Positions 1 through 33,991 of a DNA stretch of 33,991 nt are shown here, piece by piece; positions within the stretch are counted from its first letter, which is position 1; every line of letters begins with the position of its first letter. The DNA lies in contig CADARU010000014.1 in NCBI GenBank assembly GCA_902790415.1, positions 1 through 33,991 on the forward strand, read 5' to 3'. The stretch is from an uncultured Pseudomonadota bacterium. GTDB lineage: Bacteria > Pseudomonadota > Alphaproteobacteria > Rs-D84. The translations under genes and the position numbers were made by a program. Under the pieces are notes generated by a model. The model worked only from the letters and a program-made list of their open reading frames with translations, had not been told where the DNA came from and did not search any database.

Positions 1-285
1 ACAACATTGTCTAATAGTGCAGATAAAGTTCCTGTATCTTCGGTTGTTACATCTGCTATTAGCACAGCGACCAATGATATGGCAACTCAAACTTGGGTTT
101 CAACTCAAATCACAAATAACTCGGTAAACCAAATCCAATCTGGAAGCACTCCAAACACTATCAGCGTTGATGGTACGGATGTTGCTGTTACTGGTTACGC
201 TGTAGATAGTTCTTGTACAGCGGGCACACCATGTGCGTTAGTTGATGTCAACGGCACAAAAACATGGTTGGGTATGGCGATATAA
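1..285 (+). CDS. C-terminal end of an exported surface-type protein (partial)
   Basis: The reading frame is open from the left edge and stops at 283-285, so only the last 94 residues are visible. The visible part is rich in Ser, Thr, Asn and Val and almost free of charged residues. It contains a TATNDMATQTWVSTQI stretch and ends in a Cys-containing segment (SSCTAGTPCALV) followed by WLGMAI. Its composition, and the short words NDMAT and WVS, recall the long exported coiled-coil protein at 11124-13232, so I infer a related surface or secreted protein. No known domain is recognised. The TTG at position 7 is not the start, because the frame stays open upstream of it. A terminator follows 26 bp after the stop. 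Confidence 0.6.
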   Translation, partial: TTLSNSADKVPVSSVVTSAISTATNDMATQTWVSTQITNNSVNQIQSGSTPNTISVDGTDVAVTGYAVDSSCTAGTPCALVDVNGTKTWLGMAI

Positions 286-310
286 TATCGTTATTAACCA
301 CGAAACAAAA

Positions 311-345
311 ACACCCCCAGATAAAAATCTGGGGTGTTTTTATTT
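311..345. terminator. Bidirectional rho-independent terminator
   Basis: An ACACCCCCAGAT arm pairs with ATCTGGGGTGT across an AAAA loop, with one bulged C. A T-rich run follows on the plus strand and an A-rich run precedes it, so it also reads as a terminator on the minus strand. It sits between the convergent ends of the exported protein (stop 285) and the acyl-CoA synthetase (stop 359). Confidence 0.8.
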
Positions 346-358
346 TATAAATATATAA

Positions 359-2044
359 TTATTTCTCTTCATCATCTTTGCCCAGGCCGATTGTGTTTTT
401 TACCGGGGTGATGATGGTCTTTTTCGCACTGTCTAATGTTCTGATTAATGCGCGGCGGATTTTGCCCGATATGGTCATGGGCAAGCTGTCCACAAATTCG
501 ATAACACGTGGATATTTATATGCCGCGGTACGATTGCGAACATGGTCTTGTAATTGACGGACCAAAATATCGTTGCCTTGGAAATACTTGTTCAAAACAA
601 TGGTCGCTTTGACCGCCTGGCCACGTGATGGGTCGGGGATGCCGGTAACCGCAACCTCGCGTACCGCCGGATGTTCCATTAGGACACTTTCAACCTCGAA
701 CGGGCTGATACGATAACCGGATGATTTAATCAAATCATCGTTACGGCCGACAAACCAATAATAACCGTCCGCATCACGATATGCGACATCGCCGGTATGA
801 TAGTATCCGTCACGAAATGCCTGGGTCGTTAATTTTTCATTTTTATGATATTTTTGGAACAAACCAACCGGACGGCCATTTTCCAGTGATATACAAATTT
901 CACCAACCGAACCATCGGGAACCGCGCGACCACCCTCGTCTAATAATTTTATATCCCATCCGGCCGCCGGCATACCCATGCTGCCCGGTTTGGGTTCTAT
1001 CCACTGATTAGTAAATAATTGAACACATGTTTCGGTTTGGCCGAATCCTTCGTGTAACTTAATCCCCGTCATATCGTAAAAACGTTCGTAAACCTCTGGA
1101 TTTAATGCCTCGCCCGCGACATCAGCCTTGGTCCAATGGGACAAATCATATTTTGATGCATCCGCATGGATTAACATTTTATAAACCGTCGGCGGCGCAC
1201 AAAACGATGTTACGTGATTCTCTGAAATAACATGCAATAAATCATGCGCGGTGAAAATGCCACTGACATCAAAAATAAACACAACCGCACCAGACAGCCA
1301 TTGACCGTACATTTTACCCCAAGAACACTTTGCCCACCCCGATTCAGACAACGTAAAATGTATGTCGTTATCATTAAGGCGTTGCCAAAACATGGCGGTA
1401 TTTATATGCCCCAACGGATACGCAAAATTATGTGCAACCATTTTCGGCAAATCTGTCGTTCCACTGGTAAAATAAATTACCATAGTGTCAGTATTTTCGT
1501 TCGGGACACGTTCAAAAACAGTCGGCATTTTGTCCAACGAATCGGCAACTTCTACATTAGAAATTAACTGTACATCCGAATCGCCAATCGCAGTTTTAAT
1601 TTCATTTACAATATGGCCGTCATCAAATGCGATAATCGCGCGACAATCCGCGGTATCTATGCGATATTTAATATCTTCGGCCTTTAATTGGTTGGTTGAT
1701 GGGATTGGAATAATTCCAACCTTGTGCATAGCCATCATCAAAATCCAATATTCCCAACGACGACGCAAAAACAGCAACACTGTATCGCCACGTTTTAACC
1801 CACGCGATGTCAGGAAATTTGCCGCCGCATTAGACATTTCAGATAACTGTTTAAACGTAAAATTCCGCTTTTCCCCACTATCATCGACCCAAATTATTGC
1901 CAATTTTTCGGGGGTTTCGCGCGCAATTACATCAACCACATCGTATGCAAAATTAAAATTATCAGGCACAATTGGACGTGCGTTTTGCAAATAATCCTGG
2001 TAATTTTCAAACGTAGATTTAGATAAAAATCGTGTTGCAAACAT
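359..2044 (-). CDS. AMP-forming acyl-CoA synthetase (medium-chain/ACSM-like)
   Basis: This 561-residue protein belongs to the ANL superfamily, which activates a carboxylic acid with ATP to an acyl-adenylate and then transfers it to CoA. The phosphate loop is at about residues 191-201 (YFTSGTTDLPKM). GQTET is at 335-339, TGD at 417-419 and the hinge GRNDDLIKSSGYR at 433-445. The C-terminal ISGKIRR carries the catalytic Lys at about 528. The length and the N-terminal region (ANFLTSRGLKRGD) resemble ACSM/butyrate-type acyl-CoA ligases rather than acetyl-CoA synthetase, which is usually about 650 residues. The phosphate loop has Asp where most family members have Gly (TTD instead of TTG). The ATG at 2044 is preceded by AAAGGC. 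The exact acid substrate cannot be read from sequence. Confidence 0.85.
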   Translation of the reverse strand: MFATRFLSKSTFENYQDYLQNARPIVPDNFNFAYDVVDVIARETPEKLAIIWVDDSGEKRNFTFKQLSEMSNAAANFLTSRGLKRGDTVLLFLRRRWEYWILMMAMHKVGIIPIPSTNQLKAEDIKYRIDTADCRAIIAFDDGHIVNEIKTAIGDSDVQLISNVEVADSLDKMPTVFERVPNENTDTMVIYFTSGTTDLPKMVAHNFAYPLGHINTAMFWQRLNDNDIHFTLSESGWAKCSWGKMYGQWLSGAVVFIFDVSGIFTAHDLLHVISENHVTSFCAPPTVYKMLIHADASKYDLSHWTKADVAGEALNPEVYERFYDMTGIKLHEGFGQTETCVQLFTNQWIEPKPGSMGMPAAGWDIKLLDEGGRAVPDGSVGEICISLENGRPVGLFQKYHKNEKLTTQAFRDGYYHTGDVAYRDADGYYWFVGRNDDLIKSSGYRISPFEVESVLMEHPAVREVAVTGIPDPSRGQAVKATIVLNKYFQGNDILVRQLQDHVRNRTAAYKYPRVIEFVDSLPMTISGKIRRALIRTLDSAKKTIITPVKNTIGLGKDDEEK

Positions 2045-2162
2045 GTTTCTGTGCCTTTGGTTTTATAAATTTTAATCACAAGGAATTTTGCAATATTTAT
2101 TCAAAAAAACAAGAAAAAATATAAGCTTTCACCAATTTTTTTAATAATGCTGTAAAAAAGTG

Positions 2163-2190
2163 TTGCAAAAGAAAAACTGTGTTCTATAAT
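2163..2190 (+). promoter_or_regulatory. Sigma70-type promoter of tRNA-Pro
   Basis: TTGCAA at 2163-2168 and TATAAT at 2185-2190 are separated by 16 bp. The expected start is near 2197, giving a leader of about 38 nt before the mature tRNA. Confidence 0.65.
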
Positions 2191-2234
2191 CGCCATTGCT
2201 TTCATAAGAAAGTTTTGTTTGTTGTTTGTAAAAT

Positions 2235-2306
<72 letters not shown>

Positions 2307-2311
<5 letters not shown>

Positions 2312-2352
2312 GTACATGGAAATCGCCGGTTTATCCGGCGATTTTTATGTAC
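2307..2352 (+). repeat. 46-bp direct repeat, copy 1 (tRNA-Pro 3' end plus terminator)
   Basis: Copy 1 comprises the last five bases of the tRNA (GACCA) and its terminator. Copy 2 at 2486-2531 is identical except for one base in the hairpin loop (A to G). Confidence 0.9.
2312..2352 (+). terminator. Terminator of tRNA-Pro (first copy)
   Basis: AAATCGCCGG pairs with CCGGCGATTT around TTTAT and is followed by a T run. Outer GTACAT and ATGTAC also pair, so the whole element is one palindrome. It begins directly after the CCA end. Confidence 0.85.
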
Positions 2353-2485
2353 CTTGGACGGAGTTATCATGATGAGAACCGTAGGTTCGACAACAAGTAA
2401 ATTTTGCAAGTAAAACACAGCAAAATTGTTACGGTTGCCCCGCAACCGGCACAATCTTGTGCCGCGTGAGGGAATCTGTCACGAA
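2353..2485 (+). other. Possible degenerate tRNA-Pro duplicate or hairpin-rich RNA
   Basis: This stretch lies between the two copies of the 46-bp repeat. It contains words of the upstream tRNA-Pro in the same order: CGGAGT at 2359-2364 (tRNA 2235-2240) and CGTAGGTTCGA at 2380-2390 (tRNA 2283-2293). GACCA plus the terminator then follow at 2486. The spacing differs: the anticodon region is shortened and about 95 bp are inserted between the T loop and GACCA. The inserted part folds into hairpins, including AATTTTGC/GCAAAATT, CGGTTGC/GCAACCG and CGTGA/TCACG. It cannot form a normal cloverleaf. It may be a decayed tandem tRNA copy or a small stable RNA ended by its own terminator. No protein-coding function is supported. 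Confidence 0.4.
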
Positions 2486-2531
2486 GACCAGTACATGGAA
2501 ATCGCCGGTTTGTCCGGCGATTTTTATGTAC
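2486..2531 (+). repeat. 46-bp direct repeat, copy 2 (GACCA plus terminator)
   Basis: This is the second copy of the tRNA-Pro 3' end and terminator, with 45 of 46 positions identical to copy 1. It retains the full hairpin and T run at 2491-2531, so it should still terminate transcription. Confidence 0.9.
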
Positions 2532-2546
2532 AAAAAAACACAGATT

Positions 2547-2867
2547 TTATTTACTGCGTTTATTCTTTTCGAAAACTTTTTCCATTACAACATACGACAT
2601 ATCTTTTATATCCTGGATTTTGGTGGAATTGAAAAAATCTGACAATTCTGGCCAATTCCAAGAATATTTACCATTATCAGCTGGCCGCCAATAAAACGTT
2701 TCAATATTAAAATGGTTATCCATATACATACAGCACATCTTTAAACAATATGACCTGTTACCGCAAAAAATGCACATGCCACAATTCCCCGTGTTGCCAC
2801 GGGGAATTGCAACCAAGTTTTCATTAAACCATTTCGTTTTTTGTTTAACTACTTTTTGTGAAAACAT
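2547..2867 (-). CDS. Small Cys-rich hypothetical protein downstream of fabF
   Basis: This 106-residue cytosolic protein has a cluster of cysteines with pattern C-x2-C-x6-C-x3-CC (NCGMCIFC, SYCLKMCC) at about residues 28-46. Such a pattern could bind zinc or another metal, but no family is recognised. The rest is aromatic and charged, and there is no signal peptide or membrane segment. The ATG at 2867 comes 2 bases after the fabF stop, so it is probably translated by coupling to fabF. The Shine-Dalgarno is weak. Coding status is supported by tight packing and strand, not by homology. Confidence 0.5.
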   Translation of the reverse strand: MFSQKVVKQKTKWFNENLVAIPRGNTGNCGMCIFCGNRSYCLKMCCMYMDNHFNIETFYWRPADNGKYSWNWPELSDFFNSTKIQDIKDMSYVVMEKVFEKNKRSK

Positions 2868-2869
2868 TT

Positions 2870-4120
2870 TTATGCAACTTTTTTGATAACCAATGATGCG
2901 TTCGTGCCACCAAATCCAAAGGAATTTGATAATGCAACATTAACCGGACGCTTTTTCGCAACATTTGGAACCAAATCAAAATCACCAACCTCTGGCACAG
3001 GATTTTCCAGATTAATTGTTGGCGGAACAATTCCATCACGAATCGCCAATGTACAGAATATCGCTTCTACTGCACCGGCCGCACCCAAAAGATGCCCCGT
3101 CATAGATTTTGTTGATGACATACATGCGTTTGTACCGGCAAACAAATTTTTAACCGCCGCCAATTCACCTAAATCACCCAAGCCGGTTGAAGTACCATGC
3201 GCGTTGATATAGTCAACATCCGCCGGTTTTAATCCGGCATCATTTAATGCCGCCATCATCGCACGCGCACCACCTTCGCCATCAGGTGCCGGCGCAGTAA
3301 TATGATGTGCGTCACCGGACAAACCGTAACCGGCAACTTCGCCATATATTTTTGCACCACGCGCACGCGCATGTTCATATTCTTCCAGCACCAATATACC
3401 GGCACCTTCGGACATAATAAACCCATCACGATCTGTATCCCATGGACGCGATGCACGCTGAGGTTCATCGTTACGTGTGCTTAGTGCCTTCATGGCCGAA
3501 AATCCTGCGACACCAATTTTACCAACCGCGCCTTCACAACCGCCACAAATCATAATATCGGCATCACCATGCTGAATTAAACGTGCACCCTCGCCTATGC
3601 TGTGCGCACCAGTTGCACAAGCAGTAACCAGCGCAACATTTGGCCCCTTGAAACCATATTTAATAGAAATATGTCCCGCCGCCATATTAATAATGCACTT
3701 TGGGATAAAGAAAGGACTGATATGGCGCGGACCACCGTTTGCCAATTCAATGCAATTTTCATAAATAGTGTTCAAACCACCAATACCACTGCCAACCGAA
3801 ACACCAATACGATTTTTATCACCATCGTATGTATCCAATCCTGCATCACGAACCGCTTCATCCGCGGCAACAACACCATACAAAATGCATTTATCCATTT
3901 TGCGTTGATCACGTGGTTCAACAACCGCATCCGGATTATACATCCCCGGTTCGGTACCACGTACCGGCACCCCCGCAATTTGGCACGCCAAATCAGATGC
4001 ATCAAATTCATCTATCTTTCTAATACCAGATTTTCCAGAAACAACATTTTTCCATGCGTATTCCAAACCACAGCCCACAGGCGACACAATTCCCATACCT
4101 GTGATAACAACTTTTCTCAT
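2870..4120 (-). CDS. fabF: Beta-ketoacyl-ACP synthase II
   Basis: FabF condenses malonyl-ACP with acyl-ACP in fatty-acid elongation in the cytosol. The 416-residue length is typical of the family. The thiolase-fold catalytic set is present: Cys168 in ACATGAHS, His308 in NAHGTSTG, and His343 in TGHLLGAAGA. The Gly-rich C-terminal SNSFGFGGTNA is also intact. The start ATG at 4120 has a Shine-Dalgarno AAAGGAT. The gene lies downstream of acpP on the same strand, the usual acpP-fabF order, but a terminator-like hairpin separates them. A TATACT box in the gap may give fabF its own promoter. Confidence 0.96.
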   Translation of the reverse strand: MRKVVITGMGIVSPVGCGLEYAWKNVVSGKSGIRKIDEFDASDLACQIAGVPVRGTEPGMYNPDAVVEPRDQRKMDKCILYGVVAADEAVRDAGLDTYDGDKNRIGVSVGSGIGGLNTIYENCIELANGGPRHISPFFIPKCIINMAAGHISIKYGFKGPNVALVTACATGAHSIGEGARLIQHGDADIMICGGCEGAVGKIGVAGFSAMKALSTRNDEPQRASRPWDTDRDGFIMSEGAGILVLEEYEHARARGAKIYGEVAGYGLSGDAHHITAPAPDGEGGARAMMAALNDAGLKPADVDYINAHGTSTGLGDLGELAAVKNLFAGTNACMSSTKSMTGHLLGAAGAVEAIFCTLAIRDGIVPPTINLENPVPEVGDFDLVPNVAKKRPVNVALSNSFGFGGTNASLVIKKVA

Positions 4121-4182
4121 GATAATAATCCTTTATAAGGTTAAACTACGCCGTATGATAGTATATTTTTAAGGAAAAATAC

Positions 4183-4227
4183 AGAAAAAAAATCCGCCGC
4201 ACATAATAATTACAAATGCGACGGATT
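4183..4227 (-). terminator. Terminator after acpP
   Basis: Read on the minus strand, AATCCGTCGCAT pairs with GTGCGGCGGATT, with one mismatch and wobble pairs. The hairpin is followed by a run of eight T. It may partly terminate transcription between acpP and fabF. Confidence 0.65.
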
Positions 4228-4250
4228 CAACTAATCTATAACACTAAAAC

Positions 4251-4493
4251 TTATGCAGCTTTCTTGGCATGCGCATCAATGAATTTAACAGCATCGCCAA
4301 CAGTTGCCAATTTTGCAGCTTCTTCATCAGGAATTGTGATATCAAATTCTTTTTCAACTTCCATAACGAATTCAACAACGTCCAAAGAATCCGCACCCAA
4401 ATCGTTAACAAAAGCCGCCTTTTCGGTGATTTTCGCTTCATCAACGCCTAATTTTTCTGCAACAATTTTTTTAACTTTTTCAAAAGTTGACAT
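4251..4493 (-). CDS. acpP: Acyl carrier protein
   Basis: This 80-residue acidic protein carries the phosphopantetheine attachment Ser36 in [10 protein letters not shown]. It has the usual four-helix ACP sequence, including the [12 protein letters not shown]-like segment (here [13 protein letters not shown]). It carries growing acyl chains for FabF and donates them to lipid synthesis. The ATG at 4493 has Shine-Dalgarno AAGGAT. It is followed on the same strand by fabF. Confidence 0.97.
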
Positions 4494-4610
4494 TTCATAT
4501 CCTTTATTTAGGTTAACTTTTAGTCATCATTAATGACGTTCATGGGTAAAAGGTATCATTTTATTGTTACCCTGTCAAGAAATTATAACAAATGATAACA
4601 AAGCATCGTT

Positions 4611-5615
4611 TTATGCAACCGTTAACATTTCGTCCAACAAATCGTTCATATTTTGGCGCAAATCTTCTTTATCACCCGCCCAAACCAAACGACGTGTTAA
4701 AAATTTATAAACATCATCCATAGTTACATCTGGCACACCTGCATCGCGCGTAACACGTTCCCATGCCAATCGCGGATCGGTCAAATGCCCATGACCACGA
4801 CCAGGAAAAACCCAGTAACCATCTTGGGGGAAATCTTGCAATAACACAACCGCCCTGTCCGACAAAGGTTGTTCACCCCACATATAACGGTTAAAATCCA
4901 AATCTTCCCACTGCATAGAAAAAATTTGTGTTTTTGTCGCAAACCCATAAATCAACATCAAAAAAGCCGCCCGCATTGTTTGATTTTCACATTTGTTTAT
5001 TGCGTTCACCAATTTATGCAAACCATGTTTATTCAGTGGCCGAACCCGACGATTTTGTTCCGGTTTTTTCACATTATATACGGGGTTATCTTTGCGATAT
5101 CCACTGTCAATAGCAAACCTAAAAATACTCTGCAACAATTCTTGCATGCGCACCGCGATTGCCGGTCCTTTAATACTTGAAATAACCGCTTGAATATCCT
5201 CAGATGTTATATCACCGATGTTTTTATCCATCAAACCCACCAAGTGTTTATTTATTGCGCGCATCAATTTATCATAAGAACCCACACTGCGATGTACACG
5301 TTTTTTCAAATACAGTTCTAAAAAATCTTTAAATAAAATCTTTTTTCTTTTTACCGGAACTTTACGACAGGCATCTTCCAGAACCCGGGTAACCGCATCA
5401 CGCGCATATTCAATATCAACATCAGGATAATTACCAATGATAACACGTTTATCACGCCCATTTATACGTTTACGAACAAAGAACGTTTTTATGCCACGAC
5501 TGGTTATATACATGCGCAACCGCGGATCGGACACATCTTGAACAACATCAAAACCCCGCGCCGGCGGAATCAAGTTATCCAATATATATGGATTAAAAAA
5601 GAACTGATGTGCCAT
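4611..5615 (-). CDS. Degenerate tyrosine-recombinase-like protein, probably catalytically inactive
   Basis: The 334-residue protein has the layout of P4/lambda-type integrases. An arm-binding DUF4102-like domain covers about residues 25-90 (KTFFVRKRINGRDKRVIIGNYPD). A SAM-like core domain follows at about 95-185, then a catalytic-fold domain at about 200-330 that keeps MQWEDLD and FPGRGHGHLTDPRLAWERV. The catalytic residues are missing. The GxR position in box I is Thr227, the HxLR motif of box II reads DDVYK at 300-304, and no Tyr follows it, since the protein ends in NMNDLLDEMLTVA. It is read in the same direction as lepA, 17 bp after the preceding gene, with Shine-Dalgarno AGGGGT. I infer a former integrase kept as a DNA-binding protein or slowly decaying. 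No att sites could be tied to it. Confidence 0.8.
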   Translation of the reverse strand: MAHQFFFNPYILDNLIPPARGFDVVQDVSDPRLRMYITSRGIKTFFVRKRINGRDKRVIIGNYPDVDIEYARDAVTRVLEDACRKVPVKRKKILFKDFLELYLKKRVHRSVGSYDKLMRAINKHLVGLMDKNIGDITSEDIQAVISSIKGPAIAVRMQELLQSIFRFAIDSGYRKDNPVYNVKKPEQNRRVRPLNKHGLHKLVNAINKCENQTMRAAFLMLIYGFATKTQIFSMQWEDLDFNRYMWGEQPLSDRAVVLLQDFPQDGYWVFPGRGHGHLTDPRLAWERVTRDAGVPDVTMDDVYKFLTRRLVWAGDKEDLRQNMNDLLDEMLTVA

Positions 5616-5632
5616 GGCAACACCCCTTTTTT

Positions 5633-5998
5633 TTATTTATTCTTTTTTTTGAACAAATTCTTTATAAATTCCTTTTTATTCTTACACGCAATATTATATG
5701 CCTGACGTGCTTCTATAAATTTTGCATTTTGTTCCCATTTCGGACACCCTTTGTTCCAACAAACCCTATCATCACAAAAATCATCACAAAATTCTACATA
5801 ATCCACAGGATCGGCAGGCATACGATAAATACCCCACAAAAGAGGCATCCGATAAAGATTCACACAAGAACAAATTGAATTGTCGGTGTCATTTAAAAAA
5901 CCGTGCACAGAAGTTACCTTTAAAGTTGCCTGTTTCAAATCTTTTTTTGTTTTGTATAATTGTTTTGTTAAATCAATATATTGCTTAATAACCGACAT
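5633..5998 (-). CDS. Small Cys-rich hypothetical protein between lepA and the integrase-like gene
   Basis: This 121-residue protein has no signal peptide or membrane segment. Its middle contains eight cysteines, in CSCVN and in FCDDFCDDRVCWNKGC. Lys-rich helices lie at both ends, and the C-terminus is KNLFKKKNK. The cysteine spacing suggests metal binding, but no family is recognised. It starts 16 bp after the lepA stop (ATG 5998, AAGG upstream) and ends 17 bp before the integrase-like gene, so the three probably share a transcript. Confidence 0.6.
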   Translation of the reverse strand: MSVIKQYIDLTKQLYKTKKDLKQATLKVTSVHGFLNDTDNSICSCVNLYRMPLLWGIYRMPADPVDYVEFCDDFCDDRVCWNKGCPKWEQNAKFIEARQAYNIACKNKKEFIKNLFKKKNK

Positions 5999-6014
5999 TT
6001 TTTACCTTTTTATT

Positions 6015-7802
6015 TTATACTTTCAGAGCGTTAATAAATGCAGATTGTGGTATTTCTACATTACCAAAAGTCCGCATACGTTTTTTTCCCTCTTTCTGCT
6101 TCTCCAACAATTTTCTTTTACGTGTGATATCGCCACCATAACATTTTGCGGTAACATCTTTGCGATATGCCGCGATTGTTTCACGCGCAATAATCTTGCC
6201 ACCAATCGCCGCCTGGAGTGGAATTTTAAATTGATGACGCGGAATCAAATCTTTTAACTTTTCAACAATGGTGCGACCACGTTTTTCGGCGGCACTGCGA
6301 TGACACATAAAAGATAAAGGTTCAACATTTTCTTCATTAACCAATATAGATACCTTGACCAAATCAGATGGTTGATAACCACAAATCGCATAATCAAATG
6401 ATGCATATCCCGAAGAAATAGATTTCACCCTGTCATAAAAATCAAAAACTATTTCCGCCAATGGCAATTTATAAACCAAAACCGCCCTGTTACCAACATA
6501 AGAAATATTTTCTTGGATACCGCGGCGTTCCGTACACAGCGACATAATTCCGCCAATATATTTTTCCGGCAGCATTATCGTTGCACGCACCCAAGGTTCT
6601 TCTATAGATTCTATTTTTGTAATATCTGGCATATCCGCAGGATTTTCCAAATCGACAACTTCACCATTTCGCAAATGAATTTTATACAACACACTTGGAA
6701 CTGTATTTATCAAATTCAAATTAAATTCACGCGCCAGACGTTCACTGATAATTTCCATGTGCAACAAACCCAAAAAACCACAGCGCAACCCAAAACCCAA
6801 CGCCGAAGATTTTTCGGTTGTAAAAACAAAAGACGCATCATTTAATGCTAAACGTTCCGCACTTTCGCGCAATGTTGGATAATCATCCGCTTCTACCGGA
6901 AAGAACGAAGAAAACACAACCGGTACCGATGGTTTAAATCCAGGCAACGCCTCAACCGTTGCACGCGCATCCGCAATGGTATCACCAACCTTGCAATCAT
7001 GAATCGTTTTCATCCCGGTAATGATAAACCCAACCTCGCCAGTGGTCAACGCATCAACATTAACCATTTTTGGGGTAAAGTATCCAATTTTTTCAACAGT
7101 ATATTCCGCACCTGTCGCCAAGAATTTAATCTTTTGGCCACGTCGCAACGCACCGTCAACAACACGCACCAAAACAACGACCCCCAAATAAGAATCATAC
7201 CAAGAATCAACCAACAATGCACGTGTCGCCGCATTTTCATCACCAGATGGCGCAGGCAATTTTTTAACGATTTCTTCCAACAATTCTGGAACCCCTGCCC
7301 CGGTTTTACCGGACACCGCCAACGCATCATCCGCATCCAAACCAATAACATCAGAAATTTGTTGACGGGTTGCCTCGACATCACTGGACGGCAAATCTAT
7401 TTTGTTCATTACCGGCAACATTTCTAAATCATTATCCAACGCCAAATAAGCATTTGCCAATGTCTGTGCCTGAACCCCTTGGGTTGCATCAACCAGAATC
7501 AACGCCCCCTCGCATGCGGCCAAACTGCGTGACACCTCGTACGAAAAATCGACATGTCCCGGTGTATCCATCAAATTCAGTTGATATGTATTTCCGTCCT
7601 TGGCGTGATAATTCAACCGAACTGTTTGCGCCTTAATCGTAATACCGCGTTCACGTTCTATATCCATAGAATCCAAAACCTGGGCCTTCATTTCACGAGA
7701 TTCTAATCCGCCAGTATATTCAATCAACCTGTCTGATAACGTTGATTTACCATGATCAATATGTGCAACAATAGAAAAATTTCTGATATACTTTTGATTC
7801 AT
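6015..7802 (-). CDS. lepA: Elongation factor 4 (ribosome back-translocase GTPase)
   Basis: LepA is a translational GTPase that acts on stalled or mistranslocated ribosomes. The 595 residues match the family length. The GTP-binding motifs are clear: AHIDHGKST (G1), DTPGHVDF (G3) and NKIDLP (G4). The LepA-specific C-terminal region with [20 protein letters not shown] is intact. The frame extends 23 codons further upstream, but ATG 7802 is chosen because it begins [18 protein letters not shown], as in homologues. That ATG also follows AAGGATAGCCAAGGG. The next two genes downstream (5633-5998 and 4611-5615) are tightly spaced on the same strand. Confidence 0.96.
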
Positions 7803-7881
7803 CCCTTGGCTATCCTTTATGCGGCAATGATACACACGTATAAGACAATTTTCAAGGCAAAAATCAGGCAATTATAAAATT

Positions 7882-8229
7882 TTATAAATTATTCAACAAA
7901 TCGTCAATCCTGGCCGCGCGTTCAATCGTGTCATCATACATAAATTTGATTTCAGGAACATATTTCTGATTCATTCTGCGCGCCAATTCAAACCGAATCG
8001 TTTTTGTTTCCGCGTCCAAACGCCCCTGAACCCCGGACACATCATTACTGCGGCAGAAAAAGAATAAACGCACAAATTGCAATCCACCATGTGCAACCGC
8101 ACCAACCAAGGACACCCCTGAAATCAAGGAGTCATCAGAATAATTATCACGCAATATTTCCGCAACCAATGTTTGCACCTTGGCGGCGACACGATCGTTA
8201 CGATTAGAATTTACGATTTTTCTTTGCAT
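7882..8229 (-). CDS. rbfA: Ribosome-binding factor A
   Basis: RbfA is a KH-fold factor that binds the 30S subunit during 16S rRNA maturation. The C-terminal half is diagnostic: IRFELARRMNQKYVPEIKF, then YDDTIERAARIDDLLN. The protein is 115 residues when started at ATG 8229 (MQRKIVNSNRNDRVA). An alternative TTG start three codons earlier (8238) is less likely. AGGT lies upstream of the ATG. The gene sits 79 bp upstream of lepA on the same strand. Confidence 0.92.
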   Translation of the reverse strand: MQRKIVNSNRNDRVAAKVQTLVAEILRDNYSDDSLISGVSLVGAVAHGGLQFVRLFFFCRSNDVSGVQGRLDAETKTIRFELARRMNQKYVPEIKFMYDDTIERAARIDDLLNNL

Positions 8230-8308
8230 AATGGTCAAACCTATATTTTTATGTATTGTAAAATATAAAATATTTAATTACAATCAAGAAAAAAATCGGG
8301 GCGTTCTT

Positions 8309-8787
8309 ATGAAGTTTTCTGAATATTTATTATCCAAAGCCTCGTTGCGAACAAAAAACGTGCGATTCCGGTGGTAATCGCCGCGGCACTGGGGTCTTTG
8401 GTTGGCGGGATAATTGCATATTGTATTGGATTGTGGTTATTTGATTCTGTTGGAATATGGTTAATAAACAACTTCGCCACGATGGAAAAATTCGAATTGG
8501 CACAACAAATGTTTATAACACATGGTGTATTCATAATATTTATGACCGCGGTAACACCGGTACCATATAAATTGATGGCAATATGCGCGGGCTTTATGGG
8601 TTTCCCGGCGGTTTTATTTCTGGGGTTATCGGCGATATTTAGGACGGGCCGCTTTGCAATTATGGGATATTTGCTCTGGCGATTCCAAGAACGCGCAAAC
8701 AGCATGGTAAAAAAATATTTTTGGCCACTGACAATCGCGGCAATAATTATCGCCGGTGCGGGAATTGGATTGATGTTGTTAATGTAA
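8309..8787 (+). pseudogene. YqaA/SNARE-associated (DedA-like) membrane protein gene, frameshifted with shortened N-terminus
   Basis: The downstream frame (readable back to 8323) encodes a VTT/SNARE-assoc membrane protein. It has the pieces ALGSLVGGIIAYCIG, TAVTPVPYKLMAICAGFMG and IFRTGRFAIMGYLLW, typical of alphaproteobacterial YqaA proteins. A good ATG at 8309 starts MKFSEYLLSKAS, but that frame stops at 8375-8377. The two frames meet around a run of six A at 8353-8358, where one extra A would join them. Even joined, the product lacks roughly 40 residues that normally form the first membrane hairpin with its conserved acidic and Pro residues. A deletion plus frameshift therefore fits best. 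Translation from GTG 8371 without a Shine-Dalgarno cannot be excluded, nor can an assembly error. Confidence 0.7.
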
Positions 8788-8818
8788 CTTTTTGTTTTTA
8801 TTTAATGCCTTTTTATGA

Positions 8819-8824
8819 TATAAT
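8819..8824 (+). promoter_or_regulatory. -10 box upstream of the barrel protein gene
   Basis: TATAAT lies 33 bp before the ATG at 8858. The -35 region is T-rich with no good hexamer. A strong Shine-Dalgarno AGGAGA is at 8848-8853. Confidence 0.5.
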
Positions 8825-8857
8825 CCATATGTAATAAAATAAAAAACAGGAGAAAAC

Positions 8858-9697
8858 ATGAAAAAATTTATCGTCAGTTTAATTGCCATTACTGTTGCAT
8901 CTAACGCAATGGCGGCATGTTCTGGTAGTCAGGGTTCTTGCAAACCGAAAAAGGTTCGTATCATTCACATAACCTCGAATAACGCGGGCGAAATGTATGG
9001 CAGTAACACATATACAATTAATGAAGATGCCCAGACAGAACCGGTTTACACAACAACCACAGAATCCGAAACCAAGTATGTACGCACCGATAATTCCAGT
9101 TTCTATGTTGGCGCACACTTGGATTTGAATTTGTTAAATTTCAAAACAAAATATCATGCAACCCCGACGGGCGCGATTGCAGATCCAAATGCCGATCATG
9201 ACGATTATCGTTTTGAACCAGTATTTGGCGGCAATGTATTTTTCGGACGTAATTTTAGCAAATCTTGGCGTGGCGATTTAGAATTAGGTTATATAACAAA
9301 ATTTACCGATTCTGATGATGGTATCACATTAGGATTGTCCGCACCATATTTATTGGGAAATGTTTATTATACATTTGATGGTGGTGTATATTTGGGTGCC
9401 GGTGTTGGTATTGCAATGCCACGCGTTAGTGTAGATTGGACATACTTTACCGCGGATGATTCATCCGAAACAAAATTATCCTTTATGGGTGCCGGTATGT
9501 TAGGATACAACTATCGCTTGTCTGATAATGTTGTTTTAGATTTGCGTTATCGTTTGGCGGCATTTGACGGACCAAGCATTACACGTGATGTAGAAGGTCA
9601 TACCCCAGTTGGTTTGGAACCATTGAAAAAATTGGAAACAGATGTCAAAACCGTATGGGATAATTCGTTTTCTATCGGTATTAGATACGAATTCTAA
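8858..9697 (+). CDS. Outer-membrane beta-barrel protein
   Basis: The 279-residue protein begins with a signal peptide of about 19 residues (MKKFIVSLIAITVASNAMA|A). A short Cys-containing linker and a Thr-rich segment follow. From about residue 75 onward there are alternating hydrophobic strands with Gly and aromatic residues (SSFYVGAHLDLNLLNF, GGVYLGAGVGIAMP, VVLDLRYRLAAF). It ends FSIGIRYEF, with the terminal Phe that the BAM machinery recognises. This is a small OmpA/OmpW-like eight- to ten-stranded barrel, and the exact family is not certain. Its size and structure suggest a surface antigen or small porin. It is followed 39 bp later by another exported protein on the same strand. Confidence 0.8.
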   Translation: MKKFIVSLIAITVASNAMAACSGSQGSCKPKKVRIIHITSNNAGEMYGSNTYTINEDAQTEPVYTTTTESETKYVRTDNSSFYVGAHLDLNLLNFKTKYHATPTGAIADPNADHDDYRFEPVFGGNVFFGRNFSKSWRGDLELGYITKFTDSDDGITLGLSAPYLLGNVYYTFDGGVYLGAGVGIAMPRVSVDWTYFTADDSSETKLSFMGAGMLGYNYRLSDNVVLDLRYRLAAFDGPSITRDVEGHTPVGLEPLKKLETDVKTVWDNSFSIGIRYEF

Positions 9698-9736
9698 TAT
9701 TTCATAACAGGCCACAACAAACAGAGGGAGAGCAGA

Positions 9737-10981
9737 ATGAAAAAAATATCGATTTTATCCATATCGGTGATATTGGGTATGGCGGTGTATGGTGAATCAA
9801 TAGCATCGTCATTGGTTACATCGGCAAATTCCGCAAATACCGGGGCAATATCGCGTGCATCTTCCCTGCGTTTGAATAGTTTAAGCCGTTCGGCCAGTTT
9901 GGGTCCCAAGACCAAAGCAACAAAATCAGTTAGCACAAAGACCACCGCGGTCAAACAAGATGCCGCAACGCAAACACGTTCATCTTCGACACCGCGCAGT
10001 TCGATTGGACGTTATATTGGTGCCGCCCAAGAACAATCGGTCAGTATGGCCGCATTACCTAACCCATTGTTTGAACGCATTGAAGGCATTGAAAACAATG
10101 TTCAAAATTTGGAAGGCGAAGTTCAAAATTTGAATCAAACAAAACAAGACAAGGTCACAGATGCCCAACCGGGCAACATTGCAATTTGGGATGATGCCGG
10201 TCAAACCAGTGATTCCGGTAAATCCGTCACCGAAGATGCGGTTAGCGATGCCAGCACACATGACACAATTCCAACATCCCAGGCGGTTTATGATTATGTC
10301 AATGCGCAAAACTATGTTGATTCCGACACATTAACCCAAACATTAACGGATTATGTAACAACCGATGCTATTACTGATGCGGTCAACAGTGCCGCACAAA
10401 CAGTTGTTGATGGATTGGCACCGGTCGCAATAAGTGGTGCGTATTCTGATTTAACTGGTACTCCGACATTGGCACCGGTTGCAACAAGTGGCGCGTATTC
10501 TGATTTAACTGGTACTCCGACATTAGCACCTGTTGCTACAAGCGGTTCGTATAACGATTTAACAGATCGTCCGGAATTAGCCGACGTTGCAATAAGTGGT
10601 GCGTATTCTGATTTAACTGGTACTCCGACATTGGCACCTGTTGCGACAAGTGGTTCGTATAATGATTTGATTAATGTTCCTCAAAATCTGGCGACAAATG
10701 ATCAAATAACAGAGATTATGCAAACAGCAAATTCAGCATTAAACACTGCAAATATTGCGAATACAGCGGCGACCGCGGCGACAACTGCGGCACAACTTGC
10801 CGCCGATACCGCGTCTACGGCACAAACCACCGCGCAAAACGCATTAAATGCACTTGATGACAAGCAAGACCGTGTCATTGGAACCAGTGCGGATTATGGT
10901 AAAATATTATTTATAAACAATGACGGAACAATTGGTATATCAGAAATAACAATTTCAGATTTATATAACGTCATACCATAA
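9737..10981 (+). CDS. Exported protein with phage-tail-like 18-residue repeats
   Basis: The 414-residue protein has an N-terminal signal peptide (MKKISILSISVILGMAVYG, cleavage near ESIAS). A basic Ser/Arg/Thr-rich region follows (ASSLVTS, RASSLRLN, SIGRYIGAA), then a short coiled coil (ENNVQNLEGEVQNLNQ). After it lie five tandem 18-residue repeats of the form LAPVATSGAYSDLTGTPT at residues 227-315. An Ala/Thr coiled coil (about 325-385) and a small C-terminal domain ending SDLYNVIP complete it. The repeat resembles those in phage tail-fibre proteins, but this is an exported bacterial protein. The N-terminal words recur in the protein at 11124-13232. It has Shine-Dalgarno AGGGAG, and a terminator follows. 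Fibrous surface display is inferred. Confidence 0.75.
   Translation: MKKISILSISVILGMAVYGESIASSLVTSANSANTGAISRASSLRLNSLSRSASLGPKTKATKSVSTKTTAVKQDAATQTRSSSTPRSSIGRYIGAAQEQSVSMAALPNPLFERIEGIENNVQNLEGEVQNLNQTKQDKVTDAQPGNIAIWDDAGQTSDSGKSVTEDAVSDASTHDTIPTSQAVYDYVNAQNYVDSDTLTQTLTDYVTTDAITDAVNSAAQTVVDGLAPVAISGAYSDLTGTPTLAPVATSGAYSDLTGTPTLAPVATSGSYNDLTDRPELADVAISGAYSDLTGTPTLAPVATSGSYNDLINVPQNLATNDQITEIMQTANSALNTANIANTAATAATTAAQLAADTASTAQTTAQNALNALDDKQDRVIGTSADYGKILFINNDGTIGISEITISDLYNVIP
10415..10681 (+). repeat. Five tandem 54-bp coding repeats
   Basis: Units start at 10415, 10469, 10523, 10577 and 10631. They encode LAPVA[IT]SG[AS]Y[SN]DLT variants. Units 1, 2 and 4 are nearly identical, units 3 and 5 carry SYNDL, and unit 5 is truncated to 51 bp. 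High nucleotide identity suggests recent expansion or gene conversion. Confidence 0.85.
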
Positions 10982-11006
10982 TAATTTAAATTTATAAAAC
11001 ATATTT

Positions 11007-11034
11007 CACCCCCGGCTTACAGCCGGGGTGTTTG
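11007..11034 (+). terminator. Terminator after the repeat protein gene
   Basis: CACCCCCGGCT pairs with AGCCGGGGTG around a short TAC loop with one bulged C, followed by TTTGTTT. It lies about 25 bp after the stop at 10981. Confidence 0.8.
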
Positions 11035-11076
11035 TTTAGTTATTTCTTCGGATTTACATTTACAAAGATAAAAAAT

Positions 11077-11101
11077 AACAGGCGACAAAACATCGCCTGT
11101 T
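11077..11101. terminator. Bidirectional terminator between convergent surface-protein genes
   Basis: AACAGGCGA pairs perfectly with TCGCCTGTT across CAAAACA. T runs follow on both strands. It mainly serves the minus-strand gene that stops at 11124. Confidence 0.8.
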
Positions 11102-11123
11102 GTTTTTCCTGTGCATACAAATA

Positions 11124-13232
11124 CTATTTTGCTAACACAGAATTATCGATAGCAACTTGCGTTGCGGTAATGTTTCCATCTGTCCCAACAGTCAACTTGC
11201 CCGCTACCTTGGTTGCAATTAAATCACTTATTGCACTGTTGTCATCATTTATAATTGCCACCAAATTACTGGATAAATTATCATTTTTAACAATACTCGT
11301 GTTATTATTAACCGCCGCATTAAATTCGGTAGAAAAGTCCTGTTTTTCCAAATATTTTTCTTGCAAAGTAGCGGTTGTCGCGTAATTTTGCAATTCCGCC
11401 TTGGTTGCGGCAGCGGCCAAATTTGTTTGCACATTCTTGAACGCAGTATCAGCGGCCAGTTTTTCAGCAAAATCCGCAGAATTCATTTTCTGGGCAATTT
11501 GATTTGTATTCGCGGTAATCAAATTCTTCAAATTATTTTTATCGGTGGCCGCGTCTTCTTTTGTCATATATGTCGCGGCGATACTTGCCGGAATCGCATC
11601 AACATTGGCCGTCAACGTTACATACGCATCTGTTTCTTTCAACTTATTATTCAACGCATCGTTACGAACATAATTCGCAGCAACCGCATTTGTATAATTT
11701 CCAAACACGTCATTTGAAACTTTGTTTGCCAATGCCGCATCAAACTGGTTCAATTTAACGGTGCCTGCATCCAAAGTATTGAAATATGTTTTCAAGTTTT
11801 CTACACGCGCATCCAAACGTGCGGCCTGGTTCGCAATCTCCGATGCATTTTGTTGTTGGGCCGTATCCAGGTCATCAAACCGACCCATAAATATCGAATT
11901 TTGCGCCTCCAGGTCACTAATACGCCCCGCCAAACCACTATTTGTATTGCTATTTGAGGAACCCATTTCTTCCATTTCGGCCTGTGTTGCTTGCAACGCC
12001 GAATTCAATTCCCCAATATGATGCGCCCAGCCATTTTCATTGTTTGGATCGGCCGCGTCATTAAACTTACCATCAATATATGCTTTTACTGTTGCATCTT
12101 GGATAGGTCCAACAACACTGTCGCTAACCCATCCTCTGGTGCTATTATCTTTAGCATCCACATATTCTTTTACAGTGGGTGCACTATCCCTACCTATCGT
12201 TCTGCCTGTTACATCATCCAATCCGATTCTGTTGTTTACAAATGTTTTTGTTGCCATATCATTTGTTTTGGTATCTGTATATGCATTTGCACCAGTTTTC
12301 GCCGCATCTGCGTATTCTTTGGCCGAAGCATAAGAACCGATATTACCAATTTTGGAATCTGTATAAGTGTTTGCACCTGCTTTGGCCGCATCAGTATAAC
12401 GCATAGCCGCATCTTTTGCATCTGCAACATTTTGTAACGTTGCCATATTGGCAATTGCACCAGAATCTATTTTTGTCGCCAAGGTGTTTTGCATATTTTC
12501 AATCGTTGATAACGCACCCGTTACCCGATTTTGTAAATCGGATATATCCGAGGACGTTAACCCAGACAATTGTTCTGTTTTACCTTTTACATTTTCTATT
12601 TCTTGGTTTAATGTACCAACCTGTTGATTAAACTCAGACATTTGCACAGAATTCGCAGCAAGTGTTGTTAACCGTTGTTCCAATGTTCCAAGGTTTCCTT
12701 GCAAAGTTGTAATACTCTCTGTTAATGTTGATACATCTGCATCACTGGTTGCCTGTAACGTGGCAATATTTGACTCGATTGTATTCAAATTAACTTTTAT
12801 ATCATTTATTGTACGCTTGGCCTCTATAACACTGTCCGCCGCCAAGGCCGCCGCATCATACGCGGTATCTATGCGTACACTTAATGCATCCATTTGCGAT
12901 TGAATTGCCGCGTTTGTTAACGCCCCAGAATTTGTTCCAGATGTCCCGGCATTTGTCCCACCCGTTGTGCCAGAATTTGTTCCGGAACCACTACTGGTTT
13001 TAATTGCACCAATTGTTTTGATTGAACCGATACGGCCTATTTCATTATTCCTGGCCGCAGATTTAACAACCGAATTATCTGATGCAACCTTGTTATTTAC
13101 ACGCAATGACCCCGCACGATGCGCCGCCACAGATTGTGTGGACTTGGAATCACCACTGGACACCAAAGTAGATGCCGCCATCGCACTTGTTGCAACAGAT
13201 ATCGCAATAATACTGACCAAGAATTTTTTCAT
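11124..13232 (-). CDS. Long exported coiled-coil surface protein
   Basis: Started at ATG 13232, which follows AAGGAGAT, the protein is 702 residues with a signal peptide MKKFLVSIIAISVATSAMAA. The mature N-terminus carries ASTLVSS, HRAGSLRVN and IGRIGSIKTIGA, words shared with the protein at 9737-10981. A Gly/Thr/Ser linker follows. Then comes a very long Ala/Thr/Asn-rich coiled coil with heptad-like stretches (ATLQATSDADVSTLTES, LEQRLTTLAANS). It includes imperfect repeats of about 20 residues built on AKxGANxYTDxK (DAAKAGANTYTDSK, DAAKTGANAYTDTK). No C-terminal barrel anchor is visible, so it is not a complete trimeric autotransporter. It is probably secreted or attached by another partner. 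The frame extends 24 codons upstream without ribosome-binding support. No function is assigned. Confidence 0.75.
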   Translation of the reverse strand: MKKFLVSIIAISVATSAMAASTLVSSGDSKSTQSVAAHRAGSLRVNNKVASDNSVVKSAARNNEIGRIGSIKTIGAIKTSSGSGTNSGTTGGTNAGTSGTNSGALTNAAIQSQMDALSVRIDTAYDAAALAADSVIEAKRTINDIKVNLNTIESNIATLQATSDADVSTLTESITTLQGNLGTLEQRLTTLAANSVQMSEFNQQVGTLNQEIENVKGKTEQLSGLTSSDISDLQNRVTGALSTIENMQNTLATKIDSGAIANMATLQNVADAKDAAMRYTDAAKAGANTYTDSKIGNIGSYASAKEYADAAKTGANAYTDTKTNDMATKTFVNNRIGLDDVTGRTIGRDSAPTVKEYVDAKDNSTRGWVSDSVVGPIQDATVKAYIDGKFNDAADPNNENGWAHHIGELNSALQATQAEMEEMGSSNSNTNSGLAGRISDLEAQNSIFMGRFDDLDTAQQQNASEIANQAARLDARVENLKTYFNTLDAGTVKLNQFDAALANKVSNDVFGNYTNAVAANYVRNDALNNKLKETDAYVTLTANVDAIPASIAATYMTKEDAATDKNNLKNLITANTNQIAQKMNSADFAEKLAADTAFKNVQTNLAAAATKAELQNYATTATLQEKYLEKQDFSTEFNAAVNNNTSIVKNDNLSSNLVAIINDDNSAISDLIATKVAGKLTVGTDGNITATQVAIDNSVLAK

Positions 13233-13333
13233 TAAGAATCTCCTTTTCCTACTATAGTACATAATATCATATTTTATGGTTTTATCACAAGCAAATAAAT
13301 GCAAAAAACAGAAATTATAAAATTATCTTAGTC

Positions 13334-13362
13334 TTGACCCAAAAAGTTTTTTTTACTAACAT
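13334..13362 (+). promoter_or_regulatory. Promoter of ftsE, predicted to give a leaderless transcript
   Basis: TTGACC at 13334-13339 and TAACAT at 13357-13362 are 17 bp apart. The ftsE ATG at 13370 begins only 7 bases after the -10 box, where transcription itself is expected to start. No Shine-Dalgarno precedes the ATG. Confidence 0.5.
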
Positions 13363-13369
13363 ATTCGAC

Positions 13370-14152
13370 ATGGAAGACAATACAGTTATTTCTTTTGCAA
13401 ACGTTGGTGCGCGATATGACGGTGGCCACGATATTTTGACCGATGTTTCTTTTAATATCGGCGCGGGTTCTTTTTATTTTTTATCTGGGGCATCGGGGGC
13501 CGGGAAAACGACATTACTGCGATTAATATACCAACTGCACAAACCATGTCGCGGAATGATAAAGTTGTTTGGTCGATCAACAAACGATTTATCACGCGAT
13601 GAAATTTCTGGTATGCGCCACAAAATGGCGATTGTTTTTCAAGAATACTCTTTGTTGTCGCACATGTCGGTGTTTGACAATATCGCATTACCACTGCGCG
13701 TGCGCGGCATAGATGAAGCAAAAATTAAAAAATTAGTATCAAAAACATTGGAATGGGTTGGGTTGGCAAAATATGCAAATGCAAACCCCAAGACACTTAG
13801 TGGCGGTCAACAACAACGCGTTTCGGTTGCACGCGCAATTATTGTACAGCCCGCTATTTTATTGGCAGACGAACCAACCGGGAACCTGGATGACGAAAAC
13901 GCATCGCGATTGATGGAATTGTTTATTCAAATGAATAAAATGTTTGGAACAACAATCATTTTGGCGACCCATAACACAAAATTGATTGATACATATAAAT
14001 TCCCGGTTATACATGTTGAAAATCATAAACTAACATTTTCTGGTGGCAAAAAACCGGCACCTCAGAAATCGACCACCGACACACCAACCACCGGCGACAA
14101 AAGTTTTTTATCAAAGTTATCTAAACAATTTGAAGATATTGGAAACGCATAA
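13370..14152 (+). CDS. ftsE: Cell-division ABC transporter ATP-binding protein
   Basis: FtsE is the cytosolic ATPase partner of FtsX. The complex controls periplasmic murein hydrolases at the septum. The 260-residue protein has Walker A GASGAGKTT, the Q loop in IVFQEYSLL, the signature LSGGQQQRVSVARAI, Walker B ILLADEPTGNLD and the H loop ATHN. It carries a longer polar C-terminal tail than usual (about 40 residues, Pro/Thr/Lys-rich). The TTG at 13334 in the same frame is not used here because it coincides with the -35 box. ATG 13370 gives the family N-terminus (VISFANVGARYDGG). It is first in an ftsE-ftsX-YdcF-plsC run. Confidence 0.92.
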   Translation: MEDNTVISFANVGARYDGGHDILTDVSFNIGAGSFYFLSGASGAGKTTLLRLIYQLHKPCRGMIKLFGRSTNDLSRDEISGMRHKMAIVFQEYSLLSHMSVFDNIALPLRVRGIDEAKIKKLVSKTLEWVGLAKYANANPKTLSGGQQQRVSVARAIIVQPAILLADEPTGNLDDENASRLMELFIQMNKMFGTTIILATHNTKLIDTYKFPVIHVENHKLTFSGGKKPAPQKSTTDTPTTGDKSFLSKLSKQFEDIGNA

Positions 14153-14155
14153 AAA

Positions 14156-14995
14156 ATGAAAAAACCTGTTGTATTTTCGCTGTTTCGTGAACAATCCGTT
14201 TTTATGACGGTCATCGTTGGCATAATGACATTTTTGGCGGTACTGGCACTGGGGGTATCCTTATCTATTGGTACGGCGGTTAATCGTTGGAATCGTCAGT
14301 GGGATTCGTTCGTTACATTACAAGTTACCAACACAGACAAAGTTGCAACCGTAAAGAAAATTATAGAATCTAGTAAAACACAAATTGCCTATGTACATGA
14401 ATTAAGCACCGAAGAAATGGAAAAACTAATGCGCCCATGGATTTCTGGGGGCAACGATGTTTTACAAAAATATATGCCAAAAATGTTTGAAATTAAATTC
14501 AAAACAAAATCTAATATTGTGCCATTTATCGAAAAAATCGGTTCTAATGCACGTGTCTTGACCCATGTTCAGGCATTAAATCCATCTATATCCGCCGGTT
14601 GGAAAACGGTTGCAATATCAACCTTGGTATTAATATTAATATTGGGGGCGATTGGAATTTGCGTTTCGTTCATTGCGCGTAATATCGCGGTACTGCATAA
14701 ACGCGAACTGGAAATACTAAACCAGGTTGGTGCCACCGATAATTTCGTTGCACACCAGATGCAAATAATTGTTACAAAAATTTGCTTGGTGGCATGTGGC
14801 ATCGGATTTATTGTGGCATTACCAATTTTATTGGCGATATTTGCGACCGCGCAATCCACACGTGTTGGACTAATGGCGATGATGGGCATGGGCACCGGCG
14901 GTTGGATTACAACAATGTTGTTACCTGTTGCAATTATAATTTTTGCAATATTCATAACAAAACACACCACATTAAAGATTTTAAAAAATAACTGA
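14156..14995 (+). CDS. ftsX: Cell-division protein FtsX (ABC transporter permease)
   Basis: This 279-residue membrane protein has four predicted membrane segments at about residues 18-40, 147-172, 200-225 and 245-270. A periplasmic loop of about 100 residues lies between the first two, as expected for FtsX. It couples ATP hydrolysis by FtsE to activation of envelope amidases or their regulators. The ATG at 14156 starts 4 bases after the ftsE stop. Its own TGA overlaps the next gene's ATG (TGATG). Sequence conservation outside the topology is moderate, so operon position adds much of the confidence. Confidence 0.88.
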   Translation: MKKPVVFSLFREQSVFMTVIVGIMTFLAVLALGVSLSIGTAVNRWNRQWDSFVTLQVTNTDKVATVKKIIESSKTQIAYVHELSTEEMEKLMRPWISGGNDVLQKYMPKMFEIKFKTKSNIVPFIEKIGSNARVLTHVQALNPSISAGWKTVAISTLVLILILGAIGICVSFIARNIAVLHKRELEILNQVGATDNFVAHQMQIIVTKICLVACGIGFIVALPILLAIFATAQSTRVGLMAMMGMGTGGWITTMLLPVAIIIFAIFITKHTTLKILKNN

Positions 14996-15507
14996 TGAAA
15001 TTTTTAAATCCATCTTTTCTGCTTGTTGGGTTGTTCGTCTTGGGTGGGATAGTTTTCAAACTGTCCAGTCCAAATCATTGTGCCGACATATTACAGAACG
15101 ACAGCATTTTTGTTCTAACCGGCGATGCCCGCAGAATACCTTTTGCAATCAAGCAAATGAAAAAATATCCGTATACAGATTTATACATTATCGGTGCCGG
15201 TGCGAACACAACCAATTTGGACACAGACCGCACCACCGTTGAAGCATTTTCTAAATCAACGTACCAAAATGCCCAGGCGATAAAACGCATCGTTCAAAAG
15301 GCCGGTTTGGACCGAATTGTTGTCGTTACAACCGAAGACCATATTCATCGGGCACAGTATCTGATACAATCGGAATTGCCCGACACAAAAATTGTAATGT
15401 GCCCGGCAACCCTGTCAGAAATGCGCGCCACCAGACGTTTGGAACGTTGGACAATAGAATACGTAAAATATATAGTAACAATGTTTGGAATCAAAGAAGG
15501 TAAATAA
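14995..15507 (+). CDS. YdcF/DUF218 family protein
   Basis: The 170-residue protein has an N-terminal membrane anchor (FLLVGLFVLGGIVFKL). A Rossmann-like DUF218 domain follows with FVLTGDARRI, LYIIGAGAN, NAQAIKRIV and VVVTTEDHIHRAQYL, matching the family's GG...R, T.EN and SxxHxxR positions in modified form. YdcF/SanA-type proteins act at the envelope but their biochemical activity is poorly defined. The ATG overlaps the ftsX stop by one base, which indicates translational coupling. The gene lies between ftsX and plsC, an arrangement also seen in other alphaproteobacteria. Confidence 0.8.
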   Translation: MKFLNPSFLLVGLFVLGGIVFKLSSPNHCADILQNDSIFVLTGDARRIPFAIKQMKKYPYTDLYIIGAGANTTNLDTDRTTVEAFSKSTYQNAQAIKRIVQKAGLDRIVVVTTEDHIHRAQYLIQSELPDTKIVMCPATLSEMRATRRLERWTIEYVKYIVTMFGIKEGK

Positions 15508-15508
15508 T

Positions 15509-16216
15509 ATGTTAAGAACCATTATATTTAAATTTGTTTTAGCAATATACTTTATATTGTGGGCACCGTTTTTATTGATTGGATTATTGTCCAAAAAACT
15601 ATGCACTTTTTTGGTATTAACCGATGCACGTGGTGTATTGGTGTTGGTCCGTTTAATTTGTGGGATAAAATACAAAATTCATTATCCTCCGACCGAAGAA
15701 GACGGTGTTCCTGCGACACCAAACGACAATGTGCGCCTGGATGGCAAGGCCATTGTTGCCGCCAAACACATGTCTATATTAGAGGTCGCGATTTTATCCA
15801 GCAATATCAATAAACCATTTTTTATTGTTAAACGCGAATTGTTATGGATTCCCATTTATGGTTGGGCATTTTGGCGCATGGGATTACAACCTGTAAACAG
15901 GGCGCGCGGCGCAACAAATATGAATAAATTAACAAATGCGGTCGCAAAAAAAATATTAAATGGCCAAACACTTATTATCTTTCCCGAAGGTACACGTGTA
16001 AAACCCGGCAAAAGAATTCCTTTAAAACGTGGTTTGTTATTTTTGGCACACCAATTAAAATTGCCTATTATCCCGGTTGGCACAGATACAGGCCTGTATT
16101 GGCCCAAACATGGCCGTATGAATCCGGGAACGGCAAACGTATATTTTGAACCACTGTTGCCATCAACCGCAACATTGGAAGAAATTGGTTCGGCAATAAA
16201 TCGACACAGTGCATAA
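15509..16216 (+). CDS. plsC: 1-acyl-sn-glycerol-3-phosphate acyltransferase
   Basis: PlsC acylates lysophosphatidic acid to phosphatidic acid at the inner membrane. The 235-residue protein has an N-terminal membrane segment and motif I AAKHMSILEVAIL. Its catalytic pair is HX4E, as is common in alphaproteobacteria, rather than HX4D. Motif II is VNRARGATNMNKL, motif III FPEGTRVKPG and motif IV PIIPVGTDTG. ATG 15509 is chosen because GAAGG lies 8 bases upstream. It starts directly after the stop of the YdcF gene (15507) and ends the operon before a terminator. Confidence 0.93.
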   Translation: MLRTIIFKFVLAIYFILWAPFLLIGLLSKKLCTFLVLTDARGVLVLVRLICGIKYKIHYPPTEEDGVPATPNDNVRLDGKAIVAAKHMSILEVAILSSNINKPFFIVKRELLWIPIYGWAFWRMGLQPVNRARGATNMNKLTNAVAKKILNGQTLIIFPEGTRVKPGKRIPLKRGLLFLAHQLKLPIIPVGTDTGLYWPKHGRMNPGTANVYFEPLLPSTATLEEIGSAINRHSA

Positions 16217-16222
16217 AATTAA

Positions 16223-16245
16223 AAATCCGCATTGAACGCGGATTT
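16223..16245. terminator. Bidirectional terminator between plsC and the nuclease gene
   Basis: AAATCCGC pairs with GCGGATTT around ATTGAAC, with T runs on both sides. Its right edge touches the stop codon of the minus-strand nuclease gene (16246-16248). Confidence 0.8.
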
Positions 16246-16656
16246 TTATTTACACCATGGATTACGATGCCCACCAGAATACGGGCGACCTAATTTTTCA
16301 TGTATCAAAATATCGCCAACATCGCGACCTGTCGCATCGGCAACGTTCGCATCTATGCGCCCCAGATATTTATCATCTTTGACATTAGACAATTCAACAA
16401 CCGTTCCAACCGGAATTAGTTGTTCCAATCTGTTTTTTGCACGCAGGGCCATCGAACGTTCATATTCACAATCACCATGAATTTCGGGTGTATCAACATT
16501 ACGAATACGCACCCGAACTGAAACATCTATGTCCTGGGCCAAATTCACCACACATGCAAACGTATCACCATCTATGATATAGCCGACACGCCCCGGCACC
16601 GCCAGCGCAGTTGATGCGCCAATCAAAGACATAAAAGCAAATATAAGTTTATTCAT
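16246..16656 (-). CDS. Exported thermonuclease-like (SNase) protein
   Basis: The 136-residue protein has a signal peptide (MNKLIFAFMSLIGASTALA). A staphylococcal-nuclease OB-fold domain follows. The calcium/catalytic segment DGDTF is at 29-33, VRVRIRNVDTPEIHG at 48-61 (carrying an Arg and the acid pair) and DDKYLGRI at 94-101 (with the second catalytic Arg). It should cut nucleic acids in the periplasm or outside. ATG 16656 overlaps the tolB stop (TAATG), so it is translationally coupled to tolB. Linkage to tolB is by position only. Confidence 0.82.
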   Translation of the reverse strand: MNKLIFAFMSLIGASTALAVPGRVGYIIDGDTFACVVNLAQDIDVSVRVRIRNVDTPEIHGDCEYERSMALRAKNRLEQLIPVGTVVELSNVKDDKYLGRIDANVADATGRDVGDILIHEKLGRPYSGGHRNPWCK

Positions 16657-17975
16657 TACGGCAACCGCGGAGACCATGTTGGTTCCAAACCATTTACCCC
16701 ATCAGGCAAATCAATATCATACAAGTTTTGACCTGTTATATCGACACTGCGAATATGACTGATGCGTTCCATATTATCGGAGGTCTTTTCGGTTTCATAA
16801 TAAACCAAACGTCTGGACCCCGGTGCCCAAGATGGGGCCTCCATAAACCAACCGCCGGCCAATATTTTTTCGTTTTTACCGCGTGCATCCATAATACCGA
16901 CATAAAAGGTATCATCTGCCATTTTTGTAAAGGCGATAAATTGTCCATCTGGCGACCAGGCCGGTGTCGCATAACGCCCTGCCCCGTATGTCAAACGGGA
17001 AACCTCGCCCGTTTCCAAATCCAACAGGTGGATTTGTTGACTGCCACTGCGGTCAGAATTAAATGCGATTTTTGTTCCATCTGGGGAATAAGAAGGACTG
17101 GTGTTTATAGAATTACCAGTGGTCAGTTGGCGCAAAGAATTATCAGATATATTATATTCATATATATGTGTAATACCATTTTTTACCAACGACAACGCAA
17201 CCCTGTTACCATCAGGCGAAAAACGTGGTGCAAAATTCATGCCACCAAATTTACCCAAACGACGTTGTGCCCCGGTATCCAGGTTCAAAATCCAAACCAT
17301 TGGGTCATCATCATAGTAAGACAAAAATACAATAGATTGCATATTGGGCGAAAAATGTGGCGACATAACAAATGTTTTGCTGTCCGACAGATAACGCAAT
17401 CCTTGCCCATCTTGGTCCATAATCGCCATACGTTTTACACGATTGTCAATCGGGCCTGTTTCGGCAATAAACACTATCTGTGTATCAAAATATCCGATTT
17501 CACCGGTCAAACGTTCATAAATCGCATCCGCCATAATGTGCCCCAAACGGCGCACAGATTTTTTAGATGCCATCAAACTTTGTGCTTCTATTTGTTCGCG
17601 CCCATTAACATCCCAAACAAAGAATTCCAATTTATATTTTTTATCGGATGTCTGGGTTAACTTGGCCTGAACCAAAACCTTGGCCTTGATAGCATCCCAA
17701 GATTTAAAAGCCGGCATTGCATCCATTTTTACAAATTCAGGGAACGCATCATGATTTACAATATGAAACAGACCGGTACGCTTTAAATCCGCTTCGACCA
17801 CACTGCGCATTGTCGCGGCATCCGATGCAGATGCACCAACAACCTCGAATTTTTGAACCGCCACAGATATCGGTTCGGTTGCGCCCGCAACAATATCAAC
17901 CTTTAATTCTGCACGTGCCGAAAACACAAACAACGAACAGCATGCAACAATCATACAAAAAAACTTTTTTAACAT
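16656..17975 (-). CDS. tolB: Tol-Pal system beta-propeller protein TolB
   Basis: TolB is the periplasmic partner of Pal and TolA in outer-membrane constriction. Started at ATG 17975 (AAAGGACG upstream), it is 439 residues with signal peptide MLKKFFCMIVACCSLFVFSARA. The TolB_N domain follows (to about residue 160). Six propeller repeats come after it, with the PD40 words FSPDGNRVALS, YSPDGTKIAFNSDRSG and WSPDGQFIAFT. The upstream 13-codon extension lacks ribosome-binding support. No tolQRA or pal is next to it; instead a secreted nuclease overlaps its stop codon. About 125 bp of AT-rich DNA upstream holds nothing recognisable before the promoter at 18146. Confidence 0.95.
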   Translation of the reverse strand: MLKKFFCMIVACCSLFVFSARAELKVDIVAGATEPISVAVQKFEVVGASASDAATMRSVVEADLKRTGLFHIVNHDAFPEFVKMDAMPAFKSWDAIKAKVLVQAKLTQTSDKKYKLEFFVWDVNGREQIEAQSLMASKKSVRRLGHIMADAIYERLTGEIGYFDTQIVFIAETGPIDNRVKRMAIMDQDGQGLRYLSDSKTFVMSPHFSPNMQSIVFLSYYDDDPMVWILNLDTGAQRRLGKFGGMNFAPRFSPDGNRVALSLVKNGITHIYEYNISDNSLRQLTTGNSINTSPSYSPDGTKIAFNSDRSGSQQIHLLDLETGEVSRLTYGAGRYATPAWSPDGQFIAFTKMADDTFYVGIMDARGKNEKILAGGWFMEAPSWAPGSRRLVYYETEKTSDNMERISHIRSVDITGQNLYDIDLPDGVNGLEPTWSPRLP

Positions 17976-18141
17976 ATAACGTCCTTTCCTTGGAATAAAA
18001 TTACACATGCGCATTTTATAACATCACACAAAAAAAGCAAGCAAGCATTATTTTAATTTAACTTTTTCCCAACCCAAAACCCGACCACACAAACCACAAC
18101 ACAAACGTCAATATTTCAGTAAACACAATAAACTACACAAA

Positions 18142-18163
18142 TGTATTGACAAGTGTAAATACA
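18142..18163 (+). promoter_or_regulatory. Operator-like inverted repeat over the -35 box
   Basis: TGTATT at 18142-18147 and AATACA at 18158-18163 are perfect inverted repeats spaced by 10 bp. They cover the -35 hexamer. A second nested pair, TACAC and GTGTA (18153-18157), overlaps them. The site is a natural target for the ribbon-helix-helix protein encoded just downstream, which is an inference. Confidence 0.45.
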
Positions 18164-18173
18164 ATGGTATAGT
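18146..18173 (+). promoter_or_regulatory. Strong sigma70-type promoter of the two-gene unit
   Basis: A consensus TTGACA at 18146-18151 and TATAGT at 18168-18173 are separated by 16 bp. It lies 43 bp before the first ATG, which has a full AGGAGG ribosome-binding site. Confidence 0.75.
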
Positions 18174-18216
18174 TACCTGTAAAGACGGTGGTATTGCCAA
18201 ACGTATAGGAGGTTGT

Positions 18217-18444
18217 ATGCCAAACGTTATGCAACAACTTTTCGTTATGAATATAGAATCTCTGTTAAAAGAGTACGCTGCCTATCGTGCATTTAATAAA
18301 TCTGATGCGGTCATAAATATGCGAATTCCACGACCGGTACTTGACCGACTAAAAGAATTGGCGGCCGAACAACACGTTCCATACCAATCATTAATATCAT
18401 CCGTTTTATTTTCTTTGGCAAATACCGAAGAAAACAAATCATAA
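18217..18444 (+). CDS. Small ribbon-helix-helix (CopG/BrnA-like) DNA-binding protein
   Basis: The 75-residue protein has a strand-helix-helix pattern in its C-terminal half. The strand is AVINMRIPRPVLDRLKELAA and the second helix begins HVPYQSLISSVL. The word VPYQSLI is typical of BrnA/CopG-type antitoxins. The N-terminal 30 residues form a separate helix (ESLLKEYAAYRAF). The start ATG 18217 follows a perfect AGGAGG; an internal ATG at 18229 is possible. It is the first gene of a two-gene unit, with 14 bp between its stop and the next ATG. Such small proteins usually repress their own promoter, and an inverted repeat overlies the -35 box here. Confidence 0.75.
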   Translation: MPNVMQQLFVMNIESLLKEYAAYRAFNKSDAVINMRIPRPVLDRLKELAAEQHVPYQSLISSVLFSLANTEENKS

Positions 18445-18458
18445 AAAAGGAGAGATAC

Positions 18459-19361
18459 ATGCCACAAAAAAACCAACACGAGATATATGAAATATTAAAA
18501 GACGCACATCGCGAACATTCATATAATTATAGTTTGGATTTTGGCACACCGGAATTCACCCCAAAAACGGAACCCGCCTTTTTAGATTATTGGAAATTTA
18601 ACGATGTGTTACATGCATTTAACGACCCGTCTTCTGTAAATTGGCAAACAATAGAATCTATTATATCAAATCAAACCCCCATGGAAATCAAACAAGATTT
18701 GCCGTCCGGTTGGACACGCAGTCATTTACAGAATTTTAACTACTATTTATCGCAACAAAATAACAAGCCAATCGAAATATCACGCTATGCTGGATGGACA
18801 ATCGCAAACCACATACAAAACAAATATTGCGACACATCGTTTCAAAAGGCGTACTTTATAACACCAAACGCAACCGAAAAAGAATTGGCACAAACAGCAA
18901 AAATCATCAACTATACAACCGAACGCATCGAAATTTCAAAAAACGTTTCAAAAATCAATGGTATCATCGGTGGGTTGGCGGAAAAATATTTAATTAACCA
19001 TTCACAAATATCGCGCGATTTCTGGCGCAGCATTTACACACACCTGTTCGGAACAAATTATAATTTCAACCCAAAATTATCAAAAAAACATGGTTATTTA
19101 GATTATATGGATTTTAAATTATTACAGGTATTAAACATACGTTTAAAAGCATTGATTGAAGAATGGAACACCAATATTCCACAAAAAAATCAAACCCCAA
19201 ACCATTTTATTGATATGGCCAGCCAACACATGACAGGAATATCGAACACACTGCAAACAGCCCCAATTATGTTAATCAAAGATAAAAAATTAACACCTAT
19301 TGCCGCGGACTTTGCGAAACAAGAACAAAAATTTATAAAACAATTTGTAAAATCAAAGTAA
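18459..19361 (+). CDS. Unrecognised 300-residue protein partnered with the RHH protein
   Basis: The protein is cytosolic by appearance, with no signal peptide or membrane segment. It is rich in Asn, Gln, Ile and Lys. Visible landmarks are a Trp/Tyr-rich N-terminal third (FLDYWKFNDVL, SVNWQTIESII), a central helical part (ELAQTAKIINYTTERIEISK), RDFWRSIYTHLFG at about 187-199 and a Lys-rich tail (EQKFIKQFVKSK). I do not recognise a family. Shine-Dalgarno AGGAGAG precedes ATG 18459, 14 bp after the RHH gene, and a terminator follows, so the pair is a self-contained operon. Antitoxin-first order is compatible with a toxin-antitoxin or other addiction or defence pair. The length and lack of a known toxin motif leave this open. 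Confidence 0.65.
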   Translation: MPQKNQHEIYEILKDAHREHSYNYSLDFGTPEFTPKTEPAFLDYWKFNDVLHAFNDPSSVNWQTIESIISNQTPMEIKQDLPSGWTRSHLQNFNYYLSQQNNKPIEISRYAGWTIANHIQNKYCDTSFQKAYFITPNATEKELAQTAKIINYTTERIEISKNVSKINGIIGGLAEKYLINHSQISRDFWRSIYTHLFGTNYNFNPKLSKKHGYLDYMDFKLLQVLNIRLKALIEEWNTNIPQKNQTPNHFIDMASQHMTGISNTLQTAPIMLIKDKKLTPIAADFAKQEQKFIKQFVKSK

Positions 19362-19363
19362 AA

Positions 19364-19396
19364 AACAGGGCACCAAATCGGTGCCCCGTTTTTTTG
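19364..19396. terminator. Bidirectional terminator
   Basis: AAACAGGGCACC pairs with GGTGCCCCGTTT with one mismatch, followed by seven T on the plus strand. A-rich DNA on the other side makes it serve the minus-strand pilin gene as well. Confidence 0.85.
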
Positions 19397-19408
19397 TCTT
19401 TCATCGGT

Positions 19409-19774
19409 TTATTTGAAAACATCAGTAATACATCCCAATGTCGTTTGACCGGATGCAGAACCAATAAAGTTAAGAACAAACCCAACACCCAATAACAAGG
19501 CAAAACCAACCAACAAACCTAAGCCTTGCTCTTTTATTTTGTCTTTCGTTAAATCACCGGGCTTCGCAATATAGCCCCATGCCCATTCCATAATCATAAA
19601 TGCCGCACCAACAAAGGCCAACGTACGAATTGTACTAATTACACCCTTGAACTGACGCAACAGTTCACATACCGCCGGTTCTGTTGAAACATTTGCCGCC
19701 AACGCATTTTGGGCAAAAGCCGCAACCGCCGCAACCGCAACCGCAGACAATGCATATTTTGATAATTTTTTCAT
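19409..19774 (-). CDS. VirB2/TrbC-like pilin (orphan)
   Basis: The 121-residue protein has a signal peptide ending AFAQNALAA. The mature small pilin has two hydrophobic segments (RTLAFVGAAFMIMEWAWGYI and GLLVGFALLLGVGFVLNFIG) joined by a charged loop (AKPGDLTKDKIKEQ). There is one Cys near each end of the mature part. This is the layout of VirB2/TrbC major pilins of type IV secretion systems. No other vir or tra gene is in the window. ATG 19774 follows AAAGGAGA; the frame extends 36 codons upstream without support. The gene is monocistronic and ends at a terminator. Confidence 0.75.
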   Translation of the reverse strand: MKKLSKYALSAVAVAAVAAFAQNALAANVSTEPAVCELLRQFKGVISTIRTLAFVGAAFMIMEWAWGYIAKPGDLTKDKIKEQGLGLLVGFALLLGVGFVLNFIGSASGQTTLGCITDVFK

Positions 19775-19843
19775 ATTGAATCTCCTTTCTTTATCATGGG
19801 TCATTATACCATAAAAAAGCCCGTCCTGCAAGTACGATAAAAA

Positions 19844-19871
19844 ATATCGCCCGAAAAAAATCAGGCGATAT
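19844..19871 (-). terminator. Terminator of the lipoprotein gene
   Basis: ATATCGCC and GGCGATAT form an 8-bp stem around a 12-base loop. On the minus strand it is followed by a T-rich run. It lies 36 bp past the stop at 19908. Confidence 0.7.
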
Positions 19872-19907
19872 ACACAACACAAACAAAAAGTTTATATAAC
19901 TAAAAAC

Positions 19908-20303
19908 TTATCTGACCACAACGGTGTAAACACGACGTTGAGATTTGTTACAGCAACACGTTTTTTCCGCAACCGGTGTCGCATCACAACCACAAGATTT
20001 TTCAACAACCGGTGCCGCCTCTGGTGCCGCAACCGCCGCCGCAGACAAAACTTTGCGTGATGCCGCCGGTACACGACCACCATTATCACGCGCAAATAAA
20101 TCTTCACAACGTGTATGACGATAAACGATACGTTTACTGTCGTCTAATCCACGAATATCACTGGAATAATTACGACCATATTCATCTGCATAATAAATGC
20201 AATCATCGCCATCTTGGGTGTATCTGACACCACCTTTGTAATAATCATATGTACAACCCGCCAAACCGGCCACAGCCATTACAGAAATCAAAAACTTTTT
20301 CAT
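19908..20303 (-). CDS. Cys-rich lipoprotein
   Basis: The 131-residue protein begins MKKFLISVMAVAGLAGC with a clear lipobox (LAGC, lipidated Cys17). A Tyr/Asp-rich domain follows (YDYYKGGVRYTQDGDD, CIYYADEYG), with a Cys at RCEDLF, then an Ala/Pro/Val linker. A cysteine cluster (SCGCD, TCCCN) lies close to the basic C-terminus RRVYTVVVR. The cluster could bind a metal or form disulphides at the membrane surface. No family is recognised. ATG 20303 has AAAGGA about 10 bases upstream; an ATG three codons earlier overlaps that Shine-Dalgarno. Confidence 0.75.
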   Translation of the reverse strand: MKKFLISVMAVAGLAGCTYDYYKGGVRYTQDGDDCIYYADEYGRNYSSDIRGLDDSKRIVYRHTRCEDLFARDNGGRVPAASRKVLSAAAVAAPEAAPVVEKSCGCDATPVAEKTCCCNKSQRRVYTVVVR

Positions 20304-20402
20304 ATCTGACATCCTTTTGTAATTTGTGTCGTATATTCTCTGCCCTGCCCCCGATTCGCTTAGTTTCATTTTCGCACAAATAATACGGTTGTCAAACGAT
20401 TT

Positions 20403-20416
20403 GTGGGTTTACCCAC
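20403..20416 (+). promoter_or_regulatory. Perfect palindrome upstream of fba, possible operator
   Basis: GTGGGT-TT-ACCCAC is a perfect 14-bp inverted repeat. It overlaps the expected -35 position (TTTACC, 20408-20413) of the fba promoter, whose -10 box TATAAT is at 20431-20436. Confidence 0.4.
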
Positions 20417-20430
20417 CCAATAAAAAATGA

Positions 20431-20436
20431 TATAAT
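20431..20436 (+). promoter_or_regulatory. -10 box of fba
   Basis: Consensus TATAAT lies 24 bp before the ATG at 20461. TTTACC is 17 bp upstream of it. AAGGAT serves as the ribosome-binding site. Confidence 0.6.
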
Positions 20437-20460
20437 ACAACGACAAATCAAGGATAAAAT

Positions 20461-21408
20461 ATGGATTACAATAAATTTGGATTGGTTAACACAACCGAAA
20501 TGTTTTCTGATGCAATCGCACACAAATATGCGATTCCGGCGTTTAATTTTTATAACATGGAAACACTTAACGCAATACTTGCCGCCGCGCGCGAAACGCA
20601 CAGTCCTGTAATATTGGCGGTATCAGAATCCGCCCTGCACTATATGGGCGATAGCATGTTAATGGGTATGATTATGGGGGCAAAATTGACCACGCGCGAT
20701 TGCGTGGCACTGCACCTGGATCATGGCGCATCGGTTGATGCGTGCAAACATGCAATCGACATTGGTTTTTCCAGTGTTATGATAGATGCCAGTCAAAAAA
20801 ACTTTTCTGAAAACGTTGAATTAACCCAACGAGTTATCGAATATGCGCACAAGCATAATGTTACCGTTGAATCGGAACTGGGGGTAATTGCCGGCACAGA
20901 AGACGAAAACACATCCAGCAAAAAATCACTTTACACCAATCCCAATGATGCATACGAATTTGTAAAGCGCACAAATGTTGATTCACTGGCCATCGCAATC
21001 GGAACAAACCATGGCGCATATAAATGCAAATCAGAATTCAAAGGTCTGCGTTTTGACGTACTATCCGAAATTGTAAACTTGTTACCAAAAACACCGTTGG
21101 TTTTACATGGTGCATCACGAATTCCACAACACTTGGTCGGAATAATTGAAAAGTTTGGTGGAAAAATGGAAAACGCATGCGGAATTCCAATGGACGATAT
21201 TCGCCAGGCCGTTTCTATGCATGTCGCCAAGGTCAATGTGGACAGTGATTCACGCATCGCGTTCACCGCCGGTATTCGTAAAACGTTGGCAACAAATCCA
21301 AAAATGTTCAATCCTCGTGATTATTTATCTGTGGCCACCGACATGGTGAAACAAAATTGCATAGATGAAATAAAAACCGTAATGAACAGCGCGAACAAAT
21401 TAAAATAA
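20461..21408 (+). CDS. fba: Class II fructose-bisphosphate aldolase
   Basis: This is a zinc-dependent aldolase of glycolysis/gluconeogenesis, cleaving fructose-1,6-bisphosphate to two triose phosphates. The 315 residues fit the family. The catalytic Asp87 and zinc ligand His88 are in LHLDHGASVDAC, Glu139 is in VESELG, His184 in GTNHGAYK and His216 in LHGASRIP. The N-terminus AIPAFNFYNMETL is typical. A related tagatose-bisphosphate aldolase cannot be fully excluded. The last Lys codon and the stop lie inside the first unit of the 105-bp repeat array that follows, so the array starts at the very end of the gene. Confidence 0.92.
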   Translation: MDYNKFGLVNTTEMFSDAIAHKYAIPAFNFYNMETLNAILAAARETHSPVILAVSESALHYMGDSMLMGMIMGAKLTTRDCVALHLDHGASVDACKHAIDIGFSSVMIDASQKNFSENVELTQRVIEYAHKHNVTVESELGVIAGTEDENTSSKKSLYTNPNDAYEFVKRTNVDSLAIAIGTNHGAYKCKSEFKGLRFDVLSEIVNLLPKTPLVLHGASRIPQHLVGIIEKFGGKMENACGIPMDDIRQAVSMHVAKVNVDSDSRIAFTAGIRKTLATNPKMFNPRDYLSVATDMVKQNCIDEIKTVMNSANKLK

Positions 21409-21714
21409 ATTATTGTGATATAGATGACGGGGTTATGATTTGCGTAGTGTAGTAAAACCTACATAAGCAAACTAAAACGCGTTAGATATGTTACAAGCAA
21501 ATTTTCAAAATAAATTATTGTGATATAGATGACGGGGTTATGATTTGCGTAGTGTAGCAAAACCTACATAAGCAAACCAAAACGCGTTAGATATGTTACA
21601 AGCAAATTTTCAAAATAAATTATTGTGATATAGATAACGCGGTTTAGGCTGCGTAGTGTATAAACATACATGAGCAAACTAAACCGCGTTAGATATGTTA
21701 CAAGAATTTATTTT
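21402..21714. repeat. Three tandem 105-bp palindromic units
   Basis: Units begin at 21402, 21507 and 21612 with an exact 105-bp period. Units 1 and 2 differ at two of 105 positions; unit 3 is more diverged and about 102 bp. Each unit folds on itself. In unit 3, AAATAAATT/AATTTATTT, TTGT/ACAA and the 12-bp perfect TAACGCGGTTTA/TAAACCGCGTTA enclose TGC/GCA and the apical TGTAT-AAAC-ATACA. In units 1 and 2 the apical stem is TGTAG/CTACA, a paired change from G-C to T-A. The block fills the space between the convergent fba and efp genes. There is no long T run directly after each hairpin and no open reading frame in the block. Confidence 0.9.
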
Positions 21715-21717
21715 TAT

Positions 21718-22287
21718 TTATTTTGCGCGTTCAGAGTATTCTAACGTTTCAGTATTTACCACAATCTTTTCGCCTTGTTCAATAAATACAGGAACTTGAA
21801 CACGAACACCATTATCTAAAATTGCCGGTTTGCCACCGCTGCCTGAAACAGTTTGACCTTTTAATGCGGGTTCTGTTTCAACAACTGTCGCGATGACCGT
21901 TTTCGGTAATGTAATAGATACCGGTTGACCTTCGACATAATTGGTTTTTACGTTCATTTCAGGTGCCAAGAATTTAACCTGTTCACCTAAAGATTCCAAC
22001 GGCATTGTAAATTGTTCATAATCAGACAAATTCATGAAAAATGCATCGGTACCATCAGAATACAAATATTGACATTCATGATCTTCGACCATCAATTTTT
22101 CAACCTTGTCTTCGGCGCGCCAACGATCGCCCCCCTTGTTTCCGGTGTCAATATCGCGCAGGTCCGCCTGAACAAACGCGCCACCCTTGCCCGGTTTAAC
22201 CTTGGTAATAGATGTAACAGAATAACGTTTACCGTTGTGGGAAATAACCCAACCCACACGCATATCATTTGCAGTAACTGATGCCAT
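21718..22287 (-). CDS. efp: Translation elongation factor P
   Basis: EF-P binds between the P and E sites and rescues ribosomes stalled at proline runs. The 189-residue protein has the three OB-type domains. Lys34 is at the tip of loop KPGKGGAF, the residue modified in many species, and the conserved C-terminal pattern is GKPAILDNGVRVQVPVFI. No epmA or epmB gene is nearby, so modification state is unknown. ATG 22287 (MASVTANDMRVGWVI) follows AGAGGTT. The frame runs 17 codons upstream without support. Its stop codon lies 3 bp from the repeat array. Confidence 0.95.
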   Translation of the reverse strand: MASVTANDMRVGWVISHNGKRYSVTSITKVKPGKGGAFVQADLRDIDTGNKGGDRWRAEDKVEKLMVEDHECQYLYSDGTDAFFMNLSDYEQFTMPLESLGEQVKFLAPEMNVKTNYVEGQPVSITLPKTVIATVVETEPALKGQTVSGSGGKPAILDNGVRVQVPVFIEQGEKIVVNTETLEYSERAK

Positions 22288-22363
22288 AATATAACCTCTT
22301 GTTTTAACGAACATAGGGTATAAAAAAGATACCCACAACGCAAGTTTTTTCTGATAAAAATTA

Positions 22364-22387
22364 AAAGTGCGCCATGTGGCGCACTTT
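22364..22387 (-). terminator. Terminator of the OMP gene at 22395
   Basis: AAAGTGCGCCA and TGGCGCACTTT form an 11-bp perfect stem with a minimal TG loop. T-rich DNA follows in the minus direction. It lies between the OMP stop and the efp promoter region. Confidence 0.8.
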
Positions 22388-22394
22388 ATTTAAC

Positions 22395-23495
22395 CTAGAA
22401 CCTGTACATAAAACCAAGTTTTACAATCGGATAGAAATCTATCTTGTCCATTTCATCCTGGGCATCTTTTAATGTTGCCGCCTTGTTTGCTTCATATTCC
22501 GCCCTATACGTGTCATATTCTGTACCTAAGCCTCCCTTGGTTAACGGTTTCCAAACACCAGGTGCGGTTTCTACTTTTAAATTATCGGGATTAACATCTA
22601 AATCCAATTCTGCATTTTTGCTGGTAAACACGACACCCGCATCCAGATACAGTTTAAACCCTGCAAACAAACCTAAATCAAAGCCAGCCCCCAAATATGG
22701 TCCGGTGAAATCCCAACCAACCTTGGCCTTGCCGGTAACAGTGTTTCCATCATAACGATAATGTTTATCGTTGAATTCGAATTCAAATTCCGCACCCGGT
22801 GCATCACTGATTTTTCCGGTTAGATTTGCCGACAATTCGGTTTTACCAAAATAGTAACCACCACTGACACGCAAACCACCCAAAAACCAAGTATCACCAA
22901 ACGGATAAATATCCAATAATCCTGCAAAATGATGCGACTTTAATTCAAAATCATTGATATACAAATTATCGTCTAATTCAAAGCCACCGTCATCTTCGGT
23001 AAATCTGTCCACCGTTTTTCTGATTGTTGATTTTAACGGCGACATTGTTGCAAAGTCCGCACGAACACCGATACGCTTCCACCAAAACGAATCGAACTTT
23101 TTATTGTTATAGCCAACAAAACCATTTATACCCGTTGTCGCAGACAAACCCACACCAATCTGCAAACCATGTGGGAAAGAAATTTCTGGATTAGATGGTT
23201 CTGTTGGTTCCGAAACCACACGTGGTGCAAAAATCTCTGGTTCTGTTTCGGTTTTCACAATCTCTTCTTGCGGTGTTTCAACCTTTTCTTCTTTTACATC
23301 TTCTATAACTTCTGGTTTTTCTTCCTGGTCGGCCACTTTTTCCGCTTCGGTAATTTCCGCAGTAACATCGTTTGAATTCAATTTCGCCAATTCCGCCGCG
23401 ATTGCATTATTATCGGTATTATCAACCGCAATCGCCGCCCCCGCCATAACCACAGACATTGTACCAACCATAAAAGAAGAAATTATTTTTTTCAT
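22395..23495 (-). CDS. Outer-membrane beta-barrel protein with acidic N-terminal segment
   Basis: The 366-residue protein has a signal peptide MKKIISSFMVGTMSVVMAGAAIA. A highly charged Glu/Lys/Val-rich segment of about 70 residues follows (VADQEEKPEVIEDVKEEKVE). The barrel begins near residue 105 (FPHGLQIGVGLSATTGINGFVGYN) and ends FYPIVKLGFMYRF with a terminal Phe. Strands include SHHFAGLLDIYPFGDTWFLG and GPYLGAGFDLGLFAGFKLYL. The family is not recognised beyond a generic OMP barrel. The ATG at 23495 has AAGGAAT upstream. A near-consensus Fur-type box overlies its probable promoter, which suggests metal-responsive control. Confidence 0.8.
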   Translation of the reverse strand: MKKIISSFMVGTMSVVMAGAAIAVDNTDNNAIAAELAKLNSNDVTAEITEAEKVADQEEKPEVIEDVKEEKVETPQEEIVKTETEPEIFAPRVVSEPTEPSNPEISFPHGLQIGVGLSATTGINGFVGYNNKKFDSFWWKRIGVRADFATMSPLKSTIRKTVDRFTEDDGGFELDDNLYINDFELKSHHFAGLLDIYPFGDTWFLGGLRVSGGYYFGKTELSANLTGKISDAPGAEFEFEFNDKHYRYDGNTVTGKAKVGWDFTGPYLGAGFDLGLFAGFKLYLDAGVVFTSKNAELDLDVNPDNLKVETAPGVWKPLTKGGLGTEYDTYRAEYEANKAATLKDAQDEMDKIDFYPIVKLGFMYRF

Positions 23496-23530
23496 TTGAA
23501 TTCCTTTTTGTTTTCAAGAAAAACTTCCTA

Positions 23531-23545
23531 TGATGATTATTATCA
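23531..23545. promoter_or_regulatory. Fur-type 7-1-7 box between divergent genes
   Basis: TGATGATTATTATCA matches the 7-1-7 Fur-family consensus TGATAATnATTATCA at 13 of 14 fixed positions. On the minus strand it overlaps a plausible -10 region (TAATAA or TGATAA, 17 bp after TTGCTT), so binding should repress the OMP gene at 22395-23495. It is 66 bp upstream of the plus-strand gene at 23612. Confidence 0.45.
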
Positions 23546-23575
23546 TATCAGACATAACCAAGCAATAAAAATATA

Positions 23576-23604
23576 TTTAAAAAACCGCATTTTTGTGATA
23601 TTAT
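23576..23604 (+). promoter_or_regulatory. Possible leaderless promoter of the secreted Cys-rich protein
   Basis: TTTAAA and TATTAT (23599-23604) are separated by 17 bp. The ATG at 23612 begins 7 bases after the -10 box and has no Shine-Dalgarno, the same geometry as ftsE and uvrC. Confidence 0.4.
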
Positions 23605-23611
23605 TCACTGT

Positions 23612-24424
23612 ATGAGAGAGCGCAATTTAATATTTTCTGTTATTGCACTAATCGCCGGTATTTCTGTGGCCGGTGCATCTGACTGTGGCGATGCCGATTG
23701 CGATATAACCGCAACCGAGGTTGAAGAACTGTTGATTCCTGAACGTCCATCTGAAAATTTGTGGTTGGATACGATTGAATTACCAAAAATTTGTGAATCC
23801 GAATTATGTACCGTTACAAACAATGACAACCTGTGTCCTTTTGACACAGATATTGAATGTGAAATTTGGCGCACAAAACCAACCGTTCGTGAAATTGTCG
23901 CACCACGCAGTCCGAAAATACACGACATAAAAATGGATGAATTTCTGTGTGCATTTCGTGAAACCGGCGATATAACCGGGGACCATCCGGCGGCGGCACC
24001 ATTTCTGGAACGTTATAAAATGCTAATGGAATCGGCGCGTGCGTGTTGCGGCACTGGAATAAATTACAACCTGCGTGCGGCGGGCGCAAGTCAAGGACTG
24101 CTCTATAAATTTATGGTGGACGATGCGAATTTTTATAATATGTATGACCGTTGTTTAATGACAAACGATACAAATATCGCGGCAACATATAACAAAGAAC
24201 AAACCGCGCGCATGGTCGCGAGTGTTCGCAACGAATGTCTGTGTCGTAACAAACAATGGTATCGAAACCTGTTGGAACCGTTTGTTGATGCATGGCGCCA
24301 AGATTTAAATTTTGCGGCATCTGAATTTGAATGGAGTTATACCGACGGTGTTGGTCGCATGGTTGACGTTTCGATAAATGATGATGTTGAAACAGTGCTA
24401 AAATTACTGGACCGCTGTCCATAA
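23612..24424 (+). CDS. Secreted Cys-rich hypothetical protein
   Basis: The 270-residue protein has a signal peptide (RNLIFSVIALIAGISVAGAS). More than ten cysteines follow in the mature chain (DCGDADCD, KICESELC, ACCGTG, NECLCRNKQW, LDRCP). This suggests a periplasmic or secreted protein held by disulphides. The C-terminal half is helical (PFLERYKMLMESARACC, NLLEPFVDAWRQDLNFAASE). No family is recognised. It starts without a Shine-Dalgarno, probably on a leaderless transcript, and it is divergent from the OMP gene. The 251 bp after it (to 24675) hold a terminator at 24498 and a stop-free stretch possibly belonging to the next, truncated gene. Confidence 0.7.
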   Translation: MRERNLIFSVIALIAGISVAGASDCGDADCDITATEVEELLIPERPSENLWLDTIELPKICESELCTVTNNDNLCPFDTDIECEIWRTKPTVREIVAPRSPKIHDIKMDEFLCAFRETGDITGDHPAAAPFLERYKMLMESARACCGTGINYNLRAAGASQGLLYKFMVDDANFYNMYDRCLMTNDTNIAATYNKEQTARMVASVRNECLCRNKQWYRNLLEPFVDAWRQDLNFAASEFEWSYTDGVGRMVDVSINDDVETVLKLLDRCP

Positions 24425-24497
24425 AACACCGTAAACCCGGACTTTTTTGGGGACAGAAACGAACGTTTTTGTAAAGGCATTTTTAGTAAAACTATTT

Positions 24498-24518
24498 CCC
24501 GGATTTCCGGGATTTTTT
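24498..24518 (+). terminator. Rho-independent terminator
   Basis: CCCGG pairs with CCGGG around ATTT, followed by ATTTTTTATT. It lies about 75 bp past the stop of the secreted protein. Confidence 0.65.
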
Positions 24519-24675
24519 ATTCGGTAAAACCGCCCCGTCAAAAACGTTCCTTTTTGACTATCATACTTTTCGGGGGTGTATTGTTTCCTATGAACATACG
24601 TTTTCTGCCCTGTCCCAAACTAAATACACTACACCTTCTCTCGCCTTCGCCATCGGTAATGAAACTTGGTACGGA

Positions 24676-25401
24676 ATGCTAACAATATCACCACTGACAA
24701 ATACGTTGTATGTAAAATATAACGACCAAACATATTCTTTATGTGAACCTTTTGTTGACACAGAAAACTATACTTATGATGAAAATGGCCGGCTGATTGG
24801 CGCAGATGAACGTTTGTGGTTAAAAAGCGATGGAGGCTCTTATGTGGACACAGGGTTTATTGCCGATAACGCCTCACGAATTTATGCAAAAATTTATAAC
24901 GATAGAACATCATGTTTTTTTTGTTCACGACAAGGTCAGCAGAATCAAAGTTTCGGATTTTTGTGGACGGCTGACAACCTGATTAGAACAGATTATGGAA
25001 AATCACAGGCATACAATATAGAAGCAACCAGCGGAATTTATATTATAGATAAAAATAAAAACGTAACCAACTACACCCACCCAAACGGGCAAACATACAC
25101 TCTAACCCAAAACACACAAAACTTTATAACACCACATACTATGTTATTAATGGCTTCCTATAGTACCACAAATGGTGGCATAGGTCCCGCTAACAAATAC
25201 GACCATCAACGTCATTATTATTTTAAAATTTGGTCTAATGGCGCAGATGAAAATACACTTGTTCGTAACATGGTTCCAGTGCCAGCATGTATGCGAATTA
25301 AGGATTTTATTGTGCCAGAAAACGGTATGTGGGATACTGTGGAACAAAAGTTTTATGGTAATTCTGGCACCGGTTCTTTTATTTACGGTCGCGATGAATA
25401 A
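24676..25401 (+). pseudogene. Lectin-like (LamG/concanavalin-type) protein, probably truncated at the 5' end
   Basis: The 241-residue frame encodes a jelly-roll-like domain of the kind found at the C-terminus of surface and phage structural proteins. It contains the words GGSYVDTGFIADNASRIYAKI, YIIDKNKNVT, YYFKIWSNGADENTLVRNMV and EQKFYGNSGTGSFIYG. It has no signal peptide, although such domains are normally part of exported proteins. The ATG at 24676 has only a poor ACGGA ribosome-binding site. The frame is stop-free back to 24490, and the codons just before the ATG read FAIGNETWYG, which looks like continuous protein. No in-frame ATG exists there. I infer that the N-terminal part was lost. 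A short functional protein remains possible. Confidence 0.6.
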
Positions 25402-25458
25402 AGATGCATCTATCTTGACTTTTACCACACATAATTTATCATCCTAAAAAGGCAAAAA

Positions 25459-26244
25459 ATGATTGGGGCGATAATTGGTGATGTTGTTGGTTCACGTTTC
25501 GAATTTCACAACATTAAAACCAAAGATTTTCAATTTTGGCACGATGATTGTCATACAACCGATGACACTATTTTGACCTGTGCCGTTGCCGATTGGTTGT
25601 TGCATGGTGGCGCACCCGAAAAATATTTATTCGCATGGGGAAACAGGTACAAAAATAAAACTTTTGAAAACGGTACAATCCCCGCCTTTGGCCCGGGTTT
25701 TACAAATTGGTTGCATACAAAAAAACCGTACAACGCAAAAACCAACGGTTGTATTATGCGCCTGGCCCCGATATTTGATTTCTATTCTGACAACTTAAAC
25801 AAAATGCTCTATACGGCGGAAACATTGACAAACACCACGCACAATCATCCCGACAGCATACATGCAACGCGCGCATATATCGAAACCGGATATATGTTAA
25901 AAAACAAAGCAGATGTCGCAAAAATAAAAAAAATAATATCGGAAAAATATAATTACAACCTGAATCAAACAGTGGATGAAATCCGACCAAATTATAATAA
26001 ATTTTATACAACGTGTAAAAACTCTGTACCCCAGGCAATCGTTTGCGCATTGGATGCGACCGATTATACCGACACAATTCGTAACGCAATATCAATCGGT
26101 GGCGACAGCGACACTATCGCCACAATGTCGGGCGCATTGGCCGAAATACGCTTTGGTGTCCCCAACGAATTACAAAACACAGTGATAAAATATTTAGATA
26201 AAAATATGATAAAAATTATCAACAGTGTTGGTCGTGTAAAATAG
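25459..26244 (+). CDS. ADP-ribosylglycohydrolase family protein
   Basis: The 261-residue protein has the ARH/DraG fold signatures. MIGAIIGDVVGSRFEF is at the N-terminus and the magnesium-binding HTTDDTIL at 32-39. NGCIMRLAPI is at 97-105 and the second metal motif IGGDSDTIATM at 213-223. Such enzymes remove ADP-ribose from proteins or other targets, and the substrate here is unknown. No ADP-ribosyltransferase or NAD-related gene is adjacent. AAGG precedes the ATG at 25459. It follows the truncated lectin-like gene by 57 bp and ends at a terminator. Confidence 0.88.
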   Translation: MIGAIIGDVVGSRFEFHNIKTKDFQFWHDDCHTTDDTILTCAVADWLLHGGAPEKYLFAWGNRYKNKTFENGTIPAFGPGFTNWLHTKKPYNAKTNGCIMRLAPIFDFYSDNLNKMLYTAETLTNTTHNHPDSIHATRAYIETGYMLKNKADVAKIKKIISEKYNYNLNQTVDEIRPNYNKFYTTCKNSVPQAIVCALDATDYTDTIRNAISIGGDSDTIATMSGALAEIRFGVPNELQNTVIKYLDKNMIKIINSVGRVK

Positions 26245-26247
26245 AAA

Positions 26248-26266
26248 AACCGCCGTATAGGCGGTT
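26248..26266. terminator. Bidirectional terminator between ADP-ribosylglycohydrolase and dnaN
   Basis: AACCGCC and GGCGGTT form a stem around GTATA, followed by a T run on the plus strand and preceded by an A run. Both convergent genes can use it. Confidence 0.85.
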
Positions 26267-26293
26267 TTTTATTGGTATTTTTTTGCAACAAAT

Positions 26294-27412
26294 TTACATA
26301 CGCATTGGCATCAAGATAAACAATGCATCGGTATCTTTGTCCGTTGATTTCAAAATTGTTGGTGATAAAGGGTCTTGCATTTCCATTTGGATTTTTTCGC
26401 CTTCTACCTGGCCCACTACATCCATCAAGAACTTTACATTAAATGTAACCGTAAACGATGCATCACCATTGTATTCAATGTCTAATTCCTGGGTTGCGGT
26501 ACCGGCATCCGGACTGGACGCATTAACAACCAATTTATTCATAGAAAATGTTAACTGAACAGATTTTGTCTTATCAACACTGGCAACCGAAACCAAGTCA
26601 ACCGCGTTCAAGAATTGTTTTCTGTCCATAATGGCAATCTTGTCATTACCCTTTGGAATCACGACACGATAGTTTGGATACTGTGCATCAACCAATTTGC
26701 TGGTCAATGTAGCGGCACCAACAGAAAAACGCGCCTTGGTATCAGATAATTCAACGGTTACATCGTCAACTGTTGCGTCTTCCAATAATTTTGATAATTC
26801 ACCAATCACGCGACGTGGCAAAATAACAGACGGCATTTCTGCGGCCCCTGCTGGCGCAGCCATCGCACACAATGCCATACGTTGCGCATCGGTTGCAACC
26901 GCCGTCAATTTATTTGAACCATCATCAGACGAAATATGGAAATAAATTCCCCCCAAATGATAACGAACATCATCAGTTGGAATCGCAAACTTAGTTTGGT
27001 TAATCAAATGTGCCAAATCACCGGTTGTCATTTGGAATTTAGTTGTCAAATTGCTGCCCGCCATGGCCGGGAAGTTTTCTGCCGGCAATGTTGGTAAACG
27101 AAATACCGCACGTCCACTGGATACAACCAATGAATCGCCAGATTGTTTAAAACTAATTTCCGCATCATCCGGCAATTTACGTACAATATCATACAACATC
27201 TGAACCGGGACCGTAATCTTGCCCGCCAAAGTAACATCGGCCTTGACATGTTCAACCAATTCTAAATCGACATTTGTCGCAGACATAATCAAATCGTCCG
27301 CAACCTCTAATTTTACATTCATCAAAATCGGCAAAGTCGCACGTTTTTCAACAATAGATTGCATGTGTCCCAATGCACGAATTAAAACCTGACGATACAC
27401 AGAAAATTCCAT
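26294..27412 (-). CDS. dnaN: DNA polymerase III beta subunit (sliding clamp)
   Basis: The 372-residue protein is the ring-shaped processivity clamp. It has the three-domain pattern and conserved words: VYRQVLIRALGHMQSIVEKR and TLPILMNVKL at the N-terminus, YDIVRKLPDDAEI in domain 1, and a C-terminal ADALFILMPMRM-type end (here TDALFILMPMRM). The start ATG 27412 has a strong AGGAGC. It is the last gene of the minus-strand group prepilin-rluC-asmA-dnaN, though about 100 bp separate it from asmA. It is not next to dnaA or recF here. Confidence 0.96.
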   Translation of the reverse strand: MEFSVYRQVLIRALGHMQSIVEKRATLPILMNVKLEVADDLIMSATNVDLELVEHVKADVTLAGKITVPVQMLYDIVRKLPDDAEISFKQSGDSLVVSSGRAVFRLPTLPAENFPAMAGSNLTTKFQMTTGDLAHLINQTKFAIPTDDVRYHLGGIYFHISSDDGSNKLTAVATDAQRMALCAMAAPAGAAEMPSVILPRRVIGELSKLLEDATVDDVTVELSDTKARFSVGAATLTSKLVDAQYPNYRVVIPKGNDKIAIMDRKQFLNAVDLVSVASVDKTKSVQLTFSMNKLVVNASSPDAGTATQELDIEYNGDASFTVTFNVKFLMDVVGQVEGEKIQMEMQDPLSPTILKSTDKDTDALFILMPMRM

Positions 27413-27511
27413 TTTATGCTCCTGTTTAAATTTCCTTCCTCTACATTCTCATCAGGGATTTTATCAAAAAATGCCGATTCGGTGCAAGGGCAAAAAAGCC
27501 CCTATACGTAT

Positions 27512-29638
27512 TTATTGTTCAGCCGCCGCGACCGTTGGATTTATAACACTGTTTGCCAAATCTGGAACCGGCGCGTCCATCCATTCTGGGTCATCACGTC
27601 GTGATGGCGCACCGCGTTCCAACGCGGTTTTACAAGGATGGTCATCGGCCAACCAATTTTCCAACAAATCACCCGCCAAAAGTCCGACACCAGCCCCCGC
27701 CAGTAACCCTATTCCACCGGTAAGTGGGGCCAACAGCAATCCCAACCCTGTTGCAGACAATGCTTTACCGGCAATCGCGGCACCACTAATACTAATATCG
27801 GGTTCCGCCAAATTTCCAGATATGGTTATCGTATTTACTATATTCCCCGACAGAGATAACTTCAAACCACGAACCGGAATTGTCGTCAAAGACAATTTCA
27901 ACGATTCTTTACCCAAATCAACATTACCCGTCAGACGAATATTTATTGCGTTTGTTTCAATGGCGACACCATTTTTGGTCTCGATTAAACCGTTTCTTAA
28001 TTTCAAATTTGCCACAACACCAGATATTGTCATTTGATTATATTTTTTCTTGGAACTGAACAAATCGTGAATACTGTGCCGCAACGATGTTAAAAAATCT
28101 TCACCATAAACATACGTAACCAAATCAGAATGTGCATACCCCGGTCCCACAGAATACGCACGCACCGGTCCCGTTATTGTTTGCATTATTTCCGACATAT
28201 TCGAACCACGTGCCTGAACATATGTTTGAAAATCAACCGGCAAATCAGAAATAATATCAGACGTTATAATTTGTTTTAATAAATTGCCTATTATCAACTT
28301 TTCACCAACACCGCCCATTTCCACATCAAACACACCAGATTTTGAAACGGTACCATCTATTACCGCATGAACATCCCCATCGGCAAAGATAGTTTTTGCA
28401 TCAACGTGTACCAGATTATTATTTACACTGGCCTTTACATTCATATTTTTGAAATTCAATCTTCTATAAACGATTAACTCACCTAAATTTACATTTAATG
28501 CCAGTTTTTTCCCATACAGGTATTTTCCAAACAGCGGCATATCATGAAACACGTTCAATTCGTCTTTTTTCGGTCCACCTTTGGACGTATATAATTCAGG
28601 GAACATTTCAATCAAATTTATCTTTTTTGACGACAAATTTAAGTTAATCTCTGGGACTTTTTTATTCCAATCAAATGTCCCCGATGCCGATATATCAACA
28701 TTGTTAAACGCAAAAGACGATTTATGCAATGTCAATTTTGAACGGTCCAAACCACCAGAAATATTGACCCGAATATCCGGCATTGTCGGAATATTCAAAT
28801 TAAATAACTTATTTATCGGTTTAACATCCGGTATGTTGCCCTTGATAATAAAATCTATTGGATATTTACTGGTTTCTTCCAGTGCGACATCCGCAACCAA
28901 CGCATCCCCACCAGATGAAAATGCTATTTTGACCGGATAAATTTTGCGTTGTGGGTTGTACTTGTCAAACGACACTATAAACGGCAATACATCGGAATCT
29001 ATTTTTAACCAACCACGATATTCACGTGCATCTAAATTACGGGACAAATATCTAATATTCAATCCGGCCAAATTATATTTTTCACCATCAATATTTGCAC
29101 TTATATTTTTTATTTGAACGCCACCCAACCCCGGATCAACAAACGGATATTCTGGAACGACTTTTTCAATCTGTACGTCAGAATCCGCCGTATAGACACT
29201 TTCTTCACTAGCTTCATCTGTATCCATTTTAGGGAAAGAATATTCCCCCTTGGAATTTTTTGTTAACACAAATTTTACATCATAAACCCTGATGCTTTGA
29301 ATTGTTGGTCTGTTTTTAAATAACGATAATAAATCCAACCTGACATCAATGGTGTCCGCTTCCAACATATATTTATTTTTTGCCCAATCTGCACTTGGGA
29401 TTTTTACCTGATGCATGGTAACACGCGGCCGCAACGATAATTTCCATGAAACATCACCTTCTATTTCAATGGGTAAATCTGTCGCACTCTGTAACACCCC
29501 AAGAACATTTTCACGAATAGATTTTGTATCCAACTGCGACAAGGCAACAACAACCGCGATTATCGCAGCCATAAAAAACAAAAATACTATTCTGGCAATA
29601 ATTAAAAATTTTTTCTTCTTTGTCATATCTTTCACCAT
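27512..29638 (-). CDS. AsmA family protein
   Basis: AsmA-like proteins are inner-membrane-anchored periplasmic proteins of the lipid-transfer (VPS13-like) superfamily involved in outer-membrane assembly. The 708-residue protein has an N-terminal membrane helix (IARIVFLFFMAAIIAVVVAL) and the AsmA signature LPIEIEGDVSWKLSLRPRVTMHQVKI. A long beta-rich body follows, then a Gly-rich hydrophobic segment near the end (GLGLLLAPLTGGIGLLAGAG). The ATG at 29638 lies two bases after the rluC stop. A second ATG at 29626, with GGTGA before it, gives a start four codons shorter and is equally plausible. It is probably co-transcribed with rluC. Confidence 0.88.
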   Translation of the reverse strand: MVKDMTKKKKFLIIARIVFLFFMAAIIAVVVALSQLDTKSIRENVLGVLQSATDLPIEIEGDVSWKLSLRPRVTMHQVKIPSADWAKNKYMLEADTIDVRLDLLSLFKNRPTIQSIRVYDVKFVLTKNSKGEYSFPKMDTDEASEESVYTADSDVQIEKVVPEYPFVDPGLGGVQIKNISANIDGEKYNLAGLNIRYLSRNLDAREYRGWLKIDSDVLPFIVSFDKYNPQRKIYPVKIAFSSGGDALVADVALEETSKYPIDFIIKGNIPDVKPINKLFNLNIPTMPDIRVNISGGLDRSKLTLHKSSFAFNNVDISASGTFDWNKKVPEINLNLSSKKINLIEMFPELYTSKGGPKKDELNVFHDMPLFGKYLYGKKLALNVNLGELIVYRRLNFKNMNVKASVNNNLVHVDAKTIFADGDVHAVIDGTVSKSGVFDVEMGGVGEKLIIGNLLKQIITSDIISDLPVDFQTYVQARGSNMSEIMQTITGPVRAYSVGPGYAHSDLVTYVYGEDFLTSLRHSIHDLFSSKKKYNQMTISGVVANLKLRNGLIETKNGVAIETNAINIRLTGNVDLGKESLKLSLTTIPVRGLKLSLSGNIVNTITISGNLAEPDISISGAAIAGKALSATGLGLLLAPLTGGIGLLAGAGVGLLAGDLLENWLADDHPCKTALERGAPSRRDDPEWMDAPVPDLANSVINPTVAAAEQ

Positions 29639-29640
29639 AA

Positions 29641-30606
29641 TTACGGCACTTGTAATTCTAATAAATCCATCACCGGTTTCATAAATTCCGGGACCGGTGC
29701 ACGAAACACCATGATTTTACCGGTCTTTGGATGACGAAAAGTTAACCTGTACGCAAACAAAAACAGATTATTCGTTTTCAAAACAGATTTTAATGTCGCA
29801 TCCATATCACGCGTTGCACCATACAAAGAATCACCTATTATCGGTGCGTGCAATGAAAACGCACTGTGTAAACGCAGTTGATGTGTACGTCCGGTTTTAG
29901 GCGAAAATTCTATCCACGTCAACATCCCCGACACACGTGTCAAAACATTAAACTCTGTAATCGCACGTTGCGGACGCATGCCATCTATAACATCATCCGC
30001 CGAATCAAACACATGTCCTTTGACCATAAAATTATCTATAACGCCGCTACTTTCGTTGACATCGCCATCCAATAATGCCAAATATTCTTTATTTGCACTT
30101 TTTGTTTGAAAAGCCCTGGACAAAACCTGTGCCGCCTGTTGCGTTTTGGCGACAACCAACAGACCACTGGTTTCTTTGTCTAATCGATGCACCAAAGATA
30201 TTTTTGAATATGGAAACAATGCAGCAGCCATTTTATCCACAGATTTTTTTATACCTGTTCCGCCCTGTACGGCCAATCCTGCCGGTTTGTTAAAAACAAC
30301 TATATCATCATCACTGTATAATATCGATTGTCGTAAAACCTCTAAATCCGACAAAGCAAATAAATTTCCGGATTCATTTTTTTTACCAGGTTCTTGCAAA
30401 TAACCAGAAATAGTCGGTGGGGTACGAACCGCATCACCTTCATGTAAAATTTCTGTTCCCTTGCATCGCTTGGAATTAACACGAATTTGCCCGCCACGAC
30501 ATAGCCTATAAAACTCACGCTGTGGCATGGACGGATATTTGCGCAAAAACCAACGCAGCAATCTGGTACCATCTTCAACCGCAGAAACAGTTATAAAATC
30601 CGCCAT
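29641..30606 (-). CDS. rluC: RluA-family 23S rRNA pseudouridine synthase (RluC-like)
   Basis: The 321-residue enzyme converts uridines to pseudouridine in 23S rRNA. An S4-type RNA-binding domain covers about residues 10-65 (REFYRLCRGGQIRVNSKRC). The catalytic domain carries Asp143 in VHRLDKETSGLLVVAKT, plus GRTHQLRLHSA and the ending MVFRAPVPEFM. The N-terminal S4 domain fits RluC or RluD, and RluC is the more likely of the two. The ATG at 30606 begins 3 bases after the prepilin stop. The product of the next gene, asmA, starts right after its TAA. Confidence 0.9.
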   Translation of the reverse strand: MADFITVSAVEDGTRLLRWFLRKYPSMPQREFYRLCRGGQIRVNSKRCKGTEILHEGDAVRTPPTISGYLQEPGKKNESGNLFALSDLEVLRQSILYSDDDIVVFNKPAGLAVQGGTGIKKSVDKMAAALFPYSKISLVHRLDKETSGLLVVAKTQQAAQVLSRAFQTKSANKEYLALLDGDVNESSGVIDNFMVKGHVFDSADDVIDGMRPQRAITEFNVLTRVSGMLTWIEFSPKTGRTHQLRLHSAFSLHAPIIGDSLYGATRDMDATLKSVLKTNNLFLFAYRLTFRHPKTGKIMVFRAPVPEFMKPVMDLLELQVP

Positions 30607-30609
30607 TTT

Positions 30610-31074
30610 CTATTCGCCGTACGTTATCCTAACAGAATTTTGACCATTCTCACCATTACAATTACCGGTCGCGCCACTTTGTTTCCCATCCGATTTTTGA
30701 TATTCAACCGAATCGGACCAGGCCTTGGTTACAAAATACTCGCAATCAGATTTACTTAACCCATTAATGGTTACAACAAATTGTCTTGGATTAGAAGAAT
30801 CGACACCTAACTCGTATGTTCCACCATACGTGTTTTTATTCGACATGCCGATTGCGCCAAAAATTTTCTTGTTATCTATGCCCGAAAAATCATCATATTC
30901 GCCCAATAACTGACGTACACCGGTAACGATTTGAATAACTTCTTCATTAACAGTATTACGTTTTTGGGTACGCATTGCACTGGAAATCAAAGCAGTTGCA
31001 CCAACCGTAATAACCCCCATAATTGCAAGCACCCCCAACATTTCTATCATTGAACGTCCTGATTCTTGTTTCAT
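30610..31074 (-). CDS. Type IV prepilin-like protein with class III signal peptide
   Basis: The 154-residue protein begins MKQESGRSMIEMLGVLAIMG. This is a short charged leader ending in Gly6, Glu at +5 and a hydrophobic helix (IEMLGVLAIMGVITVGATALI), as in prepilins and pseudopilins cut by PilD-type peptidases. The +1 residue is Arg instead of the usual Phe or Met. The globular part has a Cys pair (SDCEYF near 109 and GNCNGE near 139), like the disulphide loop of pilins. No pilin machinery genes are in view. It has AAAGGAT upstream and sits immediately ahead of rluC, so the two are probably co-transcribed. Confidence 0.82.
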   Translation of the reverse strand: MKQESGRSMIEMLGVLAIMGVITVGATALISSAMRTQKRNTVNEEVIQIVTGVRQLLGEYDDFSGIDNKKIFGAIGMSNKNTYGGTYELGVDSSNPRQFVVTINGLSKSDCEYFVTKAWSDSVEYQKSDGKQSGATGNCNGENGQNSVRITYGE

Positions 31075-31089
31075 TTTTTTATCCTTTGT

Positions 31090-31118
31090 TTGCTATTTAC
31101 CAAAATATATTCTATCAT
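31090..31118 (+). promoter_or_regulatory. Promoter of uvrC, predicted leaderless
   Basis: TTGCTA at 31090-31095 and TATCAT at 31113-31118 are 17 bp apart. The ATG at 31126 begins 7 bases later with no Shine-Dalgarno between. Confidence 0.45.
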
Positions 31119-31125
31119 AACTCGT

Positions 31126-32550
31126 ATGAATATTCAATTCTCGGATTTAATTGAAAACGCGCCAGAATCACCCGGTGTATACCGGATGTATGATGCATCA
31201 AATAACTTGCTGTATGTTGGCAAGGCCAAGAATTTATTGCACCGCCTGCGCCAATATGTTGACATTTCAAAACTGGAATTACATAAACAGGTTATGCGCA
31301 CATTGGTTACGCGCGTAACGTGGGAAATAACCCCAACAGAATCAGATGCATTAATACTGGAAGAAAAATTAATAAAAACCGAAAAACCGAAATATAACAT
31401 TATGCTGACCGATGGAAAAATGTACCCAATGTTGGCATTAACAAACACCAAATATCCACGTCTGTTAAAATTTCGTGGCAAAATTTCCCAGAAACGCGAT
31501 GTATACGGTCCTTATCCATCGGTTCAGGCATTAAACGAAACAATAAAAATGATTCAAAAGGTATGTCGCCTGCGCACATGCAACGATACATTTATGCGCA
31601 ACCGTACCAGACCATGCTTATTATACCAAATTGGTCGTTGCAGTGGCCCATGCGTATTAAACGTACCTGACTATAACGACAACGTACGATTGGCACGCAG
31701 GATTTTAACCGGGGACAGCGAACCGATTATCCAAGAATTAACAATGCAAATGAAAACATTATCCGAAAAAATGGATTATGAAAACGCGGCAATTTTGCGC
31801 GATAAAATCGCGGCATTAACAAAAACATCAAATCGCGGTATACGCCAGAAACCAACGTATAGCGAAAATAATGATACACACACAAAATGGGATTTAGTTG
31901 TATCAGAAATGGAAAAATGGATTGGCAAGAAAATAACTTTTGCAGGTGTGTTTGATAATTCGCATCTGTTTGGAACAAACCCGGTGGGTGCAATGATTGC
32001 TTTTGGCCACAGTGGTTTTATAAAATCGGGATACAGACATTTTAAATTACGTGACAAATCGCGCGCCGGTAACGACATCGCCATGATGCAAGAATTTGTT
32101 GCACGTGCAATAGACGATAACCCCAAAATAGATTTAATCATTGTTGATGGTGGGCGTGCGCAATGGAACATTGCACATCAAACCGCACCAAACATCCCTA
32201 TACTTGGCGTAACCAAGGGCGAGGTTCGTAACGGAGATGAACACTTTATTATGCCTGACGGCAGTGAATATCGTGATTTAGCAAAAGATTCCGCATTGTT
32301 TTTGGCGTTGCGCCGCGTTCGCGATGAAGCGCACAGATTCGTAATCACGTATCACCGCACAACACGCGCCAAGGCAATGACTGGTTCTTGCCTAGATGAA
32401 ATCGAAGGTATTGGACCCACACGCAAAAAATTGTTGTTACAACATTTCGGTTCTGTGCGTGCAATCATGGATGCGGACATATCCGCCCTGACCAAAGTAC
32501 CAGGACTGGGGCAATCGGCGGCCAGAAAAATATATGCACATTTTCACTGA
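31126..32550 (+). CDS. uvrC: UvrABC nuclease subunit C, short form
   Basis: UvrC makes both incisions in nucleotide excision repair. The 474-residue protein has a GIY-YIG 3'-nuclease domain (about 12-90, SPGVYRMYDASNNLLYVGKA), a Cys cluster (C147, C152, C164, C172, C176) and a UVR domain (about 200-234). The RNase H-like 5'-nuclease core keeps Asp277 in FDNSH, Asp341 in IIVDGGRAQ and His403 in RDEAHRF. C-terminal HhH motifs follow (EIEGIGPTRKKLL, VPGLGQSAARKI). It lacks roughly 130 residues between the UVR domain and FDNSH that typical UvrC proteins of about 600 residues have. The catalytic residues are present. The start at 31126 is chosen over upstream codons that run through the divergent promoter. 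Confidence 0.9.
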   Translation: MNIQFSDLIENAPESPGVYRMYDASNNLLYVGKAKNLLHRLRQYVDISKLELHKQVMRTLVTRVTWEITPTESDALILEEKLIKTEKPKYNIMLTDGKMYPMLALTNTKYPRLLKFRGKISQKRDVYGPYPSVQALNETIKMIQKVCRLRTCNDTFMRNRTRPCLLYQIGRCSGPCVLNVPDYNDNVRLARRILTGDSEPIIQELTMQMKTLSEKMDYENAAILRDKIAALTKTSNRGIRQKPTYSENNDTHTKWDLVVSEMEKWIGKKITFAGVFDNSHLFGTNPVGAMIAFGHSGFIKSGYRHFKLRDKSRAGNDIAMMQEFVARAIDDNPKIDLIIVDGGRAQWNIAHQTAPNIPILGVTKGEVRNGDEHFIMPDGSEYRDLAKDSALFLALRRVRDEAHRFVITYHRTTRAKAMTGSCLDEIEGIGPTRKKLLLQHFGSVRAIMDADISALTKVPGLGQSAARKIYAHFH

Positions 32551-32558
32551 TAACGTGA

Positions 32559-32564
32559 TATAAT
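32559..32564 (+). promoter_or_regulatory. -10 box of pgsA
   Basis: TATAAT lies 8 bp after the uvrC stop and 32 bp before the pgsA ATG. No clear -35 hexamer is seen, so pgsA may also be read through from uvrC. Confidence 0.4.
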
Positions 32565-32596
32565 AGAGATATAACTAATAACCAAGGAGAAAAATT

Positions 32597-33196
32597 ATGA
32601 AATTTTTTGTTAATTTTCTATCGGCATTTCGCATAGCGGCATCATTTGCTTTGATTGGTACAGTGATGTCCGGGATGTATTTGACAACATTTATATTGTT
32701 TCTACTGGCGGCATTAAGCGACTTTTTTGATGGTTTCTTGGCGCGCAAATATAACGTATGTACAAAGATTGGCGGTGTTATAGATCATATTGGCGATAAA
32801 TTATTGGTGGTAAATACATTTATATTATTGGCCATCATGATGCCTGCACCATTTATAATTATTCCTGTCATTATAATGATTGCACGCGAATTGTATATTA
32901 GTGGCCTGCGCGAATTCTTGGGCACACAAAAAATGGAAATGCCGGTTCCCAAGGCGCGTTTTTCAATGGGTAAAATCAAAACGACTTTGCAAATGATTTC
33001 TTTGGTTGCATTTCTGGCATGGTTCGTCTTGGGCGCGCACGTAACATCGTTACCAACCAGCAAAATTTGGATTTACACAATTTATGCATTGCCAAATATT
33101 GGTATCGTATGTTTATGGTTCGCATTGGTTGCAAGCATTTGGTCTGCAACACAATATACACGTGAATTTTTAACAAAATTAAAGAAAATAAAATAA
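32597..33196 (+). CDS. pgsA: CDP-diacylglycerol--glycerol-3-phosphate 3-phosphatidyltransferase
   Basis: PgsA makes phosphatidylglycerol phosphate at the inner membrane. The 199-residue protein has the CDP-alcohol phosphotransferase motif D-x2-DG-x2-AR-x8-G-x3-D-x3-D, complete at residues 42-67 (SDFFDGFLARKYN, GGVIDHIGD). Several membrane segments flank it. A strong AAGGAG precedes the ATG at 32597. uvrC-pgsA adjacency is common in proteobacteria, which supports PgsA over other members of the family. A terminator follows. Confidence 0.92.
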   Translation: MKFFVNFLSAFRIAASFALIGTVMSGMYLTTFILFLLAALSDFFDGFLARKYNVCTKIGGVIDHIGDKLLVVNTFILLAIMMPAPFIIIPVIIMIARELYISGLREFLGTQKMEMPVPKARFSMGKIKTTLQMISLVAFLAWFVLGAHVTSLPTSKIWIYTIYALPNIGIVCLWFALVASIWSATQYTREFLTKLKKIK

Positions 33197-33202
33197 AAAA
33201 AC

Positions 33203-33227
33203 AATCCGCCAAAATGGCGGATTTTTT
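33203..33227. terminator. Terminator after pgsA
   Basis: AATCCGCC pairs with GGCGGATT around AAAAT, followed by TTTTTT on the plus strand and preceded by an A run. It can also end dnaJ transcription from the other side. Confidence 0.85.
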
Positions 33228-33277
33228 ATTACAGGAAAAAATCTTCTATACGCCGGAATTTAGCATATAGCGATTTT

Positions 33278-33991
33278 TTAGAACCAGCCCTTTTTGGCAC
33301 TTTTGGTTTCCGCAAATTCACCCAAAATCTTTTTTTGCTTTTCGGTTAATTTTGTTGGAATAACGACACCTATTTCTATATACAAATCACCAAAAGATGA
33401 CGCGCGTCCCGTTGGCATACCATGCCCACGCACACGCAGACGTTCCCCCACCTGGGTCCCAGACGGGATTTTTACAGTTAATTTCTTGTCATCTATTGTT
33501 TCAATTTCTATTTCCCCACCAAGCGCCAGTGTCGTAAAAGGCAAATCAATATGCATTACCAAATCATCACCAACACGCTCAAATTTTTTATCTGGGGCAA
33601 CACGTATATCCAAATAAAAATCACCCGCCGGGCCGCCATTTGCACCGGCCTCGCCTTGCCCTGCTAAACGCAAACGTGCGCCATCTTCGATTCCGGCCGG
33701 TATTTTCACTTCGATAGTACGATTTTTATGAACAACCCCCGCCCCATCGCAATCAGAACATTTTTTATCTATTTTATGTCCCAATCCATTACATTCCGGA
33801 CAAGGTGTTTGCATTGCAAAGAAACCACGTTGAACGTTTACATAGCCCGAACCATGGCAACGCGGACATACGGGTGCCTGTTTACCATCTGCAGTACCAT
33901 AGCCGTTACATTTTTCGCATTTTACATTACTGGCAAATTTTACAGTGTGTGTTTTACCAAAAAACGCATCTTTTAATGATATTTCCACTTC
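33278..33991 (-). CDS. dnaJ: Chaperone DnaJ, C-terminal part (runs off the window)
   Basis: The frame is open to the right edge, so the J domain and Gly/Phe linker lie outside. The visible 237 residues hold the four zinc-binding repeats of class I DnaJ (CEKCNGYG, CPRCHGSG, CPECNGLG, CSDCDGAG). The two substrate-binding C-terminal domains follow (IPAGIEDGARLRLAGQGEAG, IPSGTQVGERLRVRGHGMP), and the protein ends SAKKGWF. DnaJ delivers unfolded proteins to DnaK. The GTG at 33988 in this frame is internal, not a start. Confidence 0.95.
   Translation of the reverse strand, partial: EVEISLKDAFFGKTHTVKFASNVKCEKCNGYGTADGKQAPVCPRCHGSGYVNVQRGFFAMQTPCPECNGLGHKIDKKCSDCDGAGVVHKNRTIEVKIPAGIEDGARLRLAGQGEAGANGGPAGDFYLDIRVAPDKKFERVGDDLVMHIDLPFTTLALGGEIEIETIDDKKLTVKIPSGTQVGERLRVRGHGMPTGRASSFGDLYIEIGVVIPTKLTEKQKKILGEFAETKSAKKGWF

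Follow-up and report, generated by a model that had tools for sequence, protein, structure and literature searches.

The window, by which we mean the whole stretch of 33,991 nucleotides that was analysed, contains a short cluster of genes for predicted envelope and surface proteins, with syntenic landmarks on both sides. The features to which we refer are as follows.

6015-7871, minus strand: LepA (Pfam LepA_C), syntenic landmark on one side
7882-8238, minus strand: RbfA (Pfam RBFA), landmark on the same side
8371-8787, plus strand: VTT-domain protein (Pfam VTT_dom), landmark on the same side
8858-9697, plus strand: partner gene, predicted outer-membrane beta-barrel protein, 279 aa (Pfam PF13505)
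9737-10981, plus strand: P0001, module-bearing fibre-like protein, 414 aa, start ATG at 9737
9803-9823, plus strand: P0001 motif 1, ASSLVTS, residues 23-29, near the predicted mature N-terminus
9854-9877, plus strand: P0001 motif 2, RASSLRLN, residues 40-47
9992-10027, plus strand: P0001 motif 3, PRSSIGRYIGAA, residues 86-97, placed by alignment; the equivalent in relatives is PRLSIGKYLGG
10418-10687, plus strand: five 18-residue phage-tail-like repeats, P0001 residues 228-317
10895-10951, plus strand: predicted C-terminal beta hairpin, P0001 residues 387-405 (AlphaFold2, low to moderate confidence)
11010-11028, plus strand: terminator-like stem-loop 3' of P0001
11077-11101, minus strand: terminator-like stem-loop 3' of P0002
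11124-13232, minus strand: P0002, divergent module-bearing protein, 702 aa, with a long Ala/Thr/Asn-rich body, start ATG at 13232
13155-13175, minus strand: P0002 motif 1, ASTLVSS, residues 20-26
13095-13118, minus strand: P0002 motif 2, RAGSLRVN, residues 39-46
13334-15507, plus strand: ABC ATPase (FtsE-like), membrane protein (FtsX-like) and DUF218 protein, syntenic landmark on the other side (Pfam ABC_tran, DUF218)

Upstream of its ATG, the P0002 frame stays open as far as a TTG at 13304. In the 13334-15507 block, FtsE and FtsX are presumed names, and the FtsX-like protein gave no Pfam match. The barrel gene ends 39 bp before P0001, with no terminator-like site in the gap; seven such sites were found in the region, against 5.1 expected in shuffles.

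The preliminary description of this DNA had read P0001 and P0002 as sharing AS[ST]LV[TS]S followed by RA[SG]SLR[LV]N, and this pattern is present in both mature N-termini. The similarity survives alignment, with a local score of 68; when the P0002 segment was shuffled 5000 times, 9 shuffles scored as high. A shared IGR segment had been claimed as well, and this part of the claim stands for one protein only: the IGR of P0001 belongs to a real family motif, R-x-S-[IV]-G-[RK]-Y, while that of P0002 (NEIGRIGSI) is without demonstrated equivalence to it. P0001 has the features by which we define type-A proteins, namely a signal peptide followed by a basic stretch that holds both an Arg motif 2 and a motif 3 of the form R-x-S-[IVL]-G-[RK]-Y (K+R 11, D+E 2 in the P0001 module). 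It also carries a second Arg copy after motif 2, RSASLG (residues 51-56), and it is this copy, not RASSLRLN, that occupies the motif-2 column in the alignment with relatives. With a profile of 43 exclusively foreign sequences, P0001 outscores every one of 2000 shuffles, and a single-sequence query from another species finds both P0001 (E=3.1e-4) and P0003 (E=6.5e-5), the latter a further protein of the same genome.

Searching with a profile of the N-terminal module had been proposed as a check on these proteins. When 201 genomes of the order were searched with such a profile, built from 26 sequences, 152 had the module, the window's own included, and 10 of the matching genomes lie outside the genus. 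The result that was to count against the family, a search with no other such proteins, did not occur. The recurrent architecture is a signal peptide, then a basic segment rich in Ser/Thr/Ala/Gly that carries short Arg motifs, two or three in number, then a variable, mostly acidic body. In the relatives the module spans about 76 residues with a median charge of +7, and a positive module is joined to a negative body in 42 of 43 proteins. It is better conserved than the body in 149 of 150 sampled pairs (median identity 55% vs 30%), and the motif-2 pattern falls within the first 130 residues of 45/49 type-A proteins, 12/138 other fibres and 0/721 other genes. The module has no significant match in Pfam, NCBIfam or the PDB; the six PDB matches of its profile, with a best E of 0.37, we take as chance. 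Nor did we find it described in the titles and abstract openings of literature on Enterousia, Rs-D84, RF32 adhesins and reduced-genome alphaproteobacterial fibres, a body of literature that leaves most subscription journals outside.

A conserved partner gene had likewise been proposed as something to look for, and there is one: a barrel of a single family lies upstream of 42 of the 45 testable type-A genes, on the same strand. What is new here is this placing of a predicted barrel-family gene beside the module gene, 12-91 bp upstream (median 63). The window barrel matches Pfam OMP_b-brl (E=6.8e-10, 39.8 bits, above the cut-off of 28.7), and over 207 residues it has 37% identity with the barrel that precedes the module gene in locus L136 (E=6e-42 in a single comparison), although that of L136 goes unmatched in Pfam at E<=0.01. 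The pair occurs also in genome G009 and in all six loci taken from other genera of the family, whose six barrels match the window barrel at E 2e-35 or better. Paralogous copies of the pair (L097, L104) lie on other contigs beside giant exported proteins, with barrels homologous to that of the window. No such barrel stands directly upstream at L175, L176, L192, L105 or G009:C26 (L060), nor, in the window's own genome (G000), at P0002, P0003 or the C2 gene; the C11 gene has a divergent barrel from outside this barrel family. The window pair lies within the interval from ftsE to VTT/rbfA/lepA, inverted relative to ftsE; ftsE is upstream of and divergent from the barrel in 53/53 other loci. As judged from gene order and sequence, P0001 shares its barrel-plus-module pairing and its interval with the type-A gene found throughout the genus, though the orientation differs.

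The identity pattern of the barrels gives a partial correlation of 0.44 with that of the modules, a value reached by 0 of 2000 label permutations. This correlation is not specific, because that of barrel with body is nearly equal (0.41), and we reject a specific co-evolution of barrel and module.

The place of P0002 is less immediate. It carries motifs 1 and 2 only, a third motif not being demonstrable. One may suppose that P0002 resembles P0001 by composition alone, both being Ser/Thr/Ala-rich after the signal peptide, so that the family is real and P0002 outside it. The type-A profile does fail to find P0002 at E<=10, and the largest profile gives 144 of 3000 shuffles a score no lower than that of P0002. 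Set against this, shuffles equal its score in only 14 of 2000 cases with the type-A profile and 4 of 3000 with a six-sequence profile that includes P0001 and excludes P0002, and the pairwise score given above was also rarely reached. Furthermore, the P0002 N-terminus as query matches a type-A module in genome G124 (E=6e-4, a weak match in a table that also has low-complexity matches), related G009 genes bridge P0001 and P0002, and elsewhere there are module proteins in which motif 3 is not evident (L241-L244). A profile that joins P0001 with P0002 and the G009 relatives of the latter has matches in 96 of 151 genomes at E<=0.05, but we set this count aside as evidence, because most of the listed matches extend barely beyond the signal peptide. 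We regard resemblance by composition alone as improbable, and place P0002, by its N-terminal sequence, as a divergent member. P0001 and P0002 belong, on their predicted architecture, to a modular family of exported fibre-like proteins of the Candidatus Enterousia genus, gut Alphaproteobacteria, and its family.

The bodies are another matter. Those of type-A proteins diverge fast, and include collagen-like stretches (under the Pfam cut-off) and phage-tail-like ones; the surface-fibre family surmised from these two genes has strong support as a modular one, the same module heading proteins of differing bodies across genus and family, with a conserved partner gene. In P0001 the 18-residue phage-tail-like repeats that had been noted are real, five copies spaced by 18 throughout. 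For P0002 a 500-residue Ala/Thr coiled coil had been claimed; residues 111-702 are rich in Ala (15.4%) and Thr (10.5%), as well as Asn (10.8%), but the coiled coil is uncertain, with coiled-coil-type matches weak and under their cut-offs, and a Fourier test of hydrophobic spacing gave no heptad peak (power 0.25 at 3.5 residues). The repeats of P0001 raise the possibility that these genes are remnants or cargo of prophage tail fibres. Among 38 phage records, some have tail proteins like residues 129-319 of P0001, and coverage of P0001 stays below 80% in all of them; P0001 matches phrog_17509, of unknown function, at E=3.9e-20; and one relative has a collagen-like part with matches among tail-fibre PHROGs. 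Yet the proteins have signal peptides, the genes keep a fixed cellular neighbourhood, and viral contigs, scanned once for the motif-3 pattern, yielded zero relatives. A phage origin is thereby disfavoured, and we consider it very remote.

As had been stated for P0001 and P0002, neither has a barrel or anchor domain in Pfam, and PADLOC gave no match to P0001-P0003. A C-terminal tip common to P0001 and P0002 looked convincing by eye, with the P0001 hairpin in the AlphaFold model, but the profile test was unsupportive, and we do not retain it. Against a profile of 41 type-A tails, the score of P0003 was reached by 0 of 2000 shuffles, that of P0001 by 503 and that of P0002 by 201, so neither of the latter two shows the type-A tail signature. 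Scanning genome contigs with P0003 alone gave 14 stretches fitting a pattern and zero relatives. The partial open reading frame at 1-285 ends in SCTAGTPCALVDVNGTKTWLGMAI, resembling a second exported fibre family on G000:C4, and its C-terminal profile score was reached by 16 of 2000 shuffles. As its N-terminus lies beyond the contig, the assignment is from the C-terminus alone, and on that sequence the fragment appears to belong to a different fibre family.

Taken together, the finding that a barrel gene of one family usually adjoins these varied proteins headed by related motifs hints at a mode of surface-fibre attachment or sorting that is not yet described. Both AlphaFold models, which are of low confidence (mean pLDDT 47.9, that of P0001, and 54.1), leave the module unstructured, followed by a helix and a hairpin at the terminus. 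From sequences and models, a role of the module as a surface attachment or sorting signal is plausible. Most likely, we infer, its role at the outer membrane is to dock or sort fibres, the adjacent barrel being its partner. The disordered basic N-terminus would be captured at the outer membrane after Sec export by recognition of its linear motifs, the captor most likely being the adjacent small beta-barrel, and the acidic, probably trimeric shaft would project outward. The module would then act as a plug-and-socket tail, one docking site carrying many different fibres. Against docking, the small barrel has no obvious export pore for the shaft; the module proteins that lack such a barrel upstream, the near-equal barrel-body correlation, the inversion of the window pair and the want of a third motif in P0002 weigh on the same side.

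There are two further explanations of the module. The first is that it serves not as an anchor but as a signal for export or sorting, which a secretion machine would read in the way that CsgG reads N22 of CsgA, the fibres then being released or polymerised. A targeting segment would be expected to look like this, being basic, with linear motifs, predicted to be disordered and placed behind the signal peptide; of 6 genomes tested 5 have a secretin gene, in four of them on the same contig at about 26-38 kb from the module gene; a TcpQ-like gene adjoins the secretin in G000, the sole genome checked for that; and a TolC-type OEP occurs in 6/6. However, the secretin of G000 is on another contig, what adjoins the module gene directly is a gene for a small barrel, neither pore nor secretin, and CsgG is absent from 6/6 genomes (controls positive in 4/14), on which ground we reject export of the curli type. 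We think this explanation unlikely. The second is that the proteins are not surface fibres but periplasmic tethers, running from the outer membrane (via the barrel) to the Tol-Pal/peptidoglycan layer. TolB-like, Pal-like and FtsEX-like genes at the locus in relatives are consistent with a tether, as is a weak match of P0001 to Alanine_zipper (Lpp type), itself under the Pfam cut-off. But type-A proteins range from 150 to 1468 aa (some ends being cut at locus ends), a poor fit to a spacer of fixed periplasmic width, and their fast-diverging bodies have the collagen-like and phage-tail-like stretches described above; we are doubtful of tethers to a similar degree.

Membership of the family with docking through the adjacent barrel remains for us the best overall explanation, one in which our confidence is evenly divided. 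More tentatively, barrel and module may form an undescribed two-gene docking system, the small outer-membrane barrel being a generic socket for a disordered, arginine-motif tail, with free swapping of bodies in these reduced-genome gut bacteria, and the pair duplicated as a unit to serve separate arrays of surface proteins; this is possible, though we would not expect it. The genomes of these bacteria are about 1 Mb or less, and several large fibre-like genes are kept together at the loci inspected. That such small genomes retain them suggests that the fibre-like proteins probably matter for living in the gut. If the barrel is truly the socket, this would amount to a new and simple means of keeping fibres on Gram-negative cells that needs neither a C-terminal barrel nor a lipid anchor. 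The motifs also offer a tag for finding surface proteins of a barely studied lineage.

Several known systems invite comparison. Trimeric autotransporter adhesins (YadA-like) are also exported, with long helical or fibrous shafts, and the window's own genome has one elsewhere (G000:C2). Those adhesins, however, have a C-terminal YadA_anchor, which Pfam does not find in P0001, P0002 or P0003, nor in the type-A proteins L172, L174 and L183. Phage tail fibres share the 18-residue repeats and collagen-like stretches in their shafts, whereas the proteins described here have signal peptides, a cellular neighbourhood and an unrelated N-terminal module. In curli, N22 of CsgA is described as the targeting region bound by CsgG, a disordered N-terminal segment that follows the signal peptide and targets the subunit to an outer-membrane protein (PMC7217966), much as the module may do. 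By inspection, though, the bodies are not curli repeats, and the module is longer and basic, with CsgG absent from the six genomes above. A further likeness is to the Bacillus exosporium, where a short N-terminal segment of BclA, a trimeric collagen-like filament, is reported to suffice for attachment to the small beta-rich BxpB of the basal layer (PMC10470788). The present system, predicted from genes and with no sequence kinship claimed, differs in its Gram-negative envelope, its signal peptide and its predicted outer-membrane barrel as partner, but it likewise has fibre-like proteins, some of them collagen-like, that start with a short segment of one kind and are encoded beside a conserved gene for a putative beta-rich partner.

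The two exported proteins singled out in the preliminary description both lie where it placed them, on what is the entire contig C14 of the 895 kb genome G000. The features discussed here are:

1-285: partial ORF at the contig end
8858-9697: outer-membrane beta-barrel gene (the barrel)
9737-10981 (+): P0001, exported protein of 414 aa
13232-11124 (-): P0002, exported protein of 702 aa

The mature N-terminal ends of P0001 and P0002 align with a score of 68, which was equalled or exceeded in 9 of 5000 shuffles, and the two-part N-terminal pattern first described is matched by both alike. P0001 does carry five repeat units of 18 residues. The long coiled coil suggested for P0002 stays unconfirmed, given that we see no heptad peak and only weak matches below cut-off. 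Our conclusion is that the common segment, a basic Ser/Thr/Ala/Gly-rich stretch after the signal peptide that we term the module, is a real and widespread family feature, first recognised from these two proteins.

Searching with residues 1-138 of P0001 at a loose limit (E<=1) gave matches in 22 of 59 genomes, G000 included. A single foreign N-terminus, from genome G017, found matches in 100 of the 141 genomes of the genus, again including G000 (E<=0.001), and in G000 recovered both P0003, a module protein on contig C4 (E=6.5e-5), and P0001 (E=3.1e-4). An alignment of 26 sequences yields three consensus motifs, numbered 1 to 3 in the order AxSVRSLGGxGTY, RAGSxRV and PRLSIGKYLGG, with R61, R88, S90 and G92 invariant (numbered by the first row); the motif-2 region of P0001 holds two Arg copies, the second of which sits in the motif-2 column. 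The profile search by which the preliminary description proposed to trace the module recovered it, using this alignment, in 152 of the 201 genomes of the order and in 9 of 23 genera. It is important to note that the scores of P0001 and P0003 against this profile are not independent, because both belong to the alignment. Against a profile of 43 foreign sequences P0001 scores 18.1 bits, where the best of 2000 shuffles reaches 15.7, and P0003 scores 70.4 bits. Taking as type A those module proteins defined by motif 3, a motif-2 pattern occurs within the first 130 residues of 45/49 type-A proteins, 12/138 other fibres and 0/721 other genes.

The position of P0002 is less certain, but from sequence comparison we take it to be a divergent member of the family. 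It reaches 4.2 bits with the profile of foreign sequences, a score equalled or bettered by 14 of 2000 shuffles, and 7.8 bits with a profile of six sequences, P0001 among them and P0002 left out (4/3000). With the pooled profile it gets no more than 2.1 bits (144/3000), and the type-A profile missed it in a search of its own genome. Genome G009 has, at one locus (L058, contig C81), three genes with near-identical starts (ASSLVSGANQ...), covering the signal peptide and module start, on different Cys-rich bodies, together with a fourth gene, which is collagen-like and whose signal peptide differs. These genes can be aligned to P0001 and to P0002, and their N-termini are related to that of P0002. 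Loci L241-L244, from other genomes, show an AASLR or AASVR start and an RAG[ST][ML]R motif, with motif 3 not evident. We count five module proteins in G000, namely P0001, P0002, P0003, a 245 aa protein on C11 and an 823 aa protein on C2, with membership less certain for P0002 and the latter two.

In most of 12 mapped loci the type-A gene is followed by several fibres that begin differently, their mature start being IASK-x-YVD or close to it. Such exported arrays, seen for example in L136 (10156-14335), L149 and L158, often have a C-terminal C...CVL....W signature. The 1-285 ORF has a C-terminus resembling this family, to which it probably belongs; plausibly the contig ends inside this gene because repetitive genes of this kind are hard to assemble. 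Separately, we observed giant exported proteins of 516-1757 aa in L097 (1765-7035) and L104 (2851-6630 and 8991-13746), which begin with sequences like VVNVEYVH and finish with ones like TGLSDYSSIPAAWK; two of them have PKD-like matches. They adjoin a second barrel-module pair. On C2 (L212, 4717-7167), G000 also encodes a trimeric autotransporter of the YadA type, 817 aa long.

A conserved partner gene, which the preliminary description had suggested looking for, exists: among the 45 type-A genes testable by having at least 900 bases upstream, 42 have the barrel directly upstream on the same strand with a gap of 12-91 bp (39 bp in the window), the exceptions being L175, L176 and L192. Among further regions with module genes, L105 and L060, and again L192, lack a barrel immediately upstream, and next to the C11 gene of G000 (L211) the barrel is divergent and belongs to another family. 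In 60 loci taken from named genome records, a barrel gene of one family is present in 56, alongside FtsE-like (53), FtsX-like (52), acyltransferase (51), DUF218 (49), TolB-like (48) and Pal-like lipoprotein (45) genes. The last matches NCBIfam Pal below its cut-off and is OmpA by Pfam; the other gene names are putative, some of them assigned by similarity. The window barrel shares 37% identity over 207 residues with that of L136. Its pair with P0001 occupies the usual interval, flanked by ftsE and, at the opposite end, by VTT, rbfA and lepA, but at 8371-13334 the pair is inverted relative to ftsE. In all 53 other loci holding both genes, ftsE lies upstream of the barrel and is transcribed away from it. 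Here ftsE is faced by P0002, which lies between it and P0001, and by the end of P0001. The pair in G009 is arranged as usual. It also occurs in all six loci chosen from beyond the genus, which represent four further genera of the family and were drawn from 10 genomes with a match there (barrels against the window barrel, E from 9e-53 to 2e-35). In L097 and L104 the pair is on contigs apart from those carrying the other module genes of those genomes.

Measured over 43 type-A genes whose start is clear, the module has a median length of 76 residues, a net charge of +7 (range +3 to +10), a median of one acidic residue and two thirds Ser/Thr/Ala/Gly. The rest of the protein has a median charge of -47, and module positive with body negative holds in 42/43; over frame residues 25-105, 138 other fibre genes have a median charge of -5. 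Of 150 sampled pairs, 149 show higher conservation in the module than in the body (medians 55% vs 30%). AlphaFold models of P0001 and a 372 aa relative are of low confidence (means 47.9 and 54.1), both giving a signal helix, a nearly structureless module, a helix after it with blocks that reach pLDDT 89 and 85 respectively, and a terminal hairpin. With a profile built from 41 type-A tails, scores exceed 5 bits in 95/129 other fibres and 0/152 housekeeping tails; the P0003 tail scores better than all shuffles against it, and those of P0001 and P0002 are non-significant.

These results establish a modular architecture, a module conserved over its body, a conserved barrel neighbour and the charge pattern. 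As to function, we infer that the module may dock at the outer membrane through linear motifs, with the barrel as its docking partner and the fibre shaft lying outside the cell. Type-A proteins range from 150 to 1468 aa (n=49, some cut by locus ends), a spread that argues against a fixed-width spacer in the periplasm. The main gap in the docking proposal is the absence of a pore next door. A secretin, present in five of six genomes tested (G000, G103, G096, G072 and G003), is one possible export route; in the four genomes with both on one contig, roughly 26-38 kb separate it from the module gene, and in G000 it follows a TcpQ-like gene on C3 (L223, 6271-8908). By function only, the module and barrel can be likened to BclA and BxpB (PMC10470788) and to CsgA and CsgG (PMC7217966).
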